From NCBI GenBank assembly GCA_019314375.1, contig JAFCZJ010000009.1:1-64000 (forward strand): DNA of 64,000 nt, written 5' to 3'. Source of the DNA: Deltaproteobacteria bacterium (GTDB lineage Bacteria; Myxococcota; B64-G9). The notes under the pieces were generated by a model. It was not told where the DNA came from and did no database searches. It was given only the letters and a program-made list of their open reading frames with translations. Below, piece after piece: positions 1-64,000 of this stretch. A program made the position numbers and the translations under genes. How positions within the stretch are numbered: the stretch's first letter is position 1; every line of letters starts with the position of its first letter.

Positions 1-368
<368 letters not shown>

Positions 369-381
369 TTAGCCGTACAGA

Positions 382-1551
382 TCAGCTTCCCGCTGCATCC
401 TTGAGCGCGGCTGCTCGATCGGTTTTTTCCCAGGTAAAACTGTCTTCAACACGACCAAAGTGACCGCCCACCGAGGTGGCCCGGTAGATGGGCTTGAGCA
501 AGTCGAGTTGAGAAATGATGTCCGCGGGCTTGGTGGGAAAATGTTCCCTGGCCAATTCGGCGATCTTTTCGTCCGCCAACTTGCCGGTACCAAAGGTCGT
601 CACCATGAGCGAAACCGGCTCGGCCACGCCGATGGCATAAGCCAACTGCACCTCGGCCTGATCGGCCAAACCCGCGGCCACGATATTCTTGGCCATGTAG
701 CGAGCGGCGTAAGCGGCCGAGCGGTCCACCTTGCTCGGATCCTTGCCGCTGAACGCGCCACCACCATGCCGGGCCCAGCCACCATAGGTGTCCACGATGA
801 TCTTGCGCCCGGTCAGGCCGCAGTCGCCGAAGGGTCCGCCGATGACGAAGCGACCGGTCGGATTGATGTGATAGGCCGTCTCTGAATTGAGCAAATTGGC
901 CGGCAGAACCGGCTTAATCACGGTCTCAATGATGGATTCCTTGATTTGGGCGTGGGTGGCCGACTCCATGTGCTGGGAGGAGATGACCACGGTCGTGATC
1001 GCCTTGGGCTTGCCGTCTTCATAACGAATGCTGACCTGGCTTTTGCCGTCCGGACGCAAGAAGTCCAGCTCACCGCTGTTCCGCACCTCACTCAGTCGCC
1101 TGGTCAATAAAGAGGCATAATGGATAGGTGCCGGCATGAATACTTCGGTTTCGTTGGTTGCGAAACCAAACATCATCCCCTGGTCACCCGCGCCCTGCTC
1201 GCCGTGCAGGCCCTCCCCGGCTGTAACACCCTGAGAAATATCCGGGGATTGCTTGACGATGGCCGACAGGACGGCGCAGGTCTCCGCGTCGAAGCCCATG
1301 CTGGAGTCCGTGTAACCCACTTCCCGCACCACGGACCGGACTACGTCGGGCAGGTGGGCATAAGCACTGGTCGTAATCTCACCAGCGATGAGCACCATGC
1401 CGGTCTTAATCATGGTTTCGCAGGCCACACGACAATTCGGATCTTCGGCGATGAGAATATCGAGCACGGCGTCCGAAATCTGATCACAGATCTTGTCCGG
1501 ATGGCCTTCCGTCACCGACTCGGAAGTAAAAACAAAGTCTTTTGCCTGCAT
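382..1551 (-). CDS. metK: S-adenosylmethionine synthase
   Basis: Makes S-adenosylmethionine from methionine and ATP in the cytoplasm. The 389-residue product has the usual family length and carries [19 protein letters not shown] near the N-terminus, the [12 protein letters not shown] motif and the C-terminal-half segment [19 protein letters not shown]. The frame stays open upstream to about 1797, but that stretch is not family-like. The start at 1551 ([13 protein letters not shown]) has AAGGAG seven bases upstream and fits the family N-terminus. It is followed by ahcY, which suggests coupled synthesis and recycling of the methyl donor. Confidence 0.98.
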
Positions 1552-1606
1552 AAACAACTCCTTAGAGAGAACAAGCGCAACGCGCTCAATATAAAATAAC
1601 CGAGTC

Positions 1607-1635
1607 AATATGAAGCGCAGGACAAGCCATGTCAA
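1607..1635 (-). promoter_or_regulatory. Probable sigma-70-type promoter of metK-ahcY
   Basis: On the minus strand TTGACA (1630-1635) is followed after 17 bases by CATATT (1607-1612). This predicts a start near 1600 and a leader of about 50 bases, too short for a classical SAM riboswitch. A small hairpin (AGCGC-GTT-GCGCT) lies in the leader. The -35 box is a perfect match; the -10 box matches at four of six positions. Confidence 0.55.
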
Positions 1636-1652
1636 CGGAAAACAGGCAAAGC

Positions 1653-1719
1653 AGGGGGACGTTGTTGCGTTATTCTCATTATTCGAAGAATAATGAGAAT
1701 AACGCAACAACGTCCCCCT
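1653..1719. repeat. Perfect 32-bp inverted repeat with 3-base loop (REP-like element or terminator)
   Basis: Left arm 1653-1684 and right arm 1688-1719 are perfect reverse complements, separated by GAA. The arms begin AGGGGGACGTTGTTGC. The element starts five bases beyond the ptsI stop codon, so it may end that transcript, but no run of T follows. The long perfect AT-containing stem looks more like a repetitive extragenic palindrome. A 12-base piece of the arm (AGGGGGACGTTG) recurs on the minus strand near 27728-27739. Confidence 0.7.
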
Positions 1720-1723
1720 CTCC

Positions 1724-3511
1724 CTAGAGACCGCCCAAAAGGTCCGTGTGGCCTTCGGCGTTGAAGAAGTCGGGGAAGCGTTCGGCCATCCAATCACGCA
1801 CCGCGCGCCCGATCTCCTCGCTTGTTTCCATACGCAGCACCCTTCGGGTCAACTTGCGGGCTTCCCTTGCGCTGGAATGGCGAATCAAGTGACGAACGTA
1901 GGGCATGGCCACGGGGTTCATGGAAATTTCATCCAGCCCCAAGCCCAAAAGGATGTGCAGGTACAAGGGGTCTCCGGCCATCTCGCCGCACATACTGATC
2001 CCCACCCCGGCCCTGTGGGCTTCGGTGATCACGTGATGCAACAAGCGCAGGACCGCCACGTGCAAGGGATTGTACAGATAGGCCACCTGCTCATTGTGCC
2101 TGTCGACGGCCAACATGTACTGGATCAAATCGTTGGTGCCGATGGAAAAAAAATCCACTCGGGGGGCGAAAAGTTCGGCAACGTATGCGGTCGAGGGCAC
2201 CTCAATCATGATGCCCACTTCCAAATCGGCCGCGTAGGGCAAGCTTTTCTGATCCAACTGATGCTTGGCCTCGTCCAGCATTTCCAGCGCCTGATCCAAC
2301 TCAGCCTGACAACTGATCATGGGAAAAATCAGACGCAGTTTGCCTTCCACCGAGGCACGCAAAAGAGCCCGAAGCTGAGTCAAAAAAGCCTTGCGATGAC
2401 GCAGGGACAATCGGATCGAACGCAAACCCAGGGCCGGGTTGGCCTCTGGTTCGGTATGGAAAATACGCTGACTCTTGTCACCGCCCAGATCCATGGTACG
2501 AATGGTGGCCGGGCGGGATCCCATCTCGCGCAGGATCTTCGAATACACCTTGCGTTGGCCGGCCTCGGAGGGCGCCTTCTTGCCCATGAACATGAACTCG
2601 GTCCGAAACAATCCCACCGCTTCGGCTCCATAGCTCAAGGCGGTCCCCAACTCGTCAGCCATCTCAATGTTGGCCGCCAGCCGGATCCGCTGCCCATCGG
2701 TGGTCTCGGCCGGCAAAGCCAGCTCGCTCTTCAGCGCCGCCACACGACTGGCCAAGCCTTGGGAACGGGCCAGGGCCTCCCTCACCATCTGCTCGGAGGG
2801 ATGCACTATCACCTGACCCCGATAGCCGTCCACGATGATCCGATCACCCGTCCCGAGATTGGCCAGGATGCCTTCCACGCCAACCACCGCCGGCAACTCC
2901 AGGGCTCTGGCCACGATGGCCGTGTGCCCTGTTTTGCCCCCCACCTCGGTCACAAAGGCTGCCACACGATCGCGCCCCAAAGCCGCCGTATCGGCCGGCG
3001 AGAGATCGTGGCTTACCACCACCGCCCGCTCATGGGCCGGCGCGCGCACTTCGGCATCCTTGCCCAGCAAGGTCCGAAGAACCCGCTCTCCGACGAACTC
3101 CACATCGGAGCGCCGCTCGCGGAAGTAATCATCCTCGACCGCGTCGAAAGCCTTGCGAATCTCGGCCACAACCTGCTGCAAGGCCCACTCGGCGTTGAGG
3201 GCTTGCTGACGAATAAGACTCTCGGTCCCATCGATCAGCATCTCGTCCTTCATCATGAGCACGTGGGCATCGATGATGGCCCCGGGCTCCTTGCTGCCTC
3301 GAACACAAAGTTTGGAACGAACGGACTCCAGCTGGGCGACGCTGTCGGTCACCGCCTGGCGAAAACGCAAGACCTCTGGTTCCAGATCGGCGTTTGGCAG
3401 ATGTCGCTTGGGGATATGCACGCGACGCCGGTCCAGCAGATGAACCAGGCCCACGTGCAAACCCGGGGAGGCATCGATGCCTTGAAAAAATTTGGCGCGC
3501 CTGCGCGGCAT
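1724..3511 (-). CDS. ptsI: PTS enzyme I (phosphoenolpyruvate-protein phosphotransferase)
   Basis: Transfers phosphate from phosphoenolpyruvate to HPr in the cytoplasm. The 595-residue protein has the enzyme I order: N-terminal HPr-binding domain, the swivelling phosphohistidine domain with [12 protein letters not shown] (His196 is the expected phosphorylated residue), and a PEP-binding TIM barrel with the active-site segment [12 protein letters not shown]. No GAF domain precedes it, so this is the ordinary enzyme I form and not EI-Ntr (PtsP). It lies ten bases after ptsH. Since no sugar EIIBC gene is nearby, it probably feeds the regulatory EIIA proteins encoded just upstream. Confidence 0.96.
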
Positions 3512-3521
3512 TCAGTTCATC

Positions 3522-3794
3522 CTATTCGTCTTCACCAAAGCAATCGGCGATCAGGGCTCCCAGAGCGAGCAAAGCTTGCTCACAATCGTCTCCCTTGGCC
3601 TCCACTTCGATGGTCTGCCCCCGAGTCGCGGCCAATTGCAACACGCCCATGATGCTCTTGCCGTTGACCTCCTGGCCATCCTTGCGCACAAAAATTTCGC
3701 TTTCAAACTCGTGGGCTTTCTGGACAAAAACAGTGGCGGCTCGGGCGTGCATGCCGAGCTTGTTCCTGATCTCGAACTGGGCCAGCGCCTTCAA
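3522..3794 (-). CDS. ptsH: Phosphocarrier protein HPr (TTG start)
   Basis: A small carrier that passes phosphate from enzyme I to EIIA proteins. The 90-residue product contains the active-site segment LGMHARAA (His16) and NGKSIMGVLQLAA with Ser47, the residue phosphorylated by HPr kinase where that enzyme exists. The start is inferred to be TTG at 3794. It overlaps the stop of the EIIA gene (TTGA) and has GGGAGG six to seven bases upstream; no ATG lies near the family N-terminus. The overlap suggests translational coupling. No hprK gene is visible in the window, although Ser47 is retained. Confidence 0.95.
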   Translation of the reverse strand: MKALAQFEIRNKLGMHARAATVFVQKAHEFESEIFVRKDGQEVNGKSIMGVLQLAATRGQTIEVEAKGDDCEQALLALGALIADCFGEDE

Positions 3795-4237
3795 TCGGCA
3801 CCTCCCGCCTTCTCTTCCGCTTTTGGCTCACGCGAGTTATTCAACAGGTCTGAGGCCAGGGCAATGTTCTCCCTGCCCTCCCGGACGATGGCCCGGGCCA
3901 TAACCGCCGGATCGGTCAACTTGCGCAAGCGGAGGTCTACCGCCTTGAGCATCATGGCCAAATTCAAACCAGAGACGATTTCCACCCTTCCGGGCTGCAT
4001 TCGCGCCAATGCCAAATTGGCGGGCGAACCGCCGAAAAGATCGGTGATCACAATAACGCCCTGACCATCGTCGGCTTCCTTGATGGCTGCATCCAGTCTG
4101 CGCTCCAGATCCTCCACGGACAAGCCAGGATCTACCGCCACCGCTTCGATTTTCTGCTGCGTGCCCGCCACCATCTCGAGAGCCTCGAGAAAAGACTGAG
4201 CCAGACCCGCGTGGGTGAACATGACCAAACCCACCAT
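3791..4237 (-). CDS. Mannose-family PTS EIIA domain protein
   Basis: A 148-residue single-domain protein of the EIIA-Man family. It starts MVGLVMFTHAGLAQSFLEAL, where His9 is the expected phosphorylated residue, and contains the typical DLFGGSPANLALA segment. No EIIB, EIIC or EIID partner is encoded nearby, so transport is unlikely; in deltaproteobacteria such orphan EIIA proteins sit in this gene cluster and are thought to be regulatory. It lies eleven bases after rapZ and overlaps ptsH by four bases. Confidence 0.92.
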   Translation of the reverse strand: MVGLVMFTHAGLAQSFLEALEMVAGTQQKIEAVAVDPGLSVEDLERRLDAAIKEADDGQGVIVITDLFGGSPANLALARMQPGRVEIVSGLNLAMMLKAVDLRLRKLTDPAVMARAIVREGRENIALASDLLNNSREPKAEEKAGGAD

Positions 4238-4248
4238 GATGCGCTCCT

Positions 4249-5148
4249 CTACCCCCTGCCGGGACGCTCCACGTCCCGATGTTTCACCGTCACCGGCAAG
4301 CCTAAGACACCCAACCGCTTGCCGAGTTCGACAGAAATGGCCACCGAGCGATGACGCCCGCCCGTACAGCCGATGCCGACCGTCAAATAACTCTTGCCCT
4401 CTCGATCGTACAGAGGACGAAATGTCGTCAAATAACTCATCACATGCTCGAGCAATAAGGCAGCGTGGGCCGAGCCGAGCACATAGTCCGCCACCTCCGC
4501 CTCCCGTCCAGTCTGCTCCCTGAGTTCCGCGACGAAGTAGGGGTTGGGCAAGAAGCGCACATCAAAAACCAGGTCCACCTGAGGCGGGATACCGTGCTTG
4601 AAGCCAAAAGAAACAAGCGTCAAGTTCATCGCATCGCCGGGGCTTGACAAGGTGAAGTGCTGTTGCACCAACTCGCGAAGTTGATGAGGCGTCAGATCCG
4701 TCGTGTCGATGACCCTATCCGATGCCTCTCGCATGCCCTGCAACAAGGCCCGCTCTGCCTTGATGCCATCCTCGATGCTGCCCTCCTGGGATAATGGATG
4801 CCGGCGTCGGGTCTCCGAATACCGCCGTATGACAACCCGATCAGCGCAATCGAGGAACAAGACCTCCACCCGACCACCATCCGATCGAATGCGATCCATG
4901 GTTTCCTGAAACTCTGCCAAGAATCGCGATTCCCGAGCGTCGACCACCAAGGCAATCTGCTCGATTTCTTCGGGGGAACAGGGGAAGAGTTCGATCAACT
5001 TGGGAAGCAAGACCACCGGCAAATTGTCGATGCAGAAAAAACCCATGTCCTCCAGTGCGTGAATGGCGGTTGATTTTCCCGAACCACTCAAGCCACTGAG
5101 CACCACAACCCGGATGGGGTGGCAAGCTTTACCGACGGTATCGATCAT
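4249..5148 (-). CDS. rapZ: RNase adapter / nucleotide-binding protein RapZ
   Basis: A P-loop protein that in enterobacteria binds GlmZ/GlmY small RNAs and directs RNase E, controlling glucosamine-6-phosphate synthase; its RNA partners in this lineage are unknown. The 299-residue product has a Walker A motif GLSGSGKST, the DCADRVVIRRYSETRRRHPL segment and the C-terminal GCTGGRHRSVAI motif. The ATG at 5148 was chosen over longer in-frame versions because AAGGGGG precedes it and it sits seven bases after the ptsN stop. In many related clusters hprK lies between ptsN and rapZ; here the two are adjacent. Confidence 0.95.
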   Translation of the reverse strand: MIDTVGKACHPIRVVVLSGLSGSGKSTAIHALEDMGFFCIDNLPVVLLPKLIELFPCSPEEIEQIALVVDARESRFLAEFQETMDRIRSDGGRVEVLFLDCADRVVIRRYSETRRRHPLSQEGSIEDGIKAERALLQGMREASDRVIDTTDLTPHQLRELVQQHFTLSSPGDAMNLTLVSFGFKHGIPPQVDLVFDVRFLPNPYFVAELREQTGREAEVADYVLGSAHAALLLEHVMSYLTTFRPLYDREGKSYLTVGIGCTGGRHRSVAISVELGKRLGVLGLPVTVKHRDVERPGRG

Positions 5149-5155
5149 CGCCCCC

Positions 5156-5617
5156 TTAGCACCGATTGTCCTGCTCCAAGATGGCCGAATAAATGGCCTC
5201 CGCATCCTCTGCCTCGATCAGGCTGGCACGAAAGGCAGCGTCCTGAAACAAGCGATTGAGTCGCGCCAGGGCTTTCAGGTGACTGCCCTCGGCGTTCTCG
5301 GGAATCAGCAAGACGAAGAAAAAGTGGGTCGGCTTGCCGTCGAAGGAATCAAAATCCACACCGGTGCGGCAACGCCCGAAGCAAGCGTGCAACTGCTCGA
5401 TGCCAGGCACCCGCCCATGGGGAAAAGCCACCCCTTCCTCGATTCCGGTCGAGCGCAGTTCCTCGCGCTTGAGAAGCACCTGCAACAGCACCGAACGATG
5501 CAGCTCCTCATGGTTACTGACCAGAAGGTCCACGAGGGCCGCGATGACCTCGTCCTTGCCGCCCACGGGTACCGCAGCCGTGACGTCCGCGCGATCTAAA
5601 AAAGACGCAATTCTCAT
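5156..5617 (-). CDS. ptsN: PTS IIA-like nitrogen-regulatory protein PtsN
   Basis: The terminal phosphoacceptor of the nitrogen-related phosphotransferase chain, a cytoplasmic regulator. The 153-residue product is a single EIIA-Ntr/fructose-type domain with GIEEGVAFPHGRV containing the phosphorylatable histidine and a LIPENAEGSHLKALARL segment. The start at 5617 (MRIASFL) matches family length; upstream in-frame codons are not family-like. It is part of the rpoN-hpf-ptsN-rapZ run, the standard context. Confidence 0.95.
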   Translation of the reverse strand: MRIASFLDRADVTAAVPVGGKDEVIAALVDLLVSNHEELHRSVLLQVLLKREELRSTGIEEGVAFPHGRVPGIEQLHACFGRCRTGVDFDSFDGKPTHFFFVLLIPENAEGSHLKALARLNRLFQDAAFRASLIEAEDAEAIYSAILEQDNRC

Positions 5618-5693
5618 GTTTCTCGTTCCAATACCGAATGTCCGACGTTGGCGCTGGTATCCGGCCAAGAGATCCTCGTGACCGGATGGTGAC

Positions 5694-6248
5694 TTATTGG
5701 TCAGTGCCTGGCGAGGATGCCTCAATCAAGCCCACGTTGCCATCGGCACGCCGATAGACGACGTTAACTTCCTTGCTGCTGGCGTTGCGAAACACCAAGA
5801 AATCATTATTCATCAAGTCCATTTGCATGACGGCCTCGTCGATCGACATGGGCTTGGCATTGAGCTCTTCGCTCTTGATCACCCTGAGTTCTTCTTCATC
5901 CATCGACTCTTGAGCGATCACCTCGTGCCGCACCATGAGGTCTTCACCCAGGCTGATGGGCTGGTACTTGCGAATCTTTTCCTTGTACTTGCGAGCCTGA
6001 CGCTCGATTTTATCAACGGCCGAATCAATGCTGGTGTACATGTCCTCGGTGTTCTCCTCCCCACGCATCACGATGCCGCGGTACATCACCTTGATGTCGG
6101 CTTCGTTCAAATACTTGTGCTTGGCCAAGACCACATGCACATCCGTGGGCGGGGACACGTACTTTCTCAAGCACTCAATCTTGTCCTCCGCGTAGTTCCT
6201 CAAGGCGTCAGAAGGCTTCATGTTTCGAAAAGTCACTGAGATCTGCAT
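5694..6248 (-). CDS. hpf: Ribosome hibernation promoting factor, long form
   Basis: Binds the 30S subunit and promotes inactive ribosome dimers during slow growth. The 184-residue product has the N-terminal HPF/RaiA fold (MQISVTFRNMKPSDALRNYA) and a C-terminal extension with MSIDEAVMQMDLMNNDFLVF and a VVYRRADGNVGLIE ending. This is the long HPF form, which dimerises ribosomes directly through its tail. The start at 6248 gives the usual N-terminus. It lies between rpoN and ptsN, its conserved position. Confidence 0.95.
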   Translation of the reverse strand: MQISVTFRNMKPSDALRNYAEDKIECLRKYVSPPTDVHVVLAKHKYLNEADIKVMYRGIVMRGEENTEDMYTSIDSAVDKIERQARKYKEKIRKYQPISLGEDLMVRHEVIAQESMDEEELRVIKSEELNAKPMSIDEAVMQMDLMNNDFLVFRNASSKEVNVVYRRADGNVGLIEASSPGTDQ

Positions 6249-6291
6249 GGCGTTCCTCCTGCCCCGCTGCACCTGCCGGGCTATGGCGAAG

Positions 6292-7791
6292 CTAAAATAC
6301 CTGTTTTCGTTTGCTCGACGGCAAGATGCCCAGCATCTCACGATACTTGGCCACCGTGCGGCGAGCGATATCGATATTTTGTTCCTTCAGCATGTCCACA
6401 ATTTTTCGATCCGACAGAGGCTTGGCCTGGTTCTCGTCAGCCACGATCTGGCGGATTTTCGCCTTGACGGACTCGCTGGCCAAATCCTCACCGACGGTCC
6501 GACTGATGGCCGAATTGAAAAAATACTTCAACTCATAGATACCCTGTGGCGTATGCACATACTTGTTGGTGGTCACCCGCGAAACGGTGGACTCATGCAG
6601 GCCCACGTCATCAGCCACATCACGCAACACGAGAGGGCGGAGAAAAGCGATGCCCTTATCGAAAAACTCGCGCTGGAACTTCACGATGCTCTCCGTGACC
6701 CGGTAAATTGTGCGCTGCCGCTGATGGATGGAACGGATCAACCAAACCGCCGACCTCAATTTATCCTGAATATAAGAGCGGGTCTCGCCGCCCCGCTTAG
6801 CCTCAGCCAGAGCCTTGCGATAGTAGGGACTGACCCTCAGCTTGGCCATGCCATCCTCGTTCAGGACAATGACGTATTCGTCAGCCACTCTTTGCACATA
6901 GATATCCGGCGTGATGTACTGGGGTTCTTCCTCGGTAAAGAAACGCCCCGGCTTGGGCTCAAGTTGGCCGATGAGCTTCACCGCTTCATAGATCTCTTCT
7001 TTGGGCACCTTCAGTGCCCTGGCGATGGCCTGGTAGTTCTTGCGTTCGACATGAGGCAAATGGGAATCAATGATGGCATAAACCAAGCCATTGCCCACGC
7101 GCAGGTGCCTCGCCTGAACCAAAAGGGATTCCCTGAGATCGCGAGCAGCCACACCCACCGGATCGAAGGTGTGCATGACCTTGAGCACCCGCTCCACGTC
7201 TTCAATCCCAACGTCCATGGACTCGGCCAGGCTCTCCACGGCGGTTTTGCCGGCCAACTTGTCCGCATCATCGGCGTAAAAATAACCAGCCGGGTTCAAG
7301 CTCAAGATGATCTGAGCACCAATATTCTGCTCCTGCTCATCCAGTTCCGACAGGCGAAGTTGCCACAAAAGGTGATCGGCCAAGGAGGTCTTCTTGGTGA
7401 GCACGTTTTCGTAGGAAGGCATGTCATCCTTCGAATGCCGTACCCCGGAGCCCACCGGGATGTAGGAACCGTAATTCTCCAGGTACTTTTCCCAGTCGAT
7501 GTCGTTGGCGCCTTCGGCTCCTTTGACCTCTTCCACCCGCTCGGATCGCTCAATCCGCTCAGCCAGTCGCTCCGCTTGCTCGGCGATGCGCTCCGAGGCA
7601 TCCTTGGCCTCGCCGCCATCCTGTCCGTCCGTGGTCTCATCCAGGACCGGATTCTCCAACATTTCCTGATTGACCAAATCGTTGAGTTCCATGCGACTCA
7701 ACTGCAGCAGCTTGATGGCCTGCTGCAACTGGGGCGTCATCACCAGTTGCAGGGTCTGTTTTAGGGACAGGACTTGTCTCAGCTCGGTCAT
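6292..7791 (-). CDS. rpoN: RNA polymerase sigma-54 factor
   Basis: The alternative sigma factor that recognises -24/-12 promoters and needs an enhancer-binding ATPase. The 499-residue product has the glutamine-rich activator-interacting region I (LKQTLQLVMTPQLQQAIKLL), an acidic region II, the core-binding region and the C-terminal RpoN box ARRTVAKYRE. It overlaps the lptB stop by four bases (ATGA), so it is translationally coupled to LPS export genes, as in many proteobacteria. Two good GG-N10-GC promoter candidates occur elsewhere in this window. Confidence 0.97.
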   Translation of the reverse strand: MTELRQVLSLKQTLQLVMTPQLQQAIKLLQLSRMELNDLVNQEMLENPVLDETTDGQDGGEAKDASERIAEQAERLAERIERSERVEEVKGAEGANDIDWEKYLENYGSYIPVGSGVRHSKDDMPSYENVLTKKTSLADHLLWQLRLSELDEQEQNIGAQIILSLNPAGYFYADDADKLAGKTAVESLAESMDVGIEDVERVLKVMHTFDPVGVAARDLRESLLVQARHLRVGNGLVYAIIDSHLPHVERKNYQAIARALKVPKEEIYEAVKLIGQLEPKPGRFFTEEEPQYITPDIYVQRVADEYVIVLNEDGMAKLRVSPYYRKALAEAKRGGETRSYIQDKLRSAVWLIRSIHQRQRTIYRVTESIVKFQREFFDKGIAFLRPLVLRDVADDVGLHESTVSRVTTNKYVHTPQGIYELKYFFNSAISRTVGEDLASESVKAKIRQIVADENQAKPLSDRKIVDMLKEQNIDIARRTVAKYREMLGILPSSKRKQVF

Positions 7792-8552
7792 GCGGTGGTC
7801 TCTTCTTTATACGTATCCATCCGAAAGCGATCGCCCAAGTAGTATGCCTTGGCGCGTTCGCTACTGGCAATCTTGGCAGGTGTTCCCTCTTCGAGAATCT
7901 TACCTTCCGTGACAATATAAGCTCTGTCGCACGTTGACAAGGTTTCCCTGACATTGTGGTCGGTGACCAGCAAGCCGATCCCTGATTCGGACAAACTACT
8001 GATTTGTTGCCGTATTTCGTCGATGGTCTTGGGGTCTACGCCGGAAAAAGGCTCATCCAATAGCACGAAGGCCGGATCTTGGATCATGGTTCGCGCGATT
8101 TCCAAGCGTCGACGTTCTCCGCCTGAAAGACTGGAGGCCATCTGGTCGGCCACGCGCCCAAGCTCAAACTCCTCGATGGAACGCTCGATGCGGACCTTGG
8201 CGGCCTCGCCTTTTAGCCCCATGACCTGAAGAACCAGGCGAAGGTTGTCACGCACGCTCAAACGCCGAAAGACACTGGGTTCTTGAGACAAATAGCCGAT
8301 GCCGGCCCTCGCCCGACGATGCATGGGCCAGCCGCTGATGTCCTGCCCACGCAGGATCACACGTCCCGCGTCGGCCCTCAGCAAGCCGACCACCATGTGA
8401 AAGCTGGTGGTCTTGCCCGCCCCATTTGGACCCAAAAGGCCGACCACCTCGCCGGGGGCGACCCGCAAATCCAGGCCATCCACCACCCGCCGGCCACGAT
8501 AGGCTTTGACCAGGCCCAAAGCCTGCAAATCCCTCTGCTCAACGGAACTCAA
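7788..8552 (-). CDS. lptB: LPS export ABC transporter ATP-binding protein LptB
   Basis: The ATPase that powers extraction of lipopolysaccharide from the inner membrane. The 254-residue protein has Walker A GPNGAGKTT, signature LSGGERRRLEIARTM, Walker B FVLLDEPFSGVDP and the switch histidine in LLVTDHNVRET. The start is inferred to be TTG at 8552, overlapping the lptA stop (TTGA) with AAGGGG about seven bases upstream; no ATG occurs near the family N-terminus. It lies between lptA and rpoN. Confidence 0.95.
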   Translation of the reverse strand: MSSVEQRDLQALGLVKAYRGRRVVDGLDLRVAPGEVVGLLGPNGAGKTTSFHMVVGLLRADAGRVILRGQDISGWPMHRRARAGIGYLSQEPSVFRRLSVRDNLRLVLQVMGLKGEAAKVRIERSIEEFELGRVADQMASSLSGGERRRLEIARTMIQDPAFVLLDEPFSGVDPKTIDEIRQQISSLSESGIGLLVTDHNVRETLSTCDRAYIVTEGKILEEGTPAKIASSERAKAYYLGDRFRMDTYKEETTA

Positions 8553-9079
8553 GGCCGCCCCTTCTTGCCGGGACGCGCTTCTTTGGGTACCTCTATTTCA
8601 GCACGAGGCCGCTTGACCTCGACCTCGTCCCTGTCCAAATGAAAAATGATGAGTTCGCCCTTGATGCGGTTGGGCCCGTCTTGCACCCAGGGCTTGCCCT
8701 GACACAAAATACGTCGGGCCGGCCGGTCGTAGTCAGCCTGCCGGCAATGGCCCCGGCGAGACCCTTGAAAAATATCCACCGATCCGGAGAACAACATGCG
8801 CTTGATGCGCCCCGAGGCCTTCCCTTCTTCTGTCTCGGCGTACCGCACCTCCAAGCGAGCGCAACGGATGGTCAGTTCACCCTGGGTGGCCACTACATTT
8901 CCGGAAAAAATGGCTTTCTGTTGCTTCTGAAGGATCTTGAGTTCGTCCGACTTGATCTGCACTGCTTCCTGTTCCGGCTTGACTATGGCTGGCTTGCCCT
9001 TGGCTGGCTCGGCCGCCTGGGTCATCCCGGTCAAAGCCAGACCCACAAGGGCCAGCATGAACATTTTTCCCCAGCTCAC
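8549..9079 (-). CDS. lptA: LPS transport periplasmic protein LptA (GTG start)
   Basis: The periplasmic bridge protein of the LPS transport machine. The 176-residue product has a signal peptide (MFMLALVGLALTGMTQAAEP) and an OstA-type beta-jellyroll (LKILQKQQKAIFSGNVVATQ, LTIRCARLEVRY). It ends in a basic stretch. The start is GTG at 9079, overlapping the upstream stop as GTGA with GGAGG before it. Gene order lptC-like, lptA, lptB supports the call. Confidence 0.9.
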   Translation of the reverse strand: MSWGKMFMLALVGLALTGMTQAAEPAKGKPAIVKPEQEAVQIKSDELKILQKQQKAIFSGNVVATQGELTIRCARLEVRYAETEEGKASGRIKRMLFSGSVDIFQGSRRGHCRQADYDRPARRILCQGKPWVQDGPNRIKGELIIFHLDRDEVEVKRPRAEIEVPKEARPGKKGRP

Positions 9080-9360
9080 GGTCGGGCCTCCTCAAAACAG
9101 ATGGGCTCGAGTTGGCCACGCACCTCTTCGACCCGCAGGCGACCCTCCACCTCATCCAGCCATAGACGAGCCGCGTGAAAAACAAACTGGGTCTGATCGC
9201 CCAAATAGGCCCGCACCTCCACCTCATCCATGCGCAGAGCCAATGCCGGCCCCTCCGCCTCAGAGGATGGCTCAACTCGCCCACAGGCCACGGCCAAAGA
9301 CGAAAGCCCAGCCAAGAGACCTATTAAAACAAAACGGGACACGCTCTTTGAAACCTCCAT
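9076..9360 (-). CDS. Short LptC-like lipoprotein
   Basis: A 94-residue predicted lipoprotein with lipobox LAVAC; the mature part has the repeated beta-strand pattern of LptC/OstA-like folds (VRAYLGDQTQFVFHAARLWL, RLRVEEVRGQ). LptC normally has about 190 residues and a transmembrane anchor, so this is a short version carrying roughly one half of the jellyroll, anchored by lipid instead. The role is inferred mainly from its place directly before lptA and lptB. The start at 9360 gives a clean signal peptide; a longer frame begins at 9396. Confidence 0.65.
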   Translation of the reverse strand: MEVSKSVSRFVLIGLLAGLSSLAVACGRVEPSSEAEGPALALRMDEVEVRAYLGDQTQFVFHAARLWLDEVEGRLRVEEVRGQLEPICFEEARP

Positions 9361-9547
9361 CGGCACATTGTAACCCAAGCCCGACCCAAAGCCCAACAGA
9401 GAGCTTTTGCGTCAAATGGGCTCAGGCACTTGCCCTAGGCCGATCGCCCTAAGTCGCATGGCCGATTCACACCGGCCGATCCGAGGGTTATCATGAATGC
9501 ATGACCGAGAGGTACTTCGACAGCTCTTTGGCGAAAAGGAGGCCATC

Positions 9548-11059
9548 ATGAGAATTTCTAATATACCCAATCGAGTCGTGTGGGGCTTGGGTGCCCTGAT
9601 TATTCTCATGGCCACACAGAACTGTCAGTGCCAGCTCGGCAACTCCTTCAACGGCACGGATTCGTCATCGCAAGGAGCCTCGACCACTTCCGCACTTCTG
9701 GACTCATCCCCGTCGTTTGATCGTCCCACCACCGCATCCCTGGTCGCGCAAGCACCAACCGCTTCCAAAAAATTCAGCCTGCTGGATCTGACCACGGAAA
9801 GCTCGGTCCTGAAACTCGATCCCCGAATGGCCCACGAACTCTTGCTGGCCGACACGCGTCAACGCAGCTATCTGAAGATCGATATGCAAGGAGCCAAGCT
9901 CGACCAAAACCAGCGGCCCCCACTCAACGTGGCCCTGGTTCTGGATCGCTCGGGCTCCATGGCTGGAGAAAAACTAGCCCAGGCCAAACAGGCCGTGGCC
10001 ATGGTCCTCGGCACCTTAAGAGAAGACGATCGGGTTTCCATCATCACCTACGACAACACGGTACAAATCATCGCATACCCAACCCAAGGCGGGCAGCCCG
10101 AATCCCTCATCCAAAAAGTCAACCGCATCCAGACAGGTGGAAGCACCAATCTTTATGATGGCGTTTCCACAGGCGCCACACTCCTGAAATCCCATCAGAG
10201 CGAAAGACGAATCAACCGGCTGGTGCTGCTTTCAGACGGCCTGGCCAATGCGGGCCGCGTATCCATCGACGACATGCAAGAACTGGGGTCACGACTTGGC
10301 CGACAGGGGATCAGCGTGACCACCATCGGCCTCGGCATGGACTATGACCACCGCACGCTCACGGCGCTGGCCGTTCGCAGCGAAGGCAATCATTTCTTCG
10401 CCCGCAACGCACAGGACCTAGAAGAAGGCTTCGGGCTTGAATTCAGCAAGGGCATGGCCGTGGTGGCCTCGGATGTGCAAATCCGGGTGCGACTCAACCC
10501 GGATGTCCGCCTCCTGGATGTACTCAACGCTTCGCCCTCCAAAGTGGAGGGTCAGGAAATCCTTATCCACCGCCGTCAGCTTTGGGGCAACCACAAAGCC
10601 TTTTTGTTACTGGAAGTCGACATCCCATCAAGGGAAGATGGCGAAGAAATGGACCTCGCCCAGGTACGAGTAGACTTCACCAACATGCTCAACGGGAAAG
10701 CCGAATCCCTCGCAACCACCGCGCGAGTAAGGTTCTCGGACTCCAAAGACAAAGTCCGTGACAGCGAGCAGCAAGACGTCATGGTGGCGGTGGCAGGCGT
10801 ACTGGCCAACCGCCAGGCCACCGAAGCGCGCCGTCTCTACGAAGCAGGACGCGTGGAAGAAGCCAAGCTGGCATTCGCGTCCACCGCCAAACAACTGGCC
10901 GAGCAAGGCCGAAGATACAACTCCAAGCAGCTGCGAGATTTCGGCCAACTCAACGCGAGCAGCGCCCAAAACCTAACCAAAGAAAAAATGAAGACCCTCT
11001 ACCAACACGAATCCCTGGCCACCTTCGGACAAAGCAACATGGGCTCCAATCCCTACTGA
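9548..11059 (+). CDS. Secreted von Willebrand factor type A domain protein
   Basis: A 503-residue exported protein. A hydrophobic N-terminus (GALIILMATQNCQCQLG) may be a signal or lipoprotein signal, though the lipobox is not classical. A low-complexity linker follows, then a VWA domain with a complete metal-ion-dependent adhesion site: DRSGS, a threonine in GGSTNL and an aspartate in LSDGLAN. The C-terminal third has a beta-rich region and a helical tail. The architecture resembles YfbK-type VWA proteins, but the partner is unknown. ATG at 9548 is preceded by AAGGAGG. It is divergent from the lpt operon and its stop overlaps that of lpxL. Confidence 0.88.
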   Translation: MRISNIPNRVVWGLGALIILMATQNCQCQLGNSFNGTDSSSQGASTTSALLDSSPSFDRPTTASLVAQAPTASKKFSLLDLTTESSVLKLDPRMAHELLLADTRQRSYLKIDMQGAKLDQNQRPPLNVALVLDRSGSMAGEKLAQAKQAVAMVLGTLREDDRVSIITYDNTVQIIAYPTQGGQPESLIQKVNRIQTGGSTNLYDGVSTGATLLKSHQSERRINRLVLLSDGLANAGRVSIDDMQELGSRLGRQGISVTTIGLGMDYDHRTLTALAVRSEGNHFFARNAQDLEEGFGLEFSKGMAVVASDVQIRVRLNPDVRLLDVLNASPSKVEGQEILIHRRQLWGNHKAFLLLEVDIPSREDGEEMDLAQVRVDFTNMLNGKAESLATTARVRFSDSKDKVRDSEQQDVMVAVAGVLANRQATEARRLYEAGRVEEAKLAFASTAKQLAEQGRRYNSKQLRDFGQLNASSAQNLTKEKMKTLYQHESLATFGQSNMGSNPY

Positions 11060-11952
11060 GCCCCCGGGGGGCGGGTCTTCCATCGGCGGTGCATCCAGAT
11101 CCATTCGGTCGGATGAGCCCGAATGTGGGCCTCGATGCATGCGCTCAAAGCGCGTGTGTCCTCCAGCAGGGCTTGTTCTTTGTTTTCGAGTTCAGAAGGG
11201 AGAATACGCTGGACGGTGATCCGCATCCCCCCGTCCGCGCGCCGGTGATTGAAGCAGCAGACCATGGGCGCACCCGTGTGCCGGGCCACCATGGCTGGGG
11301 CCGTCGAGGTTGCGGCGAGCTTGCCGAAGAAGGGCACGAAAACGCTGGGAACGCGGGTGTCCTGATCGATGAGCAAACCCAGAATCTGCCCCGAGGACAA
11401 AACACCCAGCATGCGCTGAAAAATGTCCGCCTCTCCTCGCCAGATGATGTGAATCCGCCCCTGACGCCGGGACTCGACCAGGAGGCGGGTCAAGCGCGGA
11501 TCGTAACTCTTTTTCCCGATGACGTTCATCGGAAAGCCGTGCTGCACCAGCGCCCGCCCCATGATCTCCCAATTGCCGATGTGTCCCGAGACCAAGACAA
11601 CGCCCTTGCCCGGACCCATGGCCTGCGTAAGTAGTTCCCTGGAGCCTGGTTCAAAATCCGCATAGGTGTCCCAGTCCAAGATTCGGCTGGCACAGACCAC
11701 CTCGGCCAAACCTTCGCCCAGATGAACAAAGGAGCGCCTCCCCAGGGCCTCACGCTCCGACTCAAGCATCTCTGGAAAGGCCCATGCCAAATGCTTCAGG
11801 CTACGCCGGCGTTCAGTGCCCGCCAGGCGCCAAACCCACCTGCCCAGCCAGCGGCAGAACCGCCGGGCACAACGCAAGCCCAGCAGACGCAAGAGGCCCG
11901 CAAAAAACCGAAGTCCTACATAGATCAGTGTGTTTTTAATGCGCTTGCCCAT
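11053..11952 (-). CDS. Lipid A biosynthesis acyltransferase (LpxL/HtrB family)
   Basis: Adds a secondary acyl chain to lipid A precursors or a related acceptor at the inner membrane. The 299-residue protein has an N-terminal membrane-associated segment, the catalytic HX4E-type motif in SGHIGNWEIMGRAL, an LLIDQDTRVPSVFVPFFG substrate segment and the typical C-terminal HPTEWIWMHRRWKTRP. It starts 28 bases after pyrG and is probably cotranscribed with it. Which acyl position it serves cannot be told from sequence. Confidence 0.92.
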   Translation of the reverse strand: MGKRIKNTLIYVGLRFFAGLLRLLGLRCARRFCRWLGRWVWRLAGTERRRSLKHLAWAFPEMLESEREALGRRSFVHLGEGLAEVVCASRILDWDTYADFEPGSRELLTQAMGPGKGVVLVSGHIGNWEIMGRALVQHGFPMNVIGKKSYDPRLTRLLVESRRQGRIHIIWRGEADIFQRMLGVLSSGQILGLLIDQDTRVPSVFVPFFGKLAATSTAPAMVARHTGAPMVCCFNHRRADGGMRITVQRILPSELENKEQALLEDTRALSACIEAHIRAHPTEWIWMHRRWKTRPPGAQ

Positions 11953-11979
11953 GGTCGCAGCAAGACGCAGGTCCCGGCA

Positions 11980-13587
11980 TCAAGACTTGGCCGCAGCCAT
12001 GGCCGCGGCCACGAAGGAGGCAAACAAGGGATGGGGGGCTAAAGGCCTGGATTTGAATTCGGGATGGAACTGACAGCCGACAAACCAAGGATGTTCGGGC
12101 ACCTCGCACATCTCCACCAAATCGCCGTCGGGCGACAGGCCGGAAAATAACAACCCCTTGTCGGCCAAGGCCTCGCGAAAATCGTTGTTCACCTCGAAAC
12201 GGTGCCGGTGGCGTTCGGAAATCTCATCCCTTCCGTAAGCCTTGCGAGCCCGACTGCCGGACGTGAGCTTGCAGGGATAGGCCCCCAGACGCATGGTGCC
12301 GCCCTTGTCTTTCACGTCCTGTTGGCTGGCCATCAGGTCCACCACCGGATGCGGGGTTTCAGCATCGAACTCTGTGGAGTTGGCCTTCTCCAACCCGGCC
12401 ACATGCCTGGCAAACTCCACCACCATCATCTGCATGCCCAAGCAGATGCCGAAACAAGGCACCTTGTTTTCTCGCGCCCAACGAATGGCCTTGATTTTGC
12501 CCTCCGTGCCCCGGTCGCCGAAGCCTCCGGGCACCAACACACCGTCGACTTTCTCAAGATCAGCCCAGTCGTTGGCCTCAACTTTTTCGGCATCCAGGTA
12601 GACCATCTCCACACTGCCGCCATTAGCCAACCCGCCGTGAAGCAAGGCCTCATGCAGGCTCTTGTATGAATCGATGAGATGGGTGTACTTGCCCACCACC
12701 CCAATACGCGCCATGCGCTTGGGATTGCGCAAGGTATTGACCACCTTGAGCCAAGGGTCCAAAGCCGATGCCCGTGACCAAATATTGAGCATGTCGGCAA
12801 TTTTGTCATCCAGTCCCTGCTCGCTCAGATGCAGCGGCACCGCATAGATGGTATCCATATCCACGCACTCGAAGACCGTGTCCTCACCCGTGGAGCAAAA
12901 CAAAGCGATCTTGTCTTTCAGATCCCTATCCACCGGCCGATCCGATCGGCAAACGATGATGTCAGGCTGAATACCGATCTCGCGCAAGGCCTTGACCGAG
13001 TGTTGGGTGGGCTTGGTCTTCAGCTCACCTGCGGCCGCGATGTAAGGCACGAGGGTCAAATGAAGATAGAGGGTGTGTTCGCGACCGATGTCGGCACGAA
13101 GCTGCCGAATGGCCTCAATGAAGGGCAAACCCTCAATGTCGCCCACCGTGCCGCCCACTTCCACCAGGCAAAGGTCCACACCCTTGGCTGCTCGCATGAT
13201 GCGGGCCTTAATCTCATCGGTGATGTGAGGGATGACCTGCACCGTCTTACCCAGATACTCGCCACGGCGCTCCTTGCCGATGACCGTATCGTAGACTTGG
13301 CCGGTGGTGAAATTGTTGGGCTTCCCCACCCTGATGGATGTGAATCGCTCGTAGTGGCCCAGGTCCAAATCAGTCTCGGCCCCATCGTCGGTGACGAAGA
13401 CCTCGCCATGCTGATAGGGACTCATGGTGCCCGGATCCACGTTGATGTATGGATCCACCTTGACCATCGTGATCTTCAGGCCCCGATTCTCCATCAGGGC
13501 GCCAATGGAGGCTGCCGCCACGCCCTTGCCCAAACCAGAAACCACACCACCGGTGACGAAAATGAACTTGGTTTGCTTGGCCGACAC
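11980..13587 (-). CDS. pyrG: CTP synthase (GTG start)
   Basis: Converts UTP to CTP using glutamine and ATP. The 535-residue product has the N-terminal synthetase domain ([40 protein letters not shown]) and a C-terminal class I glutamine amidotransferase domain with the nucleophile segment CFGICLGMQ. The frame runs on upstream, but the family N-terminus starts at GTG 13587 (VSAKQTKF), with GGAGG eight bases ahead. A perfect TTGACA at 13647-13652 could be its -35 box, though the matching -10 is poor. Confidence 0.96.
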
Positions 13588-13705
13588 GCCGCTTACCTCC
13601 AAAGGTGAATATCGCAGGCCTGAGCAAAAGCGCAAAGCATCAAGCCTGTCAACGTCTTTTTTACGGACTTGCCAAGTCCCCAGGCCTACAGCTAACATCG
13701 GGCAC

Positions 13706-14188
13706 ATGAAGCTTTGTTGTTCTGATGGCCTGCGACTCATCGCGCTGCTATTGCTGTTTGGCTGCGCCAAGGGCGACCCCCAAATCGAACTGCGTGATGC
13801 AGGCGAGGCCAAGTCCAACCTGCGCAGGGCCCAGCTTGTATTGATCGAAGGCGAAGTCAGGGTCAAACGCTCAGGCGACCCTGAATGGCAAACCGCTCTG
13901 GCCGGCATGCAGCTCTCCATCAACGACAAAATACGGACGCAGCGCGGCAGCTTTGCCACCATCGAATTCCAACGGGGCGGCCAGCTGCACATGCAGCCCG
14001 AGAGCCTGGTGGCCGTCACCGACCTGAGAATGAATGCCCGCACCCGGGCCCACCGCTCCACCTTCACCCTGGAATCCGGCCAGGTCGAGGCGGAGCTGGA
14101 TGCCATCACACATAAAGACGCCGAGTTTCGCATCCGAACGCCATCGGCGGAAGCCTCCGTGATCCGCCGGGAGGTGGCATTCCAATGA
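13706..14188 (+). CDS. FecR-domain lipoprotein
   Basis: A 160-residue predicted lipoprotein (lipobox LFGC, residues around 15-20). The mature part is a FecR-like beta domain: [48 protein letters not shown]. FecR-like domains occur in anti-sigma regulators and in periplasmic sensor proteins. Here the next gene, overlapping by four bases (ATGA), encodes a LysM protein, and a response regulator and an HD-GYP protein follow. This suggests a periplasmic sensing pair for that signalling unit, which is inference. It is divergent from pyrG. Confidence 0.82.
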
Positions 14189-15153
14189 TCCCACGCACTC
14201 CCTTGTTCATGCTGGCTCTGACTCTCTGGCTGCTTCAGACGACCCCGGGCCGAGCCGATCCCCCTCCTTCCGAGGTGACGCTCAAGCCGGATCAAACCTT
14301 GGAAGATCTGGCCCAGTCCATTTACGACGATCGGGACGCAGCCGAGGAAATCAGGGCCATCAACAACCTGCCACCAGGGGCCCAAGCCAAAGTAGGCACC
14401 AAGCTCCGTCTGCCGGGGCCCGAACGCAAGACCGCCTTCGCCGCCTTGAAGGTGGCGCGCCAGGCGGTGGGCAAAGCCCACGGCGACCAGGCCGCCGAGT
14501 TTGCCCCCGAACTCATGTCAGCCGCCGACCAGGCCATGGAGCGGGCCCTGCGCGCATGCCGCCGAGCCAGCTACAAAGCCTGTCAGGAGTTGGCCGACGA
14601 GACATGGGCCCGGGCACGCAAAGCCCGCCAAGAAGCCAAAACCCAACGCAGTCGAAAAAACCGCTTCACCGTGGCCATCGACGACCAGGGTGTGACCCGG
14701 GTCGAAGTCGCTGAGGGTGATGGGGTTAAGGTCACAGCCCAAAAACGCAGCACCACGGTCACGCGCGGTCATGGAGTAAAGGTCGAGCCAGGCAAGGCAC
14801 CAGATTCACCCAAACCACTCTTGGCCGCACCGGAAGCCGTGCTGCCCTTCCCTGCCTCCGTCTTGACGACTCGCGCGATCCATTTCCACTGGAAACCGGT
14901 GCAAGGGGCCATTCGCTATGTGCTGCTCATCAGTCGCGACCCCAGAGGCTTCAAGCCGGTGCGCCAACTCACCACGGACAAAACCAGCTACCTCTTTCGT
15001 TCAACGCTTGCCAAAGGGAAATACCACTGGCAGCTAAGGGCGGTTGACGCCGAGGGCGCGGTGGGACGTGCTTCGGCCTCACGCCATTTCCAGCTTGAAA
15101 CCCAAGCCAGCGGCGTAACCATCGAGCAAAACAAAAAGCAGAAGGGACCCTGA
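14185..15153 (+). CDS. LysM-like, FnIII-like periplasmic protein
   Basis: A 322-residue exported protein with a signal peptide ending near GRADPPPS. Residues about 30-75 form a LysM-like peptidoglycan-binding module ([40 protein letters not shown]). An Ala/Arg/Lys-rich helical stretch comes next, and the last 110 residues form a fibronectin-III-like fold ([35 protein letters not shown]). It overlaps the FecR-like gene and is followed after four bases by a response regulator. A FecR-LysM pair is common in deltaproteobacterial envelope proteins; its exact role is unknown. Confidence 0.82.
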
Positions 15154-15157
15154 CCGC

Positions 15158-15544
15158 ATGACACTACGCGCCCTCGTGGCTGACGACGAGTCGATCTTCC
15201 GTGATCAAGTTCGCACCTTGCTCGAAGAACGGGGGGTCGAAGTCTTAGAGGCAAAAGATGGGCACGAAGCCTTCGCCTTGTTCATGAAGGAGAATGTGGA
15301 TTTCATGATAACCGACTTCCTCATGCCTCGCGTGGACGGCATACAACTCGTGCGCGACATCCGACTGACCGGCCCCAAGGGCAAAATCCCGGTGGTGCTC
15401 ATGTCGGCTATCTCCAAGGGCCACGTGTTCCAGGGCACCAGCCGAAACCTGGGCCCGGACCACTACATCAACAAGCCATTCAAAGCCAAAAAAATGGCCA
15501 AGTTGCTGGACAAAATCCTAAAAAGGCTAACTCAGACATCATGA
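15158..15544 (+). CDS. Single-domain response regulator
   Basis: A 128-residue CheY-like receiver with no output domain. Acid pocket Asp9-Asp10, phosphoacceptor Asp53 in DFMITDFLMPRVDG, a conserved serine in VVLMSAIS and lysine in INKPF are all present. Its stop overlaps the start of the HD-GYP gene (ATGA), so the two are translationally coupled. The receiver probably modulates that phosphodiesterase or relays a signal to it. No histidine kinase is encoded in the window. Confidence 0.93.
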   Translation: MTLRALVADDESIFRDQVRTLLEERGVEVLEAKDGHEAFALFMKENVDFMITDFLMPRVDGIQLVRDIRLTGPKGKIPVVLMSAISKGHVFQGTSRNLGPDHYINKPFKAKKMAKLLDKILKRLTQTS

Positions 15545-17316
15545 AACTCTTTCGGGTCATCACCTTGATGCTGCTCGTCTTGACCGCCGGCCCCATCACC
15601 GCCGTCGGTTTCATTCTCATCGACTCCACGGTGGACATCACCAAGACATTGACCTGGGAGTTGCAGCAGGAGCGAGCGGATCACGCCAGTCGGCAGATGG
15701 CGACCACCCTCATCAGCACGGCCGCCGATCTGGATCTGCTGCTTGCCAACTTGAACGTGGGCAGCATGAACGTCCTGCAGCGACAGGAATTGCTGGCCTC
15801 CATCCTGCAAAAACGGCCCGAAATCAACATCATTGGTCTGTACGACGAGCAAGGTCAGAGTCTCCCAAACCAGCTGGCCTTCGACTCCAACAACATCCTG
15901 CCCAGCGAGCTGGCTCGCCACCAACAGTTCATGGATCGCATCCCCGAAGAAGCCCTCGCGCGATTTGGTCTGGCCTTCTCGCAGCCCTACCTCATCGATC
16001 GAGCGCCCCGAGGCGACCTGGGCATCGAAGCCCGCCGGGAGCGCGTGGTGGCCATGATGCTCAAGCTCTCCTCCGGTGATGCGGGGGCCATGGGCATGGA
16101 ACTCTCTCTGGCATCCGTAGAGAGACTCCTCACACGCATACGCACCGGCCTGCGCGGACAGATTTTGTTGCTCGACTCACAAAACCGCACGATGGTACGC
16201 AACGCAGGCTCAGGCGTCAGTGAAGCCGACGCCAGACTGGTCGACGAAAAACTGCCCCAGCTCATGGGCTCCTTGACCGGCGGGGATGGGGTGGCCTCCC
16301 AGTTCTCGGGGGCCCGGCCCTTGCAGCTCAGCAAGACGCAAGCTGTCTTAGCCGCTTACTCCACCCTGGCCAACCCCGCCTGGCGCATCGTCTCCTTAGA
16401 GCCTTTGGACGACGCCTACAAGGTGACCCATCGCATGGTCTGGCAGGTGGTTTGGATGGTATTGGCCAGCCTGGCCTTGGCCGTGAGCCTGGGTATGCTT
16501 TTCGCCTTCGGCCTGACCCGGCCTATCGGCAAGTTGGTGCGCGGCTCTTTGGATATCGCCCGTGGCAAGTTTGGCACCGAATTGGACATCCGTGCCCGTA
16601 ACGAGATCGGCGAATTGGCCCACACCTTCAACTACATGTCCCGGCAACTCCTGTATTACGACGGACAAAACAAGGAACTTGTCGACTCCTTGCAACGGGG
16701 CTACCTGGAAACCATCAGGGCCCTGGCCAACTCCATCGACGCCAAGGATCAATACACTCGCGGCCATTCGGGTCGAGTGACCAAGGTGGCGCTGGCGGTG
16801 GGGCAAGCCATGGGCTTAGACGAGGAGCAACTGAAATACCTGCGTTATGGTGGCATTCTCCACGACATCGGTAAGATCGGCATCAGCGAAGAGATCCTGG
16901 GTAAAAAGGGTCGATTAAACGATCAAGAACGAAACCTCATCCAGCAACATCCTGTGTTGGGCGAAAAAATCATCGCGCCCATCGACTTCCTGCAGCCGGC
17001 TCGACCTTTGGTCAGGCATCACCACGAATGGTTCAACGGCGAGGGCTACCCCGACGGCCTGGCCGGCGAAGACATCCCCCTGGGTGCTCGCATCTTGGCG
17101 GCGGCCGACACCTACGATGCCGTGACCTCCGTACGTCCCTATCAGGCACCAGTGGACAACAAGAAAGCCATCGAGATTTTAAACAAGCTAAGGGGGCGAC
17201 AACTGGATCCAACAGTCTGCGATGCCCTGATCAAACAGGTCCAGTCCGCCATCGATTCCGGAGAGATGCACCCCGAACAAGTAAAAACCGGCTTCGCCGA
17301 TCCCGCGAGTTATTAG
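15541..17316 (+). CDS. Membrane HD-GYP cyclic-di-GMP phosphodiesterase
   Basis: A 591-residue inner-membrane sensor. It has an N-terminal membrane segment (residues 5-28), a periplasmic double-Cache-like region, a second membrane segment near residue 305, a HAMP linker, and a C-terminal HD-GYP domain. HD is in GGILHDIGKIG (about residue 440), then RHHHEWFNGEGYPDGL with an intact GYP (about residue 502), then ADTYDAVTS. All metal-binding signatures look complete, so it should be active against c-di-GMP. It is the last gene of the FecR-LysM-receiver set. Confidence 0.93.
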   Translation: MKLFRVITLMLLVLTAGPITAVGFILIDSTVDITKTLTWELQQERADHASRQMATTLISTAADLDLLLANLNVGSMNVLQRQELLASILQKRPEINIIGLYDEQGQSLPNQLAFDSNNILPSELARHQQFMDRIPEEALARFGLAFSQPYLIDRAPRGDLGIEARRERVVAMMLKLSSGDAGAMGMELSLASVERLLTRIRTGLRGQILLLDSQNRTMVRNAGSGVSEADARLVDEKLPQLMGSLTGGDGVASQFSGARPLQLSKTQAVLAAYSTLANPAWRIVSLEPLDDAYKVTHRMVWQVVWMVLASLALAVSLGMLFAFGLTRPIGKLVRGSLDIARGKFGTELDIRARNEIGELAHTFNYMSRQLLYYDGQNKELVDSLQRGYLETIRALANSIDAKDQYTRGHSGRVTKVALAVGQAMGLDEEQLKYLRYGGILHDIGKIGISEEILGKKGRLNDQERNLIQQHPVLGEKIIAPIDFLQPARPLVRHHHEWFNGEGYPDGLAGEDIPLGARILAAADTYDAVTSVRPYQAPVDNKKAIEILNKLRGRQLDPTVCDALIKQVQSAIDSGEMHPEQVKTGFADPASY

Positions 17317-17356
17317 GGGCCTTCAGCAAGAAACACCAACCACCCCAGTAAGGCCC
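17317..17356 (+). terminator. Stem-loop directly after the HD-GYP stop codon
   Basis: GGGCCTT (17317-17323) pairs with AAGGCCC (17350-17356) around a 26-base C/A-rich loop and is followed by TTTAT. A hairpin with the same layout and similar loop (ending in CCCCAGT) lies after the stop codon at 38928. Probably a transcript end or 3' stabilising structure. Confidence 0.5.
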
Positions 17357-17362
17357 TTTATG

Positions 17363-17382
17363 CCGCGCCGCCAGCGGCGCGG
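17363..17382. terminator. GC-rich hairpin between convergent genes
   Basis: CCGCGCCGC (17363-17371) pairs with GCGGCGCGG (17374-17382). It lies between two convergent stop codons and could stop transcription from both sides, but no long T-run follows. Confidence 0.5.
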
Positions 17383-17384
17383 TA

Positions 17385-17774
17385 CTATAAACGAATAGAC
17401 CCCAACCCCAGCCACTCCAAAGCATCCTTCAGCTCGGCAAAGACCGAAGTCTCCATCCCGGATTGCTCGCTGACCGCCTGATAGATGCGCTTCATACCGA
17501 AGACATGCGGCTCGGGCGCGAAGATGGCACATTGCTCACCAGCGAAGACATCAGCGTAACGTGCGTACTCTCGAGCGATGCCCCGCTCACCCCGAGCGTT
17601 GACCTCGTAATGGGTGCAACCCCGATAGTCCATCAACTTGCGCATGGGCCGAGTATAACCCGAATCAAGGCTGAGCTTTCGAAAGTGCTCAACATGATCC
17701 GCCATCTTCACATGCCCCGAGATGCGGACATGCACCAGACGGTGCTCCGGAATAATGACGTACTCGATGGACAT
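17385..17774 (-). CDS. SpoIIAA/STAS-like domain protein
   Basis: A 129-residue cytoplasmic protein with no signal or membrane segment. The beginning MSIEYVIIPEHRLVHVRISGH, the MRKLMDYRGC segment and an alternating alpha/beta pattern fit the SpoIIAA-like (lipid- or ligand-binding STAS relative) family seen in many bacteria. The function is not known. It lies after the rplM-rpsI terminator as its own unit. Confidence 0.6.
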   Translation of the reverse strand: MSIEYVIIPEHRLVHVRISGHVKMADHVEHFRKLSLDSGYTRPMRKLMDYRGCTHYEVNARGERGIAREYARYADVFAGEQCAIFAPEPHVFGMKRIYQAVSEQSGMETSVFAELKDALEWLGLGSIRL

Positions 17775-17855
17775 GGCCCCCGCCTGTCTCGGTTCAAGAC
17801 ATCATCCAATCAACGAGCCGACATTGTCAAGGGGCGGGTGGGTGATTTCTGGGTA

Positions 17856-17892
17856 TAAAAAAACGCCGCCTCGGCACTTGCTGAGACGGCGC
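17856..17892 (-). terminator. Intrinsic terminator of rplM-rpsI
   Basis: On the minus strand CGCCGTCTCAGCA (17892-17880) pairs with the strand at 17876-17864 through a 13-bp stem containing G-U pairs, followed by seven T. It is a classical rho-independent terminator 40 bases past the rpsI stop. Confidence 0.9.
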
Positions 17893-17933
17893 GGAAAAAA
17901 ACAGGTTTTCGGTCCAAGCGGACCTGAAAAATT

Positions 17934-18329
17934 CTAGCGCTTGGAGTACTGGAAACGCTTGCGGGCGCCGGGCTGACCGTATTTCTTACGCTCAACCACG
18001 CGGGAGTCTCGGGTCAACATGCCGGCCTTCTTCAGGACGGGCCGCATTTCCTCGGAGATCTTCAGCAAAGCGCGTGAAATACCGTGTCGCACGGCTCCGG
18101 CCTGTCCAGCCTTGCCGCCGCCTTTTACGTTGACCAGCACGTCGTAACGGCCAACGGTCTCGGTGAGATCGAAGGGCTCGCGCATGATCATCATCAACAC
18201 GGGGCGACTGAAGTACTCATCGCCATCGCGCTTGTTGATGATCCACTTGCCTTCGCCAGGGCGCAGATACACACGGGCAACAGCTGACTTCCTTCGACCA
18301 GTCCCATAAAATTTTTGTATCTCTTCCAT
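17934..18329 (-). CDS. rpsI: 30S ribosomal protein S9
   Basis: A component of the small ribosomal subunit head whose C-terminal tail reaches the P-site tRNA. The 131-residue product starts [20 protein letters not shown], contains [19 protein letters not shown] and ends in the invariant basic tail ending QYSKR-like (FQYSKR). It lies ten bases after rplM, the usual pair. The start at 18329 is chosen from family length. Confidence 0.98.
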
Positions 18330-18339
18330 GATGACGCCC

Positions 18340-18774
18340 CTAAATCTCGAGAAGTTCCGGCTTCTGAGCAGCATGCGGATGCTCTGAGCCAGCGTAAATT
18401 TTCAGCTTGGTAAGCATGGTATTGCCCAAGGGACCCTTGGGCAGCATACCGCGCACGGCCCTGCGAACGAGCTCGGTCGGCTTCCGTTCGCGAACGGTAG
18501 CGGCGCTGCGGGCACGCAAACCACCCGGGTAACCCGAGTAGTTGTAATACATTTTGTCGGTTTCTTTTTTGCCGGTCAGCTTGACCTTCTCAGCGTTTAC
18601 CACCACCACGAAATCCCCGGTGTCCACATGCGGGGTAAAGGCCGGCGTGTGTTTGCCGCGAAGGATGGAGGCCACGCGGGTGGCCATGCGTCCAAGAACG
18701 AGATCATCGGCATCTACCAGATGCCAACGCCGTTCTACTTCGTGTTTTTTCGCGTGTACCGTCGTCTTCTTCAT
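18340..18774 (-). CDS. rplM: 50S ribosomal protein L13
   Basis: An early-assembling large-subunit protein. The 144-residue product contains [20 protein letters not shown], the [20 protein letters not shown] segment and the [20 protein letters not shown] motif. The ATG at 18774 ([11 protein letters not shown]) has GGAA ahead. It heads the rplM-rpsI operon with a probable promoter at 18839-18867. Confidence 0.98.
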
Positions 18775-18838
18775 GATTCCAATTCCTTCCTGATAACCGA
18801 TCCGGCGAAGACAGATCCCACCAGAGCCGGGAGCGCGA

Positions 18839-18867
18839 TTTTTATGCAAATTCGATCACATTGTCAA
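18839..18867 (-). promoter_or_regulatory. Probable promoter of rplM-rpsI
   Basis: On the minus strand a perfect TTGACA (18862-18867) is followed at the right distance by an A-rich -10 candidate around 18839-18846 (ATAAAAA). This predicts a leader of about 60 bases. No L13-binding structure was recognised in it. Confidence 0.6.
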
Positions 18868-18941
18868 GCATTATCCCACCACCAAGAAGCAAGAAAAGGC
18901 CCCAAAACCTTGGTTCGGCCCCAAAACGCCCCAATGCACTG

Positions 18942-19754
18942 TTATATCTCAATAAACACCTCATTGCCGACCTGCTCCGATTGGGCGCAGGCCAGAGCAT
19001 AGGCTGCCTCGTCATAAAAAACACGCATCAGGCACAGCCCTTTGGCCGGCGCGGTGGGCCCAGCCTGATTCCGATCCCGGCTCGCCAATACCTCGGCCAA
19101 CCACCCTGCTTGCTGAAATCCCCGACCCACTTCCACCAAGCTGCCCACGATATTGCGCACCATATGCTTAAGAAAAGACTGCCCCAAGACGTGGACATGA
19201 AAGCAGGCGCCCTGTGCCTGGATTCTTAAAAGATCGATGCGTCTAACTGGACTCTTGGCCCCGCAGTCGGCACCGCGGAAAGCCGAAAAATCATGTTCAC
19301 CCACCAAGACCTGGGCCTCGGTTTCCATGAGCTTCAAATCAAGAGGCATGCGCAGGTGCCATCGCAGACGGCGGTGAAAAAGAGGCGCCACCTCGCCTGA
19401 ATGGATCGTGTAGCGATAATGCTTACCCTGGGCCTCCCGGCGGGGATCGAAATCCGGTGCGGTCAGGACCGCCTCCCGCAAGACCACGTCATTGGGCAAA
19501 ATTGCGTTCATCCCCCTCATCAGGGCCTCGGGTCCGTGCCGGGAAGGGTTGTCGATGGAGAAGACCTGAGCCATGCCGTGCACACCCGCATCGGTGCGAC
19601 CCGCGCCCATCAGGCGAGCCTCGTGTCCGGTCATCTCGGCGAAAGCCTGCTCGATGACCTCTTGCACCGTGAGCGCGTTGGACTGCCGTTGCCAGCCGGC
19701 GTAACCGCCGCCTTCATAGGCGACGACAAAACGAATGCGTTGGGATTCAGACAT
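18942..19754 (-). CDS. truA: tRNA pseudouridine(38-40) synthase
   Basis: Isomerises uridines 38-40 in the anticodon arm of many tRNAs. The 270-residue product has the N-terminal RFVVAYEGGGYAGWQRQ, the catalytic aspartate in MGAGRTDAGVHGMAQV and the C-terminal FLKHMVRNIVGSLVEVG. The ATG at 19754 lies two bases after the stop of the upstream fusion protein gene; a TTG two codons further up is possible but less likely. Probably cotranscribed with that gene. Confidence 0.97.
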   Translation of the reverse strand: MSESQRIRFVVAYEGGGYAGWQRQSNALTVQEVIEQAFAEMTGHEARLMGAGRTDAGVHGMAQVFSIDNPSRHGPEALMRGMNAILPNDVVLREAVLTAPDFDPRREAQGKHYRYTIHSGEVAPLFHRRLRWHLRMPLDLKLMETEAQVLVGEHDFSAFRGADCGAKSPVRRIDLLRIQAQGACFHVHVLGQSFLKHMVRNIVGSLVEVGRGFQQAGWLAEVLASRDRNQAGPTAPAKGLCLMRVFYDEAAYALACAQSEQVGNEVFIEI

Positions 19755-19756
19755 GG

Positions 19757-21742
19757 TCAAAATTCAAACGTCAAACCAAACATCACCGTTTCATCACTTA
19801 GATTGAAATGCTCCCCACCAAACCCATCCACCCAATTCAAGTTGAACTCGGTGAAGAAATAGGTATTGATGACGCCGACTTCGCTCTCCAAATGAGCGGC
19901 GGCGTTGGGATCCAGCCAGTCCAGCAAGACCTTCATGCCCACGGAAAAATGCAGACCGAAAATGCCGCCCTTGGCGTCGGTGCCCCCTTCTCCTTCCACC
20001 GCTTCGAACTGGGACACATTGCCCACGCCATCCAAAACCCACCAAACATAGTAGGACAGGCCGCCGGAGACATAGGGCAAAAGCGGCACGTCCCATTTTT
20101 CATTGAAGAGATCGAAGGTGTAGCCCACGGTCAGGCGCAGGGGGATGAAATTGAAAACCGTGGTGTCCGAGGACGCCAGCGTGTCCATGTCCTCCACTGT
20201 GCTGTCTGTGATGCGACCCTTGCCCATATACTGCACAAAGCCGGCGCTGCCGCCCACGGTCACCACGCCGAACCCGCGCCACAGTTCGTAATCCAGGCCC
20301 AGCTCAAAAAGATACTCGCTGCTGCTGCCGAAGACAGTCTTGAAGGGCTCGACATCTCCACCGTGATTCAGGCCTTCGTCGTCCACTTTCGGATAGTAAG
20401 GCCCGAAACGAACCTGCAACTGAAACATGGGCTCGACGCTGGAGGACATCACCCTGGATTCCAGACCCGTTTCCTCCATGTCGTCGGCCCGAGCCTGCCC
20501 GCTGCCAACGAAAAGCATGCCAAGGACAAGAAAACCCGCAAGGCCACCACGGCCGATCAGGCGACGGCGCCTTTTCCAAGCCATCAACAACAGACCCGCC
20601 AGGCCCAGGCCGGCAAACAAGCCCAGACCCACTCCGGTGCGAGTCAACCAAGCCACGGCCACCAGGGGGGCCAGCATGCCGCGAGCCATATCCCGCTGGC
20701 TGTCCGAACCGCGAATGGCCCGAGCAAAGCGGGGGCCAAAACGATAATAGCCTGCGATAAAGGCCTGCCCCAAGTCACTTCGAGCCAGCACCGTATCGCG
20801 AAAGACTCGCAGTTCAACGACCTCGGGTGAGCCGTAATCGCCGTAAGTGGCGGTGGCCACGAAACAAAAACCACCGTCCTCAGCGCCACCGGCTTCGCGA
20901 TAGTACTCGTAAAAATCCTCCACCGGCACGGGCGTACCCACCAGGGTCACCGAGGCCAGGCCCTCGTTCATCGCTTCGTCATAAGCCGCAACAACCACCT
21001 CGTAGGGCTGCCCGTTGACCAGGTCGCCGATGGTGTAACTCTCGGCAGCCGCGTCGGCTTCCTCCTCAACCAGCCAGTCATCGTCACCGGCACCTTCTTC
21101 TCGGAAATAAATCAGGTACCCAGCGATGTCGTCGTCAGGGGGATCATCCCAGACCAGTTTCAGATTGGTGTCACCCGGATTGATCTCCTGGAAGTCGGGT
21201 GCGTCGGGCGCATTCACGTCATAACGAATTTCGGCTTTGCCGTAGTATGTGTAGGTATCGGTGGTGTAGCCGGAGTTGATCTCGAATTCCCAACGGACGC
21301 AAAAGTAGTAGTCCTCCTCATCGGGGGTGCTACAGTCCAAAGCTTCAATGTCAGACAGGTACAAATCGTCATCGCCATACTCGGGATAATCCCCTTCAAG
21401 AAGCGTAAAGCCGATCTCCGCGTCCGGGCCGTCCTCGGCCGTGTTGCCAATCTCGATGGACACGGTGGAGCAAGTCTCGCTCGTGGACAAAAAAACGTCG
21501 GCCTCCTGGGTCTCGGCCCACAGGATGCTTAAGCCCTCCAGACTCCAGGCGAAAGAGAGGCTAAAAGTCTCAGGCGTCTGGCAGTCTTCGACGTTGATCC
21601 AAGCCCTGTCGCTGGGCGGGTTGGTCAGGTTGGCCTCGATCTCAATGGTTTGGTCGATGGCCCGCACCGGGGCGGCCCAGGCCGTCACCAAGCCTATCAG
21701 CGCCAAGGTGAAGAGAAGTCCCATGGGGCTTCGTGTGCTCAT
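19757..21742 (-). CDS. FnIII / CFI-box / outer-membrane-barrel-like fusion protein
   Basis: A 661-residue exported protein of unusual build. A signal peptide ends near AAPVRAIDQ. An N-terminal beta domain (to about 140) and a fibronectin-III domain (about 170-265) follow. Next is a CFI-box-type segment, CFVATATYGDYGSPEVVELR with FRDTVLARSDLGQ and YYRFGPRFA (about 290-345), which normally ends proteins. A hydrophobic segment with a basic end (LAGLLLMAWKRRRR) comes next, and the last 230 residues (VRFGPYYPKVDDEGLNHGG onward, ending MFGLTFEF) resemble a myxobacterial outer-membrane beta-barrel family. It has a sigma-54-type promoter candidate. Function unknown. Confidence 0.8.
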   Translation of the reverse strand: MSTRSPMGLLFTLALIGLVTAWAAPVRAIDQTIEIEANLTNPPSDRAWINVEDCQTPETFSLSFAWSLEGLSILWAETQEADVFLSTSETCSTVSIEIGNTAEDGPDAEIGFTLLEGDYPEYGDDDLYLSDIEALDCSTPDEEDYYFCVRWEFEINSGYTTDTYTYYGKAEIRYDVNAPDAPDFQEINPGDTNLKLVWDDPPDDDIAGYLIYFREEGAGDDDWLVEEEADAAAESYTIGDLVNGQPYEVVVAAYDEAMNEGLASVTLVGTPVPVEDFYEYYREAGGAEDGGFCFVATATYGDYGSPEVVELRVFRDTVLARSDLGQAFIAGYYRFGPRFARAIRGSDSQRDMARGMLAPLVAVAWLTRTGVGLGLFAGLGLAGLLLMAWKRRRRLIGRGGLAGFLVLGMLFVGSGQARADDMEETGLESRVMSSSVEPMFQLQVRFGPYYPKVDDEGLNHGGDVEPFKTVFGSSSEYLFELGLDYELWRGFGVVTVGGSAGFVQYMGKGRITDSTVEDMDTLASSDTTVFNFIPLRLTVGYTFDLFNEKWDVPLLPYVSGGLSYYVWWVLDGVGNVSQFEAVEGEGGTDAKGGIFGLHFSVGMKVLLDWLDPNAAAHLESEVGVINTYFFTEFNLNWVDGFGGEHFNLSDETVMFGLTFEF

Positions 21743-21842
21743 GCTGCTCGCCTTCCTTTCCTGCGCGTATCTTCCGTCTTCCGCATTAAAACTGTCACCA
21801 AATTGGGAATTACCACGCCCACAGTGATCTGTGCAAATTCTA

Positions 21843-21858
21843 CGCAAGGTTTGTGCCA
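21843..21858 (-). promoter_or_regulatory. Sigma-54 promoter candidate for the FnIII/CFI-box fusion gene
   Basis: On the minus strand the sequence reads TGGCACAAACCTTGCG, a perfect -24 TGGCAC and -12 TTGC with GG-N10-GC spacing. The predicted transcript start lies near 21832, giving a leader of about 90 bases before the ATG at 21742. rpoN is in this window. No enhancer-binding regulator gene is next to it. Confidence 0.6.
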
Positions 21859-21992
21859 GCGAAAGCAAACGGGGAGTTCAGGATTTAGCGTTACTTTACA
21901 GTGAGTTCCGAAAGAAAGAAGCCAAGCCTACAAGAAGCGACTTGTCCTTTTGTCACCCGCGCCACGGACTCGCTCTAAGCCTTGCCAAAAAG

Positions 21993-23207
21993 TCAAAGGA
22001 AGTCAGCGACCAGGCATTCGGCGATCTGTACGCTGTTTAGGGCCGCCCCCTTGCGCACATTGTCGGCCACCACCCAGAGATCCAGCCCGGCGGGCACGGA
22101 GGGGTCCACTCGCACCCGACCCACCAGGGTTTCGTCTCGGCCTGCCGCGTCGATGGGCGTGGGGTACTGGCCCTCTTCCGGATCGTCCATGAGGAGGATA
22201 CCTGGGGCCTGGCTCAGGAGCTCTCGGGCCTCGGCTTGAGTCAGGGGTTTTTGTAACTCGACATTGACCGCCTCGGCGTGGCCATAGAAAACAGGAACCC
22301 GCACGGTGGTGGCGCTGAGGGGCAAGTCCGGCAGATGCAAGATCTTGCGGGTCTCATGCATCATCTTGTGCTCTTCCCGGCTGTAGCCGTCGGCCTCGAA
22401 GACGTCGATCTGCGGCAGGCAGTTGAAGGCGATCTGTCGCCCGAAATGCCCCACCGACAGTTCGCGCATGTTGAAAAGATCGCGACACTGCTGCTCCAGC
22501 TCCTTGACGCCGCTTTGGCCGGCACCCGAAACCGACTGATAGGTGGCCACCACGACTCGCTTCAAACCCGCTGCGTCGTGTAAGGGTTTCAGGGCCACCA
22601 CCATCTGGATGGTGGAGCAGTTGGGGTTGGCGATGATGCCGCGCAGGGTATAAGCCGCCAGATCTCCGGCGTTGACCTCGGGCACCACCAGCGGCACGTC
22701 TTCGTCTCGCCTGAAGGCGCTGGTGTTATCGATGACCACGCAGCCTTTTTCAGCGGCCAGCGGGGCATATTTCAGGGACACATCGGAACCAGCCGAAAAC
22801 AAAGCCAGGTCCAGCCCGCCCAAGGACTTGTCATCCAAAAGCCCAACCCGGATCTCTTCTTCGCCGAACTCCAGGATCTCGCCCACCGATCGCTCGCTCG
22901 CCAAAAGCCGAATCTCGCTCACCGGAAACCTGCGTTCCTCCAAGGTGCGCAACATCTCCCGCCCCACCACACCGGTGGCCCCCACAATCGCCACTCGGTA
23001 GCTCTTGCTCTTGCCAGCCACCTTGCTCTTGCCAGCCACCTTGCTCTTGCCAGCGGCCTTGCCCTTGTCAGCAGCCTTGCCCTTGTCAGCAGCCTTGCCC
23101 TTGTCAGCAGCCTTGCCCTTGTCAGCAGCCTTGCCCTTGTCAGCAGCCTTGCCCTTGCTGGCTGCCGTAGTCTTGCTAGTTGCCTTGCCTTGAACTCGTT
23201 TCGCCAT
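21993..23207 (-). CDS. asd: Aspartate-semialdehyde dehydrogenase with repetitive basic N-terminal tail
   Basis: Reduces aspartyl phosphate to aspartate semialdehyde for lysine, threonine, methionine and diaminopimelate synthesis. From about residue 68 the protein is a normal enzyme: YRVAIVGATGVVGREMLRTL, IDNTSAFRRDEDVPLVVPEV, the catalytic cysteine in ANPNCSTIQMV and the C-terminal ADNVRKGAALNSVQIAE. The first 67 residues are an extra tail made of KGKAAD and KSKVAG hexapeptides, like histone-H1-type tails of some bacterial DNA-binding proteins. ATG at 23207 has AGAGGTGG ahead. Without the tail the length (about 337) equals the family norm; the translation may instead start internally, but no good internal site was seen. 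Confidence 0.93.
   Translation of the reverse strand: MAKRVQGKATSKTTAASKGKAADKGKAADKGKAADKGKAADKGKAADKGKAAGKSKVAGKSKVAGKSKSYRVAIVGATGVVGREMLRTLEERRFPVSEIRLLASERSVGEILEFGEEEIRVGLLDDKSLGGLDLALFSAGSDVSLKYAPLAAEKGCVVIDNTSAFRRDEDVPLVVPEVNAGDLAAYTLRGIIANPNCSTIQMVVALKPLHDAAGLKRVVVATYQSVSGAGQSGVKELEQQCRDLFNMRELSVGHFGRQIAFNCLPQIDVFEADGYSREEHKMMHETRKILHLPDLPLSATTVRVPVFYGHAEAVNVELQKPLTQAEARELLSQAPGILLMDDPEEGQYPTPIDAAGRDETLVGRVRVDPSVPAGLDLWVVADNVRKGAALNSVQIAECLVADFL
23003..23160. repeat. 18-bp tandem repeat encoding the asd tail
   Basis: About nine units of 18 bp in two variants: TTGCCCTTGTCAGCAGCC (several identical copies in a row) and CTTGCTCTTGCCAGCCAC (as read on the plus strand). The units keep the reading frame and give KGKAAD/KSKVAG hexapeptides. 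The near identity of copies suggests recent expansion by slippage. Confidence 0.9.
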
Positions 23208-23221
23208 GGACCACCTCTGCG

Positions 23222-23623
23222 CTAGGGCGTCACGTCAAAAAACCAGCGAGTCTGCTGGCTCATGCGGTTGCCGACGGCGTCCCGCACGCCGGGCTCCAAA
23301 ATCACCTGACAGTGGGCACCGGCCGGCAACGGATTGCGAAGGCCCAGGTTGATCATCGCCTGAGCCTGATCGCAACTCACGCTACCGTAGTAATTCGTTC
23401 CGTCGCAATTGAGAAACATCAGATCGTCATGAGAGGTGGCGCAGTCGATGGTCTCATCGAACCAGACCTGCACCTCGGGTTCGGAGGCGACGCCCGTGGC
23501 ACCGTCGGCCGGCACCAATTGCGCAATGCCCGGCGCCAAGGTATCCGGCTCGGGCTCAGAGCCGCAGCCCGACACAAAAACCGCCAACAACAACGCGGTC
23601 AAACATGCCAGTCCGCGGCCCAT
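23222..23623 (-). CDS. Lipoprotein with bacterial Ig-like (Big_5-type) domain
   Basis: A 133-residue predicted lipoprotein (lipobox VSGC, Cys20). The mature chain is one Ig-like domain of the kind that begins with VPADGATGVASEPEVQVWFD and ends with VRDAVGNRM; it has two extra cysteine pairs. Such domains are common spacers in deltaproteobacterial surface proteins. It lies 14 bases before asd and may share its transcript. The binding partner is unknown. Confidence 0.75.
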   Translation of the reverse strand: MGRGLACLTALLLAVFVSGCGSEPEPDTLAPGIAQLVPADGATGVASEPEVQVWFDETIDCATSHDDLMFLNCDGTNYYGSVSCDQAQAMINLGLRNPLPAGAHCQVILEPGVRDAVGNRMSQQTRWFFDVTP

Positions 23624-23685
23624 GGGCTAGATCTCCCAGCCCGATTTACCCAGACCCTCAGATGTGCCTGTCATGCAAGGAGGAG

Positions 23686-23737
23686 CAGTAGATTCGGCCG
23701 GAGGCGTGGTTCTCCACGTCGAGGACTGAATCTGCTG
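23686..23737. other. Extended stem-loop in intergenic DNA
   Basis: CAGTAGATTC (23686-23695) pairs with GAATCTGCTG (23728-23737) with one G-U-type mismatch, enclosing a symmetrical internal loop and an inner stem GGCGTGG-TTCT-CCACGTC. It sits in the 159-base gap between the SPFH gene and the Ig-like lipoprotein gene. It may be a 3' structure of the SPFH transcript or a small structured RNA; no T-run follows. Confidence 0.4.
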
Positions 23738-23782
23738 GTTCGACGAAGCAGTACAGGTGCAGCTGGGGGATCTGGGCATGGC

Positions 23783-24583
23783 CTAATTGCCGCCCAGGAT
23801 CAGAGGCAGGCCGTCTTTGCCCGAACCGATGACGACGATCTTGGCGTTGGGGCTGGCGGCCAACTTTTCCGTGGTCTCGATGCCCATGTAGCGCAAAAAA
23901 GGCTCGGTGATGCTCTCGGTGATGATGCGATTGCGATTGGCGATGCCCTTGGCCTCGATGCCCTTGCGCTCGGCTTCTTGTCTTTCCTTGTTGAGCGTGA
24001 AGACCATTTTCAGGGCCTTCTGCTCTTCTTCCAACTTCTCGTTGATGGCCGTTTTGAGCTTGGCGGGCAGGTCCACGTTGCGGACCAGGATGGCCTCCAA
24101 AATCACGGGCCGGTCCGCGATGAGCTTGGTCACTTGCTTGTAGATTTCTTCCTCCACGGCCATGCGCTTGGTGGAATAAATCTCTTCCGGGGTGAACTGC
24201 CCGCCCACCTCACGTGCAACAGAGCGGATGCTGGGGGCCATGAGCACATCGTAGTACTCGGGTCCGAGGGTGACGTGCAGCTTGGCCACTTGGTCGGGCT
24301 TGATCCGGTAACGTACGGAAGTTTGCAGCATGATGGACAGCCCGTTTTTGGCCAGCACATGCAAATCCTCGGGCCGGTCCTGGGTGCGCGCGTCGTAGGT
24401 GTACATTTTGTTCCAGGGTGCCACGAAGTACCAGCCCTCGGCATAGCTCTCATCCTGGGTGCCGGAAAAGGCCGTCCACAAGACGCCGCCCTCGCCCGAC
24501 TCCACCTTGGCGCAGCTATTCAGGCCCGTCATGACCAGGGCCACGACAATCATGAGTAAGAAAACAGGTATCGAATTTTTCAT
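23783..24583 (-). CDS. SPFH/prohibitin-family lipoprotein
   Basis: A 266-residue predicted lipoprotein (MKNSIPVFLLMIVVALVMTG, lipobox LNSC). The mature part is a band-7/SPFH domain: GWYFVAPWNKMYTYDARTQD, LQTSVRYRIKPDQVAKLHVT, then a helical stalk with EEEQKALKMVFTLNKERQEA and a GIANRNRIITESITEPFLRY segment. The family forms membrane-associated oligomeric rings; the bacterial role of lipid-anchored versions is unclear. The ATG at 24583 follows GGAGG. Confidence 0.85.
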   Translation of the reverse strand: MKNSIPVFLLMIVVALVMTGLNSCAKVESGEGGVLWTAFSGTQDESYAEGWYFVAPWNKMYTYDARTQDRPEDLHVLAKNGLSIMLQTSVRYRIKPDQVAKLHVTLGPEYYDVLMAPSIRSVAREVGGQFTPEEIYSTKRMAVEEEIYKQVTKLIADRPVILEAILVRNVDLPAKLKTAINEKLEEEQKALKMVFTLNKERQEAERKGIEAKGIANRNRIITESITEPFLRYMGIETTEKLAASPNAKIVVIGSGKDGLPLILGGN

Positions 24584-24713
24584 GGGCTTACCTCCAAGCA
24601 CGTTCACTGTCCACTCTTTGCCCAACCGCGCATCGGCGAGCAATATTCGGCGAACATAGCAAAGGGCCTATGGCCTGTCATCCCTTTCCGGAACTCGATC
24701 TCAGCAAGGAAAA

Positions 24714-25829
24714 TCAGTCGCAGCCGACGGGCTGGGTGCTGACCACCACGTCGTCGAACCAGACCTGGTTGGAATGGCCCTCGGCGTCGGAGGAGGTGAT
24801 GTAATGCTGCAGGCGCACGCGGTTGAGCGCCAGGGTGGGGCTGGTTCGCCAGAACATGCTGCTTTCTTCGTGGATCAGCTCGCCGTCGACCCAGTAGGCC
24901 ATGTAGCCGTCGTGGAGATCCGGCGTGTTGGCCCGCATCGTCATCTCGAAACAGAACCAGCGATTCAAGGGGAAGGCCACCGGAGGATCCGGCTGATAGC
25001 TGTTGCCCCAGCAGCATTGGAGTTGCTCGTCACAAGTGGGCAGACCCTTTTCGGCGCAGGCGGCGCAGATGGCTTCCACGTCAGCGTAGCGCTCACAGGC
25101 CGTGTCGCAGCTCATATCCGGGGTGTAGGTGTAGAAAAAACCATCGTGGGAATCGGTGCGATGGTCCACGGTGGTACCCATGGACATCTCGCCGTTGGGC
25201 AAGCAACCGGCCGCGCCGTGGTACCAGTAGTCGTCCGGCTGGGAGCCGCCGATGTTGAGAAAGTGGTGCACATAACGATGGTCGGGCGCGAAGCGCACCC
25301 AAACACGAAAGTAGAGCTGATCGAAAGAGCGCATGGAGCAATTCGATTCCTGCGCTCCGTCACAGGCCCGCCAATCAGCGCCGCCCCCCTGGTGATCGGC
25401 CGATGCGGCCGCGGGCATGGACAAGGCCCATTGACCCGAACGGACCGGGGCCTCGGACAAAGTCACCCGGCCCCGATCATCCCAACCAGGCCCGGTTATA
25501 AAATCCGTCGTTTGTCGCCAAGCGTCGAAGTCACCCGCGCCGCCCTCAAAGTCCTCGCAAAGCAACCAATCGGGATCGGGCTGAGCACAAGAAAAGTCCG
25601 ACTGTGCCTGATCCCCGCCCGCATCCCCGCCCGCATCCTGGCCCGCGTCCTGGCCTGCGTCTTGACCTGCGTCTTGACCTGCGTCCTGGCCCGCGTCTTG
25701 ACCTGCGTCTTGACCTCCGGCATCCTCTTGCGCATCACCCCCAGCGTCCTGGGTCGTGCCCACCGTGCCGCTGGAACAAGCCAAGCCAAACAACAAACAC
25801 CAGACCATCACAACGAACTTCAGTCTCAT
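24714..25829 (-). CDS. Lipoprotein with QDAG-repeat linker and jelly-roll domain
   Basis: A 371-residue predicted lipoprotein (lipobox FGLAC). After the lipid site comes a flexible linker of about 45 residues built from QDAG and GDAG repeats. The rest looks like a concanavalin-like jelly roll (LLCEDFEGGAGDFDAWRQTT, LYFRVWVRFAPDHRYVHHFL, NRWFCFEMTMRANTPDLHDG, QVWFDDVVVSTQPVGCD), similar in outline to polysaccharide-lyase or carbohydrate-binding folds. A Cys-rich insertion lies near residues 225-260. Enzymatic activity cannot be assigned. Confidence 0.72.
   Translation of the reverse strand: MRLKFVVMVWCLLFGLACSSGTVGTTQDAGGDAQEDAGGQDAGQDAGQDAGQDAGQDAGQDAGQDAGGDAGGDQAQSDFSCAQPDPDWLLCEDFEGGAGDFDAWRQTTDFITGPGWDDRGRVTLSEAPVRSGQWALSMPAAASADHQGGGADWRACDGAQESNCSMRSFDQLYFRVWVRFAPDHRYVHHFLNIGGSQPDDYWYHGAAGCLPNGEMSMGTTVDHRTDSHDGFFYTYTPDMSCDTACERYADVEAICAACAEKGLPTCDEQLQCCWGNSYQPDPPVAFPLNRWFCFEMTMRANTPDLHDGYMAYWVDGELIHEESSMFWRTSPTLALNRVRLQHYITSSDAEGHSNQVWFDDVVVSTQPVGCD
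25620..25725. repeat. 12-bp tandem repeat encoding the QDAG linker
   Basis: Imperfect copies of a 12-bp unit (plus strand TGCGTCTTGACC and CGCGTCCTGGCC variants) encode repeated Gln-Asp-Ala-Gly. In frame, within the lipoprotein gene at 24714-25829. Confidence 0.85.
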
Positions 25830-25880
25830 ATCCAAACCTCATCTTCCCGATTTCGATAAGAATATCGGAACGAGTGCTTT

Positions 25881-26010
25881 CTAACACTGATAATGCCAGC
25901 ATAACGTGGCATTAACGAATAAAAAACGATTCGTAAATGCCACTAACACTGATGATGCCAGCATAACGTGGCACTAACGAATCAAAAAACGATTCGTAAA
26001 TGCCACTAAC
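25881..26010. repeat. Two tandem 62/63-bp palindromic repeat units
   Basis: Unit 1 (25881-25942) and unit 2 (25943-26005) differ at only a few bases; the next five bases (CTAAC) begin a third copy that then diverges. Each holds nested inverted repeats: TAATGCCA/TGGCATTA around eight bases, then GTGGCATTAACGAAT pairing with ATTCGTAAATGCCAC around eight bases. This is most of the 349-base gap between the divergent jelly-roll lipoprotein and AgmX-type genes. It is more AT-rich than its surroundings. It is not an integron attC by its core-site rules. Confidence 0.85.
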
Positions 26011-26178
26011 AAGCAGGCCACGGAACCTCGAGCGAAAAGCCCTGTCTAAGACCTATCCAGCGCAGGCCCGACAAAGCAAACATCCGGGTCTTATGCGAAC
26101 AGATAGCTGGCGTCGAAATTTCAATCCGGCGCCGAAAACGCTGCCCGTGCAAGCCACGGACTTAAGCGGAGGTATGTC

Positions 26179-27360
26179 ATGAAGAGCGGCTCGACGCGCA
26201 CGGAAGTCAAAGTTTACTGGGGCGATCACTTGCTGGATTTGCGCAGTTTTTCTCCTGGCGAAACCCTGTGCATCGGCGAGGGCCCGGACCTGGAAGAGGC
26301 CTCCGGCGGCAAGTCGCGTTTTGAAATGGGCGGCCTTGTTTACTGCATTCGGCAGGTGCACCCGGTGCGCGGCGTGGTGAGTTCCTGGCGCGAACAGCTC
26401 GAGACCAGCTACGCCAATGCGCTGCTGGTGGTGGCCTTCCTGGCGGCCGGGCTTCTGGCCACCTTCCACCTCCGTCCCGGCCGAGTCGAAGCCTCGGTGG
26501 AAGACATGCACAAGGTGCCCGACCGCTATGTGCAGTTTCTTTTGGAGCGCCCCGCACCCAAGGCCATGCCCTTGCTCAACATGAATCTGAACGATGGCCA
26601 AAACCTCCCCAGCAAAGCCGCGGCGGCTCGCCACAAAGGCATCGAGGGCAAGGCCGGCCAAAAGAACCTGCCCGATCTGGGCAAGCGCAGCGCGCGTCGA
26701 GCCCGAGACCCCAACGACCCCAACAAACTTCGCAGCCGGGGCCTGCTTGCCGTCTTGAACAATGCCGGCACGGGACCGGCCGCCGGTATGCCAAATATGG
26801 GCACGGGCCTGGGCGGCGAGTTGGAAGACGCCATGGGCGGCATCGTGGGCTATGCGCCTGGTCCTTCCGGCGGCATGAACGGTGCGGGATTGAAGGGCTT
26901 CGGCCCAGGCGGTGGCGGCATCATGGACACCATCGGCACCGGCCCTCTGAACACTCAGGGTCGTGCCGGCGGCCATGATGACTATGGTCGGGTACGCCGC
27001 CCGAGCAGAACGCGGGCCGAACGAGATATCACCATCAACGTGGACACCCTGCGGGTGGTGGGGCCATTAAGCCGCGAACTCATCCGGCGCGTCATCCGCG
27101 AGCACCGGGATCAGATTCGCTACTGCTACAACTTGGCCCTGAACGGCAGCCCGAATCTGTCGGGCAAACTGCAAGTGCAATTCGTGATCGGCGAGCGGGG
27201 TTACGTAGAGCAAGCGCGTATCTTGAAAAGCAATCTGGGCAAGGCTTCTTTGGAACGCTGCGTGGTAAGCCGGGTGCGCACCTGGCGCTTTCCCAAGCCC
27301 AACGGCGGCGGCCGGGTGCAGGTCAACTACCCCTTCTTATTCCGCCACCAAGGGAAATGA
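26179..27360 (+). CDS. AgmX/PglI C-terminal domain protein
   Basis: A 393-residue membrane-anchored protein. Residues 1-70 form a small beta-rich cytoplasmic head, one membrane segment lies at about 75-93 (ANALLVVAFLAAGLLATFHL), and a Gly/Pro-rich disordered periplasmic stretch follows. The C-terminal 100 residues match the AgmX/PglI or TonB-like domain (RRVIREHRDQIRYCYNLALN, LSGKLQVQFVIGERGYVEQA, LERCVVSRVRTWRFPKPNGG). In myxobacteria such proteins take part in gliding or energy coupling to the outer membrane. The ATG at 26179 has GGAGG seven bases upstream. No ExbB/ExbD genes are adjacent. Confidence 0.85.
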   Translation: MKSGSTRTEVKVYWGDHLLDLRSFSPGETLCIGEGPDLEEASGGKSRFEMGGLVYCIRQVHPVRGVVSSWREQLETSYANALLVVAFLAAGLLATFHLRPGRVEASVEDMHKVPDRYVQFLLERPAPKAMPLLNMNLNDGQNLPSKAAAARHKGIEGKAGQKNLPDLGKRSARRARDPNDPNKLRSRGLLAVLNNAGTGPAAGMPNMGTGLGGELEDAMGGIVGYAPGPSGGMNGAGLKGFGPGGGGIMDTIGTGPLNTQGRAGGHDDYGRVRRPSRTRAERDITINVDTLRVVGPLSRELIRRVIREHRDQIRYCYNLALNGSPNLSGKLQVQFVIGERGYVEQARILKSNLGKASLERCVVSRVRTWRFPKPNGGGRVQVNYPFLFRHQGK

Positions 27361-27361
27361 C

Positions 27362-27538
27362 CTACTGTTTGTTCTCTGAATCCAGATCCCCAACAAGCTC
27401 TTCAGCATCACCTTCTTCAGCAGACCCACCGGGTCCGCAAGCGCCGGACATTCAAGTAGGCACCCCGAGGCGAGGCAAGATCACAGTCTGTAAAAGGATC
27501 CAGACACCGAAGAAAATCAAAAATCCAAGCCAATCCAT
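27362..27538 (-). CDS. Predicted small membrane selenoprotein (in-frame UGA = Sec29)
   Basis: Reading the TGA at 27452-27454 as selenocysteine gives a 58-residue protein. It has MDWLGFLIFFGVWILLQTVI as one membrane segment, then LPRLGVPT-U29-MSGACGPGG and an acidic soluble tail ending in TAG. Sec29 and Cys34 could form a redox pair. The ATG at 27538 has GGAAGG about ten bases upstream. Just after the UGA the RNA can fold an 8-bp hairpin with apical loop GGU, placed as expected for a bacterial SECIS. The gene is convergent with the AgmX-type gene and lies beyond the terminator of the P-domain protein gene, so it needs its own promoter. I cannot name the family; the selenocysteine machinery is not in this window. 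Confidence 0.8.
27420..27454 (-). promoter_or_regulatory. bSECIS-like hairpin following the UGA codon
   Basis: On the minus strand GCGGACCC (27438-27431) pairs with GGGTCTGC (27427-27420), eight pairs including one G-U, around the three-base loop GGT. The apical loop begins 21 bases after the UGA (27454-27452), and its first base is G. Both fit the published bacterial SECIS pattern: loop 16-37 bases from UGA, G at the start of the loop. Confidence 0.75.
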
Positions 27539-27604
27539 AAAATCAATCACCTTCCGGCCAACCCAAAAAGAAACTACAGTAAAGTAATATACAAAACAAC
27601 CCCC

Positions 27605-27705
27605 CGTCATTCCGAAGGCTTCTGTCGGGAATCCATGCTTCGTATTCGATCATTCAGATCTAAAGTCAAAAACTGGATCCCCGGCAGAAGCACCCGGGGA
27701 TGACG
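27605..27705. repeat. Imperfect inverted repeat, MITE/REP-like
   Basis: The left arm 27605-27635 (begins CGTCATTCCG, ends GGGAATCCA) and right arm 27674-27705 (begins TGGATCCCCGG, ends GGGGATGACG) are imperfect reverse complements around a 38-base centre. Elements with GTCATTCC...GGAATCCA termini are common dispersed palindromes in many proteobacteria. It lies between the selenoprotein gene and the terminator of the next gene. Confidence 0.75.
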
Positions 27706-27739
27706 CCATTAATGTTCTTAAGGTGCCAACGTCCCCCTG

Positions 27740-27769
27740 AAAAAACGGCCCCGTCCAAGAACGGGGCCG
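27740..27769 (-). terminator. Intrinsic terminator of the P-domain lipoprotein gene
   Basis: On the minus strand CGGCCCCGT (27769-27761) pairs with ACGGGGCCG (27754-27746) around a six-base loop and is followed by TTTTTTCAGG. A strong rho-independent terminator 32 bases past the stop codon at 27801. Confidence 0.9.
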
Positions 27770-27800
27770 CCACAAACGCGCGGGTGTGAACGCGAGCGAA

Positions 27801-29882
27801 CTAAGCGCCCGGGTTGATCGTAAGCGACCAACCTGTGAGCACACCCTCGTCGTAACGTGCGTGATCGATGACGCGCAGGAGCCAAGTGCCGCCGGCGTCC
27901 TGGCCGATGAAGGCCTCGGGCTTGAAGCTTTGATGGATGTCGTCCGAGGAGCCGCCATCGCGGTTCCAGAGCACGGCCTGCTGACCGTCATGCTCGATGA
28001 TGATCTCTAAGTCGCCGATGTACGTGTGCGCGATGTTCAACTCCACTTCCAGGGCCTGGATGGTCATGCCCGCGGGCACTTCGATGATGCTTTCAATGCC
28101 TGTCTTGTCGTTGTCGGGCAAGGGGGCGTCGTCGGCCGAGACGAAATGCTTGGTGGAATCGTCACCGCCCGCCCGGGTGATCACCAGGGCCCAGCGCTTG
28201 AGCATGCCCGTGTCCATGCCCGCGTGATCGGAGACGATCAGGGTCCACTCGCCTTTGGCTTCACGGCCATCGTAGTCGGAGAGTTCGAAAACCCGGAAGA
28301 TGTCCTTGTCCCCGCCGCCAACACGATTCCAAAGCATGACCTCGATGTCGTCATGCACCAAAACGATTTGCAGGTCGCCCACGTAGCTGTGGGTAATGTC
28401 CAATTCCACGCTCAGCTGGCCTACTTGCAGGTCGTCTGTCACCGACAGGCTGGTGGACACGCCAAACGAATCGTCGTCGGGAATCGCCAATCTGGGGGAG
28501 GCCTCCAAGCGCAGCACGTCGTCCTCGGGATCGGGATCGGGATCCGGATCCGGATTGCAACGGTCACCCTCGGGGGAAAAGCAGTTGCCCCGGGCACCGG
28601 AGACGCCGAAGCGACCATGGTGCAGCTTGCGGTTGATGGCCTCCATGATGTCCTGCCAGGAAGCGCGGCCCTGGTTTTCAAAGCCGTTGAAAAGCTTGGC
28701 CAAGAAGGCACCGCAAAGAGGCAGGTTCTCATGATAATAGGTGGGCTCCACGTTGGACAAGATGTCCACCGAGTCCCAACCGGCCTTGCCGGTCATAATG
28801 GGGCGCACGTAGTACTCGTAGCTCAAACAAGAAGCCACTTGGAAAATCTGGTATCGGTCTGGATACTCCACCCGCTCGAAGGCCATGCCGGAGCCCAGGA
28901 CGCTGTGGCCGTTGTACAGCACCACCTCGTGCTCGGTGACGGCTTTCTGCCAGTTGTGAAAACGGGCGTAGTCGGCCACGCTGTGGAACAGGTCCGGGTA
29001 GTAAACGTCCACGACCTCGGTCAGCTCGCCGATTTTTTTCTCGAAGCGCCGCCCCAAAGGCGCCGTGTCGACTTCGACAAAACCAGCCTCTTCCAGCCAC
29101 TTGGAAAACCTGTCGGCGTTGGCCCAGTTGTAGTCGTCTTCGATGTCTTCTTTGTCGTCCAGCTTGCCGAAAACCACGACCACGTCCAAACGGCCGTCTT
29201 CCCAAAGCTGATCATACTCAGGGTAAGAAGAGGGATTGGATTCCAAGACCTCATCCACGGTCACCGTCATGGGCTGCAAGAGCTCAGTCGGGCAACCGGA
29301 TTTTGTGGGGTTCCACAGATACCAGTAAATGGACTGACTCAAATCGATGTGGCTGTTGTAGGAAGAACACTTGTCCCCGGCGTCGGCCATGATCGTGTAA
29401 GGCTTGAGCGGCACCATGGTCTCGTAAACCTTGCCGGCTTCCACTCTCCGGGCGGCCGTATCCAACAGCACCGCGTTAACCCCACGCATGCGGAATCGAG
29501 AGAGCTTGCTCTTATCCACCTGAGCGGCCTGGCTCTTCGACAGCCACTCACCGTCCACCAACCACTCGACTCTTTCCTGGGCGGTCACGTCTTCGGCCAA
29601 GATTTCCAAGTAAAAGTCGTATTTGTTTCGCAAGTTGGTCACGGCGAACTGTGCCAGCTCGGGCGGGGCATCGAAAATGCGCCAAGAGGAGGGAACCTGA
29701 ACATCGGCTTCCAGAGTAACGTGCAATTCCACACCACGCACATTCACGTAACCCGTGTCTTCCTTGCCGCCCGAGACATCCAAGAAAGGGTTGCTGCCTT
29801 CATAGAACTCCTGCTGCTCACCCGCGTTGCAAGCCGTCAAAACCAAAACCGCCATCAGAATCGCTGTGCTTTTCATTTTCAT
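27801..29882 (-). CDS. Lipoprotein with clan-CD-like peptidase region and two P domains
   Basis: A 693-residue predicted lipoprotein (lipobox LTAC, Cys18). The middle region has VVLYNGHSVLGSG (His near residue 325) and then FQVASCLSYEYYV (Cys near 350). This His...Cys order after hydrophobic strands recalls caspase/gingipain (clan CD) peptidases. A PDPDPDPDP linker follows, then two proprotein-convertase P domains (about 465-575 and 585-690; LSVELDITHSYVGDLQIVLV, LEVELNIAHTYIGDLEIIIE). P domains usually accompany secreted peptidases, which supports the reading, but the catalytic assignment is by pattern only. A sigma-54-type promoter lies upstream. Confidence 0.75.
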   Translation of the reverse strand: MKMKSTAILMAVLVLTACNAGEQQEFYEGSNPFLDVSGGKEDTGYVNVRGVELHVTLEADVQVPSSWRIFDAPPELAQFAVTNLRNKYDFYLEILAEDVTAQERVEWLVDGEWLSKSQAAQVDKSKLSRFRMRGVNAVLLDTAARRVEAGKVYETMVPLKPYTIMADAGDKCSSYNSHIDLSQSIYWYLWNPTKSGCPTELLQPMTVTVDEVLESNPSSYPEYDQLWEDGRLDVVVVFGKLDDKEDIEDDYNWANADRFSKWLEEAGFVEVDTAPLGRRFEKKIGELTEVVDVYYPDLFHSVADYARFHNWQKAVTEHEVVLYNGHSVLGSGMAFERVEYPDRYQIFQVASCLSYEYYVRPIMTGKAGWDSVDILSNVEPTYYHENLPLCGAFLAKLFNGFENQGRASWQDIMEAINRKLHHGRFGVSGARGNCFSPEGDRCNPDPDPDPDPEDDVLRLEASPRLAIPDDDSFGVSTSLSVTDDLQVGQLSVELDITHSYVGDLQIVLVHDDIEVMLWNRVGGGDKDIFRVFELSDYDGREAKGEWTLIVSDHAGMDTGMLKRWALVITRAGGDDSTKHFVSADDAPLPDNDKTGIESIIEVPAGMTIQALEVELNIAHTYIGDLEIIIEHDGQQAVLWNRDGGSSDDIHQSFKPEAFIGQDAGGTWLLRVIDHARYDEGVLTGWSLTINPGA

Positions 29883-29931
29883 CTCTTCAAACCCCCAGAG
29901 CTTTGTTGGGTTGGTCTTGGCTCAAACATAA

Positions 29932-29947
29932 AGCAGATTGCGTGCCA
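29932..29947 (-). promoter_or_regulatory. Sigma-54 promoter candidate for the P-domain lipoprotein gene
   Basis: The minus strand reads TGGCACGCAATCTGCT: a perfect -24 TGGCACG and a -12 CTGC (one mismatch to TTGC), with GG-N10-GC spacing. The transcript would start near 29921, about 40 bases before the ATG at 29882. Confidence 0.5.
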
Positions 29948-30167
29948 CTTTAGGGCGCATCAATCAAGGCACTGAAAAATCAACAGAAAACCATCGAGCT
30001 GGCATTGGCATGCTCCGAAGCCGGAGATAAAAGATGAATCCTTCGGGATACAGGAACTAAGCAGAAGGCAACACAACAGACCTAAGTCATTGAAAACTCA
30101 GCGTTGCCCAAAAGCATCGGCCGGCGTCAAGCTTGAAGATTTGGGCTACAGTATTCTTCTTGAGGGC

Positions 30168-30965
30168 TTAAGGAACGTAAAGATCCGTATCGATGGCCGA
30201 GCAGGCCAGAAAACCGGAAAGCACACCCAGTTCCGAAGACAGGCTGTCTTGGAATCCCTCGACGAAGGAGCAGCCGGCGTATTCGATCACATAGTCGCCG
30301 CTGTCCTGGAAGGCCTGCCCGCTGATGAGGTGCTCGGCCGGGATGCGGGCCAGCAGGCTTGACCATTTGGAGCCGTCGAAATCGGGGGTGGAGAAGTCGA
30401 AGTTGGAGTCGGTCAGCTCGCCATCGGGGCCATAGACGGCATAGAGGCCCCGGTCAAAAGCAGGTGACCAGGAAATCGTCACGGCATGGTCCGGACCCAC
30501 GGGCGGATCCTCGACCACCAAGGAATCCGGGCGTTCACTGGGGGCCACGACCTCGCCGACAAAGTAACCATCCACATGATCCGGTCCCGTGTCCGCCATC
30601 TCATCCAAATCGAACTTGAAAAGATAGGAGCCGCCCGGCTCATAGTACAGATCGGCATCATCCAGGCTGGTCACGGCGTAATGACCCGACGAATCCTGCA
30701 CCAAATCCAAGCGAGTGCCATCGGGCATTTCGACGAGCACGTTGGTGGCCGCATCGACAAAGTGAGAACCATCGTAAGTGCTGATGATCACCAGTTCGGC
30801 GCTGACCATGCCATCGGGATGTTCGTAGACCAGGGCCACGGCCTGAACCGGGCTCTCCAAGGTCTCCATGTCATCGTCGTTCAAACAGGACGACCTGCCG
30901 CTAAGCACCAAATACGCAAAGACCATCGTCAAAAACAGAACAGACCGAGTCGCTTTGAATTTCAT
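30168..30965 (-). CDS. Secreted beta-rich protein of unknown function
   Basis: A 265-residue exported protein with an N-terminal hydrophobic signal (LFLTMVFAYLVLSGRSSC); a lipid attachment at the cysteine is possible but the lipobox (GRSSC) is poor. The mature chain has beta-sandwich character (VQAVALVYEHPDGMVSAELV, SYLFKFDLDEMADTG, HAVTISWSPAFDRGLYAVYG) suggesting two carboxypeptidase-regulatory or FnIII-like folds. No family recognised. ATG 30965 follows AGGAGAGG. It is divergent from the large A2M-like gene. The 285 bases downstream hold a sigma-54 promoter of the neighbour and no gene I can support. Confidence 0.7.
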   Translation of the reverse strand: MKFKATRSVLFLTMVFAYLVLSGRSSCLNDDDMETLESPVQAVALVYEHPDGMVSAELVIISTYDGSHFVDAATNVLVEMPDGTRLDLVQDSSGHYAVTSLDDADLYYEPGGSYLFKFDLDEMADTGPDHVDGYFVGEVVAPSERPDSLVVEDPPVGPDHAVTISWSPAFDRGLYAVYGPDGELTDSNFDFSTPDFDGSKWSSLLARIPAEHLISGQAFQDSGDYVIEYAGCSFVEGFQDSLSSELGVLSGFLACSAIDTDLYVP

Positions 30966-31030
30966 GAGAGACCTCTCCTTTAAATAGGGGATATCTGATA
31001 CGACTTTGCCAGACAGCCAAATATTTAACC

Positions 31031-31055
31031 GTGACAAGGGTCACATGGATATAAT
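31031..31055 (+). promoter_or_regulatory. Possible promoter/operator of the A2M-like gene
   Basis: A perfect -10 hexamer TATAAT (31050-31055) lies just after the inverted repeat GTGAC-AAGG-GTCAC (31031-31044), which would sit in the spacer and could be an operator. The -35 box is unclear. The leader to the ATG at 31237 would be about 175 bases. Confidence 0.4.
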
Positions 31056-31236
31056 CGGGCCACTTTAACAGAAACACCGGAATTTGATCGACGCACAGGC
31101 TGGAACATCCGGACATCCGGGCGGTCCAATGCCTCTCAATTCCGGCCAAGAAAGGCAAAAACGCTTCCGTCCCATGGACTTTGTCCATGTTTCGAAAGAT
31201 CAGGGCACACGGGCACAAATACAAGGAGCAGCCAAA

Positions 31237-34200
31237 ATGACAAGCGCAAGATCCTGGAGCCACCTGGGTATCTTTTTGACTCTTTTCTTCTTGGGCCTCA
31301 GCACAACGGCCCGAGCGGAAATCAACAAGGCGGAACAACTGCGGCAAAAAGCCATGCTGAACATGGCCGCGGGGAAGACCGATCGGGCCTTGGGCCAGCT
31401 GGAAACCCTGGCGGGCATGCCCGGCATGCGTTTGAAGGCCACCCTGCTCCAGGCCCGTGCCCTGTTCAAGGCAAAGCGCTTTGACTCGGCGGCCGCGCGT
31501 TTTCGCAAGGTCTTGGCCAAGGCCCCAGCCGATTCATCTTACGCCCACAAAGCTCGTTTCGGTTTGGCCGAATGCTTGGCACAGGCCAAAAAGTTCAAGG
31601 AGGCCGAGCGCCTCTTTGCCGATGCCTTGGGCACGCTGATGTCCGACGCCAGGCGCCAACAATTCGCCGAACGCTTCATCGTGCTGGGTGACGAGTTGGC
31701 CAAGCCCAAAGAAGGAGAGCAGCCGGAATACGGCAGGGCCGAAATTTTCTATCGATCGGCCCTCAACATGAAGTTGAGCGAAGAACGCACGGACCAACTC
31801 AAGCTCAAGATCGCCGCCTGCCGCGAGGAAGCCAAACAGTACCACCCGGCGGCCAATGAGTTAATCGGTCACATCGACCAATTGGCCAACGAAAAACCCC
31901 CACGCAAACCCAAACAACTCACCGAGATGCGCTTTGTCATCGGTCGCAACTTGATCAAGGTCCGCGACTTCAGCCGGGCCCGTCGCTACTTAGACGATCT
32001 CCTGGCCGAAAGCCCCAAAGCGCCCCAGGCCGCCGAATCCGCCTTTTTGCTCTCGCGCACCTACGGCATGCCCAAGCCGAGCGGCGGCTTAAACCTGGCC
32101 CGAGGTCAAGCCGCCCTGCGGCACTTCCTCAGCCGACACCCCGATCACGAAAAAGTACCCCAGGCCAGACTGGAGTTGGCCACCGCGGCCCTGCACTTGG
32201 GCCGCCACGCCAGCGCCGAAGACGGAATCAGGCGCTTGATCAAAGCCGGCGATCTGCCGGAGGAACAGCTGGCCACTGCCCGCTATCAATTGGCTGTATC
32301 CTTGGCGGGTCAAGGCCGCTGGCAAGACGCCTCCCAGGCCTACCAGGACTACCTCAAGCAGCATCCCGCCCACGCCTTCTGGACCCAGGCCCGCCAGGGC
32401 ATCGAGCACATGGCCTGGCAGGAAGCCGCGGCAGCCGAGGCGGACAAAAAGTGGGTGCAGGCCGCCGAATCCTATCAGTCTTTTGCCAATCGTTTTCAGG
32501 CCGCATCCAGAGCCCCGGAAGCCCTGTTCAAGGCCGCCTTGGCCTGGGAAAAAGCCGAAAAAATCGGCTCGGCCCTTAAGGTGCTGTCCACCCTGACCGC
32601 CAAATTTCCGCGGCATCGCTACGGCTACGAAGGCTGGTTCGCCACGGGCCGCTTGCTGGAAGAAAAACGCGGCGACTTCACCAAAGCCAAGGAGGCCTAT
32701 GAAAAGGCCAAGCAGTCGGGCAGCCACAAATCCCACCAGGCCAGCCAACGCCTGGCCGCCATGGAGAAGCCCTCTCTCTTGGTGGAATCGCCCGAAAACT
32801 TCCTCACCTCAAGCAAGCCCAAGCTCGTCTGGCATGTGCGCAACATCAAAAAAGTCAAAGTGCGTGCCTACCGCATGCGAGCCGAGGATTTCTTCCGCGA
32901 CCGCAAGGACATGAACCAGGTCACGGAAGTGGACATCGCGCTTTGCACACCGGATCGCACCTGGGACGTGAAGGTGTCCGATTATCGCAAATTCGTGCCC
33001 ATCAAGCAGGAGATTCCACTGCCCTTCACCGAGCCGGGCCTGTACTTGCTGAACCTTTCGGGTGGCGACTTAGAGGCCACCACCGCGGTTCTCTTGAGTG
33101 ATTTGGGCCTGACGGTCAAGACCAGCGCCCGCGAGATTTTTGTCTTTGCCCAGGACTCTCGTCGCCTCAAGCCCGAGGCAGGCACCCGCGTACTGGTCAG
33201 CGACGGTTCCCGCATCATCATGGAAGGCCGCACCGACAGCCAGGGCATCTGGCGCAAAAAACTACCCAAGGACCTGGAACAAGAGCCGGACAACCTGGCC
33301 ATCTTCGCAAGCGCCGACGATGATCTGGCCTGGACCGAACAGGACAATCCGTCCTTGAACGAGTCCAGTAAACGCATGGCCCGCGGCTACCTGTTCAGTG
33401 AGCGCCCGGTCTATCGGCCCGGCGACGCCGTGCAGTTGATCGGCATCCTGCGCATGGTTGAAAAGGACCGATACATCGTCAAAGCCGGTGAGATCCTGCA
33501 ACTCCAAGTGCACCAGCCCGGCGGTACGCTGTTGGAAAAACGCGAGGTCACGCTGGATGAATACGGCGTCTTCCACACGGAGTTAAAGTTGGACAAGGCC
33601 GCGCCCCAGGGCTCTTATCACTTCACCGTGAGCAAACCCAAGGGTCCCAGCTTCTCGGCCTCTTTCAGCGTGGTGCAGTTCCGCCGGCCAGAGTTTGATC
33701 TGGGGGTGGTCTTCGACAAGCCGGTCGTCTTCCGCGGTGAACAACTCAGCGGCCACATCCGCTTACAAAGGCACAGCGGCGGTTCGGTGGCCGACAAACT
33801 TTTGCGATACTGGCTGGAGGGGGAAGGCCGTTATCACACCGGGCGCACGGACGCAGACGGTCGTATCGCCTTTTCCTTTGCGACCCGAGTCTACGAGAGC
33901 TCGCGGCAGTTGACCGTGCAAACCCAGATGGTCAGTGGCCAGCAGTCGGCCAAAGCCTCGGCTCTTTTGGCCACCAGCGGTTTCGAACTCCAGCTCAAGG
34001 TGGACGCACACACGCTTTTTGCCGGTCAACCCTTCGACCTGCAACTTTTCGCTCGTTCGGCCGACGGCAAGCCCATGCCCGCGGACCTGCGCCTGGAAGT
34101 CCTGCGCCGGGATCCCCACGCCAAGGGCGAGGTTCGGGTGGTGGACCAAAAAGTGCGAATCGACGAAACGGGCAAAACCACGCTCAAGTTGAACCTGGCC

Positions 34201-37200
34201 CATGGGGGCTTCCACGCCATCCGTGCCTTCGGCCTGGACCGGGCCGGCAACCCGGTGGTGGTCGAGAGCGGCCTGACCACGGTGGGCAAAGAAGATCCGG
34301 GACTATTCGTGGACCTGGAAAACAAAGTGCTGACGCCAAACTCCCGCGCCAAGCTCAAGCTGCATAGCCGCCTGGACAAGGCGCTGGTCTTGTTGACCAC
34401 CGAGACGGATCGAATTCTTGAACACCGAAGCATGGTGGTCGTCAAAGGTGACAACGCCCTGGAATGGGCCATAAACGATGCCTTGGCCCCAAATTTCCGC
34501 ATCACCGCAAGCGCCCTGCACAAAGACAAATTACATTTGACGAGCCGCGTTCTTGAGGTACAGCAAAAATTGGACATCGAGCTTCGGGCGGACAAAAAAA
34601 CCTACGCCCCGGGCGAAGAAGTGGCCCTGACCGTGATCGCCCGAAATGCCGCAGGCCAACCCGTCGACGCGCAAATCGTGTTGGCCGCGGTGGATCGGGC
34701 TTTGCTTCAGACCTATCCGGAGCGCCTGGCCGATCTGGGTGCTTTCTTCCATGTGCATCGGTCCTTGGGTCAAATTCCCACCAGCGCCTCCAATACCCGG
34801 CGATTCCCCAAGGTCGTGGGCATCGAGGTGGAAAAGGCCGAGATACGCGAGTCGGAGGGTTCGGCCGCCATGGCCGCCCTGAAGAACAAACGCCGGGTCC
34901 TGACTGAGGATGGTCTGGCCCAATTCGCCGGGATGGCCAAAGAGGAAAGCGTTGGCTATGGCGGCCTGGGCCTGAGTGGTTCCGGCCGGGGCGGCGGTGG
35001 TAGTGCGGCATATGGACGAGGAATGGGACGCAGCCCATCCATCCGCATGGGCAAGGCATCCCAGAGAGGCGGTGCCGGCATTCCCTGGCGCAAGTTCTTC
35101 CCGGGCACGGCCTTCTTCCGGCATGATGTGCGCACAGGCCCCGACGGCGTGGCCACTGTGAATTTCAAGTTGCCCGACACCATCACACGTTGGCGCGTTG
35201 CGGCCCGAGGCATCACCCGAAAAACCCAAGCCGGCCAGAAAATCATGGAGCTTACGGCCCGGCGAGACTTCTATGCCCAGTTGGTGCTGCCACCCGAATT
35301 GGAGCGCGGCGACAGCTTCGCGCCGGTGGCCCGCCTGGTCAACGACGGAAAGAAAGACCTCGAGACGGAACTCGTCTTGCGAGTTGCCGGCACCGAGCAA
35401 AAGGCCCGCCTGAAAGTACGCGCCGGCCACAGCGCCGAACACATCTTCAACGCCGTCCAGGTCGCGACCACGGCAGGCGACAGCTTGAAGCTTGAGTTGC
35501 AGGCATCCGCGGGCAAAATCGGCGACCAGCTTAAGGTCAAAGTCCCGCTGCGCTCACGCGGTGTTCGGGAAGAACGGGCCCAAGAGATGGTGCTTGATAT
35601 CGGCCAAGCCAAAAGCATCAAACTGCAAGGGGACAAGTCCTGGACCGACCCGCGCTTGGCTCTTCGCTTTTCGGGCCACATCGTGCAGTTCTTCCTGGGC
35701 GACAAGGGTGTGGATCCCATGCTCTTCGGCGACCGTCCGGAACCCGTGCTTGTGGATTTGGCTATCTACGATCTGCTCATGGGCCAAGGCGATCACATCA
35801 AACAAGACCAGATCAAAAACCGCCTTCGCCGAGGTTTGGCCCACATGGTGGCCGTCCAGCACCACCAGGGCGGTTGGGGTTGGAGCCGACATGCCCCGAG
35901 TCCCGCCATCGGCACCACGGCCTCGGGCTTAATCGCCTTGGCCAAGGCCAAGCCCATCGCCGGCAAAATTGGCTGGTCTTTGCCGGAGCAAAAGATGGAC
36001 CAGGCGCGTGACTGGCTGAAGCGACAGTTGCCGAGCCTTGCCCCGGATGATTTCAAGCAACGTGGCGAGGTGCTTTACGCATTATCCCACCTTGGCATAG
36101 AGCAGGTACCTGCCGTGCAACTTCATCGTATGCATCGCATGCGCGGCCAGTTGGACATGGGCGCCGCCTCTTTGTTGGGTTTGACTTGGCAGCAACTGAA
36201 GCGTCCGGAGCAGGCACGAGAACTGGCCTCGCAAGTGGCCAAGAGCCTGGACTTCAACGCATCTTTGCCCATCCGCAAACGATGGCAGCCCGGCTCCTGG
36301 ATAAGCGATCTTGATCGAGTCAGGGCCTTGCGTTTGCTGGCCTTGACCGGCGTCGACGCCGCCAAGCTCAAAGAAGGCACGGCCTGGCTCATGCATCGCG
36401 GCAACAGCCTGGGTTGGCGCTTTCCCCGCCAGGCTGCCGAAGCCTTGGAGACCTTGTCCAAGCTTGCGTCCGGACAGGCGTCCAAAACCCGAATGAAGGT
36501 CAGCGTGCGAGTCAACGGCAAGGCCGCCGGAAGCATTGATCTGGATGCCGGCACGACCCTGGCCCAATTGAAGGTTGATCCATCCTTGCTAAGCCAGGGT
36601 GAAAACAAAGTGGAGTTCGTCGGCACGGGCGCGGGCCCTTGCCTGGTCCAGGCCGTGCTCAGCGGTCATCGCCTCTCCGCACCGGAGCAGGCCTCCAACG
36701 CGCCTCTGAAGCTGGAACGAATTGTTGAGCCGGTGCCCTTGGACTATCGAGGCACCCCCATCGCCTCCGGTTTCTCCACCGTCACCCTGCCTTTGAAAAA
36801 ACGCTGGACCAACGAAGTGGGCAGGATCCCGGCGGGCCGCAAACTAAAAGTCACCCTCAAGGCGGTTCGATCTTTCAGCCAGCCCATCGACCACTGCGTC
36901 ATCACCGAGCGCATTCCTCCGGGTATGGAGTTGGTGGAAGGCTCGGTGCGCGGCAACTTCAGCCACATCATGCGCCAAGGCCGACGTCTCGCGTTCTTCC
37001 TTTCGTCGGCGGGTTATCGCATGGAGCTGAGCTACGAACTGGCCGCTGTCAATCCTGGCGAATACCGCTTTCCGCCGGCCAGTCTCATCTCCTTGGCCCA
37101 TCCTGCAGTGAGCACCATGGGCCCGGCAACCAGTCTGCAAGTCGACTTGCCGGGCGCCAAAGATCCCGAGGTCAAAGCCACGCCGGATGAACGTTTCGGA

Positions 37201-38928
37201 CGCGGCATAGCCGCTTACCGAGCCAAGGACATGGCGACGGCCGTGGCCCAACTGGAGCCGCTGTACGGAGATTTTCAACTCATCACCTCCAGCGCCAACG
37301 ACGTACTGAGCAAGCTGCTCTTTGCCAGCATTGACCTGGGCGACCACGAGCGAATCCTGAAATACTTTGAAATCAGCAAGGAGAAAAACCCGAACCTGGT
37401 CATCCCCTTCGACAAGATACAGCCGGTGCAACTTGCCTATCGAAAACTGGGCGTGTACGAGGGCGGCATGTACCTGGCCCGAGGTCTGGCCGAGGCGCAA
37501 TTCCTGCGCGACCTCAAGGCCGTGGGCCAGCTCGAATCCGAACGCGCCGCCGCAGAGGCCATGGCCACAACCCGCGAACTTCTGGGTTCTTACCCCGACA
37601 ACGCCCTGGGTGCCCAGGCCGCCTATTCCTTCAGTCAGGTGGTCTACAACTTTGCCGACTCCATCTTGGCAGGCGAGGAGATCAAAGGCTTCGACCGACC
37701 CGGCATGCTGGGCGAGGTCACGGGCTTCATGGCCGATTTCTTAGGGAACTATCCGGATGATCCACGTGTGCCGGAGGCTGTCTTCTCACTGGCCTCCGCC
37801 TTCCTGGAACGTAAGCAAGCCGACCAGGCCGTGCTCTGGACCGGCATGGGCATGAAACGTCACAGCAAAAGCAAGATGGCGCCGGCCTTCGCCTACTTGA
37901 AAGCCTTCGCTCACTTCCGGCTAGGCGAATACGGTCCCTCGCTGGATCTCTGCAAGAAAGTCGTGGCCGACGATGAGAAAGACGAGGCGGGGGGCGATGA
38001 AGAAAACCGCCTGATGGCTCAATACATCATGGCCCAAATCCGGCATGCACGTGGGCAGTTGCCCGAGGCGCTGAAGCTCTATCGCAAGGTCTCTGATCGA
38101 TTCCGCGACGCGGCTGAAGCCGTGCGGGAACTGGAACGCAAACATTTCAGGGCTCCCGAAGTCATCGAGGCCCGGGCCGGCAAACCCCCGGTGCTCAAAG
38201 TCCATGCCCGCAATCTGAAAGAAATCGATCTCAGGGCCTACCGGGTGGATCTGATGAAGCTGTACTTGCTCAAGGGCTCTTTGGCCAACTTGCAAGACGT
38301 CAACCTGGCGGGCATCAAACCGGTCCTCTCCACCAAGCTGCGCCTGCGTCCACCGCCGGCCGGTGGTGCCTTCGAACAAGACATTCCCTTGCGGCTACCG
38401 GGCCAAGGTGCCTACTTGCTGATCCTGCGGGGCGGTGACGACACCATTTACAGTCTGGCCTTAGTAGACGGCCTGAAGTGTGAAGTGCGGGAATACCGCG
38501 GTGCCAACCGGGTGCGCGTCACCGTGCGAGATGGCCGCAACAAGCCCCTGCCCAACAGCCGAGTGCAACTCAAGGGCGAAGACGACGAGCGCTTCACCGC
38601 GGGCCAAACGGATCTCCGAGGCGTATTCATCGCCGAGGCCATCGAGGGTTCGGCCACGGTCATCGTACGCCAGGGCAAGCGCTTCGGCCTGTACCGAGCT
38701 GACGAAAGAAAGCTGGACGGCAAAGACATGGACGAAGACATCCCCATGCCCGCCCCGGCCGAAAAAAGCATCCAATTCAAACGAAGAAGCAAGTTCGACT
38801 TCGCCAACGACAACATCAATGGCCAACTCAACAGGCCCAGTTCAGAATACCTACAACAACGCAAACAGGCCGTAGACTTCTTCAACCAGGATGTAAAGGG
38901 GATGCAGGTGCAGCAGGCTTTGCATTAG
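31237..38928 (+). CDS. Giant TPR/alpha-2-macroglobulin-like envelope protein
   Basis: A 2563-residue exported protein (signal peptide ending TTARAEINK). Residues 25-500 are TPR-like helical repeats. From about 508 (WHVRNIKKVKVRAYRM) come macroglobulin MG domains, with the bait-adjacent YRPGDAVQLIGILR near 725, a Gly/Arg-rich loop near 1240-1280, the A2M domain (AFFRHDVRTGPDGVATVNFK) near 1290 and a thioester-domain-like helical barrel near 1490-1720 without the CxEQ thioester. More beta domains follow, then a second TPR block (about 1985-2290) and a second MG1-like module (HARNLKEIDLRAYRV, about 2312). Bacterial A2M proteins are thought to trap attacking proteases; lacking the thioester this one would trap non-covalently, if at all. 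ATG 31237 follows AAGGAG. Confidence 0.85.
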   Translation: MTSARSWSHLGIFLTLFFLGLSTTARAEINKAEQLRQKAMLNMAAGKTDRALGQLETLAGMPGMRLKATLLQARALFKAKRFDSAAARFRKVLAKAPADSSYAHKARFGLAECLAQAKKFKEAERLFADALGTLMSDARRQQFAERFIVLGDELAKPKEGEQPEYGRAEIFYRSALNMKLSEERTDQLKLKIAACREEAKQYHPAANELIGHIDQLANEKPPRKPKQLTEMRFVIGRNLIKVRDFSRARRYLDDLLAESPKAPQAAESAFLLSRTYGMPKPSGGLNLARGQAALRHFLSRHPDHEKVPQARLELATAALHLGRHASAEDGIRRLIKAGDLPEEQLATARYQLAVSLAGQGRWQDASQAYQDYLKQHPAHAFWTQARQGIEHMAWQEAAAAEADKKWVQAAESYQSFANRFQAASRAPEALFKAALAWEKAEKIGSALKVLSTLTAKFPRHRYGYEGWFATGRLLEEKRGDFTKAKEAYEKAKQSGSHKSHQASQRLAAMEKPSLLVESPENFLTSSKPKLVWHVRNIKKVKVRAYRMRAEDFFRDRKDMNQVTEVDIALCTPDRTWDVKVSDYRKFVPIKQEIPLPFTEPGLYLLNLSGGDLEATTAVLLSDLGLTVKTSAREIFVFAQDSRRLKPEAGTRVLVSDGSRIIMEGRTDSQGIWRKKLPKDLEQEPDNLAIFASADDDLAWTEQDNPSLNESSKRMARGYLFSERPVYRPGDAVQLIGILRMVEKDRYIVKAGEILQLQVHQPGGTLLEKREVTLDEYGVFHTELKLDKAAPQGSYHFTVSKPKGPSFSASFSVVQFRRPEFDLGVVFDKPVVFRGEQLSGHIRLQRHSGGSVADKLLRYWLEGEGRYHTGRTDADGRIAFSFATRVYESSRQLTVQTQMVSGQQSAKASALLATSGFELQLKVDAHTLFAGQPFDLQLFARSADGKPMPADLRLEVLRRDPHAKGEVRVVDQKVRIDETGKTTLKLNLAHGGFHAIRAFGLDRAGNPVVVESGLTTVGKEDPGLFVDLENKVLTPNSRAKLKLHSRLDKALVLLTTETDRILEHRSMVVVKGDNALEWAINDALAPNFRITASALHKDKLHLTSRVLEVQQKLDIELRADKKTYAPGEEVALTVIARNAAGQPVDAQIVLAAVDRALLQTYPERLADLGAFFHVHRSLGQIPTSASNTRRFPKVVGIEVEKAEIRESEGSAAMAALKNKRRVLTEDGLAQFAGMAKEESVGYGGLGLSGSGRGGGGSAAYGRGMGRSPSIRMGKASQRGGAGIPWRKFFPGTAFFRHDVRTGPDGVATVNFKLPDTITRWRVAARGITRKTQAGQKIMELTARRDFYAQLVLPPELERGDSFAPVARLVNDGKKDLETELVLRVAGTEQKARLKVRAGHSAEHIFNAVQVATTAGDSLKLELQASAGKIGDQLKVKVPLRSRGVREERAQEMVLDIGQAKSIKLQGDKSWTDPRLALRFSGHIVQFFLGDKGVDPMLFGDRPEPVLVDLAIYDLLMGQGDHIKQDQIKNRLRRGLAHMVAVQHHQGGWGWSRHAPSPAIGTTASGLIALAKAKPIAGKIGWSLPEQKMDQARDWLKRQLPSLAPDDFKQRGEVLYALSHLGIEQVPAVQLHRMHRMRGQLDMGAASLLGLTWQQLKRPEQARELASQVAKSLDFNASLPIRKRWQPGSWISDLDRVRALRLLALTGVDAAKLKEGTAWLMHRGNSLGWRFPRQAAEALETLSKLASGQASKTRMKVSVRVNGKAAGSIDLDAGTTLAQLKVDPSLLSQGENKVEFVGTGAGPCLVQAVLSGHRLSAPEQASNAPLKLERIVEPVPLDYRGTPIASGFSTVTLPLKKRWTNEVGRIPAGRKLKVTLKAVRSFSQPIDHCVITERIPPGMELVEGSVRGNFSHIMRQGRRLAFFLSSAGYRMELSYELAAVNPGEYRFPPASLISLAHPAVSTMGPATSLQVDLPGAKDPEVKATPDERFGRGIAAYRAKDMATAVAQLEPLYGDFQLITSSANDVLSKLLFASIDLGDHERILKYFEISKEKNPNLVIPFDKIQPVQLAYRKLGVYEGGMYLARGLAEAQFLRDLKAVGQLESERAAAEAMATTRELLGSYPDNALGAQAAYSFSQVVYNFADSILAGEEIKGFDRPGMLGEVTGFMADFLGNYPDDPRVPEAVFSLASAFLERKQADQAVLWTGMGMKRHSKSKMAPAFAYLKAFAHFRLGEYGPSLDLCKKVVADDEKDEAGGDEENRLMAQYIMAQIRHARGQLPEALKLYRKVSDRFRDAAEAVRELERKHFRAPEVIEARAGKPPVLKVHARNLKEIDLRAYRVDLMKLYLLKGSLANLQDVNLAGIKPVLSTKLRLRPPPAGGAFEQDIPLRLPGQGAYLLILRGGDDTIYSLALVDGLKCEVREYRGANRVRVTVRDGRNKPLPNSRVQLKGEDDERFTAGQTDLRGVFIAEAIEGSATVIVRQGKRFGLYRADERKLDGKDMDEDIPMPAPAEKSIQFKRRSKFDFANDNINGQLNRPSSEYLQQRKQAVDFFNQDVKGMQVQQALH

Positions 38929-38968
38929 GGGATCTAAACCAGGAAATCCCATCCCCCCAGTAGATCCC
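38929..38968 (+). terminator. Stem-loop directly after the A2M-like stop codon
   Basis: GGGATCTA (38929-38936) pairs with TAGATCCC (38961-38968) around a 24-base C/A-rich loop, followed by TTTAT. Same layout as the hairpin at 17317-17356, including the loop end CCCCAG and the downstream TTTATNCCGC. Confidence 0.5.
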
Positions 38969-39025
38969 TTTATCCCGCAGGCCAAACGAAGACAAATCCA
39001 AAACCAGGCTGGAGGTTGAAGACAT

Positions 39026-41803
39026 ATGAATATGAGAAACAAACTTACCATCGCTATCCCTGTTGTTCTGGGAATTCTGACTGCAATGGCGAGCACCAAC
39101 GTGAAAGCGCAGGAACTGGGTTGTGTCGCAAACGGACTTACTCCCAATTTTGGCGTCAATTACGGGGTCTCTCTCGATTCAGGTGAGACCTGGACAGTAA
39201 TTGAAGGCGATCCAATTCAAATCGCGGTCGGTAGTCGTGGAGGACTTGCACTATTTAGCTGCCAGCCAAATGGAATAACCCGTCATTACTATTCGGAAGA
39301 TGCCTGGGGAAGCAATGTCTGGCTCGCCGGAACAGACCCGTCCCATCACTTCGGTAGCCTGTATTACGCTGCTGGCATAAATATGGATGAGGTGTCACAG
39401 GTTATGACTCGTGTCGGGGATGAATGGAACGTCGAGACGGTTTTGGTCCTTGGAGTGGATGCCCGACTAAGGCAGGTGATCACATATTTCGATGGAGATC
39501 ATTACTATCGTAAACGATGGGAGCTAACCAACTTATCGGGAGCTAGTTTCAACGACGTTCGTTTCATTCATGGTGGCGATACCTATTTCGGAGGTAGTGA
39601 TTCCGCTCGTGCCTGGTGGAGCGATGAGCAAAACATGGTTTACCTGAGCAACGACAACTTCACCAATTCCGGTATCATTGGATTCTATGGAGCTCAGAGG
39701 ACGCCTGCAGATCATTACTTTGGAGGTGATTATTCGACTGGCTACTCACAGGCATCCCAGATTGGACGGCTCGACGATACTGTCAATGCCAGTTTCGTAG
39801 ATGCGGGATTTCAACTCGAGTGGGACCGAGCGACCCTTCTTGGCGGTGATACCTGGGTAATCGAAGCCTACGAAATATTGACCGATCCGACCAATGTTCA
39901 AGTTCTCGCGCCACCGGAACAACTAGCGCAAGCTGATTCCACTGTTGCCCTGGGCTATGTATTGCACAACCTGTCACTCGTTGAGCACACTTTTGACCTG
40001 ACGGCGATTTCTGATTTGGGCTGGACGACCGCCATCCAGGGTAGTACCCAAATTGTCGTCCCCGGGCTTGCTCAAGTCAGTGTGACGGTGCAAGTGACAG
40101 TACCGGCTGGAACCCCGGCTGATACGATCACCAGGGTTGAGTTGATCGCGCAGGACATAAGTAGTTCTGGCTGGGGATCCGGCGCTACGAGTATCCAGGT
40201 CATTTTACCTGACTACTCCATCGATCCCACATCGCTCGACTTTGGAACTGTTTCTATCAGTGGCAATGACGTCCAGATCATCACCATCTCCAATAGTGGC
40301 TCTGCAATGATTATCGGTACCATCGGAACCCCTGACGACCTGGCCGCGCCATTCAGCTTTTCTGCTGACAATTGTTCCGGACAGACCCTGTTAGCTGGAG
40401 AGGGCTGTACCGTCGAAGTGACCTTTGCCCCTTCAGCCGAGATCAGCACTAGCGACCAGTTCAATATTCCAGTGTTTGCTCCTGAAGTGGTATCTCACCT
40501 GGTTTCTGTACAAGGAATTGGTATACCAGCTTGTTCACATATGGAATGTGTGACCTGCTTCCCGGCCGACTATTGCACAGAATGTAGCGGCGGTCTTTTT
40601 GCCTCTGCCGGTGATTGTGTGGCGGTTTGTCCAGCTGCAACGTGGGGCGACTCAGCGACTGGTGCCTGTCTAGACTGCGAGAGCGACTGCCTGGCTTGTA
40701 CCGATGAGAATACCTGCACGGGCTGTTCTGCTGGTTTTTACCTGAACGCCAGCGATTGCTCTGCCTGTGAAGCCAACTGTGATGCCTGTTCTGACGGTAC
40801 GAGCTGTACCGCCTGTGCGAGCGGATGGGTACTTTTCTCAGACGATTGTCTGGCCGAATGTCCAGTCGGCTACTTCGACAACGCTGGGGTCTGTGACTCT
40901 TGTGCAGCCAATTGCGAAAGCTGTACCGACGCGAGCACCTGTCTCACTTGCACGAGTGCCTACTTCCTCGACGGTGCCGACTGCATCGCCTGCGAGACCA
41001 ACTGCGATGCCTGCACTGACGTGACGACCTGCACCTCTTGCACCAGCGGATGGGCTCTTTATAATGCTGATTGCCTGGCTGCCTGCCCGAGTGGTTTCTT
41101 CGATGACAGTGGTGTTTGCTCCGCCTGTGAAGCCAATTGCCTGGTTTGTACCGATGCTTCGACCTGTGTCGACTGTAACGTGGGTCACTTCCTTGATGGG
41201 GCTGACTGTAGCACTTGCGAGGCCAACTGCGATGCCTGCAGCGATGCTTCGAGCTGTACCGATTGCGAGCCTGACTGGGTTCTTTTCTTAGACGATTGTC
41301 TGGCCGGATGTCCGGCTGGATTCTTCGACGAAGCGGGCATATGCACTGCTTGTGAAGCAAATTGCCTGACCTGTACCGATGCGACGACTTGCACCGATTG
41401 CGCGTCTAGCTTCTTCTTAGATGCCGGTGATTGTTCAACCTGCGGAGCTAACTGTAACACTTGCTCTGACGCTACGACTTGCACAGCTTGCGATGCTGGC
41501 TGGATTCTTTTCAATTCCGATTGTGTCGACCAGTGTCCAGCTGGTTTCTTCGAGGATGCGGGCATATGCACTGCCTGCGAGGACAATTGTCAGGCCTGCA
41601 CGGACGCTGAGACCTGCACTGCTTGCGGCGAAGGCTATACCCTAGAAGACGATCTCTGTGTTCCCAACGAAGTTATCGACAATGCCTCCGGCAGCGGATG
41701 CGATTGTTCAACCCCTGCCAGCTCAGCCCCTTCAGGACTCCTGAGTCTGTTCGCTTTACTGGGATGGATTCTTCTCAGAAGATCGAGCCGCAAAGACTCC
41801 TAG
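39026..41803 (+). CDS. Cys-rich repeat surface protein with MYXO-CTERM tail
   Basis: A 925-residue exported protein. Signal peptide ending NVKAQELG; N-terminal beta-sandwich region to about residue 390; a choice-of-anchor-D/ASPM-type domain (LDFGTVSISGNDVQIITISN, about 395-490); then about 370 residues of furin/EGF-receptor-like repeats with CxxCxxxCxxCxxG spacing. It ends with GSGCDCSTP, a membrane segment and RRSSR, the MYXO-CTERM form used for Cys-dependent surface anchoring. The Cys-repeat plus MYXO-CTERM layout recalls the myxobacterial outer-membrane-exchange receptor TraA, though the PA14 domain of TraA is not seen. Codon usage looks less GC-rich than its neighbours. ATG at 39026 has GGAGG ten bases ahead. 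Confidence 0.82.
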   Translation: MNMRNKLTIAIPVVLGILTAMASTNVKAQELGCVANGLTPNFGVNYGVSLDSGETWTVIEGDPIQIAVGSRGGLALFSCQPNGITRHYYSEDAWGSNVWLAGTDPSHHFGSLYYAAGINMDEVSQVMTRVGDEWNVETVLVLGVDARLRQVITYFDGDHYYRKRWELTNLSGASFNDVRFIHGGDTYFGGSDSARAWWSDEQNMVYLSNDNFTNSGIIGFYGAQRTPADHYFGGDYSTGYSQASQIGRLDDTVNASFVDAGFQLEWDRATLLGGDTWVIEAYEILTDPTNVQVLAPPEQLAQADSTVALGYVLHNLSLVEHTFDLTAISDLGWTTAIQGSTQIVVPGLAQVSVTVQVTVPAGTPADTITRVELIAQDISSSGWGSGATSIQVILPDYSIDPTSLDFGTVSISGNDVQIITISNSGSAMIIGTIGTPDDLAAPFSFSADNCSGQTLLAGEGCTVEVTFAPSAEISTSDQFNIPVFAPEVVSHLVSVQGIGIPACSHMECVTCFPADYCTECSGGLFASAGDCVAVCPAATWGDSATGACLDCESDCLACTDENTCTGCSAGFYLNASDCSACEANCDACSDGTSCTACASGWVLFSDDCLAECPVGYFDNAGVCDSCAANCESCTDASTCLTCTSAYFLDGADCIACETNCDACTDVTTCTSCTSGWALYNADCLAACPSGFFDDSGVCSACEANCLVCTDASTCVDCNVGHFLDGADCSTCEANCDACSDASSCTDCEPDWVLFLDDCLAGCPAGFFDEAGICTACEANCLTCTDATTCTDCASSFFLDAGDCSTCGANCNTCSDATTCTACDAGWILFNSDCVDQCPAGFFEDAGICTACEDNCQACTDAETCTACGEGYTLEDDLCVPNEVIDNASGSGCDCSTPASSAPSGLLSLFALLGWILLRRSSRKDS

Positions 41804-41824
41804 TTCGGACACTGCCTGGAAGTC

Positions 41825-41843
41825 CCCGAGGATGCTTCTCGGG
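41825..41843. terminator. Weak hairpin between convergent genes
   Basis: CCCGAG (41825-41830) pairs with CTCGGG (41838-41843) around seven bases; a longer outer pairing of AAGTCCC with GGGACTT encloses a T-rich stretch. It lies between the convergent ends of the Cys-rich and RCC1 genes. Confidence 0.35.
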
Positions 41844-41908
41844 CACCCTGATAGATCACTTTGTTTTTCGATGGTTTTCCAGGGACTTTGGGAGCATGCC
41901 CCGTTAGA

Positions 41909-43507
41909 TCAGAATTGCCCACCCACCATCACAGGCGTGGCACTATCAACATGGGTTCCTGTCCCCAGCTGCCCATTTGCGTTGCCACCCCAGCACCAAC
42001 CAGTGCCATCGGTTTTTACCGCACAAGTGTGGTTGCCCCCACTGGAGATCGCAGCCACCTGGTCAATCAAGGACAACTTCAGGGGAGTTGTCTGCTGCAT
42101 GTTGCTCCCATTGCCCAGTTGACCGTCATCGTTCATTCCCCAACACCAAACAGTGCCATCGGTTTTCACCGCGCAGGTGTGCTGGAATCCTCCTGACAAC
42201 AAGGCAACATCGGTAAGGGATGAGACTCGAACAGGCGTGTTGCTGCTATCTGTTGACCCATCTCCCAGTTGACCTGAATAGTTGTTCCCCCAGCACCAAG
42301 CAGTGCCATCTGCCTTTACGGCACAGGAATATTCATCCCCGGTGTCCACAAGAACAACATCGCTGAGCGAAGACACCTGTACAGGTGTTTGCCCGCCCTC
42401 ATTTGTTCCGTCCCCCAATGCTCCCCCATCGCTATATCCCCAACACCAAACAGTGCCATCGGTTTTCAATGCACAGCTGTGGTTGGTCCCGCTTGCCAGG
42501 GAGACGATGTCGGTCAAAGAGACCACTTGTACTGGTGTGCTCTTGGATGAATTGGATCCATCCCCGAGTTGTCCATATATGTTGTTTCCCCAGCACCATA
42601 CCGTTCCATCGGTTTTCAGTGCACAGCTGTGTCGCAAGCCTGCCGCGACTGACAGAGCATCAGTAAGGGAGGAGACCTGAACAGGTATGTTTTTTTCTTG
42701 GTTGGTTCCATCGCCCAGCTGACCATTCCCGTTGTTCCCCCAGCACCAAGCGCTGCCGTCTGCCGTCGCGGCACACACATGACCAACTCGACAGGAGAGG
42801 GAAACGGCGTTCTTGGTCAAGGCCACAATTCCAATAGGTTGAGCGGCACCAGAGTATCCGGCGCCCATTTGACCAAGTTCGTTATTTCCCCAGCACCAGA
42901 CAGTGCCATCGGTTTTCAGGCTACAGGTGAAAAGCACGGCTGCCTGGATGGATGTAAGGACGGGATTGCAGGCATATTGCACTTGCTCCACCTCGTCATC
43001 ATCCAGCACTCCGTCTTTGTCCACATCAAGTCCTGTCTCGATACGAATCCCACCTGTGGGACAATCCTCACCAGGCAGGGCTGAGCTTACCCGTACGGCA
43101 AAACCATTGCTGGTGCACAGGTATTGAGACACCTGTACCTCTTCTGACTCCAGTGTGCCATTGTCGTTAATGTCTATTCCGCTCTCGATCAGAAAACCAC
43201 CCTGGGGGCAGTTGTCTCCCGCTGGTTCATCGGTGGTTGACAACAAACTGCTATGTCCGGAGACCCCGTTGCATAGGTATTCGGTTGATGTGATCTCATC
43301 AAGCTGAAGCTGCCCATCTCCATTGGCATCCAAACCCGAACTGATCGCCAGACCTCCTGCCTCACAGTTTTCCCCCGATGGTTCTGTGTCGACGCTCACG
43401 ATGCCATTGTGTCCATCAATCCCATCGTCACTGCAACCTTGTGAGATCGTAAGAGGCAGTGAAACCGAGGTCAGCAAAAATAGAAATGCAAGCGAAGCAC
43501 GAATCAT
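41909..43507 (-). CDS. RCC1-repeat beta-propeller secreted protein
   Basis: A 532-residue exported protein (signal MIRASLAFLFLLTSVSLPLT, possible lipid cysteine in ISQGC). Residues 25-185 hold three copies of a module with NC..GG..I..G.D.N.NG.L...E and a closing cysteine (for example DNCPQGGFLIESGIDINDNG). From about 190 to the end there are seven RCC1-type repeats built on CALKTDGTVWCWGNN and LGDGTN motifs, enough for one seven-bladed propeller. Such propellers occur often in myxobacterial surface proteins; the ligand is unknown. Base composition resembles the Cys-rich gene opposite. Confidence 0.85.
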   Translation of the reverse strand: MIRASLAFLFLLTSVSLPLTISQGCSDDGIDGHNGIVSVDTEPSGENCEAGGLAISSGLDANGDGQLQLDEITSTEYLCNGVSGHSSLLSTTDEPAGDNCPQGGFLIESGIDINDNGTLESEEVQVSQYLCTSNGFAVRVSSALPGEDCPTGGIRIETGLDVDKDGVLDDDEVEQVQYACNPVLTSIQAAVLFTCSLKTDGTVWCWGNNELGQMGAGYSGAAQPIGIVALTKNAVSLSCRVGHVCAATADGSAWCWGNNGNGQLGDGTNQEKNIPVQVSSLTDALSVAAGLRHSCALKTDGTVWCWGNNIYGQLGDGSNSSKSTPVQVVSLTDIVSLASGTNHSCALKTDGTVWCWGYSDGGALGDGTNEGGQTPVQVSSLSDVVLVDTGDEYSCAVKADGTAWCWGNNYSGQLGDGSTDSSNTPVRVSSLTDVALLSGGFQHTCAVKTDGTVWCWGMNDDGQLGNGSNMQQTTPLKLSLIDQVAAISSGGNHTCAVKTDGTGWCWGGNANGQLGTGTHVDSATPVMVGGQF

Positions 43508-43614
43508 TGTTCTCCCCTACTGTATTGAGGTCATGGACGTTTAATATTTCTCTCAAGCGTCGTCGCCACCAACTGCTATCTTGCTTCATATCCAACGAAA
43601 TATCGGGCCCAAAC

Positions 43615-45942
43615 CTACTTATCCAAAATCGTAAACTCCACCCGCCGATTCTGCTCACGTCCTCGACGCGTCGTATTGGGCGCGATGGGCTTATCCGGCC
43701 CATAGCCCTTCGCCTCAAGCTTCTCCGCCGAAATGCCCTGCTGCAGCAGATAGTTCATCACCGCCTCGGCTCGACCCTGACTGAGCTTGGAATTCAAGCG
43801 CCGCGAACCCTTCGAATCCGTGTGTCCTTCAATTCGCAGTTTCTTGACCTCTGAATGGTTGACCAGGATATCGATGACCCCATCCAGGATCTGATATGCA
43901 TCAGCCCGCAGCACATCCTTGCCCGAAGCAAAGTGGATCTTCTTCCTCACGTTGATCTTCTTGGCCTTGATGTTGAGCACCACGATGACCTTCTTGGGCT
44001 TGGGGCTCAGCTTGAACTCGGCCGAGAATGTAGCGTTCTCTTCAAGCTTCAGATCGCGCCCCTTGGACAAGAAGCCCTTGGCCTCGACTTTGATACTGTA
44101 ATCACCCGGCGGCAACTTGGCTTCAAAAACGCCCGTGTCGGCGGTCGTCGCAAGCTCGAGGGTCTCCTGACCAACAATGCTGACCTTGGCTTGCAAGGGT
44201 TTGTCCTTGTTGTCCAAGACCACGCCCTTCAGGGTGCCCTGCTTGGCCGAGGGCTCCAAGGCAAAGTCCTGCAAGGTCTTCTCGCCGGCCTTGAGCTCGA
44301 CCACCTGGGTCAGGGGCAGGAAGCCTTCTTTGCGGGCGGTTAACTGATAGCTGCCCGGCTTCATCTCGCAAGAGCCGTACTTGCCCTCTACGTCGTTGGA
44401 TGCCATGGGTGCCAAATCCGTCTCGTCGAAGGAAATCACCGCGTAGCCCACCGGCATCTGGTCCACCGCGTTGATGACGCGACCCAACACAAAACCACCC
44501 GCGGGCTTGGGCGGCTCAACAGGCGCCTCTTCCAATGAGAAGTCCAGCATGGCCGTGCCGCCCTCGGTCACCAGGATTTCATGGGTCGAAGATTCATAGC
44601 CTTCCAGGCTTGCGGTCACCGCCACCTTGCCCTCGTTCATCTGGTAGGACACATAGCGGCCATCCCGACCATCGGAGGCCACGGGCGTGATCTGGGTCTG
44701 TGAGAAGGTCAGAATGGCGTTGCCCAATGGAGCCCCATCCTTGGCCTTGCTCACCTTGCCCACGATGCGCCCGGTTTCCGGTGCGGCGCAGGCGCCGCCC
44801 ATGGAGAAGGGATTGAAAGCATAGGTCAAACCCAGCCAGACGGTGTACGGCGGAATGGAGGGCACGCCGGACAAATAGGCTTTTTCTCCGCCCAGGCCGA
44901 TGTCCACGGCCACATCCAGGCTCAAATGCCGCAACCAGGTCACGCGCACACCGGGGGTCAGGCGCATGGGGACCACATCGGCCAAGGTGGTATTCGTGCC
45001 CATGGAACCCAATTCCAGATCATCGGCGGAAATGCCCAGCGGCACCTCGGCCGTAAACTCGATGAAGGGCGTGATGCCCACCGGATCCAAATAGGGCAAA
45101 GGCGCTTCCACGGCAAAGCCCAAGGCCACCCGGTGGTACTTATTAATCCGTAGCGCGTACTGCTCAATCCAGGTCAAATCCCGGCCACCCTCCAGGGCGT
45201 CCGAGTTTTCCACAATCATGCCGGCGTTCAGATGTAAGCGCAGGGGAATCCGCTTATCGATCTCGCGGGCGTCGAAGCTCACAAGCAAACCCGTGCGGAT
45301 GCCCGTGGAGTCCAAGGCAGGCGTCACGTCACCGATGCCATTAAAGAAAGTCAGGCCGAAATTCAGACCCACCGACAAATAATCCAGCACCGGATAAAAA
45401 CCCTTGGCGCCCAGCTCAAAATCGCCCTGGGTTTGCAGCAACTGGGGTCGGGACAGACTGTTCTTGTTGGCGCTGTTGCGCAGGTTGGCGAAGACTTCCA
45501 CAAAATCCCAGACCGTGGCAGACAAGCCGAAGCGACCGATGATGTGGCTCTGCTCGTAATCGACGAGGCCCATAGTCTGCATCACGTCCCCGTCCTTAAG
45601 AAAACTGGTCGAGGTATAAAAACCCGTGGACAGGCTAAGCCGGAAGGTCAAGGGCGGGCCGCTGCCGGCCTCCATGACGCGAATCAAACCCGTCTCGCCA
45701 CCGGGGGCCGCGGAGTAAAAACGCAGGTTCGGAAAGGCAGGCGCATCTTGCTCGACATCAGCCGCGGCCACCTCTTTCTTTTCCTTGTCTTTTTCGCTCT
45801 TATCCTTGTCGCCGCCGCCCTCTTCGATTTGGGCGTCCAGGTCATCCATGGTGTCTTCGGCGAAGGCGGGTTGAAGGGTGGCAAGGAAAAGGCCCAAGCT
45901 CAACAGGGCCGCAAGGCTAAAGCTCATGGAAAATCTGCGCAT
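43615..45942 (-). CDS. OmpA-family outer-membrane protein with carboxypeptidase-regulatory repeats
   Basis: A 775-residue outer-membrane protein: signal peptide (ending QPAFAEDT), a charged DKDKSEKDKEKK stretch, a beta-barrel-like region (about 60-390), three carboxypeptidase-regulatory-like domains (about 400-640; GRIVGKVSKAKDGAPLGNAI, GGFVLGRVINAVDQMPVGYA, KGVVLDNKDKPLQAKVSIVG), and a C-terminal OmpA peptidoglycan-binding domain (IHFASGKDVLRADAYQILDG, RIEGHTDSKGSRRLN, REQNRRVEF). It links outer membrane to cell wall. The start at 45942 has GGGAG upstream and fits a signal peptide. A TraB-type OmpA protein partners TraA in myxobacteria; whether this one does so is speculation. Confidence 0.88.
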   Translation of the reverse strand: MRRFSMSFSLAALLSLGLFLATLQPAFAEDTMDDLDAQIEEGGGDKDKSEKDKEKKEVAAADVEQDAPAFPNLRFYSAAPGGETGLIRVMEAGSGPPLTFRLSLSTGFYTSTSFLKDGDVMQTMGLVDYEQSHIIGRFGLSATVWDFVEVFANLRNSANKNSLSRPQLLQTQGDFELGAKGFYPVLDYLSVGLNFGLTFFNGIGDVTPALDSTGIRTGLLVSFDAREIDKRIPLRLHLNAGMIVENSDALEGGRDLTWIEQYALRINKYHRVALGFAVEAPLPYLDPVGITPFIEFTAEVPLGISADDLELGSMGTNTTLADVVPMRLTPGVRVTWLRHLSLDVAVDIGLGGEKAYLSGVPSIPPYTVWLGLTYAFNPFSMGGACAAPETGRIVGKVSKAKDGAPLGNAILTFSQTQITPVASDGRDGRYVSYQMNEGKVAVTASLEGYESSTHEILVTEGGTAMLDFSLEEAPVEPPKPAGGFVLGRVINAVDQMPVGYAVISFDETDLAPMASNDVEGKYGSCEMKPGSYQLTARKEGFLPLTQVVELKAGEKTLQDFALEPSAKQGTLKGVVLDNKDKPLQAKVSIVGQETLELATTADTGVFEAKLPPGDYSIKVEAKGFLSKGRDLKLEENATFSAEFKLSPKPKKVIVVLNIKAKKINVRKKIHFASGKDVLRADAYQILDGVIDILVNHSEVKKLRIEGHTDSKGSRRLNSKLSQGRAEAVMNYLLQQGISAEKLEAKGYGPDKPIAPNTTRRGREQNRRVEFTILDK

Positions 45943-45996
45943 CGCATACGCTCCCGTGCTGTCTAGACGATTCATCAACCCATCGAATGTGAAAAC

Positions 45997-46026
45997 ATTA
46001 TTGGCCAAAGCCCGCACGGAAGTCAA
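45997..46026 (-). promoter_or_regulatory. Probable promoter of the OmpA-family gene
   Basis: On the minus strand TTGACT (46021-46026) is followed after 18 bases by AATAAT (45997-46002). The transcript would start near 45990, about 48 bases before the ATG at 45942. Confidence 0.5.
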
Positions 46027-46089
46027 ACTCCTGAAAAAGACCACCCAAACCCCAAAACAGCCTCTTGCCGAATGGGTCCCAAGACCCTA

Positions 46090-46118
46090 TTGACATGAAA
46101 TCTGGCCGATGCTAAATA
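46090..46118 (+). promoter_or_regulatory. Promoter of the tRNA cluster
   Basis: TTGACA (46090-46095), a 17-base spacer and TAAATA (46113-46118). The start would be near 46125, 40 bases ahead of tRNA-His. It is the best sigma-70-type promoter in the window. Confidence 0.8.
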
Positions 46119-46164
46119 CCGTGGCTCATTCCTTATGGGAGTGATTGTTCTTTGATTCGGTTGT

Positions 46165-46237
46165 GGTGAATGTAGCTCAATGGTAGAGCCCTGGATTGTG
46201 GTTCCAGATGTTGTGGGTTCGAGCCCCATCATTCACC
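46165..46237 (+). tRNA. tRNA-His (anticodon GTG)
   Basis: The extra 5' G pairs with C73 to give an eight-pair acceptor stem (GGTGAATG with CATTCACC), the histidine hallmark. D arm GCTC/GAGC, anticodon stem CTGGA/TCCAG with GTG at 46198-46200, T arm with TTCGAGC loop. CCA is not encoded. Confidence 0.95.
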
Positions 46238-46245
46238 CTTTTTGC

Positions 46246-46318
46246 GGGTCGTTAGCTCAGTTGGTAGAGCAGCGGACTCTTAATCCGCGGGCCAAAGGTT
46301 CGAACCCTTTACGACCCA
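46246..46318 (+). tRNA. tRNA-Lys (anticodon CTT)
   Basis: Acceptor GGGTCGT pairs with ACGACCC, discriminator A46318. D arm GCTC/GAGC, anticodon stem GCGGA/TCCGC with loop CTCTTAA (anticodon CTT), T loop TTCGAAC. CCA is not encoded. Eight bases after tRNA-His. Confidence 0.96.
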
Positions 46319-46350
46319 ATTTTCAATCCCCGCACCCCGCGGGGCGTTTT

Positions 46351-46424
46351 ACGCCCGTAGCTCAGCTGGATAGAGCGGTGGACTTCGAATCCACAGGTCA
46401 CAGGTTCGAACCCTGTCGGGCGTA
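46351..46424 (+). tRNA. tRNA-Arg (anticodon TCG)
   Basis: Acceptor ACGCCCG pairs with CGGGCGT, discriminator A46424. Anticodon stem GTGGA/TCCAC with loop CTTCGAA (anticodon TCG, reading CGN codons), T loop TTCGAAC. In the spacer before it CCCCGC/GCGGGG (46328-46344) forms a hairpin, probably a processing signal. Confidence 0.95.
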
Positions 46425-46564
46425 TTGTGTCTGCTGTGTACCCCAGTCCATCGGGGCAGTCAGAAAGCCACCCAGCCAAGAACAGTGCATGACCATACAG
46501 ATGCGAGGCCCAAAAGGGCCCGCAGCTGTTGGGCAGGTGCGTGTTGTGTCTACTGTGTACCCCA
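46425..46564. repeat. Pair of 21-base direct repeats downstream of tRNA-Arg
   Basis: TTGTGTCTGCTGTGTACCCC (46425-46444, plus A) and TTGTGTCTACTGTGTACCCC (46544-46563, plus A) differ at one base. The first copy begins right after the tRNA. No gene is supported in the 240 bases between the tRNA and the next CDS; a small hairpin GGCCC-AAAA-GGGCC lies between the repeats. Confidence 0.75.
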
Positions 46565-46664
46565 AGGAGAAGCTTCCGTTCCGAGCTCGATTCTGCGATC
46601 CTGCATCATATGGTCGAGTTGATGCGCTTGTCGCTCTGGCCATCGCCAGACACAGGAGGCAAAG

Positions 46665-49600
46665 ATGAGAAAGGCTCTGGGACTGGGACGCCTTGGTTCG
46701 TTCCTGTTGTTCTTATGCGGACCTTCCTTGATGGGATGTCAGGGAACGGTTTCGGATTGCACGGAGCGATGGTCGGTCGTCTGCGAAGACGATACGGTTT
46801 TTTGGGTGGATAGCTGTGGTAATCGGGGCGAGGTTCGCGAGCTATGTTCATGTGGCTGCGATGCGCTCGGGACCGACTGCCTGGCGGACTGCGAAGACCT
46901 CTGTGAGGGTGTCGTCTGTGACGACCCGCAGGCCAGCATTTGTCTGGATGAGTCAACCAAGCGATCCTGGTTGAGCCCGGGGACTTGCGCCGAGGGCCTT
47001 TGTATTTACGAGTCCGTGGATGAAGTTTGTGAAGAGGGCTGCCAGGCGGGCTTGTGTTTGGGCGATCCTTGCACCGACGTTGTTTGTGATCGGCCGCCCG
47101 CGCCTCTTTGCATAGACGAGGGGCTCATGCGCGTCTATGCCGGAGCGGGGCAGTGCGAACAAGGCCTTTGTGTTTACTCCTCCCAGGACGACACTTGCAG
47201 CGAATGCTGTTACGGGGCGGAGATCAACCCCACCGGCGACCCCATCGGCGGCGGCAAGGGATACCGCGAAATCTTTGATGCTGTCGGTGCCGACTGGGTG
47301 GTCGGTGACAGCCTGGGGCTTTTGGCCGCTTTGGACGATGCCGCCTATGGAGACCTTATCTATGTCGAAGATTCGGCGATCGTCGATCTGAGCGGCTACG
47401 ACGAAATCCAGGTGCCCGCTGGCGTGACCTTGGCCGGCGGACGGGGCCGAGATGGCGTCGAGGGGGCCCTGATCTGGACGGGGCAGTTCGACACCTTCCC
47501 CTTGTTCGTGGCCGCCGGTGCCGACGTTCGCTTCACCGGTCTGCGGATCATGGGTCCGGATCCCGACGTGGGCGATCACGATTACCAAAACCCGGTGCTC
47601 AGCCGTGGCATCCAGACCGGGTTCGCCGATTTGGAAGTGGACAACTGTGAGGTATTCGGCTTCGGCCATGCCGCCGTGGTCGTTTACGGCGAAGAGGCCA
47701 CGGCAAATGTTCACCACTGTCACATTCACAACAACACCCGCGCCGGCCTCGGCTATGGGGTGGTGCTGAACCAGTCGACCTGCCTGATCGAGGCCAACCT
47801 CTTTGATTCCAACCGCCACAGCATCGCGGGCACCGGCCGGCCCGGCACCAGTTACGAGGCCCGCTACAACCTGGTGCTTGCCCACGCCACCGGCCACTAC
47901 TTCGACATGCATGGAGCGGCCGACTTCGACAAATACATCTCCAGCGCCATCTGGCGTTTTAACGAAGGCAGCGGAGACCAGGCATTGGATAGCTCTGTGT
48001 TCAACGCCAACCACTGCAGCCTGGTGGGCATGGACACAGGCCTTTGCTGGGTGCCGGGTCAGATCGAAACCGGCCTGTTGTTCGACGGCGCGGACGATTA
48101 CTTAGACTGCGGGAACGACTCAATTCTCCAATCGGCGACCGGCAGCATCGAATTCTGGCTGCGGGCCGACCGTCTGGATCAGGATCAAGAGCTAATCGAA
48201 CTCTTCGAAGACACTTCCGCAAACTACCTATCGGTCCGCTTGTCCGCCTCCAACAATATCGGGCTTTGGATCGAAGACAATGATCTCTTGCTGATCGACC
48301 TTGAATCGAATACGGCGATTTCCGCGAATGCTCTCCACCACGTGGCCCTCACCCAGGACGGAGCAGGCGTCAGGATGTACCTGGACGGACAAGAAATCGC
48401 AACAAGCGGCAACGATGGTGCCGCCTGGAGCGACCATCTGTCGCTGGCCGGGTTGCGGATAGGCAGCGGGCATCGCAGCGCCTTTCAGGGCATGCTCGAC
48501 GAGCTGCGCTTCTACAGCCGGGCGCTGACTTCCGACGAGGTCATGCGGCACTTTCTCGGCCAGGCGGACATCGCCGGTGATCTGATCTCGATCCATCACA
48601 ACACCTTCAGGGGAAGCGATATGTCGGCGGTCGTCATTCGCGGTGTGCCGGCCGAGCCCTCTTCCATTCATCACAATTGGTTCAAAGACGCCGATTTGGA
48701 TCATGCCCTCCGGCAAACAAACGCCCTTGGCAACCTGGACGTGAGCACAAATCATCTCGGGCCGGATGTGCCCTTGGGCACCCGCCTTCCATTGGCCTCG
48801 GGCAAGGCGACGCCCGATGCGGGCGAGGCACCGCTTGAAGTGACCTTCGATGCTGGCAACAGTCATGTCGAACAAGACGACGCCGAGGTCATCGGCTGGC
48901 GCTGGGATTTCGGTGACGGCGAGACCGCCTGGGGAGAACGAGTGGTCCACACCTACCAGCAAATCGGCCGCTACGGCGTGGATCTGACGGTCTTTGACGC
49001 CAAGGGCGCTACCGGCCATGCCTTCATCCCGGTCGAGGTCTCCCCTGCCGCAGGTTACCTGCTGAGTTTCTGGATCAAAGACAGCTACCGGGGCCCCTTG
49101 TCCGGCTACTATGTCAGCCAGGTCCTGGTGGACGGATCCGTGGTTTGGGAAGAAGACCTAACGGGGGATCCGGGATGGCGACAGGTTTCGGTGAATCTGA
49201 GCGCAGAAATTTCCGGGCAGGAAAGCACGGAGATCGCATTACGGGTCTTGAATCAAGCCGCCGTCCTAAACACAGAACTGATAGAGCTTTCCGTCTATTT
49301 CGATGACGTACGCTTGTTCGGTGGGGATGACACCGGTGGCGATTTCGAGGGCGCCTCCCCCTGGGCCTACCAGGAGTCGCTGCCCGACTGGTCGGGCTCC
49401 GCCCATACAGAAGAGACCCGCAGCGGTTGGCGCGCCTTCCGCATCCACCACCCTTACCTCAGGGATTGTCCACAGGGATCCAACGCGCGCATCGTCCAGA
49501 CCATCCCCCTGCGCTCAGAACATCTGCTGGCCGATTGGCGATTGGACGAAGGAACTGGAGAACAGACCTTGGATCGCTCGTTGTTTGGTCACCACGGTCA

Positions 49601-50759
49601 ACTGGTGAACATGGACGACGAGAGCTGGGTAGCAGGCGTGATGGGCAAAGCGCTTCGCTTCGACGGCGCGGACGACAAAGTCGAATGCGAGTTCAGCGAG
49701 GCCCTACAATCAGCGCAGGGGCACATTGTCTTCTGGCTCTCTGCCGAGCCAGGGTCGACGGGCTCGATGCTCAGTCTATACGCAGACGAACAAAACCACT
49801 TCACGGTCGAGTTGGATGCCGAGGGCTGCATCCGGCTGCATCAGGTGGACGCGGGCGTCGCGAATCTTGATCTGCAATCGACGGTCGCGGTCGATGACGG
49901 CCTGTTTCACCACATCGCCCTGGTTCAAGACGGCTCGGGCGTCCGCATCTACGTCGACGGGCTTCAAGGCGAAAGCGGCCAGAATGGTCCGAACTGGACC
50001 GACGGCCTGACTCTGACCGAAGTCTCGCTGGGCGACGGACCCCTGGGTTTCTACGCGGGTGTGTTGGATGAAGTGCACATCGACGACCGGCCCGTGGACG
50101 CGAGCTGGATCGAAGAACAAGTCGGGCGCGGGCGTCCGCTCGGGCTTTGGCATTTCGACGAAGGCCAAGGCGAAACGGCCCATGACGCAGTCGGCGGACA
50201 CGACGGCAGCTTGCTGGGCATGAACCCGGCGCTAAACTGGGTGGAGGGCATCACGGCCAGCGCGGTTTGGTTTGACGGTTCAGACGATTACCTCGATTTC
50301 GCTGATGCCGCAGGCCTCGGCTCAACTCAAGGGACCGTGGAATTTTGGTTTCGCTCCGAAAGCTTCGACGAGAACCAGGACTTGCTCAACCTCTTCGAAG
50401 ACGGATTCCAAAACTACCTGCTCATCCGACGCAACGACCGCAACCGAATCACCGTGCGCATCGAGGACAACGATGTGGGCATTGTCAACCTCACAGCCGA
50501 AGATCTGCCCATCACAGATACGGCTTTCCATCACCTGGCGGTCACCCAAGACGGCTTCGGGCTCAGAATCTACATCGACGGCCACGAACAGCGCTGCACC
50601 GGCGACAACAGCGGGGCCTGGACAGACCACCTGACTCTGACCGGCATGTGGCTGGGCCGAGGTCATTGGAGCTGGTTCAAAGGAACCCTCGACGAACTCG
50701 CCCTGCATGCAAGGGCCCTCAGACCGAAAGAAATCGCCGAGCGCGCCCTGGTGGACTGA
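46665..50759 (+). CDS. Large lipoprotein with beta-helix, LamG and PKD domains
   Basis: A 1364-residue predicted lipoprotein (lipobox LMGC). Order: Cys-rich repeats (about 30-180, CEGVVCDDPQ and CTDVVCDRPP types), right-handed beta-helix (about 190-420, with NVHHCHIHNNTRAGLGYG), LamG/concanavalin domain 1 (about 425-620), a short helix remnant, a PKD domain (about 712-790, WRWDFGDGETAWGERVVHTY), a galactose-binding-like region, LamG 2 (about 955-1140) and LamG 3 (about 1160-1358). The three LamG copies share FDGADDY, VEFWFRSES-type and LDELRFYSRAL-type motifs. It is probably a surface adhesin or glycan-binding protein. ATG 46665 follows AGGAGG. Confidence 0.85.
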   Translation: MRKALGLGRLGSFLLFLCGPSLMGCQGTVSDCTERWSVVCEDDTVFWVDSCGNRGEVRELCSCGCDALGTDCLADCEDLCEGVVCDDPQASICLDESTKRSWLSPGTCAEGLCIYESVDEVCEEGCQAGLCLGDPCTDVVCDRPPAPLCIDEGLMRVYAGAGQCEQGLCVYSSQDDTCSECCYGAEINPTGDPIGGGKGYREIFDAVGADWVVGDSLGLLAALDDAAYGDLIYVEDSAIVDLSGYDEIQVPAGVTLAGGRGRDGVEGALIWTGQFDTFPLFVAAGADVRFTGLRIMGPDPDVGDHDYQNPVLSRGIQTGFADLEVDNCEVFGFGHAAVVVYGEEATANVHHCHIHNNTRAGLGYGVVLNQSTCLIEANLFDSNRHSIAGTGRPGTSYEARYNLVLAHATGHYFDMHGAADFDKYISSAIWRFNEGSGDQALDSSVFNANHCSLVGMDTGLCWVPGQIETGLLFDGADDYLDCGNDSILQSATGSIEFWLRADRLDQDQELIELFEDTSANYLSVRLSASNNIGLWIEDNDLLLIDLESNTAISANALHHVALTQDGAGVRMYLDGQEIATSGNDGAAWSDHLSLAGLRIGSGHRSAFQGMLDELRFYSRALTSDEVMRHFLGQADIAGDLISIHHNTFRGSDMSAVVIRGVPAEPSSIHHNWFKDADLDHALRQTNALGNLDVSTNHLGPDVPLGTRLPLASGKATPDAGEAPLEVTFDAGNSHVEQDDAEVIGWRWDFGDGETAWGERVVHTYQQIGRYGVDLTVFDAKGATGHAFIPVEVSPAAGYLLSFWIKDSYRGPLSGYYVSQVLVDGSVVWEEDLTGDPGWRQVSVNLSAEISGQESTEIALRVLNQAAVLNTELIELSVYFDDVRLFGGDDTGGDFEGASPWAYQESLPDWSGSAHTEETRSGWRAFRIHHPYLRDCPQGSNARIVQTIPLRSEHLLADWRLDEGTGEQTLDRSLFGHHGQLVNMDDESWVAGVMGKALRFDGADDKVECEFSEALQSAQGHIVFWLSAEPGSTGSMLSLYADEQNHFTVELDAEGCIRLHQVDAGVANLDLQSTVAVDDGLFHHIALVQDGSGVRIYVDGLQGESGQNGPNWTDGLTLTEVSLGDGPLGFYAGVLDEVHIDDRPVDASWIEEQVGRGRPLGLWHFDEGQGETAHDAVGGHDGSLLGMNPALNWVEGITASAVWFDGSDDYLDFADAAGLGSTQGTVEFWFRSESFDENQDLLNLFEDGFQNYLLIRRNDRNRITVRIEDNDVGIVNLTAEDLPITDTAFHHLAVTQDGFGLRIYIDGHEQRCTGDNSGAWTDHLTLTGMWLGRGHWSWFKGTLDELALHARALRPKEIAERALVD

Positions 50760-50769
50760 AGGTAATTAG

Positions 50770-51993
50770 CTACTCCCCAAAAACGATCCTGAGTTCCGCA
50801 TAAAACGCGTCTGTTGGTGCGCGTTCAGAGAACAAGTTGATCCCCACATAGGCCAGTCGCAGTCTGTATAGATCCGTGAGGGCCAAATCCAAACCCACGT
50901 CCAATTCGTCTTCGAAGTCATCGGCACCCATGCTGAAGCTTTGCGCGTAGTAGTGAATGAAGGGCTTGACGTACTCCAGGAAGGGCCAGGCCGCGCCCAC
51001 GTAGGCCACGTGGCCGTTATACAGCGAGTAACGACGAATGAGGCCCCAGGAAAGATTTTCGTAGGGACTCATGATCCTGTGCTCGTCGGATTCGCGAAAG
51101 GAGCTTGCCAGACCCAGCTTGAATTTCGGCGCGGTTTTGCCACCCGTGCGCGCCCGCATCTCCAACACCAGGCCGGGAAGAAAATAACCGTCGTGGTCGA
51201 TATACCCGATGGCGTCTATGGCGAAAGAAACATATTTTTCTACAAGGGGACCACCGAAATGCACACTCACGGCATGGCTTTGTAGTAATTCGATGGAGGT
51301 GGGGTAGGAAAACAGATACAGAGCCATAAGCCTGTATGGTCGCATCCCTTTAAAACTCGCGGTCATACCCGCGACGACGTTCTCGTAGAAATCGGCCGAG
51401 ACCACTTTCCACCCGATGTTGTCCGAAGCATAGCGCATCCACATGCAGTTGCTGACGGAGCGCATGAGATTGCGGCCGGTCAATCCCGCAAACACGGAGA
51501 TGCTAAAAGGCTTGGTCTTGTACTCCCCGGAAAGCCCCCCAAATCTCTGGTCCAACAAAGCGGCTGAGCCAAAGTTGAAGTCCTGCAATCCCGCCGTCAG
51601 CCGATAATCTCCAGGATCGTACTCCACCAGCGCCTGGGTAGGACGGAAATCCACGCCCTGGAGTTTGTGGGTTTCCCAGCCAGGATGGGCAAAGCGAATC
51701 TCGGTCTCAAACGAGATGGTCAAATCATCCAGTGGAAACCAAGCAAGCGCTGGTTTCAGCCCCAGCATGAGGTTGTTTTGGAAGTCCCTTTCTGGATCCT
51801 CGTCGGATGCGGGCAGGCCCTCCCCCACCGCGGCACCAAAGTAAAAGGACCGGAACTCAAGGCCCAGCTCCAGGGAATCGAGCACCTGGAACATGTGGCT
51901 GGGTAACTTGGATGGGCATTCCCGGGCGGATACGACAAAACCTGGGAACAGCCAGGAGGCCAGAACAATTGCAAAAACCAGACGAAGTTTCAT
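50770..51993 (-). CDS. Outer-membrane beta-barrel protein, last gene of redox-type operon
   Basis: A 407-residue exported protein with signal peptide MKLRLVFAIVLASWLFPGFV ending at VSA. The mature part is a run of amphipathic beta-strands with many aromatic ends (LELGLEFRSFYFGAAVG, LTISFETEIRFAHPG, LDLALTDLYRLRLAYVGINL), ending ELRIVFGE; it looks like a monomeric outer-membrane barrel of roughly 16-18 strands. No porin family is recognised. It begins 15 bases after the CxxCH lipoprotein gene. A GTG nine bases earlier could be the start instead. Confidence 0.75.
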   Translation of the reverse strand: MKLRLVFAIVLASWLFPGFVVSARECPSKLPSHMFQVLDSLELGLEFRSFYFGAAVGEGLPASDEDPERDFQNNLMLGLKPALAWFPLDDLTISFETEIRFAHPGWETHKLQGVDFRPTQALVEYDPGDYRLTAGLQDFNFGSAALLDQRFGGLSGEYKTKPFSISVFAGLTGRNLMRSVSNCMWMRYASDNIGWKVVSADFYENVVAGMTASFKGMRPYRLMALYLFSYPTSIELLQSHAVSVHFGGPLVEKYVSFAIDAIGYIDHDGYFLPGLVLEMRARTGGKTAPKFKLGLASSFRESDEHRIMSPYENLSWGLIRRYSLYNGHVAYVGAAWPFLEYVKPFIHYYAQSFSMGADDFEDELDVGLDLALTDLYRLRLAYVGINLFSERAPTDAFYAELRIVFGE

Positions 51994-52008
51994 AAGTTGC
52001 ACACGCTC

Positions 52009-52917
52009 TCAGTTATTTAATGCGCCCTGCAGCACCCATTCCAAAAAGAGGTTATACCTGGGCCCGCCCTTGGGCCATGAATTCGGATGAGCCGCCCCAC
52101 CCGCGGACCACCACAAGAAGCTATCGTAACCCTCGGGATCGTCGATATCCACATAGCGCATGACTTCGGAATAGTCGCTTCCGGTGCCCAGCAAGCGAAT
52201 CCCATACTGACCGACGGAATGGCAACGCCTGCAATCGCTGCTCAGGAGTGGAACGATGTTTGTAGAGAATGACACCAGGGGACCTTCGTCCGCACCGGCA
52301 TCGATGCCGGCATCCTCGTCAATCCCGGCGTCGCTGCCGGCGTCGGTGCCGGCGTCGAATCCGCCGTCGAGTCCGCCGTCTTGTTCACCTGAATGGCAGA
52401 AGCCAAACCTGGGATCAGCACAGTTCCGGCCGACTGCGCACATGCCCTTCCTGGTGACAGGGTCTTTCACACAAACCCGACCGGACACAAAATCCATGTC
52501 CGGACACAAACAGCCGATCTGAAAACAATCCGCATCGAATCTGCATTCACCGAAATATTGCATGTCAAAGCATTCGCGCTTCATCCCGTGGTCGATCCAC
52601 AAAGCCAATGTTCGGTATTCCGGCCCGTCCTTGGACCACAAAACCGGGTGCATCATCCATCCGGAGGCCCAGTCGAGCAGAGGGCTGTGTTCCGAATCAT
52701 AGGGCTCCGAGTATCTGAGCAACTCGGCGTAATCCGAAGACAGGCCACGCAAGGTGACCCCGTATTCGCCATGATAGTGACAAAACGCACAGTCCCTTTC
52801 CACAAGGGGTCTGACGTTTTCATCAAAACATGAGTTGAAGGTCGGTGCCTCCAGAGCCGGTTCACAAGCCATGGCGAACAGCAAACACGCCAGGCCAAAA
52901 CCCCAAAGCCCTCTCAT
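52009..52917 (-). CDS. Lipoprotein with two CxxCH cytochrome-type motifs
   Basis: A 302-residue predicted lipoprotein (lipobox FAMAC). Two similar modules each hold one haem-binding motif: CAFCHYHGEYGVTLRGLSSD near residue 44 and CRRCHSVGQYGIRLLGTGSD near 232. Both continue with a SDY..(L/V)(L/M)RY segment and a HP..W..GP.Y motif, so this is an internal duplication. Between them are a Cys-rich stretch and a DAGTDAGSDAG linker. This layout matches short planctomycete/myxobacterial-type cytochrome c lipoproteins; no distal Met ligand was identified. ATG 52917 has AGGAG ahead. Confidence 0.8.
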   Translation of the reverse strand: MRGLWGFGLACLLFAMACEPALEAPTFNSCFDENVRPLVERDCAFCHYHGEYGVTLRGLSSDYAELLRYSEPYDSEHSPLLDWASGWMMHPVLWSKDGPEYRTLALWIDHGMKRECFDMQYFGECRFDADCFQIGCLCPDMDFVSGRVCVKDPVTRKGMCAVGRNCADPRFGFCHSGEQDGGLDGGFDAGTDAGSDAGIDEDAGIDAGADEGPLVSFSTNIVPLLSSDCRRCHSVGQYGIRLLGTGSDYSEVMRYVDIDDPEGYDSFLWWSAGGAAHPNSWPKGGPRYNLFLEWVLQGALNN

Positions 52918-52958
52918 GGCCAATCTCCTGCCTCAATCACGGTCATCTGTTCTTTCTT

Positions 52959-53324
52959 TTACTTTTTCTTGATCTTGACGATGCCTTCGCTCAGGCCCTT
53001 CAAGGAACAATCCCTCCAGACCCGGATACTCCCCTCTTTGCCCTGTAGTTCGAAATTGACCACGTTTTCGAAGCGACCACGGCGTACTTTCTTGAACCCC
53101 GTACTTTTGAGAATCTTGACCGACTTTCCATCCACATGAACATCATCGTCATCAAGGACACATTTTCGATGTTCCCACTTCAATAATATTTTCACCGTCC
53201 CCTTGCCGTCCGGTCCCACATGAACCTCTGCCGGGTTAAACGTGATCTCGCAAGCAGAGGCCTCCGGCACGGAAGCCGCGAGGATAAAAAAGAAAACGCC
53301 GATGCTGATCATTGCCAGTTTCAT
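52959..53324 (-). CDS. Small secreted protein of unknown function
   Basis: A 121-residue exported protein: signal peptide ISIGVFFFILAASVPEASA followed directly by CEITFNPAEVHVGPDGKGTV. The mature 97 residues look like one beta-sandwich with three cysteines and a basic C-terminus (VKIKKK). Its ATG overlaps the stop of the polyferredoxin gene (ATGA), so it is made together with it. It may bind metal or serve the redox chain of the operon, which is inference. Confidence 0.75.
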   Translation of the reverse strand: MKLAMISIGVFFFILAASVPEASACEITFNPAEVHVGPDGKGTVKILLKWEHRKCVLDDDDVHVDGKSVKILKSTGFKKVRRGRFENVVNFELQGKEGSIRVWRDCSLKGLSEGIVKIKKK

Positions 53325-54250
53325 CTTCTATCTCCTAATTCAGATTTCTTTGGACCAGAAACAGATAAACAATCCCACTTACATGCACTCTCGCACTCCC
53401 TGCACATAATACACTCACTACGGTCGATCGAGATACCCTCACCCTTACGGGTCGTGATGGCATCCACCGAACAAACCTTTTCGCACAACCCACATCCCCG
53501 GCAGCCATCCACCCGCATTCGCACCGGGCTGATCAGAGCCAACAAGGCCAAAAGGCCCCCTATGGGGCAGAGATACCTGCAAAAAGCCCGGCCGATGAAC
53601 ACCGAGGCCACCAGCACCACCGCCAAATAGGAAATAAGAAAAACAGAACCATCCAAATTAAAAATGACCTTAAAGGGACCACCCCACTCACGAAAAAATC
53701 TGAAATGCCAAATCATGGGGGCTGCCACCAGGGCTACCAAGCTCAAATATTTGCCAAATTTCAAAATCCTGTCCAGCTTCGGGGGGACCCTGAATCCCAA
53801 GGCCGGCATGTAGACGTATTCTTGAATGATGCCTTTGGGGCAAATCCATCCGCAAAAGTAGCGGCTGAACAGGACCCCGCCCAAGATCAGCACCGCCACC
53901 TTGATCAAATGCATGGTGATCGAAGCATCGTCGAACAGATGCAGGGCCATCAGCTCGATGGCACCGGTGGGCCTGGGGCAAGCCGTCTGCAAGAAACCAA
54001 AATAGGCCAAGGAGGCCAGCAAGAACAGGCCCCTCAAATACCGGCCCTTTTTTACAAAAAGAAAAGCCGGGATCATGGTCAAGGACGCCAAAAAGAAAAG
54101 GTAATCAAGCGTCCAGAACTTCACACCGCCTATCGGCAGGAAAAACAGCACCAACCCAGCCAGGCCAAAACAAACCGCCAGGATGATAACCCACAAGGGC
54201 CTTGTTCCATGCTGCGCTACGAGGTCTTTGGCTTCTTCCTTATCGCCCAA
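53321..54250 (-). CDS. NapH/CcoG-like membrane polyferredoxin (TTG start)
   Basis: A 309-residue inner-membrane iron-sulfur protein with about six membrane segments. Membrane-proximal motifs CGWICPKG and CRYLCPIG are typical of NapH/NosR/RdxA-type electron-transfer proteins. A C-terminal pair of 4Fe-4S sites follows: CRGCGLCEKVCSVDA and CIMCRECESACKW. It should pass electrons from the quinone pool or cytoplasm to a periplasmic partner. The start is uncertain: TTG 54250 has GGAGG seven bases ahead, while TTG 54256 overlaps the previous stop but is too close to that site. It is in an operon with a cytochrome-like lipoprotein and a barrel. Confidence 0.88.
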   Translation of the reverse strand: MGDKEEAKDLVAQHGTRPLWVIILAVCFGLAGLVLFFLPIGGVKFWTLDYLFFLASLTMIPAFLFVKKGRYLRGLFLLASLAYFGFLQTACPRPTGAIELMALHLFDDASITMHLIKVAVLILGGVLFSRYFCGWICPKGIIQEYVYMPALGFRVPPKLDRILKFGKYLSLVALVAAPMIWHFRFFREWGGPFKVIFNLDGSVFLISYLAVVLVASVFIGRAFCRYLCPIGGLLALLALISPVRMRVDGCRGCGLCEKVCSVDAITTRKGEGISIDRSECIMCRECESACKWDCLSVSGPKKSELGDRR

Positions 54251-54252
54251 AC

Positions 54253-54564
54253 TCAAGCCTCCAGTTTTTCCCAGCCCACCTGGTCGGAGTCGCCGCAGAA
54301 TACACGCACGCGAGCCCTGTGCGCGCCTGCCAGTTCCTCGTCGGTACCACGAATGGCGGCGAAGTCCTGAGTGGCCAAAAAACGGGCCAAGATGTTCACG
54401 GCACCCTCGACGGCTTCGCCCGAAAGCGTCCCGTCCAGAAGGCCGTTCATCAGCCGCCGGTGCACCTTACGCCCCGTGGTCTCGATGCACAAGTCCCCAT
54501 CCAGCTCCAGGATCAATTCATTCGGACCCAAAAGAATTGCGCCTTTGATTTGAATCTTTTCCAT
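54253..54564 (-). CDS. Conserved-looking small cytoplasmic protein, unknown
   Basis: A 103-residue protein with no signal or membrane segment: MEKIQIKGAILLGPNELILE, then LCIETTGRKVHRRLMNGLLD and a C-terminal ARVRVFCGDSDQVGWEKLEA. It has mixed alpha/beta character and two cysteines. No family recognised. ATG at 54564 has GAAGGG upstream and lies eight bases after the phosphoesterase stop, within the operon. Confidence 0.7.
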   Translation of the reverse strand: MEKIQIKGAILLGPNELILELDGDLCIETTGRKVHRRLMNGLLDGTLSGEAVEGAVNILARFLATQDFAAIRGTDEELAGAHRARVRVFCGDSDQVGWEKLEA

Positions 54565-54572
54565 TTTTCCCT

Positions 54573-56216
54573 TCAAGGCCCCTGAAAATTGAGCAGGGTT
54601 TCTTCGCTTTCGATGCGCTTTGACCAGTCGAACTCGCTCAAGCGAGCTTGTACGCTTTCGGGGATGGGTACGCGGAGAAGCAGATTTTGGCCTTCGAGAT
54701 CCGACTGCCAGTATTCGGCCACATTGTTCCCCATGGTGCTCGGCCCCAGGGTCAGATTGGCCGCGGCCAACTCCCGGGCCTTGTGGGTCAAGCAGTCTTC
54801 CGGTGCGTTGTGGTCGAGGTTGGTGGCGTAGATGGACAAAAAGCCGTTGCCCTCCCAGACTATTTCGAAGATGCGGCTTTGCTGGGGGAAGTCCAGCGTG
54901 CTGGCCAGCATGAGCTGCCAATGACCACCCAGCCCATTGACGGACGGCACCAGTCGCTTGGTGTTCGAATGACCGTGGCCGGTCATGTGCAAAACAAGCT
55001 CCTCCGACAGGGCCAGGCGCTCGCGGAGTACGGAACCCGAGGTGGGGCTCTCTGCCGAGAAATCCTCGGGCCGATGGTGGCTCATGAGGATGACCAGGTC
55101 GCCGGCGGCCTGAGCCGAAGAAAGCTCCTGATCGAGCCAGGCGAACTGGGCTTCATCCACGTAACCGTTGGAGCCCTCGCCGATGCCCTCGGGCTCGGAG
55201 TTGGCCGTGTCCAAAACCAGCAAACGCAGGGGACGATCCGCCAGCGGATGTACGCTGAAATAAGCCGTGCCTTCCGCCAGATTGGTCGCCGTCAATCCAT
55301 GACCCTCGGGCAGGCCGGGCCAGTGGCCGATGAGCTCCACCACCTCGGCTCGGCGCAGAGGGACGCGATCCGGATCGGCGGGCGTGGGTCCTTCGAGCAG
55401 CAAAGGCGCGTCAGGATGAGAACCATCGCAAAAGCCGTTGGGCATGAGACCGTGAAAGTACACCTCCGTGCCCATGGCCGCTTCCCTCAGCTCATCGCTG
55501 ATTATGCCCACGCCGCCGTTGTACAAGGTCTCGTGGTTGCCGATGGCGGCATACCAAGGGCGACCCAGGCCCGCGGACCAGAAGGGATCGTTGTAGTCCT
55601 CGGCCGGATTGGGCAAGGGATCGTCGTCTCGCCCCGAATCCGGGTTCACCAGGCCGCCCTCCATGATGCCCAAAGCCCAGCTCAATTCATTGCGCTGGCT
55701 GCCGTCGGAAAGATCGCCGGCCATCAGCGCGAAGTCGAAGGGCCGACCCGAACGCTCGGAGATGCGCCGGGCCGTGGCCACATGGGAGGCGAAGACCTGC
55801 GGAGAATAATGCCCGTTGGGACGATAGAGGTAGACGAAGGCCTCGAAACGGATAGGGGATTCCTCGTCGATGAGCTGGGGATCCGCCACCTGCCAAAAAT
55901 AAGCCAAACTTCGCCGCGCCTCGGCCGCGCCGGCGACGAAATCGGGTGCCAACTCGGTGAGCTCCAGCCAGGGATTGCCGGCGATCAGGCGCACACCGAA
56001 ACCGGCCGCGCTGAAAAGAGGGTGATCGTAGACGGTCAGCTCCCCCGACTCAATCTTGGCCAAAGTTTCATCCGAGGCCATGATGGGTTCCCAAACCGCC
56101 TGCAAGGTGGTGTAAGGCTGCTCGCTCAAAGGCAGCTCCGCCGGCCGATCCGAAGATCCGCCGCAGGCGCTGAAAACCAAACCGAGAAAAGTGCAAGCCA
56201 AGAGGCAAATACGCAT
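54573..56216 (-). CDS. Metallophosphoesterase lipoprotein
   Basis: A 547-residue predicted lipoprotein (lipobox FSAC). The calcineurin-like fold motifs appear in order: VADPQL (in place of the usual DxH; the aspartate is kept, the histidine is replaced by Gln), LMAGDLSD, AIGNHETLYNGG, LMSHHRPEDFS and MTGHGHSNTKRL. The dimetal site is therefore nearly complete. An insertion holds a long loop region. The substrate is unknown; secreted family members cleave phosphodiesters or nucleotides. It is the first gene of the six-gene operon and may be translated from a leaderless transcript. Confidence 0.88.
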   Translation of the reverse strand: MRICLLACTFLGLVFSACGGSSDRPAELPLSEQPYTTLQAVWEPIMASDETLAKIESGELTVYDHPLFSAAGFGVRLIAGNPWLELTELAPDFVAGAAEARRSLAYFWQVADPQLIDEESPIRFEAFVYLYRPNGHYSPQVFASHVATARRISERSGRPFDFALMAGDLSDGSQRNELSWALGIMEGGLVNPDSGRDDDPLPNPAEDYNDPFWSAGLGRPWYAAIGNHETLYNGGVGIISDELREAAMGTEVYFHGLMPNGFCDGSHPDAPLLLEGPTPADPDRVPLRRAEVVELIGHWPGLPEGHGLTATNLAEGTAYFSVHPLADRPLRLLVLDTANSEPEGIGEGSNGYVDEAQFAWLDQELSSAQAAGDLVILMSHHRPEDFSAESPTSGSVLRERLALSEELVLHMTGHGHSNTKRLVPSVNGLGGHWQLMLASTLDFPQQSRIFEIVWEGNGFLSIYATNLDHNAPEDCLTHKARELAAANLTLGPSTMGNNVAEYWQSDLEGQNLLLRVPIPESVQARLSEFDWSKRIESEETLLNFQGP

Positions 56217-56221
56217 ACCCC

Positions 56222-56250
56222 AGCCTAGAAAGCTGAACCCTTGCTGTCAA
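56222..56250 (-). promoter_or_regulatory. Promoter at the operon start, possibly leaderless
   Basis: On the minus strand TTGACA (56245-56250), 17 bases, then TAGGCT (56222-56227). The ATG begins only five bases after the -10 box, so transcription would start at or next to the A of the start codon. No usable Shine-Dalgarno site would remain in the transcript. Confidence 0.5.
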
Positions 56251-56334
56251 GCGGGAGGGTTTTCGAGTCGTTGGCCTTTCCTGGCCTGATCACCTAGTAT
56301 CCCGCTGGGCCGACAACCACGAAGGAGTGATTTC

Positions 56335-56739
56335 ATGAAACGTGCTTTTCTGACCAGCGCAATCGTCGTAATGGGCTTGGGCCTTCTGCTCTCCGCTTGC
56401 GGCGACGACGACGCGGCCAACGATCAACTCATCGGCGGAGAATGCGCCGTACTCGCCGACTGCGATGACGACAACGAGGACACCCCTGAGCTTGAGTGCT
56501 TAACCGAGTTCAGTGGTGGTTACTGCGGCCGAGCAGACTGCACGACGGATGAGGATTGCCCGGAAGGTTCCCTTTGTGCCGACCTGGATGGCACCTTCTA
56601 CTGCTTCCTGGTCTGCACAGACAAGGACCAATGCAACAAAAACCGCTCAGCGGACAACGAGTCCAACTGCTCGGCCAACATCAGCCCCGTCTCGGGCGGC
56701 GAAGAAAAACTCTGCATCCCGCCTTCGGCCGGGACCTGA
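56335..56739 (+). CDS. Small Cys-rich lipoprotein
   Basis: A 134-residue predicted lipoprotein (MKRAFLTSAIVVMGLGLLLS, lipobox LSAC). The mature chain is acidic and rich in disulfide-type cysteines (about 12), with the pattern ADCTTDEDCPEGSLCADLDG common to small deltaproteobacterial surface lipoproteins. No function known. GAAGGAG precedes the ATG. Its end faces the end of the next minus-strand gene. Confidence 0.8.
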   Translation: MKRAFLTSAIVVMGLGLLLSACGDDDAANDQLIGGECAVLADCDDDNEDTPELECLTEFSGGYCGRADCTTDEDCPEGSLCADLDGTFYCFLVCTDKDQCNKNRSADNESNCSANISPVSGGEEKLCIPPSAGT

Positions 56740-56751
56740 TCCACAGCATTT

Positions 56752-57027
56752 TTACGGCTTGGGCTTGGCTTTGTTCTTCTCCTTGTATTTGGCCTGAGCA
56801 GCCCGGGCATCTTTGACACGCATGCAGTCGCCCATGTTGGCACCTGGCGGCTCCTTGTAACAAATCCAAACCTCAGCTTCCGTCTTGGCCATGTCTTCAC
56901 AATGCCTGTCACGCTTGCATTTGCCTTCTTCGAGCTTCTCGCATCCGGCCCCAATCACCCACAGGAATACCAAAAGTCCAGCAAGCAACAAGGTCAACAT
57001 GGAGTATTTCTTTTGCACGTCAGGCAT
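56752..57027 (-). CDS. Small Cys-containing lipoprotein with basic tail
   Basis: A 91-residue predicted lipoprotein (MLTLLLAGLLVFLWVIGAGC; Cys29 is the lipid site). The mature 63 residues contain four more cysteines (CKRDRHCED, WICYKEPP, GDCMRVKD) and a Lys/Pro-rich tail (KEKNKAKPKP) that might touch peptidoglycan or nucleic acid. GGGAGGG precedes the ATG, and a good promoter lies at 57068-57097. Function unknown. Confidence 0.78.
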   Translation of the reverse strand: MPDVQKKYSMLTLLLAGLLVFLWVIGAGCEKLEEGKCKRDRHCEDMAKTEAEVWICYKEPPGANMGDCMRVKDARAAQAKYKEKNKAKPKP

Positions 57028-57067
57028 AATCCCTCCCTTGGGATGACGTAACTCTATCTATTCCTAG

Positions 57068-57097
57068 ATAATAGACCCACCGGGGAGCCGGCGTCAA
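57068..57097 (-). promoter_or_regulatory. Probable promoter of the small lipoprotein gene
   Basis: On the minus strand TTGACG (57092-57097), an 18-base spacer and TATTAT (57068-57073). It predicts a leader of about 35 bases before the ATG at 57027. Confidence 0.6.
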
Positions 57098-57146
57098 AGT
57101 AAGCGCAGGGTCTCTGGAAGCTGGCATCCTGACCAAGTGAAATCCG

Positions 57147-59420
57147 TCAGGCGGCTTTTCTTCGGCGCAGACCGATCAAGCCCAAAATCAGCAGGGCCCA
57201 AGGCGCGAAAGCCGTGGGCTGAGCGCTGGCGCAGTCACAAGAGTCGGCGGGCACAACAGAGGACTGGCAGAATCCGTTACGGCAAACCAGGCCATCGCCA
57301 CAGGAGGCATCCGCGTCCTCATCCATTTCACCGTCACAGTCGTCGTCCACCAGATCGCAGGTGGCGTCGTCGTCGGCCAGGGGCTCGCCCGGCACACATG
57401 TGTCGGTCTCGACGCCGGCGGCACAAGAAATCTGCCCGGTGGCGGCACAGGCACCTTCGCCACAGCTGGTCTCTCCGCCGCTGTAATCTTCATCGGCCAC
57501 GCCGTCGCAATCATCATCCACGCCATCGCAAGTGGTATCGTCAGTCGCCAGGGGATCGCCCGGCGAGCAGCTATCCACCTCGGCACCCGCGACACAATTC
57601 ATCTGACCCGTGGCCGCACAAAGGCCCAAACCGCAGCTCGTAGCCTGGCTCAGGAAGTCCTCATCATTTTGCCCGTCACAATTCTCGTCCACGCCATTGC
57701 AGGTGCTGTCGTCAAGCGCCAGGGCTTCTCCCGGCAAGCAAGTATCGTTCTCGGCCCCGTCCACGCAGACCAGCATGCCGACCGCCGCACAGGACCCCAA
57801 GCCACAGGTGGTGGCACCGCCTTCGTAGTCCTCGTCGTTCGTCCCGTCGCAGTCGTCATCCACACCGTCGCAGTTGGCGTCGCCTTCAGCGCCGGCCACG
57901 GGCGTGCAGTTGTATGGATCGCAAGCATCGCCCAGGCCATCGCCGTCTTCATCTTCCTGGCCAGCATTTCCGATGTCGAGGCAGTTGTCACAGGCATCAC
58001 CGACGCCATCGCCATCCCTATCCTCTTGACCCACATCAGCCACGGCAGGACAAACGTCACAGACATCACCGAATTCATCTCCATCCGCGTCCACCTGATC
58101 CAGATTGCTCACCCCGGGGCAGTTGTCCGTGCCGTTCATGACTCCGTCCCCGTCCAGATCGCCTAAGGGGCCGTCATTGTCGTCCACGTCCAGCAGATCC
58201 TCGATGCCATCGCCATCCGAATCCACATGATCGCCACCGTTGGATTCGGTGTAATCGTCGACACCATCTCCATCGCTGTCGCCGTCGTTGTAATCCGAAC
58301 CCAATTCGCAAAGCTCCACAAAATCGCTCAGGCCGTCTGTGTCGTAATCAGCGTCCGGGGCCAAGACGATCAAATTCAGAATCTGGGAGAGGTCCGAATC
58401 GATCCAGGTGTAGGTATCCATCCAAGCATCATTACCCTTGCCCAATCCCGCCATGTAATTTTCAACAAAGTTGCCCCAGGCCCGGGCATTGCCCACGCCC
58501 ACGTTATCCCAGACACCCGGCGCCCTGTAGGGCTCGGGCGCATCCGTGTCGTCTCCTGAATTCAGACCGAAGGGCCCTGAGGTCCAAACCCCAAACTGCC
58601 GCTGGATATCGACACCATACAAAGGCATGAGCACGGCCATGTCCTGCAACAAAGAGTCGTTCCAGTACATGTCCAAGGGCAATCGGCTTTGATCGGCCAG
58701 CACCTGAAACATTCGCAAGCCAGGAAAGATGGTCTCCAAGTCCACGCCCACATGATGCAACTCACCCACCGTCAAGCGCAGCCGGCAGTGCAATTCGGGC
58801 AGGTCATCCGTGTTGTCCGGGCTGTAGGCTGCGCCGAAGTTCAAGGGATCCAAGGGCAGGCCGTCGTTGTCGAGGCCGTCCCAGGGGATGCTGTTGCTGC
58901 CGGCCTGAACGCCCGTGATGATCAAAAGGTCCTCGCCGGAAACGATGTCAAAAACGCCGTCGCCGTTCAGGTCGCAGACGATCTGCACCGTGCCGTCCAT
59001 CGAAGATTCGATGTCGAAATGCCCACCGAAGTCCGCGGTCACGAAGGGGCAATCCTGCGTGCCGTTGGCGTGAAGAACGGCCTGCAAGCTGGGTGCCTGC
59101 AGATCGTAGGTGGCCAGGGTCGGCACGTTCAAGTAGATGGGGTATTCAACATACACATCGGACGGCACCGAAAAGGGCGCGGAGCGACCCGCCGCGGCAC
59201 CGTTTTCCAGGATGGGACCCGTTCGATTGGCCAAAACGTTGTATGCGTTGCCCGCCTTGCCCTCAAATCTCAACTCGATGACTGCTCCCCCGTCGGCCAC
59301 CATGGCGTAGAAACTGCCGTACAAGGCCCGCTCCTCAGAAAAACTGCCCGTGACGAACCACCAGTAGGAAGACCACAGCCTGCCCGGCTGAGCCACGCCC
59401 CCCAGACCCAAGACGCTCAC
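57147..59420 (-). CDS. Thrombospondin-3/MopE-repeat MYXO-CTERM protein, main part (frameshifted gene)
   Basis: The 757-residue frame holds a beta-rich N-terminal region, thrombospondin type 3 calcium-binding repeats (about 357-507; DGDSDGDGVDDYTE, DRDGDGVGDACDNC), about four MopE-like repeats of near 47 residues (CDGVDDDCDGTNDEDYEGGA and relatives), and a MYXO-CTERM tail (SCDCASAQ, membrane segment, RRRKAA). It lacks a signal peptide; its only start would be a GTG at 59420 overlapping the stop of the upstream frame. Upstream codons in the same frame (NQIVAQYDWDV) fit a continuation of the previous frame, so both pieces are one gene broken by a single-base deletion near 59449-59451. Confidence 0.82.
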   Translation of the reverse strand: MSVLGLGGVAQPGRLWSSYWWFVTGSFSEERALYGSFYAMVADGGAVIELRFEGKAGNAYNVLANRTGPILENGAAAGRSAPFSVPSDVYVEYPIYLNVPTLATYDLQAPSLQAVLHANGTQDCPFVTADFGGHFDIESSMDGTVQIVCDLNGDGVFDIVSGEDLLIITGVQAGSNSIPWDGLDNDGLPLDPLNFGAAYSPDNTDDLPELHCRLRLTVGELHHVGVDLETIFPGLRMFQVLADQSRLPLDMYWNDSLLQDMAVLMPLYGVDIQRQFGVWTSGPFGLNSGDDTDAPEPYRAPGVWDNVGVGNARAWGNFVENYMAGLGKGNDAWMDTYTWIDSDLSQILNLIVLAPDADYDTDGLSDFVELCELGSDYNDGDSDGDGVDDYTESNGGDHVDSDGDGIEDLLDVDDNDGPLGDLDGDGVMNGTDNCPGVSNLDQVDADGDEFGDVCDVCPAVADVGQEDRDGDGVGDACDNCLDIGNAGQEDEDGDGLGDACDPYNCTPVAGAEGDANCDGVDDDCDGTNDEDYEGGATTCGLGSCAAVGMLVCVDGAENDTCLPGEALALDDSTCNGVDENCDGQNDEDFLSQATSCGLGLCAATGQMNCVAGAEVDSCSPGDPLATDDTTCDGVDDDCDGVADEDYSGGETSCGEGACAATGQISCAAGVETDTCVPGEPLADDDATCDLVDDDCDGEMDEDADASCGDGLVCRNGFCQSSVVPADSCDCASAQPTAFAPWALLILGLIGLRRRKAA

Positions 59421-59731
59421 ATCCCAATCATATTGAGCGACGATCTGGTTTGATCCAAAACAAGCCGGTGGGTGCCGTCGTCACTTGGGAAAAACACCTC
59501 ACCCGAATCAAAATGGCCCACTTCCAGAGAATTCGGATCCCATATCGTCACCCCACCCTGACCGGTAAAAATAATGGCCTCGACATTGGAGTCTACGATG
59601 TCCACCCGAAGAGGTGTGCGGCTCGACAAAGATTGAAATATCCCCAAATCCTGCGTTCCCTCGGCCAAGGCCCGCCCCGTCAATCCAAAAGAAAAAACGC
59701 TCAAAACAACAAGAATAGAGACTTTTCGCAT
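59417..59731 (-). CDS. N-terminal fragment of the thrombospondin-3/MYXO-CTERM gene
   Basis: A 104-residue frame starting MRKVSILVVLSVFSFGLTGR with a clear signal peptide (cleavage near ALAEG), then FQSLSSRTPLRVDIVDSNVE and THRLVLDQ. The frame then drifts into TRSSLNMIGM and stops. Adding one A to the AAA at 59449-59451 would continue it as LDQNQIVAQYDWDVSVLG straight into the 57147-59420 frame, giving a full surface protein of about 860 residues. It is the export signal for that protein. Confidence 0.75.
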   Translation of the reverse strand: MRKVSILVVLSVFSFGLTGRALAEGTQDLGIFQSLSSRTPLRVDIVDSNVEAIIFTGQGGVTIWDPNSLEVGHFDSGEVFFPSDDGTHRLVLDQTRSSLNMIGM

Positions 59732-59753
59732 GGAGCCCTCCAAGACTATCTGA

Positions 59754-60722
59754 TCAATCCTCTTCTTCTTCATCCTCATCGGTTTCCAACTCACGGATGC
59801 GCTTTTCCTTCTCGGCCACCGCTTCCACCAAATCCATTTCCCAGGAGCGCTTTTCCGACCGCAGATTCTCCAACTCTTCTTTGACTTCCTCCAGCTCATC
59901 GTCTTTCTCTTCCAACAGGGTGCTCATGCTCTCGGCCAGGCTGTTGAACTCCTTTTCGCTCTTGGTCAGGCTGGCCACTTTTTCTTCCAACTGCTCTATT
60001 TTGCCATTCGGGTCCTCGCCCTCCGAATCATCTGATTCCTCGTCCTTCGAAGCCGCCGCCGAATCGCGAAGCTCGTCCCGCTCGGCCTCCATGGCCGACA
60101 GCTGCCCCAACAAGGTCTCTCGCTCAGCCGTGCCGCTCGTGCGCAGTTCGTTGATGGCCTCATCTTTGGACTCTGCCACCTCATGCAAAGCTCGAATCTC
60201 TGCGTTCTTCTCGGTCAAAGCCTTATCCATCGCGGCTTCCAGGCGGGCAAACTCCTCGTCGTCACCGCCTCGATCCGCCTCCGCGGCATCCAGTCGCTGG
60301 ACCTTGGCCTCTTGTTCTCCGAGTTTCTCGCTAAGTTTATCTTTCTCCGCCTCCAGGCGCTCGATGGTCTCACGCTGACCCTTGAGCTCCTTGTCTGCGT
60401 CCTTGGCTGCTTCCTTGGCCTTCTCGGTCTGCTTCGCCTCGACCGGGCCCTTTGCTTCCTTCAGCTGCTTGACCTTCTTTCGCAGCTTGTCCAGCTCGTT
60501 CTGTTTCGAAGCCACATCCTTGGCCAGTTTGATTTCCCGTTCGGATTTACCGGCGTCGGTCTCACCCGCGGCTTGGGGCGCTGGAGATGAAGTCGCCTGG
60601 ATGATTTCCATTTCCATATGACGCAAGCGATCTTTCAGGGCCCCGATCATCGAGATCAGGACAAAACAAAGGATGAGGCAAATCCCCACTCCGGCGGCTA
60701 TGGCGATATCGATACCTGGCAT
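59754..60722 (-). CDS. Membrane-anchored coiled-coil protein
   Basis: A 322-residue protein with one N-terminal membrane segment (IAIAAGVGICLILCFVLISM) followed by almost continuous charged coiled coil (SKQNELDKLRKKVKQLKEA, LEAEKDKLSEKLGEQEAKV, EEKDDELEEVKEELENLRSE) and a very acidic end (ETDEDEEEED). No catalytic domain. The length and charge pattern suggest a cytoplasmic scaffold held at the inner membrane. It lies 22 bases before the MYXO-CTERM gene start and 51 bases after the acylase gene. Confidence 0.8.
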   Translation of the reverse strand: MPGIDIAIAAGVGICLILCFVLISMIGALKDRLRHMEMEIIQATSSPAPQAAGETDAGKSEREIKLAKDVASKQNELDKLRKKVKQLKEAKGPVEAKQTEKAKEAAKDADKELKGQRETIERLEAEKDKLSEKLGEQEAKVQRLDAAEADRGGDDEEFARLEAAMDKALTEKNAEIRALHEVAESKDEAINELRTSGTAERETLLGQLSAMEAERDELRDSAAASKDEESDDSEGEDPNGKIEQLEEKVASLTKSEKEFNSLAESMSTLLEEKDDELEEVKEELENLRSEKRSWEMDLVEAVAEKEKRIRELETDEDEEEED

Positions 60723-60773
60723 GGGGGCATGCTAACCGCAGATGCCGTCAAAGGCAAGTAACCCTCGATGGTT

Positions 60774-63269
60774 TCAGGGCTTAAGACGAAGAAGGGCACC
60801 GCCTTTTATCTCGTCTATGTTCTGTTGCATGGGCAGCAGACGTCCTTGTCGCCAAGCACCGGCCTGATCCACATAATGGGGAGCCTGCGGCCAACCGGAA
60901 ACGCCGGTGTCCACCACCCACCAGGCATGGGCCGGATCCGCCAGATCCACCACCATGCGATAGACCGGACCGTAGTTGGCCTTGAAGGGTCGCTCCGGAT
61001 GTCCCATATCAAAATGCGATTTCCAGACCGAGTCCAGCCCCCCGCCGGCTTCGAAGCCGTCCAGGTTGAAGGCCCCGATCTTACCGCCGAAGAGATGCCG
61101 CGGTTCCAACCTGTGCAACTCACCCCATCGCCACTTTTGCGGATCGTCTCCCAGGCGCTCAGCCAGCCAACGCAGAGCCCGGCGAAAGGCCACGCGCAAG
61201 ACCTGGGGGCGGGTCTCCACCTCCGGGGTCAAGCGATGGTCCCAGACCGGGTGATCGACCTGGTCAAACCAGAGGTCCACGGCGTTGGGGAAGTATCGTT
61301 GCGACATGAGATAGGCCAATCCCTTGCCCGAAGCCTCATCCAGCATGGCGGCTCGCATGATTTCGCGATAAGTGGCAAAGAAAATAGCCGCGGCGGCTGA
61401 GTCGGCCGAGGCCTCGTAGTCCCAGTCCTTGAGCAGCTTGAGAGCACGCCGCTCGCGCATATCGCGGGTCTTTCCGCCTTCCAAATCCTTGAGCATGCCG
61501 GGCAGCAGACGCATGGCGCGATGCACCTTGACGTCCAACTGCATCTTGGCGGTGCTGTGATGGTCGTGCTTGGGCAGGGCCTTGATGAGATCGACGATGC
61601 GATCCCGCCGGTACGACGGCGCGCTGTCGACCTGGAAAACATAAGGGCTGCGCTTGGGATCCCACATGAGGGTGTTGCCGTGGGCGTAGTAGCCCTCCGC
61701 GGTATCGAAGGAATACGGCATGGCCTCCGGCGCTACAAAACCGCCCCACTGATACAGGCCGTTCCAGGCAGGCACCGGAAAGGTGCCGCGATGTCCGCGC
61801 CGGATGGGCACCGTACCGGTGGCAAAAAGCGCGATCTGGCCGTGCACATCTCCGGCCAGAACCGTGTTGATGGGCGACGGCATGGCCATCATGTGCTGCT
61901 GCAACTCAGTAACACTCTTGGCTCGGTTGGCCCTCTGCAACGCCCGGATGGACTGACCGGCCCCCAGAGGTCCGCTCTGAATCGACAGCATGGGCGCGTC
62001 GGCCGGCAAGAGGCCGGGCATCATGTCATTGAGCACGGGCCCCCTGGGGGTCTGACGCACGTTGAACACACGCTCTTCCATTTCGCCGCCATCCCGAACC
62101 CGGATCACCAGACGCCGGATCTCCAGGGCCTCGGGTCCTTCCGGTCCGTCCACCTTGGCCGGTTGGCCAGGAGACATGCGCTCGACGTAGAGATCGATGA
62201 CGTCGGCCACCGCGGAGGTCATGGCCCAGGCCACGTGACGATTGTGCCCCATGAGCACGTATGGCAAACCCGGCACGGTGGCACCGATGACATCCAGGTC
62301 TCCGCAAAGCAAGTGCTGCTGATAGACGATGGAGGGCAGCATGTGAGGCAGGTGGGGGTCGCTGGCCACCAGGGGTTTATTCGAGACCGTGCGCGCGCCG
62401 GAAAGCACCCAGCCGTTGGATGCGCCGGTGAAATCCGCCAGCAAAGGATGATTGCTACGTTCGGGCATAAGCGCCGCCGGGCCCAAGCCCGGCTTTCTGG
62501 CCGGCAACATGGCCTTGAGCTCGGGCGCCACCGCCACAAAAAGCGGACGCTCGGGATCGCTACGCTTCAAGGCCGGAGGACCGGGCCAAGCCGTTGAAGG
62601 ATAGATGGCCTCGGCCCGTTCCCAGCCGCCCTCCCATGCCAGGATGAAACGAGACAATTCCTGACGCCAGTTGTGGGTGATGCCCCAGGCGATCATGTAG
62701 CCCACGGAGAAACTGTCGGCCACGGTCCAGGGCTCTGGCTCCACGCCCAAAATGTCGTACTCAACGGGTGGGTACTGCGCCAAAGCGGCGTTGACGCCCG
62801 CTACGTAAGCCTGCATCTGCTCGGCCATCTCGCCTTCTAATGCCTCGGCCTCGCGCCGGCTGTCGTCTTCGAAGCCCCAGGCTCGCATGGCCAGATCCAA
62901 GTCCACCGTGGAACCCAACATCACCTTCTGGTTACCCACCAGCTCACTCAGCCGCCCCCGGGCATATCGACGTACCGTGTCCATCTGAAAAAATCGGTCA
63001 CGTCCATGCATGTATCCAACGGCCCTGAGCAGGTCCTTTTCATTCTTTGCCTGGATGTGCGGTACGCCCAGCTCATCCAGTCTAATCTGAACCTCCGCCG
63101 AGAGACCGGACAGCTTGATTTCCGCATCCACATCCAGCGGATAGTCCGGCGACAGCCGATAACCCAAATAGCTAAACGCCGAGCAAGCCCCCAGTATCGT
63201 GCAGAACAAAGCCAAGCACAGTCCCTTGCCCAGGACCCCATTCCATATCCAACGCATGCGCTTCTCCAT
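60774..63269 (-). CDS. Penicillin acylase family Ntn-hydrolase
   Basis: An 831-residue exported N-terminal-nucleophile amidohydrolase, probably lipid-anchored (lipobox LGAC). The chain starts with VQIRLDELGVPHIQAKNEKD typical of the alpha subunit. After a spacer comes the autocleavage site with the nucleophile serine in TGASNGWVLSG (about residue 280), then SNKPLVASDPHLPHMLPSIV and GLPYVLMGHNRHVAWAMTS of the beta subunit. Family members cleave amides such as acyl-homoserine lactones, penicillins or N-acyl amino acids; the substrate here is unknown. The alpha and beta parts and the length are complete. Confidence 0.93.
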   Translation of the reverse strand: MEKRMRWIWNGVLGKGLCLALFCTILGACSAFSYLGYRLSPDYPLDVDAEIKLSGLSAEVQIRLDELGVPHIQAKNEKDLLRAVGYMHGRDRFFQMDTVRRYARGRLSELVGNQKVMLGSTVDLDLAMRAWGFEDDSRREAEALEGEMAEQMQAYVAGVNAALAQYPPVEYDILGVEPEPWTVADSFSVGYMIAWGITHNWRQELSRFILAWEGGWERAEAIYPSTAWPGPPALKRSDPERPLFVAVAPELKAMLPARKPGLGPAALMPERSNHPLLADFTGASNGWVLSGARTVSNKPLVASDPHLPHMLPSIVYQQHLLCGDLDVIGATVPGLPYVLMGHNRHVAWAMTSAVADVIDLYVERMSPGQPAKVDGPEGPEALEIRRLVIRVRDGGEMEERVFNVRQTPRGPVLNDMMPGLLPADAPMLSIQSGPLGAGQSIRALQRANRAKSVTELQQHMMAMPSPINTVLAGDVHGQIALFATGTVPIRRGHRGTFPVPAWNGLYQWGGFVAPEAMPYSFDTAEGYYAHGNTLMWDPKRSPYVFQVDSAPSYRRDRIVDLIKALPKHDHHSTAKMQLDVKVHRAMRLLPGMLKDLEGGKTRDMRERRALKLLKDWDYEASADSAAAAIFFATYREIMRAAMLDEASGKGLAYLMSQRYFPNAVDLWFDQVDHPVWDHRLTPEVETRPQVLRVAFRRALRWLAERLGDDPQKWRWGELHRLEPRHLFGGKIGAFNLDGFEAGGGLDSVWKSHFDMGHPERPFKANYGPVYRMVVDLADPAHAWWVVDTGVSGWPQAPHYVDQAGAWRQGRLLPMQQNIDEIKGGALLRLKP

Positions 63270-63285
63270 TCCTATTTTGAAATCG

Positions 63286-64000
63286 CTACCAAAACCTGGC
63301 GGGAATCTGCAAACCGCCCGAGATCACGTCCGCGGCCCGTACGTTACGCCCCGCCAACCATGTCTGATTGCGATAGGCCACATAAAGCTGCACCGGTACG
63401 CCGACCCGCAGCAAGCTCACAGTCAAACGAGCCCACAGGGTGTTTTTGTAACCCGGCAGCCAGAGCTTTTCCCGACCCCAATCCCAGATGGGCGAGTCGC
63501 TTTCCCAATCACTCTGCCCCACCCATGTATAGGTGTAACGCAGGGCCAAGCTCAAAATCGGCGGGAAGGATTCCGCCTTGGCAACATCGCCTTGCGTCAG
63601 CCAAGTACCCAAAGCCGGACCACGCCAAAGCACACCGTCCAGTTGCATGGCCAGGCCAGCAAAATCCCCCGGGTCCAAGGTGTAGGTCTCACCGACGTAT
63701 GAAGCATAACTCAAGAGCAGGGGATGGGTGCTGCCCGTGGGGGTGATGTAGCTATGCCGAAAAAATGCCTCATAAAAAACATCCAAGCCCAATGACAGCC
63801 AACCCTCCAAGGGACCCCCGAAAGCCTTGTCCAAAGACAAGTGAAAGCCCAGCTCGCCCTGAGAGTGCAGATCCCACATGGTGGTGCCGGCCGCCACAAT
63901 CTCTTCGGCCGGTGCCTGGGTGCCGGTGGGCAAGGCCCCCATGACCAGCAAAGCCATGCTGAGGTCATTGTCCGCAAAAACGTCGATGTGATCGGAGAAT
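63286..64000 (-). CDS. Outer-membrane beta-barrel protein (5' end outside window)
   Basis: The frame is open to the window end; an internal ATG at 63957 exists, but the upstream codons (FSDHIDVFADNDLS) read as the same protein. The visible 238 residues show alternating strands with aromatic girdles (GFHLSLDKAFGGPLEGWLSL, LSLALRYTYTWVGQSDWESD, VPVQLYVAYRNQTWLAGRNV) and a C-terminal aromatic ending (IPARFW), as outer-membrane barrels have. The family is unknown. It precedes the acylase gene by 16 bases and is probably cotranscribed. Confidence 0.78.
   Translation of the reverse strand, partial: FSDHIDVFADNDLSMALLVMGALPTGTQAPAEEIVAAGTTMWDLHSQGELGFHLSLDKAFGGPLEGWLSLGLDVFYEAFFRHSYITPTGSTHPLLLSYASYVGETYTLDPGDFAGLAMQLDGVLWRGPALGTWLTQGDVAKAESFPPILSLALRYTYTWVGQSDWESDSPIWDWGREKLWLPGYKNTLWARLTVSLLRVGVPVQLYVAYRNQTWLAGRNVRAADVISGGLQIPARFW

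Follow-up and report, generated by a model that had tools for sequence, protein, structure and literature searches.

SELENOK and SELENOS of eukaryotes are small single-pass membrane proteins that carry selenocysteine (Sec) in a disordered cytosolic tail near the C-terminus. For prokaryotes, a 2026 catalogue comprises 119 selenoprotein families, among them a Sec-containing form of FmdB, and gives as criteria for the bacterial Sec insertion element (bSECIS) a loop of 3-9 nt, a stem of 4-16 bp, a G in the first two loop positions, a distance of 16-37 nt from the UGA and an energy of -7.5 or lower (PMC13188914). All new families found by deep-Sep have Cys homologues (PMC12013277). A sulfide-responsive operon of E. 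coli encodes YgaV, which is of the ArsR type, together with YgaP, a membrane rhodanese (PMC9774250). Here, a stretch of 64,000 nucleotides (the window; contig JAFCZJ010000009.1, positions 1 to 64,000) from a MAG (Myxococcota-related, 6.7 Mb, 97.6% complete) of a Deltaproteobacteria bacterium was analyzed, in which a 440-base gap very probably contains a real selenoprotein gene belonging to an apparently undescribed and widespread selenoprotein family.

The gap lies between the end of a TonB-C-domain gene on the plus strand (27360) and the end of the gene for a 693-residue P-domain protein on the minus strand (27801). The minus-strand reading frame with an in-frame UGA, which an earlier note had claimed to be hidden in this gap, was found as claimed, and the frame 27538-27362 translates as MDWLGFLIFFGVWILLQTVILPRLGVPT-UGA-MSGACGPGGSAEEGDAEELVGDLDSENKQ-TAG. 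The two 29-codon fragments mentioned in the same note are in fact 28 codons followed by the UGA and 29 codons followed by TAG. The 58-residue product consists, in this order, of a membrane helix, the segment LPRLGVPT, the predicted Sec29 (UGA), MSGAC containing Cys34, and a disordered tail. AlphaFold modeled one helix with a disordered tail, a structure that carries no active-site information. The features of the locus are listed in Table 1.

Table 1. Features of the predicted selenoprotein locus (window coordinates).
Feature	Position	Strand	Support
Complete predicted selenoprotein ORF of 58 codons (one of them UGA), ending in TAG	27362..27538	-	TGA=U translation; kept in 9/9 class genomes
Single transmembrane helix, residues 2-24	27467..27535	-	AlphaFold, pLDDT about 90 over residues 1-20; invariant W13, Q17, L21, P22
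UGA codon, predicted to be read as selenocysteine, residue 29	27452..27454	-	UGA in 80/80 contig loci and 35/35 confident phylum matches
Codon of Cys34, which probably acts as the resolving Cys	27437..27439	-	Cys after Sec in 77/80 members, +5 in 46
bSECIS hairpin with 8 bp and a GGU loop that begins after 21 spacer bases past the UGA	27420..27438	-	Fold -13.9 kcal/mol; pair counts
Shine-Dalgarno-like GGAAGGTGA, 8 bases 5' of ATG	27547..27555	-	Sequence

Two further elements were noticed in the gap. A dispersed palindromic repeat (window 27590-27725) lies just upstream of the predicted selenoprotein gene; it has 33 matching pieces in the genome, its near-full-length copies are 85-90% identical, and it gave a sub-threshold Rfam match to 'Wolbachia sRNA 46', the Rfam search over the 440-base gap yielding nothing above gathering score. 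Just past the 693-residue gene, inspection by eye showed a strong GC hairpin with a run of six T behind it at 27740-27769 on the minus strand (CGGCCCCGT-TCTTGG-ACGGGGCCG-TTTTTT). This hairpin was absent from the list of a simple scan, but it looks like the terminator of the 693-residue gene, and the selenoprotein gene therefore probably has its own promoter.

Homologues with conserved residues before as well as after the UGA were found in searches of the class, the phylum and the contigs. All nine class genomes (9/9) contained one gene copy with a single TGA at the identical site, in line with the impression of LGVPT-U proteins in relatives that the earlier note had given. In the phylum, 35 of 195 genomes gave a confident match, each with exactly one TGA, and many of the sites were read out. 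The contigs were scanned with the pattern W[IV][LV][LM]Qx[VF][IV]LP, which is located 5' of the Sec site so that UGA forms could not be favored; out of 92 relatives, 80 were kept, and all 80 carried UGA at the Sec site. Together with the nine class genomes, this conservation goes far beyond what chance would give. The Sec site is common to about 100 bacterial species from many phyla, the phylum set and the 80-locus contig set partly overlapping. According to the database labels, which for MAGs are no proof of taxonomy, at least 80 loci belong to Myxococcota, Desulfobacterota, Geobacter-like bacteria, Acidobacteriota, Nitrospirota, Planctomycetota, KSB1, Eisenbacteria and others; labeled members include Anaeromyxobacter, Desulfobacterales, Geobacter, Geomonas and Oryzomonas, with Chloroflexi and Chthonomonas as single bins. 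The family was found neither on plasmids (one Geobacter-type query) nor on viral contigs. The proteins are about 45-85 residues long.

Across the 80 members, W-16, Q-12, L-8, P-7 and G-4 (numbered relative to Sec) are invariant, while T-1 and an R or K at -6 are each present in 79. The pair Sec29/Cys34 proposed in the earlier note exists in the window but does not hold for the whole family, since Cys occupies +5 in only 46/80 members and is located elsewhere (+8 in 12) or absent in the rest; because three members have no Cys downstream of Sec at all, not every member can have a redox pair of two residues. No Cys form of the Sec site was detected among the 80 contig loci or the confident phylum matches, and neither UAA nor UAG occurred at this site in the 80 contig loci. 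The UGA/Cys exchange that had been anticipated among homologues was thus not encountered, every confident homologue retaining the UGA. The customary argument from Sec/Cys exchange is consequently missing, and the family is apparently Sec-only.

Protein-level constraint on both sides of the UGA was assessed from change rates at codon positions 1, 2 and 3 in the class. The rates were 0.42, 0.16 and 0.59 in the upstream coding part and, in a similar pattern, 0.36, 0.19 and 0.41 over the first nine codons following the UGA, whereas the far tail gave 0.63, 0.51 and 0.72. The low rate at the second position after the UGA indicated that the near tail is under constraint at the protein level; the third position is also restrained there, as expected from the overlapping hairpin.

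This hairpin (27438-27420, GCGGACCC-GGT-GGGTCTGC), described before as a bSECIS candidate, was confirmed, and proved to be conserved with compensatory changes. Its energy, calculated on the isolated hairpin, lies within the published bSECIS limits, as do its loop, stem and spacing. Loop and spacing lie within these limits in 79 of the 80 members, and the energy does so in 61. The mean hairpin energy was -11.0 kcal/mol versus -6.0 kcal/mol in synonymous recodings of the same peptides, and 75/80 members equaled or beat the median of their own recoded controls. In the class alignment, the register of the window contained 6 compensatory cells and was paired in 76% of the cells (70% in shuffles); several members have the hairpin in a shifted register (for example L068, GCTTGCCG-GTC-CGGCAAGC). 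In a group of 17 members from Geobacter, Acidobacteriota and KSB1, the stem had 24 compensatory cells and 91.6% pairing, a level that 0/500 shuffles attained; slid registers reached 27-58% pairing and led to the same conclusion as the shuffles, which leave relatedness in.

The genome encodes the complete Sec machinery for which a search had been proposed: selA (535 bits), selB (316 bits), tRNA-Sec (selC, 77 bits) and selD (375 bits) were all found. The selD gene itself contains one in-frame TGA, which means that at least one further Sec codon is used in this genome. Genome-wide recoding of UGA was dismissed because TGA is the ordinary stop of 16 of the 29 long ORFs of the window. Among the 195 phylum genomes, selA was present in 152, and the family occurred in 34/152 genomes with selA versus 1/43 without it (p=0.0013). 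The exception, G010, is a 92% complete bin with a UGA-bearing gene (L166, contig C26:52560-52679) and neither selA nor selB above cut-off; either both are absent from the assembly or the gene copy is stranded.

Searching Pfam and NCBIfam (June 2026, including the NCBI selenoprotein models) with 64 members gave no significant match, and likewise none for the window protein alone; weak matches, such as F0 ATP synthase subunit b and ATP8, were judged to be due to chance. No motif matching LP[RK]xG[VI]xTU is present in the catalogue of 119 families (PMC13188914), and a full-text literature search for LGVPTU gave no match. It is thus likely that the family has not been described before. Coding on both sides of the UGA, conservation of the UGA and of the hairpin, and presence of the machinery together argue for its identity, and the product is, as predicted from sequence, almost certainly a selenoprotein.

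The gene neighborhoods depend on the lineage. In Acidobacteriota and Geobacter-like bacteria, two same-strand clusters recur: RND permease - YgaP-like_TM - (P-II-like PG0541 family) - ArsR - selenoprotein - FmdB zinc ribbon - DUF302, and RND - C_GCAxxG_C_C - YgaP-like_TM - ArsR - selenoprotein, the ArsR gene often abutting or overlapping the start of the selenoprotein gene. Within 1.5 kb, neighbors were FmdB in 16 loci, RND, YgaP-like_TM and ArsR in 15 each and DUF302 in 10; rarer ones were ECF sigma and PII-like (7 each) and C_GCAxxG (5). A sulfide-quinone-reductase-like gene was seen near L118 alone, and a dioxygenase-rhodanese-type gene together with cytochrome bd near L069 alone. The ArsR, YgaP-like, RND, FmdB, DUF302 and rhodanese neighbors suggest thiol or reactive-sulfur chemistry; as the contexts vary with lineage, this sulfur reading draws on some of the members only, a subset that leaves out the window itself.

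The small stand-alone YgaP-like_TM protein that adjoins the selenoprotein in 15 loci (for example L132:4070-4252 and L109:5178-5399) carries a conserved (F/W)CP(M/L) motif and terminates in G(V/L) at its C-terminus; this end (for example KMGVPRFPKSTC) is faintly like the LGVPTU..C of the selenoprotein. The FmdB-type zinc ribbon is the commonest close neighbor across phyla (L099, L100, L110, L111, L083, L090, L098 and others), and, in view of the catalogued Sec-containing form of FmdB, the FmdB protein and the selenoprotein may work together.

The same clusters could also be read in terms of metals, with the selenol acting as a metal or metalloid ligand (e.g., for Hg, As, Cu or Cd) accessory to the adjoining RND pump and ArsR-type regulator and not as a redox relay. 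Besides the proximity of the permease and the regulator in 15 loci each, this would agree with the ArsR-family neighbor being above the cut-off of an NCBIfam metalloregulator subfamily (and below that of BigR) and with the metal binding noted for many selenoproteins (PMC13188914). However, a second fixed ligand is absent, the Cys being variable in position and missing in three members, many lineages with ribosomal or sigma-factor contexts have no adjoining pump, and the YgaP-like, DUF302, rhodanese and dioxygenase genes of the same clusters point to sulfur, so that a ligand function appears unlikely. Other lineages place the gene in a different setting. In 14 Nitrospirota loci it comes last, behind the ribosomal alpha operon, directly downstream of the L17 gene and abutting or overlapping it. 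The Desulfobacterota context is that of an ECF sigma factor; in the whole set, an ECF sigma factor gene follows in 7 loci. The window locus has none of the ArsR, YgaP-like, RND, FmdB or DUF302-type neighbors, its flanks encoding unrelated secreted and TonB-like proteins. These three settings would fit a general housekeeping role at the membrane, such as peroxide or disulfide defense of inner-membrane complexes with no link to sulfur stress; the repeated association with ArsR, YgaP-like, FmdB and DUF302 genes in Acidobacteriota, Geobacter-like and other bacteria argues against such a role, which we regard as rather improbable. That the UGA is a true stop ending a 28-residue membrane peptide, with a second peptide made from the downstream ORF by termination-reinitiation at TGAATG, is very improbable: ATG does follow the UGA directly in 41/80 members, a membrane helix of 28 residues would be stable and one member genome (G010) has neither selA nor selB, but the other 39 members have GCN, GGN, CTN, GTG or ATT instead of ATG, for which reason reinitiation was dismissed as a general reading, no member has UAA or UAG at the site, the hairpin at the SECIS position covaries, Cys is present downstream in 77/80, and the occurrence of the gene tracks selA.

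If the gene encodes a selenoprotein, SelB and Sec-tRNA would read the UGA as selenocysteine, guided by the hairpin just 3' of it, as the conserved structure and the machinery suggest. The protein would then insert into the inner membrane as a single-pass protein. In the 80 members, D+E amount to 71 and K+R to 14 N-terminal of the helix, versus 1 and 86, respectively, in the segment between helix and Sec. By the positive-inside rule, this charge bias places the Sec-bearing tail in the cytoplasm, and the Sec is accordingly predicted with good confidence on the cytoplasmic face, the N-terminus presumably lying outside and the C-terminus inside. One selenol would thereby be exposed at the cytoplasmic surface about five residues past the end of the helix. 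There it could attack an oxidized or sulfane-sulfur substrate (a disulfide, a persulfide or polysulfide, or a peroxide) and either reduce it or take up its sulfur; the tail Cys, in most members, would resolve the product as a selenenylsulfide, which thioredoxin-type thiols would then reduce. From its neighbors, a role of the protein in thiol or reactive-sulfur redox chemistry is tentatively proposed. More tentatively still, this may be an ancient Sec-only micro-selenoprotein family, spread over at least eight phyla, that forms with ArsR, YgaP-like, FmdB and DUF302 proteins an undescribed inner-membrane sulfane-sulfur/thiol-redox system needing selenium. If that holds, selenium chemistry would be indispensable there.

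Selenoprotein catalogues have largely been built from Cys homologues or longer ORFs, approaches that would miss a family of very small proteins in which Cys never replaces Sec. The present family may be among the more widespread selenoprotein families of Acidobacteriota, Nitrospirota, Myxococcota and Geobacter-like bacteria. As ordinary gene finders overlook its ORF, many genomes would gain an unannotated gene, and these lineages would have an added reason to retain the costly Sec machinery. Geomonas and Anaeromyxobacter would be simple test cases for a selenol at the membrane surface.

Compared with described proteins, the helix has weak local similarity to the N-terminus of F0 ATP synthase subunit b/b' (best E 0.02, NCBIfam), which is not significant for the size of the library; the predicted selenoprotein lacks the stalk and subunit b/b' lacks Sec. 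The neighborhood resembles E. coli YgaP and the ygaVP operon (PMC9774250, PMC4730233) in that 15 loci have a YgaP-like_TM (PF11127) neighbor and most of these also an ArsR-family gene. In contrast to YgaP, the selenoprotein has no rhodanese domain and is no YgaP homologue: no family member matched PF11127 or rhodanese, such domains being found on neighboring genes. From the catalogued bacterial selenoproteins, the family differs in that no Cys homologues were found and in having a single helix with a short tail in place of a thioredoxin fold, while it shares with them the in-frame UGA, the bSECIS with a G at the start of the loop, the spacing of 16-37 bases and the Sec machinery. To SELENOK and SELENOS it is alike in layout only, and its predicted Sec sits five residues from the membrane helix.
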